In this document: positions 1-49,957 of the stretch, in pieces
How the letters are laid out: every line of letters starts with the position of its first letter
Position numbering within the stretch: position 1 is the first letter of the stretch
NCBI GenBank assembly: GCA_018266795.1
Contig: JAFDZV010000004.1
Coordinates: forward strand, 17,364 to 67,320
Source of the DNA: Bacteroidota bacterium
Lineage (GTDB): Bacteria; Bacteroidota; Ignavibacteria; OLB7
Direction: 5' to 3'
DNA: 49,957 nt
The notes under the pieces: generated by a model
Told to the model about the DNA's origin: nothing
Database searches by the model: none
What the model saw: the letters and a program-made list of their open reading frames with translations, nothing else
Made by a program: the position numbers and the translations under genes

Positions 1-21
1 TGACCACTGACCACTGACCAC
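1..21. repeat. Three copies of a 7-bp direct repeat
   Basis: TGACCAC is repeated three times head to tail at the very start of the window. The reverse complement of the last 30 bases of the window contains similar TGACTAC/TGACTGAC strings. Such short intergenic repeats are known from several bacterial phyla; here no gene is affected. Confidence 0.8.
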
Positions 22-142
22 CAATCTTTGTTCCCCGGTTCCGGGAACCAACCGCAACCATCCGTCTCTAAGAGTCCACACCCCGATCGCGGAGCTTCCG
101 CGGACCTTCGGGCTACCCGAATCAATCAAACGAAATAGATCG

Positions 143-886
143 ATGCGTTCGTTCGCAAAAAACGTTGCTCTTGCCGTTTCCCTCTGTGCGCTGGCCGCCG
201 GCACGGCGTTCGCGCAGGGAAGCGACGCGCATCCCCGTATGGGCGAGGAACTGCGTGCGGAAATCGTACGCTGGGCGACAACTACCGTGGTGCCGCAGGT
301 GCGGCAGTGGAAGACGAAGCTGGACGGCGCAATGTCGCCGGCCGACCTTCAGACGTTGAACGGCCTGCGTGAGCGCGCGCGCGTATTGCGCAGCGAGCTT
401 GCGGCAACCGGCATGGCGATGCGCACGGCGTGGCATGACGAGGATTATGCTGCCCTGAAGACGAGCCGCGACAAGATGAAGGAACTGGTGGGCAGGCAGA
501 AGGAGCTAGGCGAGGCGTTGAAGCCGCTCGCGGAGCGCTACAAGACCACTCTCATGGAGATTGGAACTGCGGCCAAGCCGAAGATGGAGGAGTGGAAGAA
601 GCAGAGCCATGAGATCGTGAGCAAGTGGATGGATGCGCACAAGGATCAGATGGGCGCGATGGCGAAGCCTTCCGGCCCGAACAACGGCGAGATGCCGCCA
701 GGCGGAATGCCGCCGGGTGGAATGGCGCATCATGGCGGCTGTGACATGGGGGAGGGAGCACCCTTCATGATGGGGGGCGATATGCACCGGAAGATGATGG
801 TGGCGCGTTTCATGCTTTGGGACGGCGGCGGCATCGATGGCCTGGATGAAGAGGGGCAGGGTGCGGCCATGCCTGAAATGCACTAG
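143..886 (+). CDS. Exported helical protein with Met/His-rich C-terminal tail
   Basis: I do not recognise a named family. The 247-residue product has an N-terminal signal peptide (about 1-25, ending TAFAQ), then a charged, mostly helical body (about 30-165, many Lys/Glu and WK repeats) resembling loosely the Spy/CpxP type of periplasmic helical proteins. From about residue 168 the chain becomes Gly/Pro-rich with a dozen Met, several His and one Cys (MPPGG repeated, then AHHGGCDM). Such tails often bind soft metals such as copper, but this is inference. The start ATG at 143 is chosen because it gives the signal peptide directly; there is no clear ribosome binding site. It is followed by a long non-coding stretch, so it looks monocistronic. 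Confidence 0.75.
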   Translation: MRSFAKNVALAVSLCALAAGTAFAQGSDAHPRMGEELRAEIVRWATTTVVPQVRQWKTKLDGAMSPADLQTLNGLRERARVLRSELAATGMAMRTAWHDEDYAALKTSRDKMKELVGRQKELGEALKPLAERYKTTLMEIGTAAKPKMEEWKKQSHEIVSKWMDAHKDQMGAMAKPSGPNNGEMPPGGMPPGGMAHHGGCDMGEGAPFMMGGDMHRKMMVARFMLWDGGGIDGLDEEGQGAAMPEMH

Positions 887-1023
887 AGACATTCATATAG
901 AGAGCGGTTCCATTCTCCCACGTCCGGGATGTTGGGCATCTGTTGCGTGAGAGTGGGATTGAGCGATCTCCGAAAGGACCCCGCGGTTCGATGCGTCGGG
1001 CCGCGGTGAACCTTCGGAAGCAA

Positions 1024-1057
1024 GGGGCGCCGCCATCGTTCGCGATGGTGGCGTCCC
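1024..1057. terminator. Hairpin with TTCG loop, possible terminator
   Basis: Fifteen pairs (two of them G-T) close a TTCG tetraloop at 1039-1042. It lies about 140 bases after the stop of the Met/His-rich gene. There is no T-run, so termination is uncertain; it may be part of a structured RNA. Confidence 0.45.
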
Positions 1058-1402
1058 GTTATGCATCACTGCCGCCGCATCCCACCATGATGCAACCGCT
1101 TCATAGGAATATTCGTTGTTGCCCGTTGACTCCTGCCGTCACCATCGTATCTTTGTGCGTCCAACTGTAGAATTGCAGAGGCCAGGTACCACAGCATCTT
1201 CACGAACGAACACGTGTGCGTTCCTCATTGTGCATCCTGGATTTCCGGCATCCTTGGTTTGGCGATGATCCCTCGCAACGGCGGCGGCAGACGGCCCGCG
1301 GATGTACTACGGCATCGTGCGGTGAGGCCGGGCCCGGAAGCCGGATTGCGATCACCCTGCGGATCGATCACTGCGAGCAGCGCTCACGGAGCGCCTTCCG
1401 GC

Positions 1403-1435
1403 GTGAGGTATGCACCTACTGCCTGCATACCTCAC
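1403..1435. other. Perfect 12-bp inverted repeat
   Basis: GTGAGGTATGCA at 1403-1414 pairs exactly with 1424-1435 across a 9-base loop. It is not followed by a T-run on either strand and belongs to no gene. Function unknown. Confidence 0.6.
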
Positions 1436-1594
1436 ACACACGTGTCCGGCATGTAAGAGTTCCTAACATTTGGAGCCGCAAGGCCTGTTGGCAAACAGGT
1501 GCAACCCGGTCTTGATAGGAACTGTAAACGCGCACGACCAGATCTCCCCCCAGGAATTCTGGTGGATCACCGACAGGCTCACCGTGAAGCATAT

Positions 1595-1633
1595 GCGGCG
1601 CGCTCCCCCTCAAGCACCTTGGGAGCGCGCCGC
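1595..1633. terminator. Strong GC hairpin after the BNR gene
   Basis: A 13-bp perfect stem (1595-1607 with 1621-1633) lies about 50 bases beyond the stop of the minus-strand BNR-repeat gene. On neither strand is there a long T-run, but position and stability fit transcription termination of that gene. Confidence 0.6.
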
Positions 1634-1685
1634 AATTGTTATCATCTTGCATGCCGCGCGCCGGCTGAACGCGTTGTCACTCCGG

Positions 1686-4600
1686 CTACCGCGCAATCAC
1701 CACCGGCTTCGCAAGCATCACGCCGCCAACCACAGCAACACAGTAATAGACGCCGCTCGGCATTCCATCCACGTTCCACTGCAGCGAATGCGTTCCCGCC
1801 TCCATGGTCCCCTCCGCAATCGGTGCAACGGTTGCGCCGCGCGTATCCACTACGCGGAGCACAACGTCTGCAGCACGTGGAAGCGCAAGCACGATCAACT
1901 CCGGCTGCGACGATGCGCGCATCGGGTTCGTTCCGATCTCCATCGTAATCCCATGCGTTCCCGATTCCAGCGGAACCGCGTCGATGCCGTTGGTCGTCAG
2001 GTCCCACGCCGTGGACCACGGGCCGGAGCCGCCCGCGTTCTCTCCGCGAACGCGCCAGTAGTAGCGCATGAACGATCCCGTGTCAGGAGCCATCACCGAG
2101 AGCGCTGCAACGTTGCTCGTGTCGAACGTGGTGCTCGAGAAATCCGCCTTCCCCGAAAGTTGGATGCGATACGACGTTGCGTTCGCAACGCCGGTCCACG
2201 TAAGGGCTACCGGGTAGGGCTGGAACGAAACGTGATTCGACGGCGACACGAGCGCTGGTGCTGCGGTTGGCGGGGCTGGCGTTCCTCCGGCCGTCGTGAG
2301 ATGCCACGTGGCAGACCACGGGCCGTCACCCGCGGCGTTGTGCGCCCTGACGTGCCAGTAGTAGCGTGTGGAGCTCGCGATCGTGGTCCTGCTGGAGGCC
2401 GACATCAACGAGCCCTGGGTGCCCGTCTCGAACAGCGACGTTGCGAACGTGGAGTCCGTAGAGAACTGAACGTCGTACGTATCGGCGCCGTTGACGGTGA
2501 GCCAGCTCAGAATAACCGCGTCGATGGGAACGCCCGTGGAATCGTTCACGGGTGACTTCAACACCGGTGCGGCCGGAACCTGCGTTGTGGTTGATGCGCT
2601 GCGCTTCAATCCATTGCCGAAGCTGGAGACCCAGATCTCCGACGTGTTGTATGGGTTGAAGTAGACGCGCTCCGGTTGCCGGAACGGATAGCTGGCCACC
2701 TGCGTGAACGTAGGTGTTCCGGAGGCTGCGTTGCTCGAGTACCAGAGGCCGTTCGTCTCCGTCGTGGCGTACATGACGTTCGCGTCGTTCGGATCTACGG
2801 TGCACGAGGTCACCCGGTCCTGATCGAGAATCTTCTTCCACTGCTGGCCGCGGTTCGTGGTTCTGTACAGGCCGCCGAGTCCGTTCGGTGCGCCTCCCCA
2901 GCCGCTGAAGACGCCGACATACCAGGTGTTCTGTGTGCTGTCGTGCGGGTCAACAACGAGGTCCTTCGTCCAGTAATGCATCTCGGGGGCGGATCGGTCG
3001 GTCCACGTGGAGCCGCCGTCCGTGCTCATGAACACGCCGGAGCTCTCGGTGAACGCCGTTGTACGGCGACCGGAGTAGGTAACCAGGAGCGTGCCGTCGC
3101 GCAGGACATTGATGTTGAACGGATGCCCTTCGGTGCGTGGCGGATTGGTAACCTTGCGCCACTGCGAACCGGCGCCCGCGCTCGCATTGTCCGTCACGAA
3201 GATGCCGCCGGCCGAGCTGTTGATCACGCTTGCGTAGAGCCTGTCCTGCTTCGTTGGATCGGTGGCTACCCAGATCACCGGATGCGCGAAGTCGTGCATC
3301 ACCGTCCACGTTCTTCCGCTGTCTGCCGATTGCAGCACCTGCCCCTTCCCGCCGTCGATGCGCGCGTCGGTGAGGTAGGTGCTCTGGTACATGTCGTGAA
3401 CGGACGACGTGCCGGCATAGAGCGTTGTGCCGTTCAGCCTGCGCGTGACTCGGTACATGGAGTTGTTGCTGTGTCCGGTATATCCGAATCCCCACGTCGC
3501 GCCGCCGTCGCTGCTGATCGTTCCCTTGATGTCGGAGTAGCAGCCGATGAGCCTGTCCGGTCCGGCGAAGAATACCTGCCACGCCGTTGTGTTCTCGATG
3601 CCGATGCTGTGATAGGGGCGTCCCTGAGGTGTCGGCGCGCCGGCCGGATTCAGATCGGCCTCCGCAACGTATGCGGCATCCCACGTTGTGCCGCCGGACG
3701 TCGTGGTATGCACGAAGCCGAGATCGCTGATGATTGCCGTGTTGGGATCACCCGGCGCAACGGCGAAGCCGAGCGCATACTCACCGTAGGACCAGTCGCG
3801 ATCGCCGCTACGGCCTGACCAACCGGTGCGCACGTTCTGGGAGGAGGACGTGTTGAGGACGCTCGCCCATGTCGCCCCGCCGTCCGTGGTCTTGTACACC
3901 GTCGGGTTGCCGCTCCCGCTACCCCCGGCTACGTACGCGATGCCTGTGTTGCTCCGCGCCATGCCTGCGAAGAACGGTTCCACACCGGCCGGGATCGCGC
4001 CCTTGTGCGATACCCAGACGCTGCTTCCGATGTCCAGCGTGTATACTCCCACGTAGCTTCCATGGTCGGCCCCGGTGATACCGGCATAGACATCGCTCTT
4101 GCCGAGCGTGACGCAGAGGAGACGGGTGGTGTTCCCCTGCTTCGCGCCGGCCATGGAGACGATCGCCTCCGTGGCCGGGATGCCGGTGACCGGCGCGGGG
4201 GAGAACGATGCGCCGTTGTTCGGCGAGACCAGCAGCCCCGCGTTGGTTCCGAGATAGATCGTATTGCCGTCGAAGAAGGCGCCCGCCATGTGGCAGCCGC
4301 TTCCGTCCGTTATCTGATAACGCTGCGCGAATGAGGCTCCGCCGTCCGTTGAGACATAGAGCGTTGTATAGTCGGTGAGCAGCAGCCGTGTGGTGCTGGT
4401 GGGATCGGCGATGAGATTGAACGCGTCGTTCCCGGTGGGATCGTTCGCAAGGGGATGCCATGTTGCTCCGCCGTCGGTGCTCTTCGCCGGATGCGCGGCG
4501 TCGTTCAGGATGCTCAGCGAGTAGAGGATGGCGGGATCGCTTGTGAACTCGATGCGGCCGATTGTGCCGCTGCTCTGGAACTGCCGGAAGTCCAGTTGAT

Positions 4601-4820
4601 TCCAGAGCTTCCCGCCGTTTGTCGAGTGGAACAGCTCGCTCATGTCGCACGCAACGTAAACCTCCGATGCGTTGTGCGGGCTGATGCTGGGCATGAAGAG
4701 CGCGCCACCTCCGCCCGGGCCAACGGGCTGCCACTGTGCGGGCTGTGCCTGCAGCGCGGCGGCTCCGATGCAGAAGAGGCATATCGCCGTCATGATGCGA
4801 AGGGGAAGCAATCGGTTCAT
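1686..4820 (-). CDS. Secreted BNR/Asp-box propeller protein with two FnIII domains and sorting domain
   Basis: The 1044-residue product is a secreted, probably cell-surface protein. A signal peptide (about 1-25, ending ALQAQ) is followed by a propeller region carrying repeated Asp-box motifs of the BNR/sialidase type (STNGGKLW at 66-73, STDGGATW at 114-121, and later TTDGGATW, STDGGSTW, TTNRGQQW). Two fibronectin type III-like domains with the WHVRAHN and WRVRGEN signature span roughly 750-845 and 848-943. The last 80 residues form an FlgD-like C-terminal domain ending in PVVIAR, typical of type IX secretion cargo. Propellers of this sort occur in GH74 xyloglucanases and in non-catalytic adhesins; I see no proof of catalysis. 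A long hairpin sits in the 5' leader (4855-4908). Confidence 0.88.
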   Translation of the reverse strand: MNRLLPLRIMTAICLFCIGAAALQAQPAQWQPVGPGGGGALFMPSISPHNASEVYVACDMSELFHSTNGGKLWNQLDFRQFQSSGTIGRIEFTSDPAILYSLSILNDAAHPAKSTDGGATWHPLANDPTGNDAFNLIADPTSTTRLLLTDYTTLYVSTDGGASFAQRYQITDGSGCHMAGAFFDGNTIYLGTNAGLLVSPNNGASFSPAPVTGIPATEAIVSMAGAKQGNTTRLLCVTLGKSDVYAGITGADHGSYVGVYTLDIGSSVWVSHKGAIPAGVEPFFAGMARSNTGIAYVAGGSGSGNPTVYKTTDGGATWASVLNTSSSQNVRTGWSGRSGDRDWSYGEYALGFAVAPGDPNTAIISDLGFVHTTTSGGTTWDAAYVAEADLNPAGAPTPQGRPYHSIGIENTTAWQVFFAGPDRLIGCYSDIKGTISSDGGATWGFGYTGHSNNSMYRVTRRLNGTTLYAGTSSVHDMYQSTYLTDARIDGGKGQVLQSADSGRTWTVMHDFAHPVIWVATDPTKQDRLYASVINSSAGGIFVTDNASAGAGSQWRKVTNPPRTEGHPFNINVLRDGTLLVTYSGRRTTAFTESSGVFMSTDGGSTWTDRSAPEMHYWTKDLVVDPHDSTQNTWYVGVFSGWGGAPNGLGGLYRTTNRGQQWKKILDQDRVTSCTVDPNDANVMYATTETNGLWYSSNAASGTPTFTQVASYPFRQPERVYFNPYNTSEIWVSSFGNGLKRSASTTTQVPAAPVLKSPVNDSTGVPIDAVILSWLTVNGADTYDVQFSTDSTFATSLFETGTQGSLMSASSRTTIASSTRYYWHVRAHNAAGDGPWSATWHLTTAGGTPAPPTAAPALVSPSNHVSFQPYPVALTWTGVANATSYRIQLSGKADFSSTTFDTSNVAALSVMAPDTGSFMRYYWRVRGENAGGSGPWSTAWDLTTNGIDAVPLESGTHGITMEIGTNPMRASSQPELIVLALPRAADVVLRVVDTRGATVAPIAEGTMEAGTHSLQWNVDGMPSGVYYCVAVVGGVMLAKPVVIAR

Positions 4821-5336
4821 TGCGGGATTCCCAAGCTGTTTGTGTTGGATTCATGCCGATCGCGAGGCGGTGTCTGCCAGCGGCCACCGCCTCGCCGTCT
4901 GGATCGGCGATACGTCTTCCGGGCTGTGCGATGCCCCGGACGCGACATCGCATTGCAGGGTTCCACTCTCGAGGCCGGCCTCAATGGCCTCCCTCGAGAG
5001 CCGGGTGTTGAACGTCTGAAACTTCCAGGGGATCGGGCTGCCTCAACGGCTGCCCGGATCAGGCAGATCAGGGACACTCCACTGCATGCGAAGTTACGCA
5101 TGGGACGGGAGCGATCGCTCTGCATGTCCGTCGCAGCCTTGCCGGTACGTATGCCGTGCCGGAGGAGGGACGAACCGGAAGGCGGGCCGTTTATTCGTGA
5201 AGGGATCGCTCCAGACACCCCGTACGGACCGCTACGGTGAAGCGGGCGCATGCAGGGAGTGTCACGGCGTTGGCGTGCCGAATGAACCGGGGACGTGAGG
5301 AAGGCGGCGGAGACATTCAGTGGCATCAAAAGCATG
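4821..5336. other. Non-coding leader region of the BNR gene
   Basis: No gene is supported between the yceI terminator and the BNR-repeat gene. The part next to the start codon holds a long hairpin (4855-4908); the remainder shows nothing I can name. Open frames here are unsupported. Confidence 0.5.
4855..4908 (-). promoter_or_regulatory. Large hairpin in the 5' leader of the BNR gene
   Basis: GCGAGGCGGTG at 4862-4872 pairs perfectly with 4885-4895; the adjoining 4855-4861 pairs perfectly with 4902-4908 after a 6-base bulge, giving 18 pairs in all. It lies 35-88 bases upstream of the start codon on the minus strand. It could be a leader control element or mRNA stabiliser. Confidence 0.45.
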
Positions 5337-5362
5337 CGGGGAGGAGATCGCTCCCCTCCCCG
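5337..5362 (-). terminator. Terminator of yceI
   Basis: CGGGGAGG at 5337-5344 pairs with 5355-5362. Reading on the minus strand, the stem is followed within six bases by a four-T run. It lies 45 bases after the yceI stop codon. Confidence 0.6.
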
Positions 5363-5407
5363 TGCCATACAATGTTCGGGTGCGGCGCATTCGAACCGAG
5401 GAACTGT

Positions 5408-6061
5408 CTACAGTCCGGTGGAGCCGAACAGCTTTGCGGAGATCTTGATCGTCTCGCCGACCTTGCTTCCGATAAGGCCCTGGCGGCCGGCCACGTTGAA
5501 GTCCTTCAGCGAGACCGTGAATTCGGCGGTCACCATCACCAGATCGCCGGGTGCGCGTTCGCGGGTCTGCGCGCTGGCATCGATGTACTGAAGCGAGAAG
5601 GGAATCGTCATCGGCTTCGTTACGCCGTGCATCGTGAATGTGCCCACCGCCTTGCCGGTCATCTGATTACGATTCACCTTCACGTCGCTGACCGATGCAA
5701 TCGTGAAACTGATCGCCGGGTACTTTGCCGCGTCCAGCCATGTCGGGCTCTTCAGATGGCCGTCGCGCGTTTCGTTGCCGGTCTTCATTGTTGCCACCTG
5801 GCAGGAGACCGTTCCCTTCAGTGATGTCGGCTTCTTCGGATCGAACGTGAACGAACCGGCGATTCCCTCCGCCGTTCCGTTGATGGTCTCGCCTGGTGCC
5901 GAGCTCAGCCAGTTGAACTGATTCTTGCTGACCTTGTCGCTCAGCTTCACCGTCTTCTGGCCGGATGCCGCCACCGCCAGGCCCTGAGCCTGCGTGGAAG
6001 CGGAAGTAACCAGAAGTGCTGCCGCGGTTGCGGCTATCGTGACTACATGGGTGATTTTCAT
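5408..6061 (-). CDS. YceI-family periplasmic lipid-binding protein
   Basis: The 217-residue product has a signal peptide (about 1-26) and a complete YceI domain: a lipocalin-like barrel that in characterised members binds polyisoprenoid lipids in the periplasm. Family hallmarks visible are FNWLSS, the GSFTFDP strand, the segment around RDGHLKSPTWLDAAKYPAISF, and the MTGKAVGTFTMHGVTKP strand pair. Length fits the family. It is transcribed leftward from a promoter at 6325-6357 that overlaps a probable operator shared with the neighbouring marR gene, so control by that regulator is likely. The start ATG at 6061 places the signal peptide correctly. Physiological substrate is unknown. Confidence 0.92.
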   Translation of the reverse strand: MKITHVVTIAATAAALLVTSASTQAQGLAVAASGQKTVKLSDKVSKNQFNWLSSAPGETINGTAEGIAGSFTFDPKKPTSLKGTVSCQVATMKTGNETRDGHLKSPTWLDAAKYPAISFTIASVSDVKVNRNQMTGKAVGTFTMHGVTKPMTIPFSLQYIDASAQTRERAPGDLVMVTAEFTVSLKDFNVAGRQGLIGSKVGETIKISAKLFGSTGL

Positions 6062-6324
6062 AAGACAGACTCGTTGTTAATGTCGTTGGTTAGGGGATAA
6101 GCAATCTCAGCATCTCCGGACACCTGCCCGTGCGGCTCTGCAGGCGAGCACGGGTCCGGTTGCGGCGTATGGCCGGGAGATTGGCTCCTGTGGCGCATCG
6201 AGGGCCCATGCCTGAATTCACGTGCTGCCGCAGCCACAGTGCCGGCTACCTCCATCGTCCGGACCTCGCGCGATTCCACTCTCTGACAGTTCAACACGTA
6301 AGAACCGGACAGCTTTTCGGTTAA
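6062..6324 (-). other. Long leader between the yceI promoter and start codon
   Basis: If the promoter at 6325-6357 is right, the yceI transcript has a leader of about 260 bases. A 7-bp hairpin (6127-6133 with 6148-6154) is visible in it; otherwise I see nothing recognisable. Confidence 0.4.
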
Positions 6325-6357
6325 GACAATTATCGTCGCAACAAATTTCAAGGCAAA
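6325..6357 (-). promoter_or_regulatory. yceI promoter with MarR-type box in the spacer
   Basis: On the minus strand TTTG (6357-6354), a 21-bp spacer and TAATTGTC (6332-6325) match the Bacteroidota -33/-7 pattern. The spacer contains the 11-mer GTCGCAACAAA (plus strand, 6335-6345), which recurs with one difference in the marR promoter (6864-6874). Repressor binding here would block RNA polymerase. Confidence 0.55.
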
Positions 6358-6364
6358 AAAACAC

Positions 6365-6832
6365 CTACTCCTCGGAGTCGATCAGCTTCTCGCACAGCTC
6401 GGCGAGTGCGCGGCATTCCTGAGCGCTCAGCTTCTTGCGCAAATCGTTGTACCAGACGTTCAAGGTCACCTGAAGTTTATCCAGCAGCTCGAGGCCCTTC
6501 GAAGTAATCTGCGTGATAACCACGCGCCTGTCATCCTCCGAGCGTTCGCGCTCCACGAGAGCGAGTTTTGCCAGGCCATCGATCCGGCGCGTGATATCGG
6601 GTGCGCGGTCGAGCATGCGCGACGCGATGTCGCCGCATTGATAGCCTCCGCCGCGTGCGCCCTTGAGGATGCGCAGGATGTTGTACTGCTGACGCGAAAT
6701 GTCGAACTCCGAACACGCCCGGTCCAGCTGTTCGTTCAACGTACTCGCCGCAACGAGCACCGCCAGGATCGCCTCCTGATACGGACTCTCGAATTTGCTC
6801 TGTCGCAATCGCTTCTTCAGTGTCTCGCCCAT
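6365..6832 (-). CDS. MarR-family transcriptional regulator
   Basis: The 155-residue product is a typical MarR-type winged-helix dimer. The helix-turn-helix lies about residues 45-85 (SRQQYNILRIL, then DIASRMLDRAPDITRRIDGL) and the wing carries the family signature SEDDRRVVITQIT. Helical dimerisation arms flank it. Members respond to small ligands or oxidation and usually control themselves and a neighbour. Here yceI lies immediately downstream in the same direction but has its own promoter, and a nearly identical 11-mer occurs in both promoters, suggesting autoregulation plus control of yceI. There is no ribosome binding site near the ATG at 6832; the start is chosen from family length. The inducer is unknown. 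Confidence 0.92.
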   Translation of the reverse strand: MGETLKKRLRQSKFESPYQEAILAVLVAASTLNEQLDRACSEFDISRQQYNILRILKGARGGGYQCGDIASRMLDRAPDITRRIDGLAKLALVERERSEDDRRVVITQITSKGLELLDKLQVTLNVWYNDLRKKLSAQECRALAELCEKLIDSEE

Positions 6833-6839
6833 AACGACC

Positions 6840-6874
6840 GAAATATAGAGAGGCGGATTCCCTGTTGCAACAAA
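6840..6874 (-). promoter_or_regulatory. marR promoter with MarR-type box
   Basis: On the minus strand TTG (6870-6868), a 20-bp spacer and TATATTTC (6847-6840) match the -33/-7 pattern seen elsewhere in the window. The perfect palindrome TGTTGCAACA (6863-6872) covers the -33 element, and the 11-mer GTTGCAACAAA (6864-6874) is almost the same as the one in the yceI promoter. Confidence 0.55.
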
Positions 6875-7164
6875 TAATTCTGTCCCTGTTCATGCCCTCG
6901 AGCATGAGGTGCCGGTCTCCGCTGCCGTCAGGAATCGGACAAGAGAACCCGCCGGGCGGGGCCGTGCGATCCCTCCACCGTGAAAAAAGTTCACGGCCCA
7001 TTCAACCCGCTCCCCCGGACCCATGTCAGTTGCACCATCGACGATATCAATGCTGGCAGCAAGTGTATCCGTGAACTGACATCCGCTTTCCTGAGCCAAC
7101 GCACCGCAATGCGATCGTGGCCGGCGAGCTCATCGTACACGCTCGTGTTATTGGAGGATAGACC
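6875..7164 (+). other. Leader region of the Tyr-rich lipoprotein gene
   Basis: No gene is seen. A perfect 9-bp inverted repeat, ATGTCAGTT (7023-7031) with AACTGACAT (7074-7082), encloses 42 bases. A good ribosome binding site GGAGG (7153-7157) stands 7 bases before the ATG at 7165. I could not identify a promoter. Confidence 0.5.
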
Positions 7165-8628
7165 ATGAACGCCAAGCCATCAATCTACCGCCTGCTTGCA
7201 GGGCTACTCGCATCACTTTCGTTTGTCGGCTGCATGACTGTGAACAACTACGGCGTCCAGCCGACGGCGCAATCGGGCACGCCCGCAGCACAGCGCGATG
7301 TCGCGAGCCGCGACGGCTCCGATTGCGGATGCCGCAACGGCCAGGGAGGAGTAAGCTACTATCCGGCTCCCAACTATCAGGGGGGCTACTACTCCGGCGG
7401 ATACTATCCTCAGTATCCGTATTACTCCGGGACGCCCTACTATTCCGGAGCGCCATACTATGCGCCGCCGTACTACGCACCGGACTATGGGTACTATCCG
7501 CCATACCGGCCCTCCTCCGGAAACGGTTCAATGGGCGAACGTGCCGGCAGCGACGATCGCTCCTCGTCGCAGCCGGCCGATGGAAGCGCCGGCAGCGCGC
7601 ACGATATCGGCGGTTATGCGGGGAATGATGACGGCATCCCCGAAGGCAACGGCGCAAGCGTGCGCCGCCATCGTCCCTCTCGTGCGAACGGTCCCGAGGC
7701 AACAATCAAGGACGAAACGCCTGCAAGCTCCGGTCTGGGCTCGCACGAGCGGCGTCCGGTGGATGTCTCCACTGCCGATGTGAATCAACATGGGGACCAG
7801 GATACGGCCTCGCGTGTATCCGTACATGGCGCGGGAGCAGGCAGCGGCGCAACGCGGCACGGCGGCACCCGGGCGGGAGCGCCCTCGCATGGAGACAGTG
7901 CCAGCTCCGGCGTTCGGAAGAACGAGGGAACACATTATATCGGCTCCGGCGTTGGCTCCGCAACTACCGGCTCGCGGTCGCAGGGCGTGGGTGCACGTTC
8001 GCGTCGTTCGCAGACGCCTCCTACCGATAACCCGCATGCAGCCCAGGGAGGCACCTCCGCGGAAGGTTCGAACGCGCACAGCATCGGCTCCGGCGCAACC
8101 GGGCAGCCGGCCAATGTGGGCAGCGCGCCGGCCGGTAGCGGCGGTGATGCGCATGCGGTGTCCGGGCGGCAGCGGAACGTTGGCAGCGCCACCGTGAGCC
8201 GCGGGAACGACCCGCACGCGGCGGCAGCGGAGGGTTCGAACGCGCACAGCATCGGCTCCGGCGCAACCAGGCAGCCGGCCAATGTGGGCAGCGCGCCGGC
8301 CGGCAGCGGCGGTGATGCGCATGCGGTGTCCGGGCGGCAGCGGAATGCAGGCAGTGCCACCGTGAGCCGTGGGAACGATCCGCATGCGGCGGCATCCGGT
8401 GCGAAGCAGTCAGGTTCCAAGCCTGCGGAGACATCGACAACCGGGGCAGACAACGCCGATGTCCATACGGCAACAGGGTCGTCCGCCGGATCGAAGCATG
8501 ATCGTCCCGCGCAGGATTCTCCCGCGAACGGATCGCATTCCACCGATCTGCACTCCGCAGGCACCGCGCGTGCTACTGACCCCGCGCCTGCCAGGGCAGA
8601 CGGAAGTGACGCCCGCGTCAACCCGTAG
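7165..8628 (+). CDS. Repetitive Tyr/Gly/Ser-rich lipoprotein
   Basis: The 487-residue product is not a family I recognise. Residues 1-23 form a lipoprotein signal ending in the lipobox FVGC, so it is probably anchored in the envelope through Cys23. Residues about 55-115 are strikingly rich in Tyr, Pro and Gly (YYSG, YYAPP repeats). The rest is low-complexity Ser/Gly/Ala/His sequence, including a 56-residue unit present twice in tandem (DNA 8062-8229 and 8230-8397). Such disordered, aromatic-rich and repetitive composition is seen in surface-matrix and cell-wall-linked proteins, but no function can be assigned. Start ATG is supported by GGAGG seven bases upstream. Confidence 0.8.
   Translation: MNAKPSIYRLLAGLLASLSFVGCMTVNNYGVQPTAQSGTPAAQRDVASRDGSDCGCRNGQGGVSYYPAPNYQGGYYSGGYYPQYPYYSGTPYYSGAPYYAPPYYAPDYGYYPPYRPSSGNGSMGERAGSDDRSSSQPADGSAGSAHDIGGYAGNDDGIPEGNGASVRRHRPSRANGPEATIKDETPASSGLGSHERRPVDVSTADVNQHGDQDTASRVSVHGAGAGSGATRHGGTRAGAPSHGDSASSGVRKNEGTHYIGSGVGSATTGSRSQGVGARSRRSQTPPTDNPHAAQGGTSAEGSNAHSIGSGATGQPANVGSAPAGSGGDAHAVSGRQRNVGSATVSRGNDPHAAAAEGSNAHSIGSGATRQPANVGSAPAGSGGDAHAVSGRQRNAGSATVSRGNDPHAAASGAKQSGSKPAETSTTGADNADVHTATGSSAGSKHDRPAQDSPANGSHSTDLHSAGTARATDPAPARADGSDARVNP
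8062..8397 (+). repeat. Two tandem 168-bp in-frame repeats
   Basis: Two copies (8062-8229 and 8230-8397) share nearly all bases and encode a 56-residue unit beginning EGSNAHSIGSGAT. The 168-bp length keeps the frame, so copy number could change without breaking the gene. Confidence 0.9.
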
Positions 8629-8721
8629 CGGCCTGAAGATCTGCTGCATTGAACGTGTCCGCACGCTCACATCCGAGCGTTTCTTCGCAGTTGCTCCCGG
8701 CATCAGGCTCCGGTTTCGGCG

Positions 8722-8752
8722 TTGTCAGCCTGCGGCAAGCTCTCTATCTTGC
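8722..8752 (+). promoter_or_regulatory. Promoter of the M16 protease gene
   Basis: TTG (8722-8724), 20 bp, TATCTTGC (8745-8752) fits the -33/-7 pattern recurring in the window. It lies about 50 bases before the ATG at 8801. Confidence 0.5.
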
Positions 8753-8800
8753 GCGCTTATCGAGCATGAACTCCTTTGCACATTCTTTCCACATCCATCC

Positions 8801-11743
8801 ATGAAACTCAAGTCAATCCTCGTGCTGCTTCCGCTGGTTATTGCGGCAGGCATGCTGAACCTCGAGAGCGGAGCGGCACAGGGGGGCGGCAGAGCTCCAG
8901 GCGGTGCGTACACCTTCTCGACGGTGCCGGGCGATCCCACCGGCGCCCGAATCTATACGTTGAAGAATGGTCTGACGGTGATGATCTCCGTCAATCGGAA
9001 CGAACCGCGTATCCAGACGCTGATCACGACGCGCGGCGGAAGCAAGAACGATCCGTCCTACAACACCGGCCTTGCGCACTATCTGGAGCATATGCTCTTC
9101 AAGGGAACCGACCAGTTCGGTACCAAGGATTATGCGAAGGAGAAGGTGTATCTGGATGAGATCGAGGGATTGTACGAGCAGTACAACCACAACACGGACA
9201 AGGCGCAGCGCGCGGCGATCTATCACAGGATCGATTCGGTGTCCGGCGTTGCGGCGCACTACGCGATCGCCAACGAGTACGACAAGCTTACCGGTGCCAT
9301 CGGTGCGAAGGGAACCAATGCGTTCACATCCGTTGAGCAGACCACCTATGTCAACGACATCCCGCAGAACCAGTTGGAGAAGTGGCTGGTGATTGAAGGG
9401 GAGCGCTTCCGCAATCCGGTGTTCCGTCTCTTCCACACGGAGTTGGAGGCAGTCTACGAGGAGAAGAACATCGGGCTGGACAATGACGATCGCAAGGCCA
9501 GCGAGGCGTTGATGGCTGGGCTCTTCCAGCATCACCCGTACGGAACGCAGACAACGATCGGCACGGTGGAGCATCTGAAGAACCCGTCGCTCAAGGAGAT
9601 CCGCAAGTTCTACAACATGTACTACGTGCCGAACAACATGGCGGTGATCCTGGTGGGCGATCTGGATCCCGACAATGCCGTTGCGCTGGTGGACAAGTAC
9701 ATGGGAGCGCTTCCATCGAAGCCGATCCCGGCGTTCACCTTCCAGCCGGAGGTGCCCCGCACCAAGCCGCTCGAGATCAATGTCTATGGCCCGGATGCGG
9801 AGAACGTTTCGATCGCCTACCGCTTTCCCGGCGCAGGCACGCGCGATGCAGTCCTGCTGGAGCTGACCGATCTGTTGCTCGCCTACAAGACGGCCGGCCT
9901 GATCGATCTGAACCTGAAGAAGAAGCAACTGGTGCTGGATGCCGGCAGCTCCCCTTCGATCATGCACGACTACAGCTTCCATCGCTTCAGCGGCGTCCCG
10001 AAGCAGGGGCAGACGCTGGAGCAGGTGCGCGATCTTCTGTTGCAGCAGATCGGCAAGTTGAAGAAGGGAGAGTTCGATGAGCAGGCGATGGCGGCGGTGC
10101 TCAAGAATCTGAAGGTGGACCAGATACGCCAGTACGAGACGAACGAGGGGCGCGCCTTCGCCTTGCTCGATGCGTTCACGCTCGGCCAGGATTGGAAGGC
10201 GTACAGCACCAAGCTGGATATGATGAGCCACTTTACCAAGAAGGACATCGTGGAATTCGCCAACAAGTACTACGGCAACGACTACGTTGTGGTGTACAAG
10301 CGAATCGGTGAGGACAAGTCCGTGGTGAAGGTGGAGAAGCCGCCGATCACGCCGGTGGATGTGAACCGTGACGATCAGTCGGATTTCCTGAAGCGTGTGC
10401 TTGCGATGAAGACGCCGGAGATCCAGCCGGTGTTCCTGGATTACAACAAGGACATCGCTCGCGGTGCCATGAAGGATGGCTCGCAGGTATACTATCTCGA
10501 GAACAAGGAGAACGGCCTCTTCACGCTCAGCTATGTCTTCGATATGGGGAAGCGCAACGATAAGAAGCTGCCGTTCGCCATCCGGTACATTCAATATCTG
10601 GGAACGGACAAGTACTCCGCCGAGCAGCTTTCGAAGGAGTTCTTCAAGCTGGGCTGCGAGTTCAACGTGGCCTCGACCGAGGAGCAGACCACGCTGACGC
10701 TGAGCGGATTGCAGGAGAGCTTTGTGCCGGCGGTTGAGCTGTTCGATCATCTCCTCACCCACGTCAAGCCGGACCAGAAGGCGCTGGACGGCGTGATTGC
10801 CCAGGAGTTGAAGGCGCGCCAGGATGCCAAGCAGGACAAGCGGACCATTCTGGCAAGCGCGCTCTACAGTTACGCAATCTATGGCAAACACAATCCGTTC
10901 ACCGATCAGTTGAGCGAGAAGGAGTTGAAGGGATTGAAGGCGGAGGAGCTGGTTGGCTACATCAAGGGGCTGAGCGGCTACAAGCACCGCGTGCTCTACT
11001 ACGGCCCGGCTTCCAGGAACGACGTGATCGCCACGCTCGATGCCAAGCACTACAGTCCGGCAACGCAGCGCGACGTTCCGCCACCGGTACAGTACCAGCG
11101 GAACGACATGAAGGAGAGCACGGTCTACTTCGTGAACTACGACATGGTGCAGGCGGAGGTGATCTGGACAAGCAAGTCCAATCCGTTCGATGCACGCGTT
11201 ATCCCCGTGGCCTCGCTCTTCAACGAGTACTACGGCGGCGGCATGTCGTCCGTCATCTTCCAGATACTCCGCGAGTCCAAGGCGCTCGCCTACTCCACGT
11301 TCTCCTCGTACCAGATCCCAGCGAAGAAGACCGATCCCGAGTATGTCTTCGCCTACATCGGCACGCAGGCGGACAAGCTCGGTGATGCCGTTCCGGCGAT
11401 GAAGGATCTGCTGGACAACATGCCGAAGACGGAGCAGGCGTTCGTGACGGCTCGCGACGGGCTCAAGAATCAGCTCGAGACGGAGCGCATCACGAAGAGC
11501 GCAATCCTCTTCAGCTGTCTTGCGGCGGAGAAGCGCGGCCTGACGTACGACATTCGCAAGGATGTCTACAACTCGCTGGACAAGCTCACACTTGCGGATC
11601 TGCAGAAGTTCCACGACGATCGCTACAAGGGGCGACTCTATTCCCTCTGCGTGATCGGCTCCAAGGAGAAGCTGGATCAGAAAGTGCTGGGCCAGTACGG
11701 CAAGGTGGTGAATCTGAGCCTGAACGATATCTTCGGGTACTGA
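8801..11743 (+). CDS. Double-length M16 (pitrilysin-type) zinc metalloprotease
   Basis: The 980-residue product has a signal peptide (about 1-26) and two tandem M16 halves. The first half carries the inverted zinc motif HYLEH (His93, Glu96, His97) and a downstream ELEAVYEE segment; by comparison with pitrilysin, Glu221 would be the third zinc ligand. An insertion of about 45 residues between these parts (VYLDEIEGLYEQYN onward) is seen in many Bacteroidota members. The second half (from about residue 520) lacks HxxEH and is probably the inactive partner lobe. The enzyme likely degrades peptides in the periplasm. Although the frame is open further upstream, that part overlaps the preceding lipoprotein gene; ATG 8801 gives the signal peptide and follows a promoter. 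A strong terminator follows. Confidence 0.95.
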   Translation: MKLKSILVLLPLVIAAGMLNLESGAAQGGGRAPGGAYTFSTVPGDPTGARIYTLKNGLTVMISVNRNEPRIQTLITTRGGSKNDPSYNTGLAHYLEHMLFKGTDQFGTKDYAKEKVYLDEIEGLYEQYNHNTDKAQRAAIYHRIDSVSGVAAHYAIANEYDKLTGAIGAKGTNAFTSVEQTTYVNDIPQNQLEKWLVIEGERFRNPVFRLFHTELEAVYEEKNIGLDNDDRKASEALMAGLFQHHPYGTQTTIGTVEHLKNPSLKEIRKFYNMYYVPNNMAVILVGDLDPDNAVALVDKYMGALPSKPIPAFTFQPEVPRTKPLEINVYGPDAENVSIAYRFPGAGTRDAVLLELTDLLLAYKTAGLIDLNLKKKQLVLDAGSSPSIMHDYSFHRFSGVPKQGQTLEQVRDLLLQQIGKLKKGEFDEQAMAAVLKNLKVDQIRQYETNEGRAFALLDAFTLGQDWKAYSTKLDMMSHFTKKDIVEFANKYYGNDYVVVYKRIGEDKSVVKVEKPPITPVDVNRDDQSDFLKRVLAMKTPEIQPVFLDYNKDIARGAMKDGSQVYYLENKENGLFTLSYVFDMGKRNDKKLPFAIRYIQYLGTDKYSAEQLSKEFFKLGCEFNVASTEEQTTLTLSGLQESFVPAVELFDHLLTHVKPDQKALDGVIAQELKARQDAKQDKRTILASALYSYAIYGKHNPFTDQLSEKELKGLKAEELVGYIKGLSGYKHRVLYYGPASRNDVIATLDAKHYSPATQRDVPPPVQYQRNDMKESTVYFVNYDMVQAEVIWTSKSNPFDARVIPVASLFNEYYGGGMSSVIFQILRESKALAYSTFSSYQIPAKKTDPEYVFAYIGTQADKLGDAVPAMKDLLDNMPKTEQAFVTARDGLKNQLETERITKSAILFSCLAAEKRGLTYDIRKDVYNSLDKLTLADLQKFHDDRYKGRLYSLCVIGSKEKLDQKVLGQYGKVVNLSLNDIFGY

Positions 11744-11776
11744 TGCAACCGGTATCCGCGCAACCGTGAACCAACG

Positions 11777-11804
11777 AACCGCCCCGGCATACACCGGGGC
11801 GGTT
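11777..11804. terminator. Terminator between the M16 gene and the convergent gene
   Basis: AACCGCCCCGG (11777-11787) pairs exactly with 11794-11804 across a 6-base loop, and the stem ends in TTTTCGTT on the plus strand. It sits 33 bases after the M16 stop and can serve both convergent genes. Confidence 0.85.
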
Positions 11805-11851
11805 TTCGTTGCGCGCCATCGCATCGCAATGAAGTGTGTTCGCAGTACCGT

Positions 11852-12286
11852 TCATTGGATGCGCGGCGTCTCGAGTTCCGCATGCGGCGCTGCCTGCGCC
11901 GGCTGGTTCGCCATGGGACCGCACGGCGACTTGTAGTGAATGATGCCTGCGCGCGCGGCGGCCTGCATTACCAGGTTGAGCCGGATGCTCTCACCGGGCC
12001 TGCAGATCACCCGGGTTTCAAACGTCGTCGATCGATCCGCGTACGCGCGAAGCTGGCAGGGGCCGGCGCCGGCGGTGTTGATGACGAAGGAACCATCGGT
12101 TGCGGTAACGGCATCGGTTACCTGATGCCCGTCGTACAGCCTGAGCATTGCATCGCCGATGGGATTCCCTTTCTCATCCACCACGCGTCCTGAAATGGTT
12201 GCCGGCGGCTCCTGTGCACACAACGGTGCGCTCGTTGCGCAATGCAGCGCAACACATGCAAGTACGATTCTCATGATTCTGTTCAT
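11852..12286 (-). CDS. Small exported CarboxypepD regulatory-like domain protein
   Basis: The product of 144 residues has a signal peptide and a single CarboxypepD regulatory-like (transthyretin-fold) domain, with the signature ISGRVVDEKGNPIGDAMLRL followed by a TDGSFVIN strand. In TonB-dependent receptors this domain precedes the plug; here nothing but a short Pro/Ala-rich tail follows. It is the last of four minus-strand genes sharing such modules. Several Cys are present. The ATG at 12286 is chosen since it puts the signal peptide at the N-terminus; a start 12 bases downstream or 42 bases upstream is possible, and no ribosome binding site decides. Molecular role unknown. Confidence 0.75.
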   Translation of the reverse strand: MNRIMRIVLACVALHCATSAPLCAQEPPATISGRVVDEKGNPIGDAMLRLYDGHQVTDAVTATDGSFVINTAGAGPCQLRAYADRSTTFETRVICRPGESIRLNLVMQAAARAGIIHYKSPCGPMANQPAQAAPHAELETPRIQ

Positions 12287-12686
12287 GGCGCTGAGGGGAG
12301 TGAATGTGAGGATGTGAGCCGTCTCCACCCTTCAGGTCGGATATCATTGGCAAGCACTTGCGCAATACCACGATGGTGCTTCATTGCACTTCTTCCGTTC
12401 GAGTCCGATGCTGGTTTGCGAGAGATGATTGTATGCGCCGCTCGGAGCGTGAGCCGTGATACGCATCTGCCGCCGAATGGGGCGGACGACCCGCCCATTT
12501 CCATGAGCGGGCCGTCCGTTTCTCCCTCGCTGTGCTGATGAGGAGCCAGCCTTCGGTTGCCATGCGCGCCATATGGTTGCGGCATGCACGGCATGAGTTG
12601 TCGGTGCACAGTTGCCACACGAACCACCGTGCACCGGCTTCCCCGTTCCGGCCGATAGGGGAAGCCAGGCCCGGCGATCGGGGAGA
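12287..12686. other. 400-base gap within the receptor-module cluster
   Basis: No gene is supported. A 12-base stem with one mismatch (12483-12494 with 12507-12518) follows the VWA gene at a distance of about 170 bases, with a T-rich stretch on its plus-strand side. The rest probably contains the promoter of the small CarboxypepD gene, which I could not pinpoint. Confidence 0.5.
12483..12518. terminator. Hairpin downstream of the VWA gene
   Basis: CGGACGACCCGC and its complement form 11 pairs with a single A-C mismatch around a 12-base loop. The T-rich side (GTTTCTCCCT) is on the plus strand, although the nearest upstream gene is on the minus strand, so its use as terminator is unsure. Confidence 0.4.
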
Positions 12687-14780
12687 TCATTCTGTTCCAG
12701 TGGCGGAGCGTGCATACCTTCCCACGAGGTCCACGAACTCCGCCCGGTATCCGAATACGTCGTCGCCGGCCGCGCCGCGCGCGGCGGCAAGCACGTGATT
12801 CAGCGATGCTTCCCCCTTGTACTTCGAGTCGCGAAGCAGAAGCCCGAACTCCGCCACGGCGCTCGCGAATCGAAAGTTGTCGCTGGTGGAGGCCGGTTCC
12901 ACGATCGCCACCGCTACCGGATGCTCCAGCAGTCTGCTCGCGCTGTCGTCGGGGCGCTTGTAGCGGAGGCGAATGTCCAGCAACTCGCCGCCGAACACCG
13001 GCTCCGCGTTTACGCGTGCCGGACGGTAGCGCAGCGAGAGATCGGAAAGCCTGGCGCTGTCCGCGTTGTAGCGGGCATGCGCGGCCGGAACGATTTCGTA
13101 CAGCGCCGTAACGGATTGGCCTGCACCCATGTCGCCGGCGTCCTTCCGGTCGTTCGCGAAGTCCTCCGTCTTCAGTATGCGATCCTCGTAGCCGACAAGG
13201 CGGTACGATGCCACCGTCGCCGGATTGAACTCCACCTGAAGCTTCACATCCTTCGCGATCGTCATCAGCGTTCCACAGATCTGATTGGCCAGCACGCGCT
13301 CCGCCTCGCTGAGGTTGTCCAGAAAGGCATAGGTGCCGTTGCCGTTGTCGGCGAGCATCTCCATCGTCTGGTCGCCGTAATGACTCGTGCCAACGCCGAG
13401 CGCAGTGAGGAAGATTCCGTCCTTTCGCTCCTCCTCGATAAGCTTGAGCAGTTTCGTTCTGTCCGTGATGCCGACGTTGAAGTCACCGTCGGTGGCGAGT
13501 ATCACGCGCGTATTCGCACCGTTCGAGTGCATGCGCCGTGCGAGATCGTATGCCGCAACGATCCCGCCGCTGCCGTTGGTTCCGCCGCCTGCTCCCAGCC
13601 CGTTGATCACCGCCATGATGCGCTCCTTCTCGGCTCCGGATGTGGGTTCCAGAGCGGTTCCGGTATAGCCGGCATAGGTTACGATGGCGATGCTGTCCTG
13701 CGGGCGAAGCTGCTTCACGAGGAGGGCAAACGCCTGCTTCAACAGCGGCAGACTCTCAGGGATGGACATCGAGCCGGAGACATCGATCAGGAACACCAGA
13801 TTGCTTGGAGGCATCGATGCGAGAGCGATATGCCGTCCCTGCAACCCGATGCTGACCAGCCGGTGCTCCGCATTCCACGGGCATGTGGAGACCTCCGTGG
13901 TTACCGAGAAGGGATCGTCGCCTGCCGGTTCCGGATAGTGATAGGTGAAATAGTTGATCAGTTCCTCGATGCGCACCAGTTGTCGTGCCACGGTGCGCCC
14001 GCTGCGTATGCTGCCGCGAACGATTCCGTACGAGGCAGCATCCACGTCGATGGAGAAGGTGGAGAGCTGCTGGTTGACAGGTGAGATGAAATCGTTCTCC
14101 GGCAGCTTCTGCCTCGTCGTATCTGTCGCGGTGACTTCCCGCGCATTCCTCTGTTCATCATTGGCGCGGATCTTGGCGTTCACAGGGCCACAGAGATCGT
14201 TGCCGAACTCTGGTCCGAAGCCGCTGGTCTGTACCTGCACGCGCGGCACTTCGAGTGAGCTCGCCGTTGGATCGCTGTTCGAGGTGCCACTCAAACCTCC
14301 ATTGAAGGGATCGGCAGATTCCGTGCCATCAGCGAGAGATGTCGCCGGAGGTATTAGCCCACCACGTATCGATAAGCCGTTGGTGCCCCCCTGCCGAGTT
14401 CCTACCTCTCCAAACGAAGCGGCGTTGCCCGACATCACGATTTCCGCGCCGGACAATGGCTTCGGTGACAACCTGATGATGATTGCCGTAGTGTCGTGTG
14501 TCCGTACCGCTACCCTGATGGAGTATTGATGAAAGCCCACATACGTTGCCGTCAGATCATACGTGCCCGGGCAGACACCGGTGATGATAAAGGCCCCGTC
14601 CCTTCCGGACTTGGCTCCCTGCGTGGTTCCGTTCAAACGGACCGTGGCACCCTGCAGCGGCTTCGCATCCGCATCGGTTACGCGGCCGGCAACGGTTCCG
14701 TAGTCATCTGCAGTTGCGGACGTCGCGGCCAGCAGAATGCCGAGCAGTCCGAACAACAGGAGTCGAGGTTCGCGTTTCAT
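12687..14780 (-). CDS. Exported von Willebrand A protein with CarboxypepD and TonB-plug-like N-terminal part
   Basis: The 697-residue product has a signal peptide (1-24) and a CarboxypepD regulatory-like domain (about 28-105, AGRVTDADAKPLQGATVRL). Next comes a stretch matching the TonB-receptor plug (IRGG at 138-141, DPFNGG at 157-162, VQVQTSGFGPEFGND at 181-195, then CGPVNAKIR), without a barrel. From about 228 it is a YfbK-type VWA protein: the VWA N-terminal segment with SPVNQQLSTFSIDVDAASY, the VWA domain with a complete metal site (DVSGS 333-337, T401, D431), and a C-terminal DUF3520-like region. VWA domains bind partner proteins through a metal ion. The start is supported by GGAGA upstream. 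Neighbours on both sides share the receptor-like modules. Function unknown. Confidence 0.9.
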   Translation of the reverse strand: MKREPRLLLFGLLGILLAATSATADDYGTVAGRVTDADAKPLQGATVRLNGTTQGAKSGRDGAFIITGVCPGTYDLTATYVGFHQYSIRVAVRTHDTTAIIIRLSPKPLSGAEIVMSGNAASFGEVGTRQGGTNGLSIRGGLIPPATSLADGTESADPFNGGLSGTSNSDPTASSLEVPRVQVQTSGFGPEFGNDLCGPVNAKIRANDEQRNAREVTATDTTRQKLPENDFISPVNQQLSTFSIDVDAASYGIVRGSIRSGRTVARQLVRIEELINYFTYHYPEPAGDDPFSVTTEVSTCPWNAEHRLVSIGLQGRHIALASMPPSNLVFLIDVSGSMSIPESLPLLKQAFALLVKQLRPQDSIAIVTYAGYTGTALEPTSGAEKERIMAVINGLGAGGGTNGSGGIVAAYDLARRMHSNGANTRVILATDGDFNVGITDRTKLLKLIEEERKDGIFLTALGVGTSHYGDQTMEMLADNGNGTYAFLDNLSEAERVLANQICGTLMTIAKDVKLQVEFNPATVASYRLVGYEDRILKTEDFANDRKDAGDMGAGQSVTALYEIVPAAHARYNADSARLSDLSLRYRPARVNAEPVFGGELLDIRLRYKRPDDSASRLLEHPVAVAIVEPASTSDNFRFASAVAEFGLLLRDSKYKGEASLNHVLAAARGAAGDDVFGYRAEFVDLVGRYARSATGTE

Positions 14781-14865
14781 GATGGTTCTCCCGAGAGTGC
14801 ATTGGTGCCATGTTGCTGTTCATCGTATCGTGTCTGCGGCGTTCCGTTCAACGTGGTCCGTCGTG

Positions 14866-15642
14866 CTAGTACATCGGGCGCTCCCTCGCCGTTGCATTCC
14901 GTGCCGCCCGTTCCGTCTCCCGGGCGGCAAGCAGGCTCCGGATCTCGCAGTTGTTGACGACGCCGCTCAGAATCTCCCCGCTCTCCGGAGCGAAGCTGTT
15001 CGGCAGGATCGGCACGTCCACCGCGGTGATCGCGCTGGCGGAGATGCACGCCGGCATGCCGAACCCGCCAACGACCGGATCGTTGATGTCGGGGGTGCCC
15101 GTGCGGATGGCAGTGTCCGCCCCGCGCCTCCCACGTATCGTGAACGGCGTTGGATCCTGCAGGCCCACGACCGCCTGGATCGACACGCGTGAACTCTGCT
15201 CCGGTGTTGCGCGATTGTTCGACGAAGGGCCCCTCCCGTTACCGCGGGTCTTCTCGGTTCTCGCGAGCGTGTCGTGCGGGCAGGAGGTATCCAGCTTCAT
15301 CGCTGCGTTGAGAATGGTAACCTGGCCTGCCGATACCGTGATCGTTGTCCTGTAGGGAATGAAGCAGTGGCACGTGATGTTCGCCACGTAGTCGCCGGCG
15401 CCTACGTTCGCGATGAAGAACCGTCCGCTTGCCCTGGATATCGCTCCCTGTGTTGTTCCCGCCAGACGGATCGTTGCTCCGCTCAACGGCCGCCCATGCT
15501 CGTCGACTATCATGCCGGTAACCGAGCCGGCCGTTGGTGTCGTGGCGATGCCGGTAACGGTGCCGAGGCTCTGCGCCGTTGTGGGGGCGGCGGCCAGCAT
15601 CCCGAGAAGAAGAACGGCAGGAGGTAGGTGACGGCATTTCAT
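14866..15642 (-). CDS. Exported CarboxypepD plus degenerate TonB-plug protein lacking a barrel
   Basis: The 258-residue product has a signal peptide (about 1-24), a CarboxypepD regulatory-like domain (about 40-118; VTGMIVDEHGRPLSGATIRL) and a region that reads like a TonB-receptor plug: TIRGRRGADTAIR (168-180), NDPVVGGFG (187-195), SASAITAVDV (201-210) and FAPESGEILSGVVN (217-230). Full receptors continue for several hundred residues of barrel; this one ends about 28 residues later in an Arg/Ala-rich tail. There are Cys pairs at 91/93 and single Cys at 121, 199 and 232. ATG 15642 is chosen because it starts the signal peptide and follows CGGAG. The stop lies 85 bases before the VWA gene, so the two may be cotranscribed. 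Role unknown; a partner or decoy for envelope proteins is conceivable. Confidence 0.82.
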   Translation of the reverse strand: MKCRHLPPAVLLLGMLAAAPTTAQSLGTVTGIATTPTAGSVTGMIVDEHGRPLSGATIRLAGTTQGAISRASGRFFIANVGAGDYVANITCHCFIPYRTTITVSAGQVTILNAAMKLDTSCPHDTLARTEKTRGNGRGPSSNNRATPEQSSRVSIQAVVGLQDPTPFTIRGRRGADTAIRTGTPDINDPVVGGFGMPACISASAITAVDVPILPNSFAPESGEILSGVVNNCEIRSLLAARETERAARNATARERPMY

Positions 15643-15843
15643 CGTGTACTCCGCAGGGCGCAATTCATGAATGATCGTTGATATGTTCATCTGTTTATCG
15701 GGGAGCATCGTCGGGGCCTCTGTTGCGCGTACGCCAGGCAACGTTGCGAACAGGGCAGGCAGGGGCATTGCCGCCGGCATCTGCAGGCGCGCACCGCGTT
15801 GATTCTCCAATGGGCTGGTTGATCTCGTTGCGTTCGACCGCCG

Positions 15844-16287
15844 CTATTCCAGGCGCGGCCTGTCGGGTGCTGTTCCCGCCTTCTGCGTCTCCTGTTCGTC
15901 CTCGGGAATGTAGCCGGTGGAAACCACGATCACTTCCACGGGATCGTTCGTCGCCATGGGCATCGGGCGTCCGCCTGCCGGCCGGCCGGAACCGGGCTGG
16001 GGCATGGGTGCGTTCACCATCGAAAACGGATGGGGCCCGGCGATTCCGTCGATATGGATTACCGGAGTGCCGGCCGGTGATGCGCGGCTGCAGGCCAAGG
16101 TGCTGGCGGGAGGTTTCTCCCTGCGATGCCGGGGGGCGGCGGCATGACGTCTCGTATCATGATGCATCCTATCATATCGTGATACGATATATCGTGCCCC
16201 GTGCTCTCTTCCTGCGGATGCATGAGCGGCGGCCAATGCGAGGATCGGCAGTGCCAGCGCGATCGATCGCGAGTAGAGCTTCATCAT
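15844..16287 (-). CDS. Small exported protein with TonB-plug-like motifs
   Basis: The 147-residue product has a signal peptide (about 1-25) and a His/Arg-rich segment, then TPVIHIDGIAG (resembling the VDG motif of receptor plugs) and EVIVVSTGY (resembling the EVVVTGY start of plugs in SusC-like receptors). No complete domain can be claimed. It precedes two genes with clearer receptor modules on the same strand and may form one unit with them, although 201 bases separate it from the next. The start ATG follows a GAGG ribosome site; the adjacent second ATG is equally possible. The early coding part holds an AT-rich inverted repeat (16174-16190). Function unknown. Confidence 0.6.
   Translation of the reverse strand: MMKLYSRSIALALPILALAAAHASAGREHGARYIVSRYDRMHHDTRRHAAAPRHRREKPPASTLACSRASPAGTPVIHIDGIAGPHPFSMVNAPMPQPGSGRPAGGRPMPMATNDPVEVIVVSTGYIPEDEQETQKAGTAPDRPRLE
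16174..16190. repeat. Inverted repeat in an AT-rich patch
   Basis: ATATCGT (16174-16180) and ACGATAT (16184-16190) are exact inverted copies with a 3-base gap. They lie inside the start of the small plug-motif gene, in a patch rich in TCGTAT/ATCATA strings that stands out from its GC-rich surroundings. Confidence 0.6.
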
Positions 16288-16614
16288 GGTTACCTCGATT
16301 GTTCGGTCAGGGCATGAAAAGGCCCTGCGGGTACGGCCCGCGTACTGAGAGGGGGTTGGATACAGTGTTATCGCCGGGTGGGAGCGTTCGCAGGATCTGA
16401 CTGGTGACGATGCGATTGCGATTGCTGTGATCGCCGCTCCTGTCGTTCGTCACCACAACCTACACGCAGGATCGAAGAAAAGTTACTTGCGAAGGAGTGC
16501 GCCTGCCGCGGTGCGCAACGCGCGCGGTTCCGCGGGATAATCGGGTGGGATTCAAGGACCATGCGTGACGATTCGTACGGCCCGCGGTGCGCCGGCGATC
16601 GTTCGCGCGAAACA
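16288..16614. other. Upstream region of the receptor-module cluster
   Basis: This 327-base gap lies between the epimerase gene stop and the start of the four-gene cluster, both on the minus strand. It should hold the cluster promoter. TA-rich strings are present around 16450-16490, but none matches the window's promoter pattern well. No gene seen. Confidence 0.4.
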
Positions 16615-17610
16615 TCACCACTCGGGTGCAGGCATGCCCAGATCCCGCATGTCCGCGAGGAGCGTCTCGCGAAGCCCCGCCTCCAGCGAACGTGGCTGAT
16701 AGCCCAGTTCGCTTCGCGCCTTGGCATTGCTTCCCAGGTAGGTAACACCTGCAACGGTTCGAAGGCTTTCGGCGCGGTAGGATGGCGGAAGTGGCAGCAC
16801 GATGCCGAGCACCTTCATGATCGCCGCCATGATCTTCATCGTAATCGGTCCCGGATGCATTCGCGGTGCCTTGATGCCGGTGATCTTCTCCGCGATCTTG
16901 AACGCCTCGATGAACGATCGCGGCTCCCCGGCAATGATGTAGCTCTCCCCTACGCGGCCGCGCTCCATGGCGAGCACGTGTGCGTGCGCGACATCCTCCA
17001 CGTGAGCCCAGCAGAATGCAGTTCTGCGGGGAGTCATCGGCAGTTTCCCGCGCAGATACTGCCGGAACGTCTCGCGCACGCTGCTGGTGTCGCCGGGTCC
17101 GTACACCAGTCCCGGCATCACGATCACCAGGGGAAGCCCGTCGCGCATCAAGGGGAGCGCAACGTTGTAGTGCGCGTGCCACTTCGTGCGATCGTATTCG
17201 CTGATGTGCCTGCCGCCGTAGTAGTAACTCTCATCGGCAACGCGGCCGTGCGTGTCCGAGAAGACTGCAAGAGTGGACGTATAGACGCCTCGCGGAACAC
17301 CCAGTTCCCACATCAGCGTCAGGACGTTGCGCGTTCCTTCCACGTTGATGCGCTCGGCCCGGCCGGTGTCGCGCGAGCCGATCCTGTACCATCCGGCTAC
17401 ATGGAACACTCCGTCCGAGCCGCGCATTGCCTCGCGCATGCTCTCCTTCTCGGTGATATCACCCGCGTGCAGTTCCACACCGAGATCCTGCAGAGCGGTT
17501 GCCTGCGAGGGGGAACGAACGAGCGCAGCCACATGATGTCCCTGCTGGCACAGCTGCCGTGCGATGGCGCCGCCGATGAAGCCGGTGGCGCCGGTTATGA
17601 AGTACCGCAT
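16615..17610 (-). CDS. NAD(P)-dependent epimerase/dehydratase (extended SDR)
   Basis: The 331-residue product is an extended short-chain dehydrogenase of the dihydroflavonol-reductase-like group. The nucleotide-binding motif GATGFIG is at 7-13, the catalytic Ser in TSTLAVFSD is about 112, and the YDRTK motif gives Tyr139 and Lys143. The region GLVYGPGD after it is typical of the family. Substrates of such enzymes range from nucleotide sugars to steroid or polyprenyl derivatives; the sequence does not settle which. It stands alone on the minus strand, with a divergent K+ channel gene upstream. The start ATG gives the usual N-terminus right at the Rossmann strand. Confidence 0.9.
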   Translation of the reverse strand: MRYFITGATGFIGGAIARQLCQQGHHVAALVRSPSQATALQDLGVELHAGDITEKESMREAMRGSDGVFHVAGWYRIGSRDTGRAERINVEGTRNVLTLMWELGVPRGVYTSTLAVFSDTHGRVADESYYYGGRHISEYDRTKWHAHYNVALPLMRDGLPLVIVMPGLVYGPGDTSSVRETFRQYLRGKLPMTPRRTAFCWAHVEDVAHAHVLAMERGRVGESYIIAGEPRSFIEAFKIAEKITGIKAPRMHPGPITMKIMAAIMKVLGIVLPLPPSYRAESLRTVAGVTYLGSNAKARSELGYQPRSLEAGLRETLLADMRDLGMPAPEW

Positions 17611-17826
17611 GCTACTCTTCTCCTACGAATGGAGATACCGTCGAGTCCGCAATCATTGAGGCGGCAACGATTGCGGCACATGCTGAGTTGACGTACCACG
17701 TTTCAGGTGATTGGTAACATGCATCGAACCGAAGGTGGCTCCGCGTGTCGGCTGCATGGTCTCCGAGCATGCACAACTTCTACTCCCCTGCGTAACTTCG
17801 GGAAACAACAACACGATGCGAAGATC

Positions 17827-18873
17827 ATGAGACCGATTCTCTCCACGGTTGAACAGTTCATGAAGCAGTCGCTGGCCGATCCCGGGCGTAAGTTCCGGTT
17901 TGCCCTGTGCCTGCTCGTCCTGCTGGTGACCGTTGGTTCCGTCGGCTTCATGGCGATCGAGAAGACGAGCGTGGTGGACGCGTTCTACATGGCCGTGACC
18001 ACCATCACCACGGTGGGGTTCGGCGAAGTGCATCCGTTCTCGCCGGAAGGTCGGGTCTTCGTGATCGGCTATATCGTGCTCGGCGTGGGAGCGGCGGCAT
18101 GGGCGTTCGCAACTGGTGCGGAGATGTTGCTCGGCGACAAGCTGTGGGCCTCCGTGCGGCAACGACGAATGAAACAGACGTTGATGAAACTCGAAGATCA
18201 CTACATCATCTGCGGATTCGGTCGCCTTGGCCGGCCGATTATCACAGACATGCGTTCGCGCGGAGAGCAGTTCGTCGTGGTGGAGAACAATGGAGCCAAG
18301 GAGGAACGGCTGCTGGACGCCGTTGTGCCGTTCGTGATCGGCGACGCCACGCAGGAGGAAGTGCTGCTGCGTGCGGGGCTGTTGCGGGCGCGCGGAATCG
18401 TGATCACGCTCGACAACGATGCGGAGAACGTGCTTGCCGTGCTGACGGCACGAGAGTTGAATCCGAAGATTCTGATTGTCGCCCGTGCGAACAGCGAGAG
18501 CGCCGAGAGCAAGCTGCGCCGGGCCGGGGCCGATCGCGTGATCAGTCTGGACACCATTGCCGGGCGGCGGCTGGCGCTGGCGACGCTGCAGCCGAAGGTG
18601 CACGACTTCCTCGAGCGGGTCTTCAGCCTGGAGCAGTTGGAAGCCAACATCGATGAGCTTCGGGTTGCCGCCGGATCGCCCCTCGTAGGGCAGCTGATCG
18701 GGGAGTGCGATCTGCGCTCGCGCTGGAACGTGACGGTGCTGGCGGTGCAGAATCCGAACGGCGAGTTCATCGTGAGCCCCGACGCGGCGCGCGCGATCGA
18801 GCCGGGAGAAACGCTGATCGTGATGGGGTCGCGCCTTGCAACGCGCGATGCGATCGCGGCACTCACCCGCTGA
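17827..18873 (+). CDS. Two-TM potassium channel with RCK (TrkA-N/TrkA-C) domains
   Basis: The 348-residue product is an MthK-like ion channel subunit. Two membrane segments (about 24-45 and 76-97) flank a pore loop with the K+ selectivity filter TVGFG (62-66). A cytoplasmic RCK domain follows, with the Rossmann motif GFGRLG (130-135), and then a TrkA-C domain (about 275-348; RVAAGSPLVGQLIG). Such channels form tetramers gated by nucleotides or Ca2+ bound to the RCK ring and adjust membrane potential or turgor. ATG 17827 starts the normal short cytoplasmic N-terminus; an earlier in-frame start is possible but would add an unrelated Cys/Thr-rich extension. No ribosome binding site is evident. 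Confidence 0.93.
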   Translation: MRPILSTVEQFMKQSLADPGRKFRFALCLLVLLVTVGSVGFMAIEKTSVVDAFYMAVTTITTVGFGEVHPFSPEGRVFVIGYIVLGVGAAAWAFATGAEMLLGDKLWASVRQRRMKQTLMKLEDHYIICGFGRLGRPIITDMRSRGEQFVVVENNGAKEERLLDAVVPFVIGDATQEEVLLRAGLLRARGIVITLDNDAENVLAVLTARELNPKILIVARANSESAESKLRRAGADRVISLDTIAGRRLALATLQPKVHDFLERVFSLEQLEANIDELRVAAGSPLVGQLIGECDLRSRWNVTVLAVQNPNGEFIVSPDAARAIEPGETLIVMGSRLATRDAIAALTR

Positions 18874-18876
18874 AGG

Positions 18877-18896
18877 GCGCGGCGTGATGGCCGCGC
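18877..18896 (+). terminator. Short GC hairpin after the K+ channel gene
   Basis: GCGCGGC (18877-18883) pairs with GCCGCGC (18890-18896), starting four bases after the stop codon. There is no T-run, so this is a weak terminator call. Confidence 0.4.
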
Positions 18897-19183
18897 GGTG
18901 CGCGCCGGCGCGGCATGATGGATGGTCCGCAGTGGCATATCGCCGGGGTGCTTCGGGAACGCGAAGGCTGCGGGCGCCACTAACGGGCAGCATGTACGGG
19001 CCTGCCGCGGATTGCCGCGAAGGAAGCCGGCACATCTGGGTGGAGGCCGCCCCCGGGTATGGCTGCGGCCGGCAGTAGTTCCCCTCGTTCTCTCCTCATT
19101 CAGATTGGAGGAACAGGTATTGGAGTGGAGGAACAGCTACTGTGTCGTACAACAGTCTTCAAGCCGATCAACAGGAAGAAACC
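18897..19183 (+). other. Upstream region of the CocE-like hydrolase gene
   Basis: No gene is seen. The 10-mer GGAGGAACAG occurs twice, at 19107-19116 and 19127-19136, 20 bases apart, just upstream of the coding region; the true ribosome site is AGGAAG at 19173-19178. Confidence 0.45.
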
Positions 19184-21124
19184 ATGGTCCGTTTCGTCAC
19201 ATTGCTCGTTCTGGCCGTCTTGGTTGCCACGGCGGATGCCGCCGCACAGAGCGCTACCCGCTACATCCCCATCTCCATTCCCACTCGCGATGGGAAGACG
19301 CTTGCCGCCGATCTCTACAGCACGGATACATCGGTGGCGCGTCCAACGATTCTGGTGCAGACGCCATACAACAAAAACTACTACCGGCTTGCGATCAACA
19401 TCCCGCCGCAGGCGGGCGGGTCAGCCTTCCCGTGGGACAGCGCGCACTACAACTATGTTGTCCTGGACTGGCGCGGATTCTATGGCTCAACCAGCGCCGA
19501 CGTTGCCGGCTACGATCGCGGGCTGGACGGCTACGACGCCGTTGAATGGATTGCCTCGCAGAGCTGGTGCAATCAGAAGGTGGGGACATGGGGAGCGTCC
19601 GCGCTCGGTGCCATCCAGTTCATGACCGCGAAGCATCATCCGCCGCATCTGGTCTGCAGCGTTCCGCTGGTGAAGGATTTCAAGACGAAGTACACCGATG
19701 ATTTCTGCGGCGGCGTGTTCCGCAAGGAGCATATCGAAACGCTGCAGACGCTTGGCCTTACCTCGGTGGCTCTGGTGCTCGCGCATCCAACGGACGACAT
19801 CACCTGGCAGGTGGCGGAGCGCACCACCGATTATCCGGACTCCATAGCCGTGCCGATGCTTCTCATCAGCGGCTGGTTCGACCATTTCCCCGACGATGTG
19901 ATCCGCGCATACTACGATCTCCGCGCACGGAGCGCGGAGCCGGTGCGCACCAGGCACAGGCTGATCATGGGACCATGGATGCACGAGGGGGTGGGGAAGG
20001 CCCAGCAGGGCGTCCTCACGTTCGCGAATGCCGCAGGTATCTCGGATACGGCCGCGCTTCATTTCTTCGACTACTTCATGCGCGGCATCGCGAACGGCTA
20101 CGAGAACGAACCGGACATCCGCTACTACCAGATGGGGACCAACGAGTGGCGTGCAACCCAGGATTGGTATGCGCTTGCCCAGCAATCGGATACGATGCGT
20201 CTGTATCTCATCACCGACGGGGTTCTCCGCACCGCGCTTCCTCCCGGATTGTTCCCGCCGGACACCGTTCGCTACGATCCGCGCAACCCTTCGCCAACCT
20301 ACGGCGGTTCGCGTCTGGTGGTGCCGGGAACCTATGCGCCCGCCGGACCGCAGGATGTCACCGATACGGTGGAGGGGCGCAGCGACGTTCTGATCTACAC
20401 AACGGCGCCTGCGATTGAGCCGATCGAGATTCAGGGGGGCGTCACGATCTCGCTGAGCGCCGGCTCCGACCGGACCGACACGGATTACGGCGTCCGGCTC
20501 TGCGATGTTGATGCGAACGGCCGCTCAATTCTTCTCACGCAGGGAATCCAGCGTCTTCGTTTCCGCAACGGCGTTGCTCCGAAGGATACGGCCGCGGGGA
20601 CGCCGGGAACGGTGTACACTGTGAACGTGGTTCTGCAGAACATCGCGCACACGATCATGCCGGGGCACCGCCTTCGCATCGATATCACGGGATCCAACTT
20701 CCCGGCGTACGATCTCAATCCCAACACCGGCGGCCCGCTCTACAAGTCGGGCGATACGCTGGTGGCGACCAACGTGGTTCATTGCGATGGACAGGGGATT
20801 TCCAGCATGAGCTTTCCGGTGGCACGCAAAACCACTGCGGTGCCGGTTGTTGCATCGGACGGGACGGAGCTTGGCGAGGCGACGCCGAATCCCTTCAACG
20901 GCAGCACCTCCATTGGTTTTACGCTCGCGCACGCCGCCCACGTTCGGGTTGCCGTGTACGACATGTTGGGCAATCAGGTGGCGGAGCTGCTGAACGAGGC
21001 GCGTGATGCAGGTCCGGCACAGGTGCTCTGGCAGCCCTCCGGGGCGGTTCCGGCAGGCGCCTACATCTGCCGTCTGTACGTTGGCGATCGCGTGATGCAG
21101 GCGGGCGTGGTGCTGGCGCGATAA
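19184..21124 (+). CDS. Secreted CocE/NonD (S15-like) hydrolase with sorting domain
   Basis: The 646-residue product has a signal peptide (about 1-22), an alpha/beta-hydrolase domain and a jelly-roll domain typical of CocE/X-Pro dipeptidyl peptidase enzymes. The predicted catalytic triad is Ser139 in GASALG, Asp233 in SGWFDHF and His267 in GPWMHEG. Family members cleave acyl esters or proline peptides; the substrate is not evident. The last 80 or so residues (from TPNPFNGSTS) form a type IX secretion sorting domain ending in AGVVLAR, so the enzyme is probably exported to the surface or medium. The ATG at 19184 has a good ribosome binding site, while an earlier GTG would place extra residues before the signal peptide. 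Confidence 0.92.
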   Translation: MVRFVTLLVLAVLVATADAAAQSATRYIPISIPTRDGKTLAADLYSTDTSVARPTILVQTPYNKNYYRLAINIPPQAGGSAFPWDSAHYNYVVLDWRGFYGSTSADVAGYDRGLDGYDAVEWIASQSWCNQKVGTWGASALGAIQFMTAKHHPPHLVCSVPLVKDFKTKYTDDFCGGVFRKEHIETLQTLGLTSVALVLAHPTDDITWQVAERTTDYPDSIAVPMLLISGWFDHFPDDVIRAYYDLRARSAEPVRTRHRLIMGPWMHEGVGKAQQGVLTFANAAGISDTAALHFFDYFMRGIANGYENEPDIRYYQMGTNEWRATQDWYALAQQSDTMRLYLITDGVLRTALPPGLFPPDTVRYDPRNPSPTYGGSRLVVPGTYAPAGPQDVTDTVEGRSDVLIYTTAPAIEPIEIQGGVTISLSAGSDRTDTDYGVRLCDVDANGRSILLTQGIQRLRFRNGVAPKDTAAGTPGTVYTVNVVLQNIAHTIMPGHRLRIDITGSNFPAYDLNPNTGGPLYKSGDTLVATNVVHCDGQGISSMSFPVARKTTAVPVVASDGTELGEATPNPFNGSTSIGFTLAHAAHVRVAVYDMLGNQVAELLNEARDAGPAQVLWQPSGAVPAGAYICRLYVGDRVMQAGVVLAR

Positions 21125-21519
21125 TGTCGCCGGCCGGATACGATTCCTTCCGCATGCGTTACCATCCGGTTGCGAATCGCATCTATCCTCCAGTGTAATT
21201 CCCCCCGCACCGTTCGAAGCACGACATCGTTGATTGGAACGGCCTGCAGGCCGTGCGTCTTCCGGGAACCCCGGTGCACCGGTAGTCTCTAACCGGCAGA
21301 CCCATCGAGATTCCCGGCATCCGGCTCCGCAAGGCCCGCAGGCTCTGCAGCATAATCCGGATGCATCTGCCGGAACGGTTAAACGCAGGTGTGGGTACGC
21401 GTGGTCCTATGCGCCTGTTCATCTGTGGTCCTACTCGCGCCAGCGCCTCACTCCCGTGGCGTCCACAATCGAGAGCAAGCAGAGATTCATCCGATAGAAG
21501 CATATCAGGAGATCGCACC
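21125..21519 (+). other. Leader region of the DUF1800 gene
   Basis: No gene is supported in these 395 bases. A 14-base perfect palindrome CGGCCTGCAGGCCG (21240-21253) and an AGGAG ribosome site (21507-21511) are visible. I could not place a promoter with confidence. Confidence 0.45.
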
Positions 21520-23160
21520 ATGGATCGAAGGAACTTCCTGACAATCGGTACGCCGCGAGTTCAGAGCAACCGGGCTGCCAACTACGTGGGTGGGGCGGGC
21601 ACCCAGGCGCTTCCCGTTTTTGCCAGCCGTACAACCGCCGGGCTCGAGCCATATGCCGGGCAGTGGGGCTATACGCAGGCGGCGCATCTGCTCCGCCGGT
21701 GCATGGTTGGCCCGACGGAGGCGGAGATCCTCAAGGCCGTTTCCGACGGCATGTCCACAACGGTGGACAATCTGCTCAAGCCGTTCACGCCGGATCTCAC
21801 GGCGATCAGCGACTGGGCGGGTACGGACGCGGTGATCAAGCCGGATGCAGTCCCCACCGATCCGGACTACCAGACGAAGTACACCGCATGGCAGACCGAG
21901 CTGTTCCGGCGCCGCGCGAAGCTGGTGGCATGGTGGCAGCAGACGATCGCCACATCCAAGGTCTCCATCCAGGAGCGCATGACGCTCTTCTGGCACAACC
22001 ACTTCACGAGTGAGATGCAGACCGTGAACTTCGCCGAGTTCATGTACACGCAGAATCAGCTCCTGCGCACGAACATGCTCGGCAACCTGAAGCAGTTCAC
22101 GAAGGATGTGAGCAAGGATATGGCGATGCTGATCTATCTGGATGGCGTCAAGAACTTCAAGCGCGGAAGCCGTGTGAACATCAACGAGAACTATGCTCGC
22201 GAGCTTCAGGAGCTGTTCACAATGGGCGTTACGGACTGGGACGGCAATCCGAACTATACGCAGACCGATGTCTCCGAAGCTGCGCGCGCACTGAGCGGCT
22301 GGACGTTCACCACCAGCACCCAGGGAACCAACTACGCCGGTCTGAGCAGCCAGTTCGTTGCATCCAGTTGGGACAGCGGTTCCAAGACGTTCCTGGGGCA
22401 GACGGGGAACTGGAAGATGGATGATGTCGTGGATATCATCTTTGCGCAGCGCGGCGATCAGGTTGCGAAGTTCGTCTGCGGCAAGCTGTACCGGGCCTTC
22501 GTGTACGACACGATGGACAGGGACGTGGTGACGGCGATGGCCGCCACGCTGAAGGGAGGGAACTGGGAGTTGAAGCCGGTGTTGGATCAGTTGCTCCGGA
22601 GCGCGCACTTCTACGACGACACGAACATCGGCGCGATGGAGAAGAGCCCCGTGGATTACATGATCGGGATGATCCGCTCGCTGAATCTGGGCTCGGTGCC
22701 GGACTTCGCGACGCAGGCGCAGGGACGTGTCTCGCAGGATCTGGGGAATCGGCTTACCAATCTGGGGATGACGCTTCTCGATCCGCCCAACGTGAAGGGA
22801 TGGCCGGGAGGCAGAACCTGGATCAGCACCTCCACTCTCCCGCAGCGGCAGAAGTTCGGCATCGACGTTGCGAACGGAGCGCTGAAGCTGCAGCGCGCGG
22901 TGATCTACACGCTTGACACGGTTGCCTTCGCGAAAACCTTTCCCGATCCTGGTGACATCCACAAGCTGAGCGCCGACATGGCGAACTTCCTGCTGAACAC
23001 TCCCCCGTCGGACATGGAGGCAACCACGCTCTACAACACGCTGCTGGATGGCGGCGTGGACTACGAGTGGGACATCAACGATCCCAATCAGAATCCTGGA
23101 GCCCGCATCATAAAGTATCTGGTGGTGCTGTTCCAGCTCGCGAAGTACCAATTGTACTGA
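21520..23160 (+). CDS. DUF1800 family protein
   Basis: The 546-residue product belongs to the DUF1800 family, exported proteins of unknown activity nearly always encoded next to a DUF1501 gene, as here (81 bases downstream). Recognisable blocks are AAHLLRRCMVGPT near the start of the domain, the MTLFWHNHFTSE block, NENYARELQELFTMGV, ARALSGWTF, and the C-terminal LLDPPNVKGWPGGRTWI. The N-terminus MDRRNFLTIG resembles a twin-arginine start but the following stretch is not clearly hydrophobic. The ATG at 21520 is supported by AGGAG eight bases upstream; the frame is open further upstream without merit. It probably works together with the DUF1501 protein. Confidence 0.92.
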   Translation: MDRRNFLTIGTPRVQSNRAANYVGGAGTQALPVFASRTTAGLEPYAGQWGYTQAAHLLRRCMVGPTEAEILKAVSDGMSTTVDNLLKPFTPDLTAISDWAGTDAVIKPDAVPTDPDYQTKYTAWQTELFRRRAKLVAWWQQTIATSKVSIQERMTLFWHNHFTSEMQTVNFAEFMYTQNQLLRTNMLGNLKQFTKDVSKDMAMLIYLDGVKNFKRGSRVNINENYARELQELFTMGVTDWDGNPNYTQTDVSEAARALSGWTFTTSTQGTNYAGLSSQFVASSWDSGSKTFLGQTGNWKMDDVVDIIFAQRGDQVAKFVCGKLYRAFVYDTMDRDVVTAMAATLKGGNWELKPVLDQLLRSAHFYDDTNIGAMEKSPVDYMIGMIRSLNLGSVPDFATQAQGRVSQDLGNRLTNLGMTLLDPPNVKGWPGGRTWISTSTLPQRQKFGIDVANGALKLQRAVIYTLDTVAFAKTFPDPGDIHKLSADMANFLLNTPPSDMEATTLYNTLLDGGVDYEWDINDPNQNPGARIIKYLVVLFQLAKYQLY

Positions 23161-23173
23161 TCCCGGAAACCGT

Positions 23174-23199
23174 GCGCGCGGCCTGCGGCCGTTGCGCGC
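23174..23199 (+). terminator. Hairpin between the DUF1800 and DUF1501 genes
   Basis: GCGCGCGGCC and GGCC-GTT-GCGCGC form ten pairs with a 3-base bulge and a TGC loop. It follows the DUF1800 stop by 13 bases. No T-run; it may attenuate or protect the 3' end rather than stop transcription, as the next gene probably shares the message. Confidence 0.35.
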
Positions 23200-23241
23200 G
23201 CTCAATTCCCGATAACGCCAACAATCAAGCGAGATTCAACG

Positions 23242-24798
23242 ATGAAGCGCAGAACATTCATACAGCGGCTGGCCAGCACCGGGATCGTCCTGCCGATCGC
23301 CATGGGATTGCCCAAGATGCGCGCGTTCGCCAAGTCGCCGGCGGGCTCGCCATTCATGCGGCTGGCCTCCTCGACCAACGATCACGTGATGGTGCTCATC
23401 CGTCTTGCCGGTGGCAACGACGGCCTGAACACCGTGGTTCCCTATACCGACAGCACCTACTATACCGCTCGCAAGCAGGGGCAGGCGGATGACTGTTCCA
23501 TTGCCGCCGACACGGTGCTGAAGCTTCCGGATCATCAGAGCCTTGGCCTGCATCCAAGCCTCGCAGGTCTGCACGAACTGTACGGCGAGCAGAAGGTTGC
23601 CGTCATCCAGAACGTCGGCTACCCGAACCAGAACCTTTCGCACTTCCGTTCCACCGATATCTGGCTCTCCGGCTCGGACTACAACGTCTACGACAATGCC
23701 GGCTGGTACGCCAAGTATCTGGAGGAGAAGTATCCGGACTATCCGTCCGTGCTTCCAAGCGATCCCTTCGCAATCGAGTTCGGCACATTTCTCAGCACCA
23801 CGCTGATCGGCGAGAACAACAACATGGGGATCGCGCTTGCGGATCTCTCCTACATTCCGGGCCAGCCGGGTGTCGATCCGGTGCGCACAACGCATGCCGG
23901 AGATGAGGAAGCGTACGTTCGCTCCATCGACCAGCAGTCCAACATCTTCTCGAACTCCATCATCGCGGCATATGCCAAGGTGCTGGCGAACAAGGTTACC
24001 TACCCAACAACGGGCAATCTGCTCGCCACTGTACTATCCGGTGTAGCTCGCCTTATCGCGGGCGGGTTGGGAACCCAGTTCTACATCGTCAACGCGGGTG
24101 GGTACGATACGCATTCGGATCAGCTCACGCGCCAGAAGACACTGCACCAGCAGCTTGCCGATGCCGTGAAGGCGTTCCAGCGCGACATGGAGGCGTTCGG
24201 TCTGGACCAGCGTGTGAGCATGATGACGATTTCGGAGTTCGGCCGCCGTGTTGCCTCCAACGGCACCGGCACCGATCACGGCTCGGCCGCTCCGCAGTTC
24301 GTGATCGGCAGCTCCGTGAACGGCGGAGTATTCGGCACCGATCCCAATCTCACCGATCTGGAATCGCCGGGGAATATCAAGATGCAGTACGACTTCCGGC
24401 AGATCTATGCGTCGGTGCTGGGGCAGTGGTACGGGGCAACGGATGACTTCATAGCGCCGAAGGCGCTCCCCCGTCAGTTCGATCAGCTTCCGATCTTCAA
24501 GACCTCCGGACAGTCCGGAGTACAGACGCCGCAGTTTGCCGGCGCGCTCCAGCTTGGGCAGAACTTCCCGAACCCGGCCAACGGCTCGACCGTGATCCCA
24601 CTCCAGGGCGTCTTCGATGCAGCCGGCGGACGCCTGGCGATATACGATGTCAACGGCGGCGTGGTCTTCTCGCAGACGATCGCGCCGGGACAATCGGAGT
24701 TGGAACTCTCCACCAGGGGAATGGCCTCCGGCACCTACGTCTACGAACTCACGTCCGCCGGCGTCCGGCGCTCGCGGACGATGATTGTGAGCCATTGA
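23242..24798 (+). CDS. DUF1501 family protein with sorting domain
   Basis: The 518-residue product starts with MKRRTFIQRL followed by a hydrophobic stretch, a plausible twin-arginine signal. The DUF1501 domain (about 45-410; sulfatase/phosphatase-like fold) shows HVMVLIRLAGGNDGLNTVVP, the SHFRSTDIW block, GGYDTHSDQ and EFGRRVASNGTGTDHG, the conserved positions that in relatives line a possible metal centre. Residues from about 437 (LGQNFPNPANGST) make a type IX secretion sorting domain. It pairs with the DUF1800 gene just upstream, a conserved arrangement. Enzymatic activity is unproven in the family. Combination of a Tat-like signal with a sorting domain would mean export in folded form, then crossing the outer membrane. 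Confidence 0.92.
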   Translation: MKRRTFIQRLASTGIVLPIAMGLPKMRAFAKSPAGSPFMRLASSTNDHVMVLIRLAGGNDGLNTVVPYTDSTYYTARKQGQADDCSIAADTVLKLPDHQSLGLHPSLAGLHELYGEQKVAVIQNVGYPNQNLSHFRSTDIWLSGSDYNVYDNAGWYAKYLEEKYPDYPSVLPSDPFAIEFGTFLSTTLIGENNNMGIALADLSYIPGQPGVDPVRTTHAGDEEAYVRSIDQQSNIFSNSIIAAYAKVLANKVTYPTTGNLLATVLSGVARLIAGGLGTQFYIVNAGGYDTHSDQLTRQKTLHQQLADAVKAFQRDMEAFGLDQRVSMMTISEFGRRVASNGTGTDHGSAAPQFVIGSSVNGGVFGTDPNLTDLESPGNIKMQYDFRQIYASVLGQWYGATDDFIAPKALPRQFDQLPIFKTSGQSGVQTPQFAGALQLGQNFPNPANGSTVIPLQGVFDAAGGRLAIYDVNGGVVFSQTIAPGQSELELSTRGMASGTYVYELTSAGVRRSRTMIVSH

Positions 24799-24828
24799 CG
24801 GCACTCGGCTCCGAAGCGCTTACCAGCC

Positions 24829-24867
24829 CACAGCCCGTTGCACGCACCGCGCATGCAACGGGCTGTG
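24829..24867 (+). terminator. Terminator after the DUF1501 gene
   Basis: A perfect 14-bp stem, CACAGCCCGTTGCA (24829-24842) with 24854-24867, around an 11-base loop, 30 bases after the stop codon. No T-run. Confidence 0.7.
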
Positions 24868-24967
24868 CGGCACATGGGCGTTCGGGTGTTGCGCGCGGTG
24901 GTGAATGTGTCACTGGTATACGGCCGGGAGAAGAGAACGATCGCAATGGCTCGCCTGCGCTTTTTAG

Positions 24968-24998
24968 ATGAATCGTAGGACGACGTTTCATAACTTCT
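24968..24998 (+). promoter_or_regulatory. Probable promoter of the first duplicated lipoprotein gene
   Basis: ATG (24968-24970), 20 bp, TAACTTCT (24991-24998) approximates the -33/-7 pattern and is kept in the second copy of the duplication (26050-26080: ATG, 20 bp, TAATTTCT). Confidence 0.4.
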
Positions 24999-25043
24999 CC
25001 GCTCACAATCTCTCCGGCTTTCACAGTTCCTCATTGCAACGTC

Positions 25044-25859
25044 ATGAAGAAGAGTTTGAACATCTCCGGAAGTGCACTTGTTGCAGCCCTCGTCCTTGCG
25101 CTGGTCCCGGTGCTCGGCGGCTGCAAGAGCGATTCGAATCCCACCGGCCCCAACTACACCATCACGGACGACAATGTGGCGCAGCTGGTCGGCATGGCCT
25201 ATGCCCGCCAGGGTGGGTTCCTTATGAACCTCGGCGATGCGATCGACGTTGCGCACGGCGCGCCGCTTCCGCTGCAGAAGACCGTTGCGAATGAGTCCAC
25301 ACAGTACGACTCCACGGTTACGCGCAATCGCTCCGTGACCGTTGCGGGGAAAATCTACTCCTACAGCGGAGCGGTTGACTACGATGTCCGTTACACCACC
25401 AACAGCTGGAACAATCCGCGGGATACGTTCTGGGCCGAGAACACGGAACTCCGGCTTTTCGCGGTCATGAAGCATGGGACCATCGTAACCCCTACGTTCA
25501 CCGGCACGGACAGCGCAGGCGCGGGGCTTTTCTTCCTCGGTACGAACCAGTCCTCCTACACCCTGAGCGGCCGCTTCGGCCGTGTAGGGAGCTACACGTT
25601 CGGCGGCGACAGCAATCGGACCGTTGCGGCACGCATCGAGTTCGAGAACATGCCGGGTGTGACAATCGATCCGGTGGGCCGCATTATCTCCGACAACAAC
25701 ATCGGCATGGCGCTCGCGGTGAATCTGGATCAGAAGGACGGCAAGCACCTGAGCTATCAGGCCACGATGACCATTCGTGTCGGGCAGCCGCCGCGTCTGA
25801 ATCTGGCGGGGAAGACCTATACCATCAACGTGGACACCGGCGAGGCCACCTTGCAGTAG
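25044..25859 (+). CDS. Lipoprotein of unknown function, tandem copy 1
   Basis: The 271-residue product begins with a lipoprotein signal ending in the lipobox LGGC (Cys27), followed by KSDSNPTGPN. The mature part is a beta-rich, probably single-domain protein without recognisable motifs; segments such as YARQGGFLMNLGDAI and NNIGMALAVNLDQKDGK are nearly identical in the next gene. It is likely anchored in the outer membrane. The gene is the first copy of a tandem duplication that includes upstream and downstream control elements (period about 1082 bases). ATG 25044 starts the signal peptide directly. No function can be given; the family appears lineage-specific to me. Confidence 0.85.
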   Translation: MKKSLNISGSALVAALVLALVPVLGGCKSDSNPTGPNYTITDDNVAQLVGMAYARQGGFLMNLGDAIDVAHGAPLPLQKTVANESTQYDSTVTRNRSVTVAGKIYSYSGAVDYDVRYTTNSWNNPRDTFWAENTELRLFAVMKHGTIVTPTFTGTDSAGAGLFFLGTNQSSYTLSGRFGRVGSYTFGGDSNRTVAARIEFENMPGVTIDPVGRIISDNNIGMALAVNLDQKDGKHLSYQATMTIRVGQPPRLNLAGKTYTINVDTGEATLQ

Positions 25860-25900
25860 GTGCCCAACCGGCGGCTCATCAGGCTCGATTGAATATTCAG

Positions 25901-25930
25901 CGGCCCATCCCGGACTATCGGGATGGGCCG
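25901..25930 (+). terminator. Terminator of lipoprotein copy 1
   Basis: CGGCCCATCCCG (25901-25912) pairs exactly with 25919-25930 around a 6-base loop, 41 bases after the stop. The same hairpin, with a slightly changed loop, follows copy 2. Confidence 0.75.
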
Positions 25931-26049
25931 CATGGTCTCCCGCGTCGCGTGTTGTTCACGGGGCGTATTGCCGCGGCCGGGCCAGCATCGGTTACAGCAG
26001 CAATGTGGTATCTGCATTCGGCGGTGCGGCGAACACCCGCGCTTTTTGG

Positions 26050-26080
26050 ATGAATCGTTGAGGGAGGTTTCATAATTTCT
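26050..26080 (+). promoter_or_regulatory. Probable promoter of lipoprotein copy 2
   Basis: ATG (26050-26052), 20 bp, TAATTTCT (26073-26080). The element is in the same place relative to the start codon as in copy 1 and is part of the duplicated segment. Confidence 0.4.
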
Positions 26081-26125
26081 CCACTCGCAATGTCTCCGGC
26101 TTTCATCATTCCTCATTACAACGCC

Positions 26126-26941
26126 ATGAAGAAGAGTTTGAACATTTCCGGGGATGCACTGGTTGCAGTAACTCTCATCGCGCTTTTATCGGTGCTGGGT
26201 GGCTGCAAGAGCGATTCGAATCCCACCGGTCCCAACTACACCATCACCGATAGCGATGTAGCGCAGTTGGTCGGCATGGCGTATGCACGCCAGGGCGGCT
26301 TCCTCATGAACCTTGGCGATGCGATCGCCGTGGCGCATGGCGCACCGTTGCCACTGCAGAAGACCGTGGCGGGCGAGTCCGTGAAGTACTATTCAACGGT
26401 GACGCGCAACCGCTCGACCACGGTTGCCGGCAAGACATACTCCTACAACGGAGCAGCGAACTACGACGTCAGTTACACAAGGAATGGTTGGAACAACGGG
26501 ATCGATACATTCTGGGTGGGGAATACGGAGCTACGGTTCTTTGCGATCATGAAGCCCGGAACGGTGGTGACACCGGCGTTCACCGGCACCGACAGTGCCG
26601 GTGTGGGATTCTTCTTCCTTGGCACGGACCGGCCATCGTACACATTGAGCGGCCGATTCGGTCGCGTTGGCACGTATACATTTGGCGGCGACACCAACCG
26701 GAGGGTGAACGCGCGCATCGAGTTCGAGAACATGCCGGGTGTTGCCATCGACCCGGTGAACAAGATCATCTCCGACAATAACATCGGGATGGCGCTGGCG
26801 GTGAACCTGGACCAGAAGGACGGGAAGCGTCTCAGCTACCAGGCAACGATGACCATACGCGCCGGGCAGCCGCCGCATCTGAATCTTGCCGGAAAGATCT
26901 ACAACATCAATGTGGAGACGGGTGAAGCGGTGCTTCAGTAG
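26126..26941 (+). CDS. Lipoprotein of unknown function, tandem copy 2
   Basis: The 271-residue product is a close paralogue of the one before it, of exactly the same length and alignable from the first residue (MKKSLNISG) to the last (LQ). The lipobox is LGGC with Cys27. Most differences are conservative; DNA differs at many third positions, so the duplication is not brand new. The central block differs most (VKYYSTVTRNRST, TRNGWNNGIDTFW), which may mean altered ligand preference. ATG 26126 corresponds to the start of copy 1; an upstream in-frame ATG (26090) is discarded since it has no counterpart there. It has its own promoter and terminator. Confidence 0.85.
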   Translation: MKKSLNISGDALVAVTLIALLSVLGGCKSDSNPTGPNYTITDSDVAQLVGMAYARQGGFLMNLGDAIAVAHGAPLPLQKTVAGESVKYYSTVTRNRSTTVAGKTYSYNGAANYDVSYTRNGWNNGIDTFWVGNTELRFFAIMKPGTVVTPAFTGTDSAGVGFFFLGTDRPSYTLSGRFGRVGTYTFGGDTNRRVNARIEFENMPGVAIDPVNKIISDNNIGMALAVNLDQKDGKRLSYQATMTIRAGQPPHLNLAGKIYNINVETGEAVLQ

Positions 26942-26975
26942 CGCGTGCGGCCTGCCGGCCATGCGATTACCGTTG

Positions 26976-27005
26976 CGGCCCATCCCGAGTCTTCGGGATG
27001 GGCCG
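26976..27005 (+). terminator. Terminator of lipoprotein copy 2
   Basis: CGGCCCATCCCGA (26976-26988) pairs exactly with 26993-27005, loop GTCT, followed by TTTCATT. It also faces the convergent NHL gene stop at 27043. Confidence 0.85.
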
Positions 27006-27042
27006 TTTCATTCCGGCCGGGATGTGCGCGCGGCAATAGACG

Positions 27043-27852
27043 CTACCGCGGCCTCATCTCCTTCGGGATCGAGTAGACTGCAACGCGGCCTGCTTCCAAC
27101 GCGATGATGCGATCGCCCATGAACACGGCCGTCACCGGGGCGCCCTCCACGCTGTACGTGATCACGGGTGCAAACTCGGGCAGGCTGAGAAGGGCGATGT
27201 CGTGCTCATGCTCGTAGCTTACAGTCATCGTGTCCTGCGATGCCGCGATCGCGAGCGGACCGGTTGCCGATAGCGGGAACTGGGCAACGAAATTGCCGAA
27301 GGGGTCGAACTTCACTACGCGGCCACGGTCCAGCACGTAGGCGTTGTCGGACTCATCCACCTCGATGCGCTGCGGGTCCACAAGCGTCCCCAATCCTGCC
27401 TTGATGTCGCCGAACGAGCGCTCCACCTGCCCGAGCACATTCACCTTTGCCACACGCCGGTTCTCTCCGTCGATCACCAGCAGGTCCCCCTGCCGTGTTA
27501 CCACGACATCACGCGGATAGCCGATGCGTTTCCGCTCATCGGGATCCTCGCGGGTGTAGATGGTGGAGACGTAGTCCAGCGTGCGGTTGAATCGCTGAAT
27601 GCGATGGTTGTTGAGATCGGCCACATAGACATCATTGCCGCGGCTTGCGCAGATGGCAACCGGCTCGTCGAACTGCAGATTGCCGTTACCGAAGCCGCTT
27701 ACAGCGTGGATGGAGTCCCCCGTCGGCGAAAACTCCACCACCATATTGGCCGCGCGATCGACAACGTAGATGTTCCCCTGAACGTCGCGATCCATGTCCG
27801 CGGCGCCAAGGAAATGTCCGAAGGTCATCAGGAATACCAGGAATGCCTGCAT
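27043..27852 (-). CDS. NHL-repeat six-bladed beta-propeller protein
   Basis: The product of about 269 residues starts with a hydrophobic stretch and continues as a propeller of NHL type: repeats such as MDRDVQGNIYVVDRAANMVVEF, NDVYVADLNNHRIQRFN and GDLLVIDGENRRVAKVN, each with the D-x-x-N/G and V-D-N-R pattern. Such propellers are scaffolds that bind proteins, peptides or sugars and are mostly non-catalytic. Export is likely but the N-terminus is unsure: ATG 27852 gives a hydrophobic start without basic residues, while the frame stays open to an ATG at 27984 that would overlap the upstream SDR gene by 41 bases. It lies directly downstream of that SDR gene on the same strand, so cotranscription is likely. 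Confidence 0.8.
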   Translation of the reverse strand: MQAFLVFLMTFGHFLGAADMDRDVQGNIYVVDRAANMVVEFSPTGDSIHAVSGFGNGNLQFDEPVAICASRGNDVYVADLNNHRIQRFNRTLDYVSTIYTREDPDERKRIGYPRDVVVTRQGDLLVIDGENRRVAKVNVLGQVERSFGDIKAGLGTLVDPQRIEVDESDNAYVLDRGRVVKFDPFGNFVAQFPLSATGPLAIAASQDTMTVSYEHEHDIALLSLPEFAPVITYSVEGAPVTAVFMGDRIIALEAGRVAVYSIPKEMRPR

Positions 27853-27943
27853 TGTCACCCTGTGCGGAAAGCGTGTGCGGAGGCCGGAGCCGGCTGCGAG
27901 GCCGGAGTTTGTGGTTGCGCCGAACTCCTTGGCATTGCGGCGC

Positions 27944-28666
27944 TCACGGGCGTCCGGGGTTGGTGGGGCGAATATCCAGTTCACGAAGCAGTGCCTGCTC
28001 CGGGAGCGTGATTGCCAGCATCACTGCCGCCGCAACATCCGCAGGCTGCAGAATGCGGTCGCGGTTCGGGGAGGTGGTGTGCGCCTCGTCGAAGAACCGG
28101 GTATCAACGGAGCCCGGGCAGACGGAGACCATGCGGACATTGTGCCCGCGAGCCTCGTGGAATGTGCATTCCATCAAACCCATCACGCCGAACTTGCTTG
28201 CGCAGTAGGCGGAGCCCCCCGCAAACCCATGCTTGCCGGCGATGGAGCTGATGGTAATCACGGTGCCGCGCTCGCGTTCGTACATCAGCGGCAGCACATG
28301 CTTCATGCAGAGGAAGGGGCCGCGCAGATTGGCGCGGATCACACCGTCGAACTCTTCGGTCTCCATCTCCACGATCGGTTTGAACGTTCCGAAGCCGGCG
28401 TTGTTCACCAGAATGCCGACGGTGCCGTAGCGTTCAACAGCGGCACGCACCATGCGTTGAACCGCAGCCTCGTCTCCCACGTCGGCAACAACAACCAGGT
28501 GCCGCTCCGGATTCGTCAGCGTGGCCGCCACAGAGCGCAGTCGTGCCTCGTTGCGGGCGGCCAGCACCACGCCGGCTCCCTCACGGGCAAGGGAGGCGGC
28601 TATCGCCGCGCCGATTCCCGAGCTTGCGCCCGTCACAATTGCGCTTGTTCCTTCAAGGCTTCCCAT
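27944..28666 (-). CDS. Short-chain dehydrogenase/reductase (classical SDR)
   Basis: The 240-residue product is a classical SDR using NAD(P). Motifs: cofactor-binding TGASSGIG (12-19), ADV (61-63), NNAG (88-91), catalytic Ser at 140-141 (ISSIAGKHG) and Tyr154/Lys158 in YCASK, then CPGSVDTRF. The glycine-rich loop followed by AARN (37-40) suggests NADP preference. It resembles 3-oxoacyl-ACP reductase-like members, but the substrate cannot be told. The ATG at 28666 places the first strand at the expected position; a TTG 21 bases upstream is less likely. The lamin-tail protein gene is divergent to it. Confidence 0.9.
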   Translation of the reverse strand: MGSLEGTSAIVTGASSGIGAAIAASLAREGAGVVLAARNEARLRSVAATLTNPERHLVVVADVGDEAAVQRMVRAAVERYGTVGILVNNAGFGTFKPIVEMETEEFDGVIRANLRGPFLCMKHVLPLMYERERGTVITISSIAGKHGFAGGSAYCASKFGVMGLMECTFHEARGHNVRMVSVCPGSVDTRFFDEAHTTSPNRDRILQPADVAAAVMLAITLPEQALLRELDIRPTNPGRP

Positions 28667-29005
28667 GGCGACCGACCTGTTGTTCAATTACTGTTCATCG
28701 ATACGCTGCCCGGCGGGCTCGAACGAATCGACGCATCCACCTTCCGAACATTTTCGCTCGCGCGCTTCCACACATCGTTTGGATGTTCCATGGCGCGGAC
28801 GGGCCGTGAAGATAGTGTGGCACGCAGTTACATGACAATCATGAAGCGAGAAACGGGGCACAGGAAACCGATCGCGTGCAGATTCTACCGCGAACTCCTC
28901 CCCGGCGATGATTCGACTTGCGAGGAAGGGGCATTCGTTGTTCTTTGCAGGCCAACGCTCCCACACGCAATCACACTCCCTCCGCACTGGCTCGAGGTGC
29001 TCATT
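28667..29005. other. Intergenic region between divergent SDR and lamin-tail genes
   Basis: No gene is supported in these 339 bases; an open plus-strand frame crosses it but gives no signal peptide or domain. It must hold two divergent promoters; I could not place either convincingly. Confidence 0.45.
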
Positions 29006-30712
29006 ATGCGGACTACGATCGGTTCCCTCGCGGCGGCGCTGTTGCTGCATGCGTTGCCGGCGGCAATGTGCACGGCGCAGGTGGTGATCAATGAAATCAT
29101 GTATGCACCGGAGAGTCCGGAGCCGGAATGGGTGGAGCTCTTCAATGGCGGACCATCGCCGACGGACCTTGAAGGGTGGAGCATTCGCGATGCCTCGGGC
29201 GCGCGCGCGGTTCTTTCCGCGGAGCGCATTGCAGCGGGCGGATACGTGGTGATCACTCGCGATTCGGCAGCGCTGCGTGCCGCACGGTCGGTGCGGGGAA
29301 CGGTGATCGAGGCCTCCCTTCCTTCGCTCAACAACGGCGGCGACATGCTTGTGCTTGCGGACTCCGCCGGCGTTACGATGGACTCCCTGTTCTACAGCGA
29401 CACCTGGGGCGGTGACGGCGGCCGCTCGCTGGAGCGCCGGCTGTACACGTTCCCCGGAGCCATCGATTCGTCGTGGCGCACCTCCGAAAGCAATACCGGT
29501 GCCACGCCGGGGCGCAGGAACAGCATTACGGCTTCGGGGTTCGACATATCGATCGCGGCCGCCCGCTTCGACGCCCCCGGTTCCATCGCCTATGTGCTTG
29601 TGCGGAATGCCGGCACCCTGCCAACTGCACGCGCCCGCGCAGCGCTGTACTTCGATGCGGACAATGATGAGCGCCCGGACGCATCGGAACTGCTGGACTC
29701 CGTTGCGATTCCCTCGTTGTTGCCGGGCGACTCACTCCTCTTCACGCTCGTATGGCGCCGTGCGCTGACGGAGACGGAGGAGCCGGGGCTGGTGGAGGTT
29801 GTGATGGCGGGAGACGAACGTACCGGCGACAACCTCGCCGTGATCTATGCTTCGGCTCCGGTGAGAAGCGGGAGCGTCATCATCAACGAGATCATGTTCG
29901 ATCCTCTCCCTCTGGCACATGGAGCAGGGGCGGAGTATGTGGAACTGCGAAACATCGGCGGAACTCCCGTGGATGTATCGGGGTGGCGTCTGTACGATGC
30001 CACGCTCCGGGCCCGTGCCGCCGTCCGCCCGAGAACGGCGCCCATCGCTCCCGGAGGCTATCTCGCGATTGCCAGCGATACCACCATCTACCTTCGCTTC
30101 CCATGGCTGCGCGATTCGGCGAACGTAGCGATCGCGGGTGTGGCAGGCTTTTCGCTCAATGCGGATGAGGATGATCTTGTGTTGCGCAATCGCGGCGGCC
30201 AGTTGGTTGATGAAGTTCACTACCATGGCGACTGGCACAGGAGCGAACTGGGGGATGTGAAGGGGATTGCGTTGGAACGCATCTCTGCCGCGGCGCCGTC
30301 GGGCGATCGTCGCAACTGGTCCAGCTCTGCCGCGGCTGCAGGCGGCACGCCCGGTGCCCGGAACACGCTGGACATTCCGGTGATGGTGGCCCGGGCCGTA
30401 CTGAGCGCGGTGCCGCAGACCTTCTCACCGGACGGCGATGGCAACGATGACTTCACCCGTGTGATCTATCACCTTCCCGTTCCAGGTGCCCGCATCATTC
30501 TGCGGGCGCTCGATCGGTGGGGACGGCCCGTGCGGATGATCGCCAGCAACGAGCCCGCGGCCGCGGAGGGGGAGATTGTGTGGGATGGCCGTGCCGACGG
30601 CGGGATGCCGTTGGAACCCGGAATCTATCTGCTGTTGCTGGAGGCATACGACGAGGCGGGTGCGGGACTCCTTTCAGCGTGTGCCACGGTGATCATTGCG
30701 CGGCGGCTGTGA
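29006..30712 (+). CDS. Exported protein with two lamin-tail domains and FlgD-like C-terminus
   Basis: The 568-residue product has a signal peptide (about 1-24) and two lamin-tail (LTD) domains, starting at about 26 (VVINEIMYAPES, then EWVELFNGG, LEGWSIRD) and about 290 (VIINEIMFDPLP, EYVELRNIGG, VSGWRLYD). Between them lies a beta-sandwich-like segment. The C-terminus (about 470-568) has TFSPDGDGNDDFTRV followed by an FlgD-like Ig fold (WDGRADGGMPLEPGIYLLLLEA), similar to gliding-motility/type IX sorting domains. Bacterial LTD proteins are surface proteins, sometimes with nucleases, here without a catalytic domain. The ATG 29006 is chosen for the signal peptide; a much longer frame upstream overlaps the opposite-strand genes and is not credible. 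Confidence 0.88.
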   Translation: MRTTIGSLAAALLLHALPAAMCTAQVVINEIMYAPESPEPEWVELFNGGPSPTDLEGWSIRDASGARAVLSAERIAAGGYVVITRDSAALRAARSVRGTVIEASLPSLNNGGDMLVLADSAGVTMDSLFYSDTWGGDGGRSLERRLYTFPGAIDSSWRTSESNTGATPGRRNSITASGFDISIAAARFDAPGSIAYVLVRNAGTLPTARARAALYFDADNDERPDASELLDSVAIPSLLPGDSLLFTLVWRRALTETEEPGLVEVVMAGDERTGDNLAVIYASAPVRSGSVIINEIMFDPLPLAHGAGAEYVELRNIGGTPVDVSGWRLYDATLRARAAVRPRTAPIAPGGYLAIASDTTIYLRFPWLRDSANVAIAGVAGFSLNADEDDLVLRNRGGQLVDEVHYHGDWHRSELGDVKGIALERISAAAPSGDRRNWSSSAAAAGGTPGARNTLDIPVMVARAVLSAVPQTFSPDGDGNDDFTRVIYHLPVPGARIILRALDRWGRPVRMIASNEPAAAEGEIVWDGRADGGMPLEPGIYLLLLEAYDEAGAGLLSACATVIIARRL

Positions 30713-30748
30713 CGAAACGTGCGATTTCACCGGTGCAGTAAACGGGGC

Positions 30749-30780
30749 TTGGCGGAGACGATCCGTTCTCCGTACATTAG
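30749..30780 (+). promoter_or_regulatory. Probable secG promoter
   Basis: TTG (30749-30751), 21 bp, TACATTAG (30773-30780), about 45 bases before the secG start. It resembles the -33/-7 pattern of the window. Confidence 0.4.
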
Positions 30781-30824
30781 TGACCCTTTCGTTGACGGTC
30801 ATTGTATACTCAGACAGGTGCAGC

Positions 30825-31262
30825 ATGTTCTGGATCGTTGTTCCTCTGGCAATTCTTCTTTCGATCGCACTCGTTGTCATGGTGCTCATGCAGCCCAGCA
30901 AGGGGGGCGGTGCGGGCGGCGCATTCGGCTCGCTCGGTTCGTCGCTCGGCTCCACCTTCGGTGCGCGCCGCACGCTTGACTTCCTTGCCAAGGGCACAAC
31001 CTGGGCTGCCGGCATTCTCGGGGTGCTCTGCTTCCTGGCGAATCTCGCCATCGGGCCGAGCCATCAGAGCGCCGGCGAGCCGCAGAATTCCGTGACGAAG
31101 GGGAAGGTGAACGCGTCCGGAGCCAAGGATCAGCCTGTGCAGCCTGCCCCGGGCCAGGCGCAGCCGGGTGCACCTCAGGGCGGCGGCCAGCCGGCCAACG
31201 TTCAGTCCACGCCCGCTCACGTGGAAGCGAAGCCCGTTACGCCGAAGCAGGGCGGCAAGTAA
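30825..31262 (+). CDS. secG: Preprotein translocase subunit SecG
   Basis: The 145-residue product has the SecG layout: a first membrane helix (about 2-22), the cytoplasmic QPSKGGGAGGAFG stretch with its GSLGSSLGSTFGARR continuation, and a second helix (about 56-76; TTWAAGILGVLCFLANLAI). SecG is the small subunit of the SecYEG channel and helps SecA-driven export. After about residue 80 the protein carries a Gln/Pro/Gly/Ala-rich tail of some 65 residues, longer than in enterobacterial SecG. ATG 30825 begins the first helix directly. A strong hairpin follows the gene at 31327-31364. Confidence 0.92.
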   Translation: MFWIVVPLAILLSIALVVMVLMQPSKGGGAGGAFGSLGSSLGSTFGARRTLDFLAKGTTWAAGILGVLCFLANLAIGPSHQSAGEPQNSVTKGKVNASGAKDQPVQPAPGQAQPGAPQGGGQPANVQSTPAHVEAKPVTPKQGGK

Positions 31263-31326
31263 GCCGCGATCGGTTAGGCCGCGTTCCGCCGTGCCTTTGT
31301 GCAGCAGGCGGCCGGCCAGAACAATT

Positions 31327-31364
31327 CGAAGCCGCTTCGTGTGAATCATCGCGAAGCGGCTTCG
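31327..31364. terminator. Bidirectional terminator between secG and the HIT gene
   Basis: CGAAGCCGCTTCG (31327-31339) pairs with 31352-31364 as a perfect 13-bp stem with a 12-base loop. It lies between two convergent genes and can serve both. Confidence 0.8.
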
Positions 31365-31412
31365 CCGTTTACGAGCGTCGGGTCGGCCGGGCATTGCGCC
31401 GAGGTTCCGGCT

Positions 31413-31757
31413 CTACCCCGGCGGCCACGACATCTTCCGTCCGCCAAGCAGATGCAGGTGCAGATGGTTCACCGCCTGCCCGCCGTTGGCGTTGCAGTTG
31501 AACACCAGGCGATAGCCCTCCTCCGCGATCCCCTCGCGAGCTGCGATCAGCGATGCCACATGAACCAGGTGTCCCACCAGCGTCTCGTGCTCCGGCGAAA
31601 CATCGTTCGTTGTGGCGATCTCCGCTTTCGGGATCACCAGAATGTGGACGGGTGCCCTGGGCGCGATATCGCGAAATGCCAGCACGCTCTCATCCTCGTA
31701 CACGATGTCCGCCGGGATTTCGCGGCGTATGATCTTTGAGAATATCGTCTCAGCCAT
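31413..31757 (-). CDS. HIT-family (Hint type) nucleotide hydrolase
   Basis: The 114-residue product is a complete HIT-family protein of the Hint branch: FSKIIRREIPADIVYEDE at the start, the strand HILVIPK, and the histidine triad HLHLHLLGG (His98, His100, His102), in which the middle His is the expected nucleophile. Hint proteins hydrolyse nucleoside phosphoramidates such as AMP-lysine and acyl-adenylates in the cytoplasm; a role in clearing by-products of aminoacyl-tRNA synthetases is proposed. Length matches the family. It is downstream of the carotenoid desaturase gene on the same strand with 142 bases between. Confidence 0.95.
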   Translation of the reverse strand: MAETIFSKIIRREIPADIVYEDESVLAFRDIAPRAPVHILVIPKAEIATTNDVSPEHETLVGHLVHVASLIAAREGIAEEGYRLVFNCNANGGQAVNHLHLHLLGGRKMSWPPG

Positions 31758-31899
31758 TGTCCGTGCGGCCTTGCGGCCGGTATAGTGATGTGCGGTCTTC
31801 CGTCGGCGGCAATATAGCAGCGAAGCGTTCCCGATGTGTTGCCTGCGTTGCGCGCGTCAGCGGCGGTTGGGCGCATCATCCGGTGCAGCGTGTGCGGGG

Positions 31900-33369
31900 C
31901 TATGCGCTGCCGATCAGGTCAGCCGCGATCTTTGCCGACGACAGCACGCCCGGAAGCCCTGCGCCCGGATGCGTTCCGGCTCCCACGAAGTAGAGATTCG
32001 GCACGTCCTCCGACCGGTTGTGCGGCCGGAACCATGCGGATTGCGTGAGGAGCGGTGCGATGGAGAACGCGCTTCCCAGGTGGCTGTTCAGAGTGTCGCG
32101 AAAGTGGAGCGGATCGATGGAGCGTTCCGTCACGATCTGGTTCGACAGGTCCGGCATGTAGCGCGTCTCCAGATAGCGGACGATCCGATCGCGATATGGG
32201 CGCGCGAGCGCGTGCCAGTCGTCGCCGGAGCCGAGATGTGGTACTGGGGAGAGCACGTAGAAGGCATCCATGCCGGCGGGGGCCAGGCTTGGATCGGTTG
32301 CCGTTGGGCGATGTAGGTAGAGCGAGAAATCGTCCGAGAGATGCTTCCGCCGAAAGATGTCGTGCAGCAGCCCTTCGTAGCGCTCTCCCAGCATGATGCT
32401 GTGATGCGGAATGTGGTTGTAGCGGCAGCGTGTGCCGAAGTAGAGCACGAAGAGCGACATGGAGTAGTGAAGCCGGTTCAACTTCGCGTCGCGCCACGAG
32501 CGGCGATAACGTTCCGGCAGCAGATGCATGTAGGCGAAGGAGACGTCGCCGTTGCAGACCACTGCGTCTGCCTCCAGGGTCTCGTCTCCCGCAAGGCGCA
32601 CCCCGCATGCAAGCCCGGAGGCCTCGTCCATCACGATCTCGCGGACTTCTGCGTTCAGCACCATCCGCCCGCCGATCTCCGAGAACAGCCGCTCCATCGC
32701 GCTTACGATGGAGCCGGTGCCTCCCATCGCGAACCATACTCCCCACTTCTTTTCCAGGAAGAGGATCAGCGTATAGATCGATGTGGTTTGAAAGGGGTTG
32801 CCACCCACGAGAAGCGGATGGAAGCTGAACACTCGGCGCAGCTTTTCGTTGCGGACATGGCTCGCCACGTATCGGTACACCGACTTGTCCGCCCGCAGCC
32901 GGGCCAGATCGGGGAGCACCTTCAGCATGGAGCCGATGCCGAGAAATGGTGTATCGATCAACCCGAATCCGGTGTTGAAGATCTTCTCCGTCTTCTCCAG
33001 GAAGCGGAGATATCCCTCCACGTCATCCGGATTGAACCGGCGAACCTCGCCGATCATCGCTTCGCGGTCCGCACTGTAGTTGAAGGTTGAGCCATCCTCG
33101 AAATAGATGCGGTAGAATGGCTCAACCGGCACCATCCGCACATACCTGCCGGGATCCCGGCCGGACCGTTCGAAGAGTTCGTTGATGAGCCATGGGGCGG
33201 TGATCACGGTTGGTCCGCCATCGAACGTGAAACCATCCTGCTCGTAGACATAGGCCCGCCCTCCCGGCCGGTCACGTTTCTCCAGCAGCGTGACATCGTG
33301 CCCCTGCTGGCGCAGGCGGATGGCCGCGGCCAATCCTCCAAACCCGGAACCGATAACGATGATTCGCAT
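31900..33369 (-). CDS. crtI: Carotenoid desaturase of the phytoene desaturase (CrtI) family
   Basis: The 489-residue product is an FAD-dependent CrtI-type enzyme: the FAD dinucleotide motif IGSGFGGLAAAIRLRQQG at the N-terminus, LLEKRDRPGGRAYVYEQDGFTFDGGPTVI, and the C-terminal family signature NLYFVGAGTHPGAGLPGVLSSAK that closes the FAD site. CrtI enzymes introduce conjugated double bases into phytoene at the membrane; related members (CrtD, CrtN, ketolase-like) act on later carotenoids, and the exact step cannot be fixed without other crt genes nearby. None is seen in the window. maf lies 96 bases upstream on the same strand. Confidence in the family is high, in the exact reaction moderate. 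Confidence 0.88.
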   Translation of the reverse strand: MRIIVIGSGFGGLAAAIRLRQQGHDVTLLEKRDRPGGRAYVYEQDGFTFDGGPTVITAPWLINELFERSGRDPGRYVRMVPVEPFYRIYFEDGSTFNYSADREAMIGEVRRFNPDDVEGYLRFLEKTEKIFNTGFGLIDTPFLGIGSMLKVLPDLARLRADKSVYRYVASHVRNEKLRRVFSFHPLLVGGNPFQTTSIYTLILFLEKKWGVWFAMGGTGSIVSAMERLFSEIGGRMVLNAEVREIVMDEASGLACGVRLAGDETLEADAVVCNGDVSFAYMHLLPERYRRSWRDAKLNRLHYSMSLFVLYFGTRCRYNHIPHHSIMLGERYEGLLHDIFRRKHLSDDFSLYLHRPTATDPSLAPAGMDAFYVLSPVPHLGSGDDWHALARPYRDRIVRYLETRYMPDLSNQIVTERSIDPLHFRDTLNSHLGSAFSIAPLLTQSAWFRPHNRSEDVPNLYFVGAGTHPGAGLPGVLSSAKIAADLIGSA

Positions 33370-33465
33370 GAAGCGGATGTATTCGTGGGCGGGCGATCGT
33401 TCGTGGGCCGGTCGCTTGCGCGTGACGGTTCTCCCGCAACTCGGGGAGCATGCGGGGCGGTCGTC

Positions 33466-34044
33466 TCAGCGCCGAAGGCTGCGGAGCGCGACGTATACCC
33501 TGGCGAGCGGCAGCCCGACCACCGTGTAGTAGTCGCCGGCGATGCGTTCGATGAATACGGCGCCGAAGTCGTCCTGGATGCCGTATGCTCCCGCCTTGTC
33601 CAGCGGCGATCCGGTTGCAACGTAGTGCTCGATCTCGCCGGCATCCAGCGTCCGGAACGTAACGTCCGTCTGTTCGTGATCCACAATCTGCCGTCCCGAT
33701 GCAAGGTCCAGCAGCGCGAAGCCGGTGAAGACGGTGTGCGTGTGTCCGCTCAGGCGTGCGAGCATCCGGCAGGCGTCATCGGCATCGGCCGGTTTCCCGA
33801 GCACCTCCTCCCCGAGCACAACGATGGTGTCGGAGCCCAGCACAACGCCTTCGGTGCGATCGTGCCGTGCCGCCTGTGCCTTCATGAGCGCCAATCGTTC
33901 CACGATCTGCTCCGGCCGTTCGCCGGGCAGCACCTTCTCCTCGACGTCGGGCGCGGTCACAATGAACTCCGCTCCCATCTGGCGCATCAGTTGCTGTCTG
34001 CGCGGCGAGGAGGAGGCGAGGATAACGAAGGGAAGGTTGCTCAT
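33466..34044 (-). CDS. maf: Maf-like nucleoside triphosphate pyrophosphatase
   Basis: The 192-residue product is a Maf protein. Visible motifs: LASSSPRRQQLM at the N-terminus, VLGSDTIVVL with the catalytic Asp, GKP, the HTVFTGF strand and ATGSPLDKAGAYGIQ. Maf enzymes hydrolyse non-canonical or pyrimidine nucleoside triphosphates (dTTP/UTP type or modified bases) and have been linked to arrest of cell division. The start is either ATG 34044 (MSNLPF, chosen) or 34053 three codons upstream; neither has a ribosome binding site. It is divergent from rplU and probably cotranscribed with the carotenoid desaturase gene downstream. Confidence 0.93.
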   Translation of the reverse strand: MSNLPFVILASSSPRRQQLMRQMGAEFIVTAPDVEEKVLPGERPEQIVERLALMKAQAARHDRTEGVVLGSDTIVVLGEEVLGKPADADDACRMLARLSGHTHTVFTGFALLDLASGRQIVDHEQTDVTFRTLDAGEIEHYVATGSPLDKAGAYGIQDDFGAVFIERIAGDYYTVVGLPLARVYVALRSLRR

Positions 34045-34173
34045 ATGCTGCATGCAGGTGATCGTTGGGATCTGTTGTCAGGAGTCCGGAAGGCGCGGAG
34101 CGTCCGCGGGCCGCAAAGTTACAACGTGCCGGCCGATGCGCCCGGAAACGAGGCTCATGATACGTTTTTCTAC

Positions 34174-34204
34174 TTGGATGCCTTTTCGGCCGCAAGTATC
34201 TTTG
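34174..34204 (+). promoter_or_regulatory. rplU-rpmA promoter
   Basis: TTG (34174-34176), 20 bp, TATCTTTG (34197-34204), an exact match to the Bacteroidota -7 consensus TAnnTTTG. It stands 52 bases before the rplU start. Confidence 0.65.
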
Positions 34205-34256
34205 CAGTCCTTATTAAAAAACGTAGCGCGTGGGGCGTCCACGCAGGGGTAGAACA

Positions 34257-34547
34257 ATGCAGGCAATAGTCACAATCGCAGGTTCGCAGTTCCGCGTGAA
34301 GCAGGACGACACCATCGTTGTTCCGCGGCTTGTGGGCGACGTGGACTCGGTTGTCGAGTTTGGAAACGCCATCATGGTGGATGGCGGCAACCTTTCGATG
34401 GGCGGCTCGGTGTCGGCGAAGGTTGTGGAGCATGGTCGCGATGCAACCGTGCTGGTATTCCACAAGAAGCGGCGCAAGGGCTACCAGAAGTTGAACGGCC
34501 ATCGTCAGCCGTACACGAAGATCCAGATCACCGGTATCAAGGCCTGA
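34257..34547 (+). CDS. rplU: 50S ribosomal protein bL21
   Basis: The 96-residue product is bL21, an rRNA-binding protein of the large subunit. Features are the N-terminal [18 protein letters not shown] strand pair, [11 protein letters not shown], and the basic C-terminal [27 protein letters not shown] signature, all cut here to the family's usual length. AGGGGT six bases before the ATG at 34257 supports the start. It is followed after 63 bases by rpmA, the usual partner, and both probably come from the promoter at 34174-34204. Confidence 0.97.
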
Positions 34548-34610
34548 GCGCCAACCGGTTTGAACGAGTGCGAATATTCTGAAGACACAGATTCCTGGAG
34601 ATAGAGCGTC

Positions 34611-34871
34611 ATGGCACATAAGAAGGGCGGCGGCTCAACGAAGAACGGCCGCGACTCGAATCCGCAGTATCTCGGTGTAAAGCGCTTTGGCGGCGAGGCC
34701 GTTCGCGCCGGAAACATCCTGGTGCGCCAGCGTGGGACCAAGTTTCATCCGGGAAACAACGTCGGCATCGGCAGCGATGATACGCTCTTCGCGCTGATCG
34801 ACGGCACGGTTGTCTTCGAGCGGAAGGGGCGCGATCGCAAGGCGGTCAGCGTGTACTCCTCGAACGACTGA
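34611..34871 (+). CDS. rpmA: 50S ribosomal protein bL27
   Basis: The 86-residue product is bL27. It starts with [16 protein letters not shown], the conserved N-terminal arm that reaches toward the peptidyl transferase centre, without the cleaved extension seen in Firmicutes, followed by [24 protein letters not shown] and the FERKGRDRK segment. GGAG ten or so bases before the ATG is a plausible ribosome site. It forms an operon with rplU and is followed by a strong terminator. Confidence 0.98.
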
Positions 34872-34894
34872 TCCGTTTACCGAGATATTCCCGG

Positions 34895-34923
34895 CGCCAT
34901 CACTCCGAAGAGGGGTGATGGCG
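34895..34923 (+). terminator. Terminator of the rplU-rpmA operon
   Basis: CGCCATCACTCC (34895-34906) pairs with GGGGTGATGGCG (34912-34923), one G-T pair, loop GAAGA, followed by TTTGTCGTTT. Confidence 0.85.
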
Positions 34924-35024
34924 TTTGTCGTTTCCACCACGTCTCGCCTTCCGAAAAAATCTGCCCCGCATGGGCCGGAATTCGTAGTTTCACCCCTCTC
35001 GATCATCAAATTTCCGATTCCTGG

Positions 35025-35948
35025 ATGAAGATCTCGATCGTTGGGGCTGGCAATGTTGGCGCTGTGACCGCACAGCGCATCATGACGCTGGAGCTTGCAA
35101 CCGAAGTGGTGCTGCTTGACCGTATGGGCGACATTGCCCGCGGCAAGGCGCTGGATATCTACGAATCCGCTCCCCTGGTCAGAAGCGACTGCCGGGTAGC
35201 CGGCACGGCGGACTATCAGCAGACCGCCAATTCCGACATCGTGGTGGTTACCGCCGGAATTTCCCGTCAGCCCGGGATGACCCGCGACGACCGCCTTGCC
35301 CGCAATGCGGAGATCGTTCGCGATGTCACACGCCGGATTACGGCACTGTCTCAAGAATGTATCGTTATCGTTGTCTCCAGTCCGATCGAGGAGATGACAC
35401 ATGTTGCGCTGCATGCATCCGGCTTCGCGCGCGAGCGGGTGATCGGCATGGCCGGCGTACTCAACGCCTCGCGCCTGCGAACATTCATCGCCATGGAATT
35501 GAATGTCGCCGTGGAGGATGTGGAGGCAACGGTGCTTGGGGGGCATGGCGATGACATGATCCCGATGCTGCGTTATGCGAGCGTTGCCGGCGTGCCGGTG
35601 GTGCAATTGCTGACGCAGGAACGGATGGATGCTCTGGCTTCGCGCGCGCGAACCGCGGGAGTGGAGATCATCAACCTCCTGAAGACCGGCTCGGCATTCT
35701 ATGCGCCATCCGCCGCGGTCTGTGCAATGATCGAGGCGATTGTCCGCAACAAGCCCCGCATCATGCCGTGCGCGGTTCGTCTGGATGGCGAATACGGCGA
35801 GCGCGGTGTTGTAATGGGGGTGCCGATACGTATCGCACGTCCCGGCATGATGGGAGTGGTGGAACTGGAACTACTGGAGGAGGAGCGGGCGCATTTCCAT
35901 CACACGGCGGATATGATACGCGAGAACCTTGCACGTCTACCGGATTGA
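35025..35948 (+). CDS. mdh: Malate dehydrogenase-family protein with unusual active site
   Basis: The 307-residue product is by sequence a malate dehydrogenase of the LDH-like (Chlorobi/Bacillus) type, which oxidises malate to oxaloacetate with NAD. The Rossmann motif GAGNVG is at 7-12, LLD at 30-32 suggests NAD, the substrate loop has Arg81 and Arg87 (RQPGMTR), and the catalytic His174 is in GGHGDD. However, the usual VSNP motif reads VSSP, so the substrate-binding Asn is Ser119, and the usual VLDSAR motif reads LNASR, so the catalytic Asp partner of His174 is Asn147 (Arg150 is kept). Each change is one base away from the normal codon. The enzyme may be weak, altered or repurposed. It follows rplU-rpmA after a terminator, hence separately transcribed. 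Confidence 0.88.
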   Translation: MKISIVGAGNVGAVTAQRIMTLELATEVVLLDRMGDIARGKALDIYESAPLVRSDCRVAGTADYQQTANSDIVVVTAGISRQPGMTRDDRLARNAEIVRDVTRRITALSQECIVIVVSSPIEEMTHVALHASGFARERVIGMAGVLNASRLRTFIAMELNVAVEDVEATVLGGHGDDMIPMLRYASVAGVPVVQLLTQERMDALASRARTAGVEIINLLKTGSAFYAPSAAVCAMIEAIVRNKPRIMPCAVRLDGEYGERGVVMGVPIRIARPGMMGVVELELLEEERAHFHHTADMIRENLARLPD

Positions 35949-36107
35949 GGCTGCGTTCAACGCCCCGGCGGTGATGTTGCAGAAACCGCCGGTGACGTTC
36001 ACCGGGGTCGCGGGTCATTAGTGAAACCCGTGGCGATTCAACCTCGGCGCCGGATGCGGCTCCAACGCAGGCCAACTCTCTCATTACGTCCTTATAGAGG
36101 AATCAGC

Positions 36108-36923
36108 ATGAAGAACGTTCTGATCAGCGCCTTTGCAACCACGCTCGTGGCTCTTGCATTGGCGGCATGTTCGAGCACGCCAACCGGGACTACGCCCACG
36201 GGCACGGACACCGGGTATGTCAAGTTCAACACCAACGACAAGTTCACGTTCAACTATTATCCGCACGATAACAGCGATGCACGTGTCGAGTCCGCCAAGC
36301 AGGTGAAGGTGTGGACGGTGCTCAAGGTGGACCAGAGCTACAACGATCGCAGCGGTGTTACGGTGATCGAGGAGGTGACGTTCGATGGAACCGGAGCAAC
36401 GGCCACCGGGCAGCGTGATACGTTCTACTTCCAGTCGTTGAAGAGCGGTGAGGTTTCGCAGTCGGACCTGCTCCATGCCGTCGTGAAGCGCATTCCGGGC
36501 GGCGACCAGTTCCTGGATTCGATTCCGAAGAACTGGATCAAGCTGACGAACACGAAGCTGGACAAGGACTCCACGTGGCAGTCCATGGATGACGGCACGG
36601 TGACGAACACGGTTCCGATTTTCACCTATCCAACCACGATCACGATCTCGATGCTTGCCGATCACAAGGGGAAGCAGCCGGTGACGGTGCCGAACGGTTC
36701 GTACACGAACTCCTATCATACCGATCACTCCATGCTGGTGCGGACCACGAGCACCAATCCGCTTCTGCCAAACTCCCGCGATTCCTTCAACATCGCCTAC
36801 GACTTCAGCCCGCACGATGGCATGGTGAAGCAGTGGCTGAAGAGCACCACGTTCTTCGGCTCGCAGCAGATCCCCGGCTTCGACATGGAGCTGGTGAGCG
36901 TACAGCGCGCCACAACCAACTGA
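36108..36923 (+). CDS. Lipoprotein of unknown function, related to the next gene
   Basis: The 271-residue product has a lipoprotein signal with lipobox LAAC (Cys21) and a short Thr/Gly/Pro-rich linker. The remainder is beta-rich and aligns with the second half of the following lipoprotein: shared segments include VKVWTVLKVDQSY/RTWVVMQGN, DSTWQSMDDGT, ITISMLADHKGKQPVTVPNGSY, and the end IPGFDMELVSVQR. No known family is recognised. It probably sits at the outer membrane. ATG 36108 is supported by AGAGGA seven bases upstream and by the signal peptide; an earlier frame start is discarded. Two hairpins follow directly. Confidence 0.85.
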   Translation: MKNVLISAFATTLVALALAACSSTPTGTTPTGTDTGYVKFNTNDKFTFNYYPHDNSDARVESAKQVKVWTVLKVDQSYNDRSGVTVIEEVTFDGTGATATGQRDTFYFQSLKSGEVSQSDLLHAVVKRIPGGDQFLDSIPKNWIKLTNTKLDKDSTWQSMDDGTVTNTVPIFTYPTTITISMLADHKGKQPVTVPNGSYTNSYHTDHSMLVRTTSTNPLLPNSRDSFNIAYDFSPHDGMVKQWLKSTTFFGSQQIPGFDMELVSVQRATTN

Positions 36924-36977
36924 TTCTGCCGTGTTCGGCAGAATGATCGGGCCGCTTCCATATATTGGAAGCGGCCC
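36923..36977 (+). terminator. Two hairpins after the first related lipoprotein gene
   Basis: ATTCTGCC (36923-36930) pairs with 36937-36944, and GGGCCGCTTCCA (36949-36960) pairs perfectly with 36966-36977 over a TATAT loop. The second is the likely terminator. Confidence 0.75.
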
Positions 36978-37034
36978 GTCTGATAATGAACCAGGCCGGC
37001 TTTCCGACTCGTCAAGCGCAATCAACGAACATCA

Positions 37035-38252
37035 ATGAAGAACTCAACGCGTAGGGCACACGGCGCCGCATTCCTTCCAACGCGCGCGCGTATGGCCGCG
37101 GCAGGCATCCTCTCGGCGATTATTGCGTTCGCTGCGGCAGGCTGCGGCAGCGATCCCATCCAGGCACCTTCCGGCTTCCAGGCTGCCGGTATGGCGCTTG
37201 TCTCCGGTGGCTCCGATCTCGTGCTCGATTCCACCACGGTGCATGGATCGATCCAGGTGGCCGAAGGGCAAACCTCCAACGAGCTCACTGCCACGTTCAT
37301 CGGCAAGACGGACTTGAAGCGGACGCTTCCCACCGGCACCGGCTACACGCTCGATGCCGTGGTGGCGGACGGCACCATCGCCTCCGTCGAGGTTACAACG
37401 GCACCCTGGGCCTTCAAGGTACACGGGCTGAAGGCCGGCTCCACCACGATCACCTTCAAGCTGATGAGCGGAACCACGGTGGACTTCACGTCGTCCGCCA
37501 TTCCGGTGACGGTGACCCCTGCGGTTCACGGTCTTGCCGTGGGCGACACTGCCGTCTACACCGTGCGCGACCGCGATTCGGTGAATCAGGTCGTGCCTGG
37601 TTCGGACCGCAAGCGCACCTGGGTTGTCATGCAGGGGAACCTCTCGCTCTACGGAAAGACCGGCGTGATGCAGGTGCTGGAGAGCACGTACGACGCCGCT
37701 GGCGCCACGGTGGCCAGCATGGACACACTCTACATCCAGATGGATGCCGATGGCTCGTTCTATCAGTACGACATGCTTCGCCGCCTGCTTGCAAGGGTCT
37801 CCAACGGCGATGCCTTCAGCAGCAGCCTGACGCCACTCTGGGTGAAGATGTCCAACGTCAGCCTGGCCACTGCATCGTCGTGGTCCGCAATCGGTGTGGA
37901 CTCGCAGGTGGTGAAGAACGTTACCACGCCGGCCATCCCCACGGCGCTGGACATCACCTTCCGTCTCCCGGCAACACACAAGGGAACGCAGGCCGCAACC
38001 GTCCCGGCAGGCACCTATTCCACGGCAGTGCACACGGATATGGCGTTGAAGCTGGTGGTGAAGCCGAGCGCGCTCCCGATCACGGCGCTGAACGATTCGC
38101 TGCTGATTCATGTGGACGCCTCCTCGAACGACGGGCTGCTGCGCCAGGTGGTGGAGAGCAAGATCCTCGTTGCCTCCGTGCTTACCGTGACGCAGACGCT
38201 TCCGGTCTCCGGTTTCGAAATGGAATTGCAGAGCGTGCATCGCAAGAAGTAG
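37035..38252 (+). CDS. Larger lipoprotein with added Ig-like domain, paralogue of the previous gene
   Basis: The 405-residue product has a lipoprotein signal with lipobox AAGC (Cys37). Residues about 50-165 form a bacterial Ig-like (BIG2-type) module: VAEGQTSNELTATF, then VHGLKAGSTTITFKL. From about 170 to the end it matches the preceding 271-residue lipoprotein (WVKMSNVSLATASSW, RLPATHKGTQAATVPAGTYSTAVHTD, the end VSGFEMELQSVHR). So the pair are diverged duplicates, one of which has an extra domain. No function is known to me. The N-terminus is slightly long; ATG 37092 is an alternative that loses the basic residues before the hydrophobic core. Confidence 0.85.
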   Translation: MKNSTRRAHGAAFLPTRARMAAAGILSAIIAFAAAGCGSDPIQAPSGFQAAGMALVSGGSDLVLDSTTVHGSIQVAEGQTSNELTATFIGKTDLKRTLPTGTGYTLDAVVADGTIASVEVTTAPWAFKVHGLKAGSTTITFKLMSGTTVDFTSSAIPVTVTPAVHGLAVGDTAVYTVRDRDSVNQVVPGSDRKRTWVVMQGNLSLYGKTGVMQVLESTYDAAGATVASMDTLYIQMDADGSFYQYDMLRRLLARVSNGDAFSSSLTPLWVKMSNVSLATASSWSAIGVDSQVVKNVTTPAIPTALDITFRLPATHKGTQAATVPAGTYSTAVHTDMALKLVVKPSALPITALNDSLLIHVDASSNDGLLRQVVESKILVASVLTVTQTLPVSGFEMELQSVHRKK

Positions 38253-38311
38253 CGGAGCGCAGCCCGGTGGCCGCACCGGCTGCAGAACGTCGTTGGAACT
38301 GCATGAAGACC

Positions 38312-38347
38312 GAACGGGTCGCATCCTCAACTGGGTGCGACCCGTTC
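38312..38347. terminator. Bidirectional terminator between the lipoprotein gene and dsbD
   Basis: GAACGGGTCGCA (38312-38323) pairs perfectly with 38336-38347 around a 12-base loop. It lies between convergent genes ending at 38252 and 38378. Confidence 0.8.
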
Positions 38348-38377
38348 TGCTGAATGGCTGGCTGTTGCTGCGGGTTG

Positions 38378-40495
38378 CTACGGCGTGTTGGCCGCAAGCG
38401 GTGCGTGCGTTGCTGCAAGACCCTTGTTCAGGAATGCCATGAAGTCTTCAGGGTGGTCCGTCATTCCGGCAAACTGCGCAACCGTCGAGTCTCCGGGAGT
38501 GAGGAGAACGTAATAGGGAAGAGAGATTGTGTTGTACCGATCGATCAGCATCTTCTGGTTAACCTTGTTGATCGAGTCCCGGCGGTCGGTGTACAGGCGG
38601 CAGAGCACGTACTTGCTCATCAGGTCCGAGACATCCTTGCGCGGGAACATGTTCTTCTCCATCCAACGACAATTGGTGCAGACATATCCGGTGAAGTCCA
38701 CGAACAGCGGGCGTTTGGTTTCACGCGCGAGCTTCAGCGCCTTGCCGTAATCATCCTGGATCCACTCCAGTGCTCCCGCGTCATGTCCCTGCGAGGAACC
38801 GGCTGAGCTGTTCTGTTGCGACGATGGCGCGGCAAGGATTGCCGCGGAGCTCGAACGGTCAAACTCGGCAGGAGGCAGCTGGGCATCGAGGCCGCCGAGC
38901 GGCTTGCCGAACAGTCCTGTCAGCAACCAGAAACCGAGCGCAAGAAATCCAACTGCAAACACCAGCCGAATCGGTCCGATCTTCTCCGTCGGGGTATCGT
39001 GCGGCATCATGAACCGCCCAAGCAGATAGACCGTTGCGAGAACCGCTACTGCAACCCAGATGGCGAGCACAGTACTTCTCGTGAAGATTGCCCACCCAAG
39101 GATGATATCCGCATTGGCGATGAACTTGAACGCGAACGCGAGTTCCACGAAGCCCATGACAACCTTGACGGCGTTGAGCCATCCGCCGGACTTGGGCATC
39201 GACTTGAGGAGCGACGGGAACAGTGCAAGTACGAAGAAGGGGGCAGCAAACACCGTTGCGAAGGCTACGGTGCCGAGGATCGACGAGAGCACATCGTGGC
39301 CGCCGGCAATGCTCACGAAGAGCGGACCGATCACGCCGAATGTGCACGTGAACGACGTGAGCGAGAACACCAGGCCCATCATGATCACGCCCCACGGACT
39401 CTGCGTATTGGCCTCCTTGTTGAGACGGTTCAACAGACTCGTGGGAAGCTGGATCTCGAACAGTCCGAAGAGGTTGAGCGCGAAGACGAGGAAGATCGCG
39501 GCTACAATGAAGTTCGTAATCGGATGCGCTGCGAAGTCGTTGACACCGGACGCGCCGAATGCGAGTGTCAACGTTACCCCGAGCGTGGTGAACGTCATGA
39601 TGATCCCCAATGCATAGAGCCCGGCGTCGCGCACGGCGATCCATCGTGTGGCCTGGTGGCGCTTGGTGAAGAACGACACGGTAATCGGAATCATCGGCCA
39701 GACGCACGGTGTGCTCAAGGCACCAAGTGCGGGAATGATCATCAACAACATCAACGCGAGCACGCTTCCGTTCTTCTGAACCTGGCCAATCTGAACCGCG
39801 CCGATGCCGGCACCGGGATCGCTGGGGGTATTCGGCTTGCCGGCTACGGGCGCCGCCGGTGCCGTGCCGGATGCGGATGCCACGGCGGTGTCATGCGGAT
39901 GTTGCGCAGTAGTGTCCGGTATGGCCGTTGAAGCCGCGGCGATGGTGTCGTGGTGAAGAACGTTGGACGTGTCCCGGCTCATCGAGCTGTCTTGCACCAC
40001 CTCCACCGCGAACGTCAGCTTCCGATCCGTGGGAGACATGCATGATTTGGCATCGCAGGTCATGAAGTAGAAGTTCACCCACCCTTCCGACGAGCCGATC
40101 TTTGCCTTCGGCGAAATCTTCACCGGCACGGTCAATGTGACGTTCCCCTCCCAATACTCGGTGGTGAGGCTGTCGAAATTCGCATCGAGGTGCCTGATCG
40201 GCCGTGGCCCCTTCAAGCGGCCGGCCAGATTCAGAAGCTTGGCCTCCCCGACGGTTACTTCCGTTGCAGCAGGGGAAAGGGCATCGGGCGGGTACTTCTT
40301 GTCGGTGTACATGTGCGATCCGGCCGCGATCGCAGCCTGAATCTTCACCTCCACGGTCTTGCCGGGCGCTCCTTTCACCAATGGTGTCAACACCTTCCAG
40401 GTGACATTGTGGTTGACAGCCTGTGCATGCGCGGGGGCTGCAAGCAGGGCAAGCGCGGCAAGCGCGGCGAGAATGGAGCGCACGTACGTCTTCAT
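38378..40495 (-). CDS. dsbD: Thiol:disulfide interchange protein DsbD
   Basis: The 705-residue product is a full three-part DsbD that passes electrons from cytoplasmic thioredoxin to periplasmic thiol proteins. After the signal peptide (about 1-25) comes the N-terminal periplasmic domain (about 28-160) with its Cys pair in TCDAKSC. A linker rich in Ala/Pro/Thr leads to the membrane domain with eight or so helices, carrying the redox Cys in STPCVWPMIP and SFTCTFGVIGP. The C-terminal thioredoxin domain (about 580-705) has the active site YVCTNCRW (Cys606, Cys609) and the cis-Pro in SLPYYV. The start overlaps the stop of the upstream gene by four bases (ATGA), which fixes ATG 40495. It is the last gene of the ilvE operon. 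Confidence 0.95.
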   Translation of the reverse strand: MKTYVRSILAALAALALLAAPAHAQAVNHNVTWKVLTPLVKGAPGKTVEVKIQAAIAAGSHMYTDKKYPPDALSPAATEVTVGEAKLLNLAGRLKGPRPIRHLDANFDSLTTEYWEGNVTLTVPVKISPKAKIGSSEGWVNFYFMTCDAKSCMSPTDRKLTFAVEVVQDSSMSRDTSNVLHHDTIAAASTAIPDTTAQHPHDTAVASASGTAPAAPVAGKPNTPSDPGAGIGAVQIGQVQKNGSVLALMLLMIIPALGALSTPCVWPMIPITVSFFTKRHQATRWIAVRDAGLYALGIIMTFTTLGVTLTLAFGASGVNDFAAHPITNFIVAAIFLVFALNLFGLFEIQLPTSLLNRLNKEANTQSPWGVIMMGLVFSLTSFTCTFGVIGPLFVSIAGGHDVLSSILGTVAFATVFAAPFFVLALFPSLLKSMPKSGGWLNAVKVVMGFVELAFAFKFIANADIILGWAIFTRSTVLAIWVAVAVLATVYLLGRFMMPHDTPTEKIGPIRLVFAVGFLALGFWLLTGLFGKPLGGLDAQLPPAEFDRSSSAAILAAPSSQQNSSAGSSQGHDAGALEWIQDDYGKALKLARETKRPLFVDFTGYVCTNCRWMEKNMFPRKDVSDLMSKYVLCRLYTDRRDSINKVNQKMLIDRYNTISLPYYVLLTPGDSTVAQFAGMTDHPEDFMAFLNKGLAATHAPLAANTP

Positions 40496-41226
40496 CTGAA
40501 TGCTGGGCTGAGGAACGATGGAACTGCCGTCAAAACTACATAACGATGGAAGGTGCGGCAACCTCTTTCAACGGCACGAACGGGGGTGTTCAGGGTGACG
40601 GAGAAGGGCCGGGAATCGTGGAGCGTCCGGGCTATGAGCGGCGTGGGCGAATTGCGCAATCGGATTGGCAGGATGACCTCGGTTGTCGGTATGCATGTGA
40701 AAGCCGTGCACGTCTGGAACGATATCACCAACCGCCCTCGAACCACACCATACGGTGCGGCCGGAAGGATATGCACCGGGATTTCGATGGTGGGTGTTCC
40801 GGTCCAGTATTCGGTGATCGTTCCGAATGCGCTGTTGGTATTCCGCTCCGGCGCCGTGCCGCCAAGTGTGGAGCCTGCTACAAACCATCGATTCGGTTCC
40901 GCGGCGATTCTCATCGGTGCCGGACCGTCTGACGAATCGCCGCCGAAGTAAGGTGTAAACATGCGCCAGTCTTGTGCGATGCGTGCCTTTACAACGATGC
41001 GGAGATTGGAGCCTCGTGCGCCGGCCGCCATCCGGGTCAATACCCTCCAGGTCACGTTCGGATTTCCCAACAGACCGGCAGGTGCTGCCTCAGGCGTCTG
41101 CGCAGCTACGGGCCATGCAGCGATCGCGCACGACAGGGTAACGACGCCGAGCGTTAGGCATGCCCCAAGCGGTGGTGCGAAGCGCCGGCACGGCGTGGTT
41201 CTAAATGATGCCGAACGATGCCACAT
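40492..41226 (-). CDS. Free-standing DsbD N-domain-like periplasmic protein
   Basis: The product of 244 residues has a signal peptide (hydrophobic about 17-40, ending VAAQ) and a single domain matching the N-terminal domain of DsbD: NPNVTWRVLTRMAAGARGSNLRIVVKARI, EYWTGTPTIEIPVHI, and a Cys pair in QTCTAFTC (Cys173, Cys178) in the place and spacing of the neighbouring DsbD's TCDAKSC pair. It likely acts as a periplasmic electron acceptor of the DsbD membrane part or as a dedicated reductant. It overlaps dsbD by four bases and the gene before it by 26 bases, so tight translational coupling is expected. The start ATG 41226 inside the previous gene's end is chosen because it gives the signal peptide. 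Confidence 0.8.
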   Translation of the reverse strand: MWHRSASFRTTPCRRFAPPLGACLTLGVVTLSCAIAAWPVAAQTPEAAPAGLLGNPNVTWRVLTRMAAGARGSNLRIVVKARIAQDWRMFTPYFGGDSSDGPAPMRIAAEPNRWFVAGSTLGGTAPERNTNSAFGTITEYWTGTPTIEIPVHILPAAPYGVVRGRLVISFQTCTAFTCIPTTEVILPIRLRNSPTPLIARTLHDSRPFSVTLNTPVRAVERGCRTFHRYVVLTAVPSFLSPAFR

Positions 41227-41581
41227 AGTGGTTGATGATCGTGATTGCGTCGCCGAGCGGATCGGTTGACCATGGTGCATCGGCGGCAATGCTTCGTGCA
41301 CCTCCCAGAAGTCTCGTGGCCGCATCGCGAACAACGGCCGGGAGCAACTCGGATTCCGCCACCGTGCGGAGGTTGGCCATTGCATGCGTGCCTGGATCTG
41401 CGGGGAGGTGCGGCGCAATCGTCTGAAGGAATATCCCCACGGCGCGTCGTGCGCAGACGCGCGTGCGCCCGTCGTTCCCCTCGGCGCGTGCCGCCCGGCC
41501 CGTCGCGATCTCGCCGCGTGCAAACAGAACCGCCTGCGCAAATGGGTGCGCAGGCGGCAGGGTTGAAAGTTCGTCTGTCAT
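41201..41581 (-). CDS. Small helical protein of unknown function in the ilvE-dsbD operon
   Basis: The 126-residue product is predicted soluble and mainly helical, with HPFAQAVLFARGEIATGRAARAEG, CARRAVGIFLQTIAPHLP and a C-terminal DAITIINHYVASFGII. It has weak resemblance to four-helix HEPN-like proteins, but the diagnostic R-x4-6-H motif is not clear, so I do not assign it. It begins 25 bases after ilvE stops, and its end overlaps the signal-peptide gene that follows by 26 bases. ATG 41581 is taken as start; the frame stays open into ilvE without reason to extend. Presence between ilvE and dsbD-type genes gives no firm functional clue. Confidence 0.65.
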   Translation of the reverse strand: MTDELSTLPPAHPFAQAVLFARGEIATGRAARAEGNDGRTRVCARRAVGIFLQTIAPHLPADPGTHAMANLRTVAESELLPAVVRDAATRLLGGARSIAADAPWSTDPLGDAITIINHYVASFGII

Positions 41582-41606
41582 GTCGGCGTCCGCAGTGCGC
41601 GGCCGT

Positions 41607-42749
41607 TCAATGTCCGCCGGAGACATCGCCACCCAGCGATTCGGCGAGCTCCTTCTTTGCATGGCCGTTCCCATTGCCGTTCGTTGCAACGGGAACCGGC
41701 GTAATCCAGTGGTGCGTGTCGGTGATCTCGCCATACTGAATGCCGGTGATCGCCTTGTAGAGCCGCTCGCGCAACGAGCCGGGCTTCTCCTCGATCACGA
41801 GCGGGCGATCCTGGTAGTACAGTTCGCCAACCTGTGAGATCACTGCCGCCGTGCCGCTGCCGAACACTTCCTGGAGCGTCCCATCGGCGTGGGCCTGCGT
41901 AACCTCATGCATCGAAATCGGCCGCTCCTGTGTCGGGATCCCCCACTCCGAGGCAAGCGCCAGCACCGTGCGGCGGGTGATGCCGTCCAGAATCGTTCCG
42001 CCAAGAGGGGGCGTTACCAGAACGCCGTTGATCACGAAGAAGATGTTCATCGTGCCGACTTCCTCGGCGTAGTTGTGGGTGTCGGCATCCAGCCACAGCA
42101 CCTGATCGAAGCCCTTCCGTTTCGCCTCCTCTGCCGCAAGCAGCGAGGCAGCATAGTTTGCGGCTGTCTTCGCATCTCCAAGGCCGCCATGTGCGGCGCG
42201 GCTGTAGCGTTGCTCAACGAGGATGCGTGTAGGAGCCATCCCCTTCGCATAGTAGTTGCCTACGGGCGAGCAGATGATGAACATCATGTAGGTCTTCGAA
42301 GGACGCACACCGAGAGCGTTGTCCGTTGCAATCAGCGTGGGGCGCAGATAGAGCGCCGTGCCGCGCTGTGCGGGCACCCAGTTGCGATCCACGTCGACCA
42401 GGCGCTTGATTCCTTCCAGCACCACATCCTCCTCGAACGCGGGGATGCAGAGGTGCGCAGCGGAGCGCGAGAACCGTTGAACGTGATCGTTCACACGGAA
42501 GAGATTCACCGATCCATCGTTCCAACGGAACGCCTTCAGTCCTTCGAAGATCGTCTGGCCATAATGCAGCGTCAGGTTGGCCGGATCCAATCCCAGCGTC
42601 TCGTACGGCACAACGCGCGGGTCATGCCATCCGTTCTCCTGATCATAGTTCATGAGGAACATGTGATCAGCAAAGTATCGGCCGAAGCCGAGTTCGTCAA
42701 CATTGGGAAAAACCCTGGGATGTGGTGTCCGAAGAACGCTGATCTTCAT
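41607..42749 (-). CDS. ilvE: Branched-chain amino acid aminotransferase
   Basis: The 380-residue product is a class IV (fold type IV) PLP aminotransferase that transfers the amino group between glutamate and the 2-oxo acids of valine, leucine and isoleucine. Recognisable parts are LHYGQTIFEGLKAFR (61-75), ALYLRPTLIATD, the PLP lysine Lys194 in LGDAKTAANYAASLLA, the VLWLDADTHNYAEEVGTMNIFFV block and LDGITRRTVLALA. An AGGAGG ribosome site stands just before ATG 42749 and decides the start. The C-terminus is Asn/Gly/His-rich and may be flexible. It heads a four-gene operon that ends with dsbD. Confidence 0.95.
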   Translation of the reverse strand: MKISVLRTPHPRVFPNVDELGFGRYFADHMFLMNYDQENGWHDPRVVPYETLGLDPANLTLHYGQTIFEGLKAFRWNDGSVNLFRVNDHVQRFSRSAAHLCIPAFEEDVVLEGIKRLVDVDRNWVPAQRGTALYLRPTLIATDNALGVRPSKTYMMFIICSPVGNYYAKGMAPTRILVEQRYSRAAHGGLGDAKTAANYAASLLAAEEAKRKGFDQVLWLDADTHNYAEEVGTMNIFFVINGVLVTPPLGGTILDGITRRTVLALASEWGIPTQERPISMHEVTQAHADGTLQEVFGSGTAAVISQVGELYYQDRPLVIEEKPGSLRERLYKAITGIQYGEITDTHHWITPVPVATNGNGNGHAKKELAESLGGDVSGGH

Positions 42750-42978
42750 GGCTCCTCCTGCTGATTGAATGGTCCCGAATATACGCACCACCTGCTTGTA
42801 AATATAGACATTGACGGTGTAGTTTATCCCGTACCGAAACGTTACTACCCCATTTCAGTATGTGAGCCTTCGCGGGCGCCTCACCGGGAGGGCGGCGAGG
42901 GGACGGAAATGCATGCGGAAGTGCCCGTTCGGTTGCGGTCCCATTCGCCGCGCAGGCACGCGGCCAAGCTCCCAGGCC

Positions 42979-43929
42979 ATGCTCGAATCTCTTTCCAAGG
43001 CTTTTTTTCGCGGTTTCCGCCGAACTCCCGAGGAGCGACTCCGGGCGGCAAAGCTTGTTGCGTGCGATCTGGACGGTACCCTTCTCAATCGGGAGGAGCG
43101 GATCGCCCCTTCCTCCGTGGCGCTGATCAAGCAGGTTGAACAGCTCGGTATCCGATTCGTGCTCATCACACGTCGTCATCATCAGGCCGTTGAGCCGTAC
43201 GCCGAGGAACTGCAGCTGGCCGAGCCGATCATCTCGCTGGATGGCGCGCTTACCTGCGCGCTCCATGCCGATGCTCCGCTGGACACTGCGGAGTTCGATC
43301 AGGATTTCGCTCTCGACATCACGGACGAGATTGCCTTGACCGATGATGTCGATTGCTGGGTGGTGACTCCGAGCGGGTTCTTCACCGCGAAGGCGGACAC
43401 GCCGCTGCCATGGCATCACGTCCACTGGAACATCGAGACGGAGGTGATCCCGAGCTTCGAAGGGCTTGCTCGGCAGGGGAAGATTCTTGAGATCGTTGCC
43501 AGTGGAAGCTTCCACGGTGTGAACGCGATCTACAATTATGTGGAGAAGAAGATGCGCCGCGACGAGTTGAAGCTGCGTCTCTACGAGTCCAATGCCCGCA
43601 GCGACCAGTGGTATCTGGAGGTTCGCGCCAATGCGGCAACCAAGGATACCGCACTTGGGCGTCTGCTTGCCCGTTATGATGTAGACTATCAGGAAGTAAT
43701 AGGGATCGGTGACAACTACAACGATCTCGAGTTCTGCCGCAAGGCCGGCTACGTGGTTGCCGTGCGCAATGCGGTGGAGCCGCTTCTGCAGATGGCCGAT
43801 TACATCACGCAACGGGATTTCAACCACGAAGGCGTGGATGAGTTCCTGCAGTATTTCCTCGTGACGCGGGGTGCGATTGCGGGGGGAGCTCCGGTCCCGG
43901 CCACGAAACGCCGGCCGCGATCGCGATGA
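42979..43929 (+). CDS. Cof-type HAD-superfamily phosphatase
   Basis: The 316-residue product is a HAD hydrolase of the Cof/IIB group with a C2B cap. Motif I is ACDLDGTLLN (about 30-39), the motif II region is FVLITRRHH where relatives have ATGR, the motif III Lys is in ATKDTALGRLL, and motif IV is IGIGDNYNDLEF followed by the typical AGYVVAVRNA. Members dephosphorylate sugar phosphates, FMN or PLP; the substrate here is unknown. ATG 42979 is chosen because the preceding in-frame residues are Arg/Cys-rich and unrelated. It is divergent from ilvE, and a period-19 repeat follows its stop. Confidence 0.92.
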   Translation: MLESLSKAFFRGFRRTPEERLRAAKLVACDLDGTLLNREERIAPSSVALIKQVEQLGIRFVLITRRHHQAVEPYAEELQLAEPIISLDGALTCALHADAPLDTAEFDQDFALDITDEIALTDDVDCWVVTPSGFFTAKADTPLPWHHVHWNIETEVIPSFEGLARQGKILEIVASGSFHGVNAIYNYVEKKMRRDELKLRLYESNARSDQWYLEVRANAATKDTALGRLLARYDVDYQEVIGIGDNYNDLEFCRKAGYVVAVRNAVEPLLQMADYITQRDFNHEGVDEFLQYFLVTRGAIAGGAPVPATKRRPRSR

Positions 43930-43955
43930 TCGTGCGGCGCCGAAGCCATCTTGCC

Positions 43956-44031
43956 TCCGAAGGCCACAAGTACCTCCGAAAGCCACGTGTACCTACGAAG
44001 GCCGCATGCGCCGACGGAGGCGACGTGCCGG
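43956..44031. repeat. Four 19-bp tandem repeats
   Basis: Units at 43956-43974, 43975-43993, 43994-44012 and 44013-44031 follow the consensus TCCGAAGGCCACGTGTACC with increasing divergence; a further degraded unit may precede them. They lie in the gap between the HAD gene and the HD phosphodiesterase gene. The period is not a multiple of three and there are no spacers, so it is neither coding nor CRISPR. Confidence 0.75.
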
Positions 44032-44106
44032 GCTGAGGAGACGAGCCCGTTGAACCCTCTCGAGAGGGCGGATACCCCAACCGGCCGATAACCGAACCAG
44101 CATTCC

Positions 44107-46416
44107 ATGTCAGAGCACAAACGAAAGGCATCCTTCCCGGTTCAGCGTGCTGCTGAAGGGAAGGAGGAGGCACAGGGGGTTCGTTCACTGCGGTGGAAGA
44201 GCTGGGTGCGGTATGTGGCGCTGGCGCTTTCGATTGCGTTCATAGCGCTCCTCTTCCCGCGTTCCTCGATGCTCGAATACGAGTTCGAGCTGGGCTCGGT
44301 ATGGAATGGCGATACGGTGCGCGCGCCGTTTGCGTTCCCGATCTACAAGGACGACGCCACCTACGAGCAGGATACCAAGCGTGCAATGGCCGGTGTGCTG
44401 CCGGTGTACGTGCCGGGGAGTATCAACTCCGGCCGCATGCGCGACACGCTGCACGTTGTCGCCGCCGGCATCGCCGTCAGCCAGAACAAGCCATCGTTTC
44501 TCTCGGACAACTCGTGGAATCTGGTGCAGAGCATTCCGCTGGGCGACACGCGGGCGCAGCGTTTGCAGGAGATCGCCGATGCGCTCTCGGATGCCATCGT
44601 GATACCGTACGATGCAGGAGTGATCGAAGGGAGCAAGGCATCGCTGCAGAGCGAGAGGATTGCCGTGCGACGAAGCGAGGCCTACGAGGAGGTGCTGCCG
44701 CTGAGCGGATTGTTCGACAGTCTGGACGTGATGCGAACCGCGGAGGCCTCGCTCTCCAGGCGGCTCGGGCACGACGAGTCCGTGCTTGCGATGGAGCTGC
44801 TGCGCGTGCTCTACACGCCGAGCTATATCTACAGTCCGCGCCTTACTGCGGAGGCGCGCGAGAACGCAAAGTCGGAGGTGACGCGCTCGCTCGGCGTGGT
44901 GGCGGAGAACGAACTGATCGTTGCCACCGGCGAGCGTATCACCGATGCCACGCGACTGAAGCTTGTCAGCTACGAACGCTCGCGCAGGCTTCGCGAGGAG
45001 GAGGAGAACGTCTGGTTCCGTCTGCTGGGGAATGTGGGGCACACCGGCGTGCTGATGATGCTGGGGGTGCTTTTTCTCTACAACTTCCGTCCGCGCATCT
45101 TCTCGGACAATCTTCAGCTCGGAATCATCATCGGCGTACTGCTTCTGGTGGCGGTGCTCAGCTATCTCTCGCTGGTGGTGCACGCGGCATGGCCGGTGGA
45201 GTATCTGATCCTGATGCCGCTCCTCTCCATGCTGCTGGCGATCCTCTTCGATTCGCGAACCGCGTTCTACATGACGGTGATCGCATGCTTCATGGTGGCG
45301 GGCATTCGCGGCAACGACTACGCCGTTGCGCTTGCATGTCTCTCCGCCGGCGTTCTTGCGGCCTACACGGTACGCGACATCAAGAGCCGAACACAGTTGT
45401 TCCGATCCATCACCTTCTCGATGATCGGCTATGCGTTCGCCATCGTTGCGCTCGGCATCGAACGTGGTGATTCGGTTGGCATACTGGCGGAGAAGCTCGG
45501 CTCCGCTGCAATCAACGCCACGCTCTCGCCGGTGCTCACGTTCGGGTGCATCTTCGTGATCGAGAAGTTCTTCGGCGTGGCCACCGATCTGAAGCTGCTC
45601 GAGTACGACAATCTGAACCATCCGCTGCTCCGCGCGCTTGCGGACAAGGCGCCCGGCACGTATCAGCATACGCTTACCATTGCGCGGCTTGCCGAGAGCG
45701 CGGCGAACGCCATTGGAGCCAACGCGCTCCTGGCGAAGGTCGGTGCCTACTTCCACGACGTTGGCAAGATTGCCAAGGCGGAGTATTTCGTGGAGAATCA
45801 GATGCAGATGGGGAACAAGCACGACAAGCTGAAGCCGGAGAAGTCAGCGCAGATGATCCGTAATCACGTGCAGGACGGCATCGAGCTGGCGCGGGAGTAC
45901 GGATTGCCGCAGCGCATCATCGACTTCATTCCGATGCATCATGGAACTACGGTGATCCGCTACTTCTTCGACAAGGCGCGCGAGACCAATCCCGAGGCAA
46001 ATGAGGATGACTTCCGCTATCCCGGACCACGGCCGCAATCGCGCGAGACGGCGATCGTGATGCTTGCCGATGCCGTGGAGGCCACAACGCGCGCGCTTCC
46101 GAACCCGACGCCCAAGGCGATCGAGGAGACGATTGATCGCGCCATCAAGCGGCGCTTCTCCGACGGACAGCTGGACCAGTGCGAGCTGACGCTCGCCGAT
46201 CTGAACCGCATCAAGATCGCGTTCACGAAGAACCTGATCGGCATGAGCCATCCGCGGATTCAGTACAAGCCGGAGGCGGGCGAGCAGAGCGCGCCGGAGC
46301 CGGAGGTGCGGCGCGAACGGCAGGAACCGATGATCCCCTACATCGACGATGCGTTCGGCAGCATCGATGCGGAGATCAGTTACGGCAAGGGAGAGAAGAA
46401 GGGGGGAAGCCAGTAA
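44107..46416 (+). CDS. pgpH: 7TM HD-domain phosphodiesterase (PgpH/YqfF type)
   Basis: The 769-residue product matches the 7TMR-HD family. After a basic N-terminus there is one membrane helix (about 34-51), a large extracytoplasmic domain (about 55-300), seven membrane helices (about 310-500) and a cytoplasmic HD domain, with YQHTLTIARLAE, the metal-binding HD pair His550-Asp551 in AYFHDVGKI, MHHGT and MLADAVEATTRA. Characterised members such as PgpH of Listeria cleave cyclic di-AMP to pApA, so a role in c-di-AMP turnover and osmotic control is likely by homology. A K+ channel gene is also in the window but far off. The gene is followed 33 bases on by xerD. Confidence 0.93.
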   Translation: MSEHKRKASFPVQRAAEGKEEAQGVRSLRWKSWVRYVALALSIAFIALLFPRSSMLEYEFELGSVWNGDTVRAPFAFPIYKDDATYEQDTKRAMAGVLPVYVPGSINSGRMRDTLHVVAAGIAVSQNKPSFLSDNSWNLVQSIPLGDTRAQRLQEIADALSDAIVIPYDAGVIEGSKASLQSERIAVRRSEAYEEVLPLSGLFDSLDVMRTAEASLSRRLGHDESVLAMELLRVLYTPSYIYSPRLTAEARENAKSEVTRSLGVVAENELIVATGERITDATRLKLVSYERSRRLREEEENVWFRLLGNVGHTGVLMMLGVLFLYNFRPRIFSDNLQLGIIIGVLLLVAVLSYLSLVVHAAWPVEYLILMPLLSMLLAILFDSRTAFYMTVIACFMVAGIRGNDYAVALACLSAGVLAAYTVRDIKSRTQLFRSITFSMIGYAFAIVALGIERGDSVGILAEKLGSAAINATLSPVLTFGCIFVIEKFFGVATDLKLLEYDNLNHPLLRALADKAPGTYQHTLTIARLAESAANAIGANALLAKVGAYFHDVGKIAKAEYFVENQMQMGNKHDKLKPEKSAQMIRNHVQDGIELAREYGLPQRIIDFIPMHHGTTVIRYFFDKARETNPEANEDDFRYPGPRPQSRETAIVMLADAVEATTRALPNPTPKAIEETIDRAIKRRFSDGQLDQCELTLADLNRIKIAFTKNLIGMSHPRIQYKPEAGEQSAPEPEVRRERQEPMIPYIDDAFGSIDAEISYGKGEKKGGSQ

Positions 46417-46449
46417 CGGCCTCTGCGAGCCGTATTGTTCGTAGGTTCC

Positions 46450-47406
46450 ATGGCGATGATGGCCAACCAACACGATACCGGGGAGCTTTCACCGGGGCTG
46501 GAGCTGCTGCTGGACCGATATGTCGAGTTCCTCGTGGTGGACAAGGGCTCGGCGAACAACACCCGCGAAGCATACCAGCGCGACATCCGGCGTTACGCGG
46601 CACATCTGACCGGGCAGGGAATTCGTACTATCGACGGCGTGCGGATCGAACATGTGCGGCGGCACATCGTTGCTCTCGCCGAGGCGGGCCTTGCGCCTGC
46701 CTCCATCGCCCGTGCCATTTCTGCCGTGCGCGGGCTGCACAAGTTCGCGATGGTGGAGGGGGATGCACCGGGCGATCCCTCGGAGAACGTGCAGCTTCCG
46801 AAGCGGTTGCGCGTGTTGCCCGATGTACTTTCGGTGACGCAGGTGGCGGCGATCCTGGAGGCGCCGATGGCGGACACCGATCCGCGCCGCGCCCATTTCG
46901 TGCTGCGCGACCGCGCCATCCTGGAGATGCTCTATGCCACCGGCATGCGCATCAGCGAGCTCCGGACGCTGCATACCTCGCAGCTTCTGTTCGAGTACGG
47001 CCTGGTGCGCGTGATCGGCAAGGGGAACAAGGAGCGTCTGGTTCCCGTGGGGCAGACTGCACAGGAATGGGCCGAGGAATATCGCCGCCGCGCCCGGCCG
47101 TTGTTGATCAAGCGGGGCCAGCGAAGCGACGATATCTTCTTCCTCAATTCGCGCGGCGGCTCGCTGAGCCGGAACGCTCTCTGGAAAATGACGCGTGCGT
47201 ATGCCGCCGCTGCCGGTGTGGTTGCGGATGTGCATCCGCACACCTTCCGCCACTCCTTTGCCACCCACCTGCTGGAGGGGGGAGCCGATCTTCGCGCGGT
47301 GCAGGAGATGCTTGGGCATGAGGATATCACGACCACGCAGATCTATACCCACATCGATCGGGAGTATCTGCGCGAGGTGCACCGAACATTTCATCCGCGC
47401 GGATAG
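46450..47406 (+). CDS. xerD: Tyrosine recombinase XerD
   Basis: The 318-residue product is a Xer-type site-specific recombinase that, with XerC, resolves chromosome dimers at dif. The N-terminal SAM-like DNA-binding domain (about 15-105) is followed by the catalytic domain with Arg167 (ATGMRISEL), Lys191 (IGKGNKER), His264 and Arg267 (HTFRHSFATHLL), His290 (LGHEDITTTQIYTH) and the nucleophile Tyr299. The C-terminal REVHRTFHPRG is typical of XerD rather than XerC. ATG 46450 is preferred; a second ATG nearby (46459) is possible. It probably shares a transcript with the HD phosphodiesterase gene. Confidence 0.93.
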   Translation: MAMMANQHDTGELSPGLELLLDRYVEFLVVDKGSANNTREAYQRDIRRYAAHLTGQGIRTIDGVRIEHVRRHIVALAEAGLAPASIARAISAVRGLHKFAMVEGDAPGDPSENVQLPKRLRVLPDVLSVTQVAAILEAPMADTDPRRAHFVLRDRAILEMLYATGMRISELRTLHTSQLLFEYGLVRVIGKGNKERLVPVGQTAQEWAEEYRRRARPLLIKRGQRSDDIFFLNSRGGSLSRNALWKMTRAYAAAAGVVADVHPHTFRHSFATHLLEGGADLRAVQEMLGHEDITTTQIYTHIDREYLREVHRTFHPRG

Positions 47407-47737
47407 CATGCGGAGCGGATGAAACGCCGGCAGGGATCGTGTGTCATTTCACCCGCGGCGGCATTCGTTCGGTTGGAGTGAGGAGAGCCGACATGCCGCC
47501 TCGTTGCTCCGGCGGCGATCCCGCCCGAAAAAATGTCGCACGGCGATATCGCCGTGCGGTACCGGGTTGCCGTTCGAGGCCGCACACACGCGGTACCTTC
47601 GGAACGATTGAACGTGGAGCACCGGCCCGGGCGACGTTGTTCGGGCTTCAGGGGGAGGAGCAACCGTAGCGCTCCCCGGCCTCGTTGCGGATCATGTTGC
47701 GAAGTGTCTTCCGTGGCATGGCATAGGCCGAATTTTG
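47407..47737. other. Intergenic region between xerD and the fatty-acid hydroxylase gene
   Basis: No gene is supported. It contains a perfect 22-base palindrome with a T-run on the minus side (47537-47558, listed separately). A dif-like site for Xer was looked for and not recognised. Confidence 0.5.
47537..47558 (-). terminator. Perfect palindrome with T-run on the minus strand
   Basis: CGCACGGCGAT (47537-47547) and its complement (47548-47558) form a perfect 22-base palindrome. Read on the minus strand it is followed by ACATTTTTTC, so it looks like an intrinsic terminator for minus-strand transcription, although no minus-strand gene ends here. Confidence 0.55.
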
Positions 47738-47745
47738 TACTTTTG
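47738..47745 (+). promoter_or_regulatory. -7 element of the fatty-acid hydroxylase gene
   Basis: TACTTTTG fits the TAnnTTTG consensus exactly, 57 bases before the start codon. A clear -33 TTG is missing at the usual distance; GTGG lies near the place. Confidence 0.45.
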
Positions 47746-47802
47746 AGCCCGTCAATGAACGGGGTCAGCCGGTGATATTGACTAGAATCCATTGGTGAGA
47801 GT

Positions 47803-48438
47803 ATGGCACGTCGTTACGTATCCAACAAAAACGAAACCGTGCGAATGTTCGAGAGCAACTTCATGGAGTTCTTCTCGCACGTGCATCCGTCCACACCGCT
47901 TGTGGTATACATACCGGTGATGGGATACATGTTCTACCGTGCATTCGCAATCGATCATCTCGAAGTCGGGAGCGTGGCGGGTCTGTTCGTGGGCGGGGTG
48001 TTATCGTGGTCGTTCATCGAATACATCCTGCACCGGTTCGTGTTCCACTACCAGCCGAAGTCGGATTGGGGCAAGCGCTTTCATTTCATTCTGCACGGTG
48101 TACATCATGACTACCCGAACGATGCAACGCGGCTGGTGATGCCGCCGGGCATCAGCATCCCGCTCGCGATCATCTTCTACGTGGTCTTCCTCCTGATCCT
48201 GGGCCCGCATCTTACGCCGCCGGCCTTCGCGGGGATGGTGTTTGGATATCTCTGCTACGACATGCTTCACTATGCCACGCATCACTTCTCCATGAAGCGC
48301 GGCATCTGGTTGAAGCTGAAGCAGTATCACATGCGCCATCACTACGGTGAGGAGAATACGGGCTATGGCGTCAGCTCCCCGCTGTGGGACTATGTCTTCG
48401 GCACCGTTCAGGAACGGCCGAAGCATAAGAGTTCCTGA
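47803..48438 (+). CDS. Fatty-acid hydroxylase family membrane protein
   Basis: The 211-residue product is an integral membrane di-iron protein of the fatty acid hydroxylase/sterol desaturase superfamily, closest in pattern to the fatty acid 2-hydroxylase (FA2H/Scs7) group. The His boxes are HRFVFH, HGVHHDYPND, HYATHH and HMRHHYG, together able to hold two iron ions. Hydrophobic helices lie at about 32-50, 58-78, 120-137 and 142-160. It probably hydroxylates acyl chains of membrane lipids, perhaps sphingolipids, which occur in this phylum; a carotenoid hydroxylase role is possible since CrtZ is related. ATG 47803 is chosen after GAGAG. A terminator follows. Confidence 0.9.
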   Translation: MARRYVSNKNETVRMFESNFMEFFSHVHPSTPLVVYIPVMGYMFYRAFAIDHLEVGSVAGLFVGGVLSWSFIEYILHRFVFHYQPKSDWGKRFHFILHGVHHDYPNDATRLVMPPGISIPLAIIFYVVFLLILGPHLTPPAFAGMVFGYLCYDMLHYATHHFSMKRGIWLKLKQYHMRHHYGEENTGYGVSSPLWDYVFGTVQERPKHKSS

Positions 48439-48525
48439 CGTCCGATGCCGCAGGGCCTGCAGGCTCCGAAGCGCATTCCGGTTTCGTCGGGAACTGTATG
48501 TGAGACGGCACACAGATGTATGAAC

Positions 48526-48554
48526 AGAACAGCCCCGCAGCGCGGGGCCGTTCT
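48526..48554 (+). terminator. Terminator of the fatty-acid hydroxylase gene
   Basis: AGAAC-A-GCCCCGC (48526-48538) pairs with GCGGGGC-C-GTTCT (48542-48554), one mismatch, loop AGC, followed by GTTTCAG. Confidence 0.8.
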
Positions 48555-48640
48555 GTTTCAGTGCGGAGCTTCGGCTGCAATAGCCCGCCGCAACACCGCC
48601 CCATTCGAGACTGTGCCCTGCCTGCAGGCCGGTTTTTGAA

Positions 48641-48678
48641 GGCGGCGCGGCGGGGGCGGCGCGGCGGGGGCGGCGCGG
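48641..48678. repeat. 14-bp GC-only tandem repeat
   Basis: GGCGGCGCGGCGGG occurs at 48641-48654 and 48655-48668, with a partial third copy to 48678. It touches the stop codon of the minus-strand redox lipoprotein gene. Confidence 0.85.
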
Positions 48679-49848
48679 TCAGAGCCTGTCGAAATTCTCC
48701 AGGCACTTGTTGCCGAAACAGAATGAGCAGATCCTGACGCCGGGCCCGATCGGTTCCAGCCGCAGCTCGTGCACGGCGTCATCCTCGCGGCTTATCACGT
48801 AGTACATCCTCGATTCATCGATCGTCAGATACGTTCTGCCCGCGGCATCTATCTTGACATCCCTGCCGCGCTGTGCCGGCGGTACCGGATGGCCGTCGCG
48901 CGTTATCACCACCGACACCGGCTCCCCAGGCGTGCGCGTGAGCACGGAGTAGAGGTCGCGTCCGTGATAGGTGACGCCCACGTAGGCTGCGTCATCGCCG
49001 GCCGGAGTGCCGGCGGACTCCAGATAGTCTGCACGGTTGGCCCATGTGCCCGCCACGAAGATCCCGCGTTCAACGCGGCGCTCCGTTGGCCTGTAGGTTA
49101 CCGTCCGGTCCGGCTGAAAGCCCTCCCGGTTCGCCATCTCCCCTCCCCACTGCGTGCCGCGCTCCGCGCCCACATACACCTCCTCGCTCTCCGTGCCGCA
49201 ATCCGGGCCGAAGATCGGTGCGTCCGGCGCCACGGCGTACGCGGAGAAATCCGCATCCGGATGAATCTCCTTCAGCATCGCCTGGATCTCGCGTTCGAAC
49301 GTTCCGTAGTTCCCCTCACCTTCATGCTTCGTGCGTATCCGTCCCTCTCCGTCGATCAGATAGGATGCCGGCCAGGTGTCGTTGTGGTATGCGTCCCAGA
49401 TCCTGTCGCGGACATCCGCGATGGCTGGATACGGCAGCATGAAACGTTTGTAGGCGCGTTCGATGTTCGCCGCCTCCGACGAAAACGCGAACTCCCCCTT
49501 CTGTACGCCGATGATCTCCAGACCGTACTTGTGATAGCGTGCATACCATTCCTTCAGATGCGGGAACGTACGTATGCAGTTGATGCAGGTGTATTCCCAG
49601 AAGTCAACCAGAACAACCTTCCCCTTCAATGAAGCCATCGTAGGGGGATGATCGGTGCCCAGCCAGATCGCATCCGCCGGAAACTCCGGTGCAAGGCGGT
49701 CTGCGGCGGATGCTGGGGGCGCAGCTGCGGGTGGTGCCTGGTTGTCCGAAGCGCTCCGCGCCGGAGTGGAAGCGGCAGGGCGATGGGCTTCATCGGAACA
49801 TGCAGGGAGCCAGATGAACAGGAGCGCCAGCAGGAACAGGTTCTTCAT
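48679..49848 (-). CDS. TlpA/DipZ-like redox lipoprotein with C-terminal Cys motif
   Basis: The 389-residue product has a lipoprotein signal with lipobox LPAC (Cys17), a Pro/Ala-rich linker (about 22-50), and a thioredoxin-like TlpA/redoxin domain (about 60-210) with the active site YTCINCIR (Cys88, Cys91) and the cis-Pro in WPASYLID. The rest resembles the C-terminal carbohydrate-binding-like domain of mycobacterial DipZ (GGEMANREGFQPDRTVTY). At the end, where DipZ relatives have an FTFG motif, this protein has CSFCFGNKC, giving Cys374, Cys377 and Cys382, an unusual addition that could bind a metal or form a second redox centre. It may act with the DsbD system in periplasmic thiol chemistry. 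ATG 49848 gives the signal peptide. Confidence 0.9.
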   Translation of the reverse strand: MKNLFLLALLFIWLPACSDEAHRPAASTPARSASDNQAPPAAAPPASAADRLAPEFPADAIWLGTDHPPTMASLKGKVVLVDFWEYTCINCIRTFPHLKEWYARYHKYGLEIIGVQKGEFAFSSEAANIERAYKRFMLPYPAIADVRDRIWDAYHNDTWPASYLIDGEGRIRTKHEGEGNYGTFEREIQAMLKEIHPDADFSAYAVAPDAPIFGPDCGTESEEVYVGAERGTQWGGEMANREGFQPDRTVTYRPTERRVERGIFVAGTWANRADYLESAGTPAGDDAAYVGVTYHGRDLYSVLTRTPGEPVSVVITRDGHPVPPAQRGRDVKIDAAGRTYLTIDESRMYYVISREDDAVHELRLEPIGPGVRICSFCFGNKCLENFDRL

Positions 49849-49930
49849 GATATTGGTTCGATTGTGCTGCGGGCTTGCAAGGCATGCCCATGGCATTGAT
49901 TCCACAACATGGGCCGGGCATTCCCGGGAG

Positions 49931-49957
49931 TCAGTCAGTAGTTGGTAGTCAATTGTC
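49931..49957. repeat. Short-repeat-like sequence at the window end
   Basis: TCAGTCAGTA and GTAGTCA followed by AATTGTC resemble, on the opposite strand, the TGACCAC repeats at the beginning of the window. Only the edge is visible. Confidence 0.5.

Follow-up and report, generated by a model that had tools for sequence, protein, structure and literature searches.

Copies of a TonB-dependent receptor 5′ end form a barrel-less gene array in an Ignavibacteria genome, with one copy joined in frame to a YfbK-type VWA gene

The window analysed here, a 49,957-nucleotide stretch of an Ignavibacteria genome (Bacteroidota), carries on its minus strand three genes for exported proteins with a CarboxypepD_reg/NTE-like domain (CTD). 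The largest (12,687–14,780), delimited by ORF, Pfam, receptor alignment and AlphaFold2, encodes a 697-amino-acid protein in which a CTD (residues 29–104; 14,469–14,696), a Ton-box-like segment (AEIVMSGN, residues 112–119; 14,424–14,447) and a plug remnant (residues 128–207; 14,160–14,399) precede a YfbK core (12,717–14,114). The second (14,866–15,642) encodes a barrel-less protein of 258 amino acids with a CTD (15,295–15,525) and a plug remnant (14,950–15,225); its full ORF spans 14,866–15,810, and the ATG at 15,642 yields the 258-residue product. The third (11,852–12,328) encodes a CTD-only protein of 158 amino acids, or ∼146 from an inner ATG. A first-pass annotation had read a CarboxypepD domain in all three proteins, and Pfam agrees (697 aa, E = 7.4e-16; 258 aa, E = 2.7e-14; 158 aa, E = 4.8e-11); the profile match, together with a beta-sandwich fold in the models, places these domains in the CTD/NTE group (PF13620/PF13715). 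Two plus-strand genes, whose families were assigned by reading their sequences, serve as synteny anchors: an M16-type peptidase (8,369–11,743; the true start is probably within the ORF) and a K+ channel with a TrkA-like part (17,707–18,873). A promoter and terminator scan, which is uninformative for this phylum, gave no matches.

The annotation had counted four exported minus-strand genes, the fourth being a 147-aa ORF (15,844–16,287) with the pieces IDG and EVIVVSTGY. This ORF had no family match in a profile search and no relative with E <0.1 across five related genomes, and its codon signature is weak (GC1/2/3 = 0.66/0.57/0.68). The two pieces stand in the reverse of their order in receptors and are, to judge from the sequence, probably a chance occurrence. 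We therefore regard it as a doubtful gene outside the array on present evidence, which leaves three of the four.

The VWA part of the largest protein is complete, as first described: vWF_A (PF12450; residues 223–309; E = 3.5e-33), VWA (327–491; E = 1.4e-15) and YfbK_C (PF12034; 503–688; E = 3.5e-64) follow one another in the order of the YfbK family. Its metal site (DxSxS, T, D) is intact, with D333, S335, S337, T401 and D431 invariant among 49 homologues. The N-terminus, MKREPRLLLFGLLGILLAATSATADD, read directly, holds no SHLS motif, and the leader is followed directly by the CTD, with no cytoplasmic anti-sigma part or membrane helix. The core reaches its highest identity, 55%, with a YfbK from the same family that lacks a CTD; a quick tree joined two long branches and left the core unplaced. 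A scan of genome contigs found only five YfbK relatives, all distant. As the same genome also encodes a second YfbK, which lacks a CTD and starts with a lipoprotein-type leader, the CTD is dispensable for YfbK as such. The window protein shares the three-part core and metal site of its family, but in place of the short lipoprotein leader it has a receptor-derived CTD, a Ton-box-like segment and a plug remnant.

Detection of the plug-like segments depended on the profile used. Pfam Plug (PF07715) matched none of the array proteins even at E = 10, and it barely matches the plug of the resident receptor itself (24.3 bits; cut-off 23.9). A profile built from Oar-type receptors, with the window sequences excluded, succeeded where Pfam failed, matching the VWA protein at residues 128–207 (E = 1.4e-15) and the 258-aa protein (E = 5.8e-13). 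Alignment to receptors showed ∼30 plug residues to be absent from the VWA protein. AlphaFold2 modelled the CTDs of both proteins with pLDDT >90 and the VWA domain with confidence, and gave both plug segments a pLDDT <50 (residues 111–222 in the VWA protein). These segments are homologous to receptor plugs but are shortened remnants, predicted to be disordered. The description 'free plugs' was an overstatement: the modules are CTD proteins whose plug parts are shortened remnants and probably disordered. A Ton-box motif trained on receptors without the window sequence placed the segment of the VWA protein at the receptor position (p = 0.002, on the sequence motif only); at p <0.05, such a segment was present in 16 of 33 CTD-YfbK proteins versus 1 of 10 small array proteins. 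This segment was acquired together with the N-terminus and may be passive.

The beta-barrel proposed to be missing is indeed missing. No array protein matches the 22-strand barrel of TonB-dependent receptors (PF00593), and a search of all window frames with the two closest full receptors, which match the window over their first 230–260 residues only, found no barrel remnant and ruled out a barrel in another frame. As the barrel is absent, the proteins do no transport. Compared with Oar-like and SusC-like receptors that carry a CTD (NTE), the window proteins have a homologous signal peptide, CTD, Ton-box region and plug start, but differ in the shortened, predicted disordered plug and in the lack of a barrel.

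What has been copied to form the array is the 5′ end of the gene for the resident Oar-like TonB-dependent receptor, a stretch that encodes the signal peptide, CTD/NTE domain, Ton-box region and plug start; one of the copies is joined in frame to a YfbK-type VWA gene. The first 206 residues of the VWA protein share 46% identity with residues 1–234 of the resident receptor and group with it in a tree at 100/99 support, and therefore the join looks recent; a tree constrained to keep the receptor orthologs together was rejected (p-AU 0.0026). The 258-aa protein is 36% identical to receptor residues 15–230. Codon-position ratios, derived from protein-guided alignments and near saturation, were 2.08 for the CTD of the VWA protein, 1.7–1.8 between receptors and 1.2–1.4 for the small window genes, showing that the codon-position pattern of the VWA protein resembles that of functional receptors. 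Wholesale concerted evolution of each array with its receptor was rejected: the tree gives no single group per array, so we claim the pairing for the VWA N-terminus and its receptor only.

We compared the locus with one other member of the genus and with sister genera. In the related genome, a CTD array lies between the same flanking genes (M16 peptidase 66%, K+ channel 55% identical) and encodes CTD proteins of 289, 131, 149, 178 and 373 amino acids; a further three CTD copies are found a short way upstream of the receptor gene in that genome. No barrel was found at this syntenic locus, so that the first-pass alternative of barrels in frame in relatives and a frameshift in the window found no counterpart. 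In sister genera, M16 orthologs were located with no array beside them, which rules out conservation of the array across these genera. An array at this position thus occurs in one genus only.

We give about an even chance to the reading that the locus encodes a functional exported CTD/Ton-box–VWA protein, with the small genes as its partly decaying by-products. Somewhat less probable, yet a serious contender, is that the 258- and 158-aa genes are simply by-products, now decaying, of a receptor 5′ end that was duplicated repeatedly, and that only the VWA protein, or no product at all, is active. The restriction of the array to one genus and the weak codon-position ratios of the small genes fit such decay, as do plug remnants that end at different plug positions and are predicted to be disordered; in addition, one array copy of the related genome is out of frame inside the plug (L133:9180-9730). 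However, the small ORFs are open with a CTD core ∼27–36% identical to the receptor, a folded CTD is predicted with high confidence for the 258-aa protein, and both genus members have retained CTD copies at this position. For the small genes, the frameshifted sister copy and the differing end points make the earlier argument against simple decay too strong.

It is very unlikely that the array instead serves as a reservoir of alternative N-termini for the receptor, which would recombine with the 5′ end of the full receptor gene by gene conversion and vary the periplasmic part of the receptor. Receptor orthologs do diverge most at this end (identity 46% in the CTD, 55% in the plug, 67% in the barrel), with nucleotide similarity beginning only at base 480; each receptor gene matches the array copies of its own genome over short nucleotide stretches, and the related genome keeps three copies just upstream of its receptor gene. 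Nonetheless, these matches are short (45–156 bases) and 67–82% identical, unlike recent conversion tracts, and the tree does not group each genome's array with its receptor. Moreover, the CTD faces the periplasm, where variation has no obvious use in escape from immunity or phage.

Barrel-less CTD(-plug)-YfbK proteins recur in many Bacteroidota families; a plug without a barrel, first taken as exceptional, is widespread in CTD-plug-VWA proteins. An ECF sigma gene lies within 2.5 kb of 28 of 71 Bacteroidota YfbK loci (∼2.5 expected), and at many loci an anti-sigma-like protein that contains a CTD, TonB_C or plug part is encoded nearby. Among relatives, zf-HC2-CTD-YfbK genes directly follow a sigma gene, anti-sigma-like CTD-TonB_C proteins adjoin YfbK genes, and truly free plug proteins accompany some YfbK loci. 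The flavobacterial-type CTD-plug-YfbK proteins (L088, L091 and L093) have the same part order as the window protein and are barrel-less, but keep a full Pfam plug, and most adjoin an ECF sigma gene; L091 and L093 additionally carry a cytoplasmic part and a membrane helix, as read from sequence, unlike the window protein. Relatives carry anti-sigma parts and adjoin ECF sigma genes as in ECF sigma/anti-sigma cell-surface signalling, but the window protein lacks an anti-sigma part and has no sigma gene beside it. As the window holds no sigma ORF, its signalling link is one of analogy: the earlier suggestion of signalling was a sensible guess in view of the recurring join beside ECF sigma genes, but the copy in the window lacks such partners. 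Two described systems are also comparable. Dma anti-sigma factors (PMC13088901) end in a barrel, which the window protein does not. The vWA force transducers (PMC12204202) have a periplasmic vWA fold resembling YfbK and a proposed link to a Ton/Tol-type motor, but they carry an N-terminal helix with SHLS where the window protein has an export leader, and have tolQ/tolR-like motor genes, none of which was found near the window protein when its neighbours were read by eye.

As the same join recurs across the phylum, often beside stress-signalling genes, the VWA protein probably has an envelope-sensing role, by analogy, rather than being plain debris. In the model we favour, it would reach the periplasm by export. 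There the CTD and Ton-box-like segment, taken over from the receptor, would act as a docking part and deliver the VWA head either to the Ton machinery or to receptor complexes on their periplasmic side. The plug remnant, being disordered, would serve as a flexible linker, and the head might bind a protein partner through its metal site, sensing the envelope as proposed for the relatives linked to ECF sigma/anti-sigma genes. With no sigma partner adjoining it, the window copy may act in trans or have lost the link. The 258- and 158-aa genes would be sister copies that kept a folded CTD and no plug fold, and at least some small copies of this kind are presumably decaying. VWA domains whose metal site is intact often serve in binding, and pilus adhesins, along with many other VWA proteins, are among the structural neighbours of the fold, but we think it very unlikely that the free modules bind the VWA protein in an assembly or adhesion complex on the cell surface: no surface anchor and no secretion signal beyond the N-terminal leader was recognised in a search that did not include tail-signal profiles, and the plug parts are predicted to be disordered. 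Splitting of one full receptor gene by an assembly or sequencing error, which receptor-like N-termini without barrels might suggest, can be dismissed, because no window frame holds barrel sequence, the VWA join lies in one open frame and the related genome carries the same kind of array.

The envelope-sensing reading can tentatively be widened, at clearly less than an even chance, to Bacteroidota as a whole. CTD/NTE, Ton-box and plug modules detached from receptors would be part of a TonB-linked envelope-signalling system, in which two kinds of protein, anti-sigma proteins bearing a CTD, Ton box, TonB_C or half-plug and VWA proteins of the CTD(-plug)-YfbK type, sense or hold one another by way of the contacts that couple receptor and TonB; the window would show new members arising by 5′-end capture. 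Deletion of the NTE from one receptor is dominant-negative, NTE function is unknown and the Ton box comes after the NTE (PMC7782687). Proteins that have no pore and keep the CTD and Ton-box segment separate CTD/NTE function from transport, making it testable. The open-access literature, outside which most subscription journals lie, yielded neither a reported function for YfbK nor a paper describing its linkage to ECF sigma genes and TonB modules. The repeated linkage of YfbK to ECF sigma genes and TonB-related modules offers a concrete hypothesis for its role.

Three exported products are encoded in the window, which comes from a genome of 5.97 Mb that probably belongs to the Bacteroidota, judging by the SusC-type proteins of its phylum relatives: proteins of 158 aa (11852-12328), 697 aa (the VWA protein, 12687-14780) and 258 aa (14866-15642), all on the minus strand. 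By sequence reading all three start with a leader of the export type, and Pfam places a CarboxypepD_reg domain (CTD) in every one. The first-pass annotation had counted a fourth, a 147-aa ORF (15844-16287, minus strand), for which we found no family match, no relative and only a weak codon signature. Its description of the largest product as a complete YfbK-type VWA protein was borne out, as Pfam and homologue alignment showed a full YfbK core with the metal-site residues present. The modules are likewise barrel-less as claimed, with no barrel sequence left anywhere in the window. As for the proposed plug-like segments, Pfam Plug matched neither the VWA nor the 258-aa protein, and it barely detected even the plug of the resident receptor, a complete Oar-like TonB receptor of 1081 aa in the same genome (L038:6638-9883; CTD, plug and barrel). 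An Oar-type plug profile, built with window sequences left out, matched both proteins (E 1.4e-15 for VWA, 5.8e-13 for 258 aa).

Residues 1-206 of the VWA protein match the resident receptor at 46% and the 258-aa protein matches it at 36%. The receptor match extends through the plug motifs, with VQVQTSGFGPEFGN common to both; the VWA protein is short of ∼30 plug residues relative to the receptor. A tree of the receptor N-terminal region placed the N-terminal part of the VWA protein together with the resident receptor (support 100/99), and holding receptor orthologs together was rejected (p-AU 0.0026). The grouping and this rejection indicate that the N-terminus would have been captured after the split from G001, a related genome of the same genus, or that gene conversion makes it appear so. 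In SusC-type receptors, the Ton box sits directly after the CTD (PMC7782687). At this position the VWA protein reads AEIVMSGN (p 0.002 with a motif learned from 26 receptor segments, window sequence left out). Motif p<0.05 was reached by 16/33 CTD-YfbK proteins versus 1/10 small array proteins, these being counts of related proteins rather than independent events; the sole small protein is the 258-aa window protein, whose segment reads unlike a Ton box.

AlphaFold2 predicted the CTD (28-103) and YfbK core of the VWA protein with confidence, with pLDDT below 50 for residues 111-222; in the 258-aa protein the CTD was confident and the plug part predicted disordered. The closest solved structure to the VWA protein, the archaeal ArnAB Sec23/24-like pair, covers the VWA part alone and is uninformative on function. 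Third-position excess relative to the receptor was clear in the VWA protein (2.08 in the CTD) and weaker in the small genes (1.36 for 258 aa, 1.2 for 158 aa); receptor orthologs compared with each other gave 1.7-1.8. All of these values approach saturation and are suggestive only. We consider the VWA protein likely to be functional.

A similar CTD array was found in G001, the sole other genus member compared, and not in sister genera, which have no such array beside their M16 orthologs. Between orthologs of the two genes that flank the window array, a K+ channel (55%) and an M16 peptidase (66%), G001 encodes five CTD proteins (289, 131, 149, 178 and 373 aa). The longest of them has a plug remnant, and three further CTD proteins lie upstream of the G001 receptor gene. 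The exported protein encoded at L133:4867-5736 combines two CTDs with a linker rich in acidic residues and proline. The closest receptor of most sufficiently long array copies is that of their own genome, a likeness that the tree backs firmly in one case alone, that of the VWA N-terminus. Our preferred reading of the window cluster is a lineage-specific case of recurrent copying of receptor 5' ends, one of which was captured by YfbK. Motifs kept in several genes had been taken to argue against simple decay. However, the 178-aa G001 gene (L133:9180-9730) is frameshifted inside the plug, whose motif resumes in another frame (L133:9188-9730), so decay does happen in array copies; the small window genes may likewise be decaying, or may encode CTD proteins that function. 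In a distant family, a CTD fragment stopping at the plug start, apparently split over two frames (L150:7950-8596), lies just downstream of a CTD-plug-YfbK gene, an arrangement resembling that of the window.

YfbK-type vWF_A was matched in 28/294 class genomes and 64/296 phylum genomes. Among 51 scanned sequences (49 YfbK and two receptor controls), 37 had a CTD and eight a Plug match at E 0.01, counting the controls. In flavobacterial-type L088, L091 and L093 a full Pfam plug precedes YfbK and there is no barrel. On the starred branches of the YfbK tree, CTD presence changes four times or more, so the domain was gained or lost repeatedly. YfbK genes stand in tandem at L177, L181, L182, L159 and L198; four of the five pair one with and one without a CTD, and at L198 both lack it, the second gene being short and diverged. 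At L201:4201-6217, two overlapping ORFs make up a split CTD-YfbK gene.

As no sigma gene adjoins the window VWA gene, its product has no anti-sigma part, and any signalling role would rest on relatives, we placed the protein in the YfbK family, with its N-terminus as a variant, and not among receptors, vWA force transducers or sigma/anti-sigma systems. The nearest papers concern the NTE domain (PMC7782687), vWA force transducers whose fold resembles that of YfbK (PMC12204202), and the Dma anti-sigma factors (PMC13088901); in the open-access literature we found no description of CTD(-plug)-YfbK or of a link between it and sigma genes.

Among the relatives, an ECF sigma gene lies within 2.5 kb of 28/71 YfbK loci (∼2.5 expected from measured sigma density). 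These loci are spread over 10/24 families, the safer count because loci of one family are not independent. In one family (f18), the protein has a zf-HC2 anti-sigma domain at its N-terminus and its gene directly follows the ECF sigma gene; at L148, L149, L151, L155 and L208 the order is ECF sigma gene, then zf-HC2, CTD, Ton-box-like segment, (half plug) and YfbK, with an overlap of a few bases between the sigma gene and the next. A further set of YfbK neighbours is anti-sigma-like, an assignment that we infer from their position and a membrane helix; Pfam named no anti-sigma domain in them. Some combine CTD, Ton-box-like segment and TonB C-terminal domain in one chain (L162:6863-8251, L164:6622-8001, L166:2679-3989, L156:2270-3535, L178:6313-7596, L179:6329-7597 and L186:2397-3674); CTD and TonB_C were matched in 7/7 neighbours tested, two below Pfam's cut-off. 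Others, between ECF sigma and YfbK genes, end in a half-plug (L170:3557-4528, L172:5842-6807, L173:6201-7166, L174:3128-4093, L159:2183-3091 and L176:6073-7113). Barrel-less exported plug proteins are encoded beside a sigma/plug-YfbK operon at L173:3614-3934, L152:2124-3347 and L153:6806-7336; the first and last of these are free plugs, the last with a full Pfam Plug match (E 3.6e-17).
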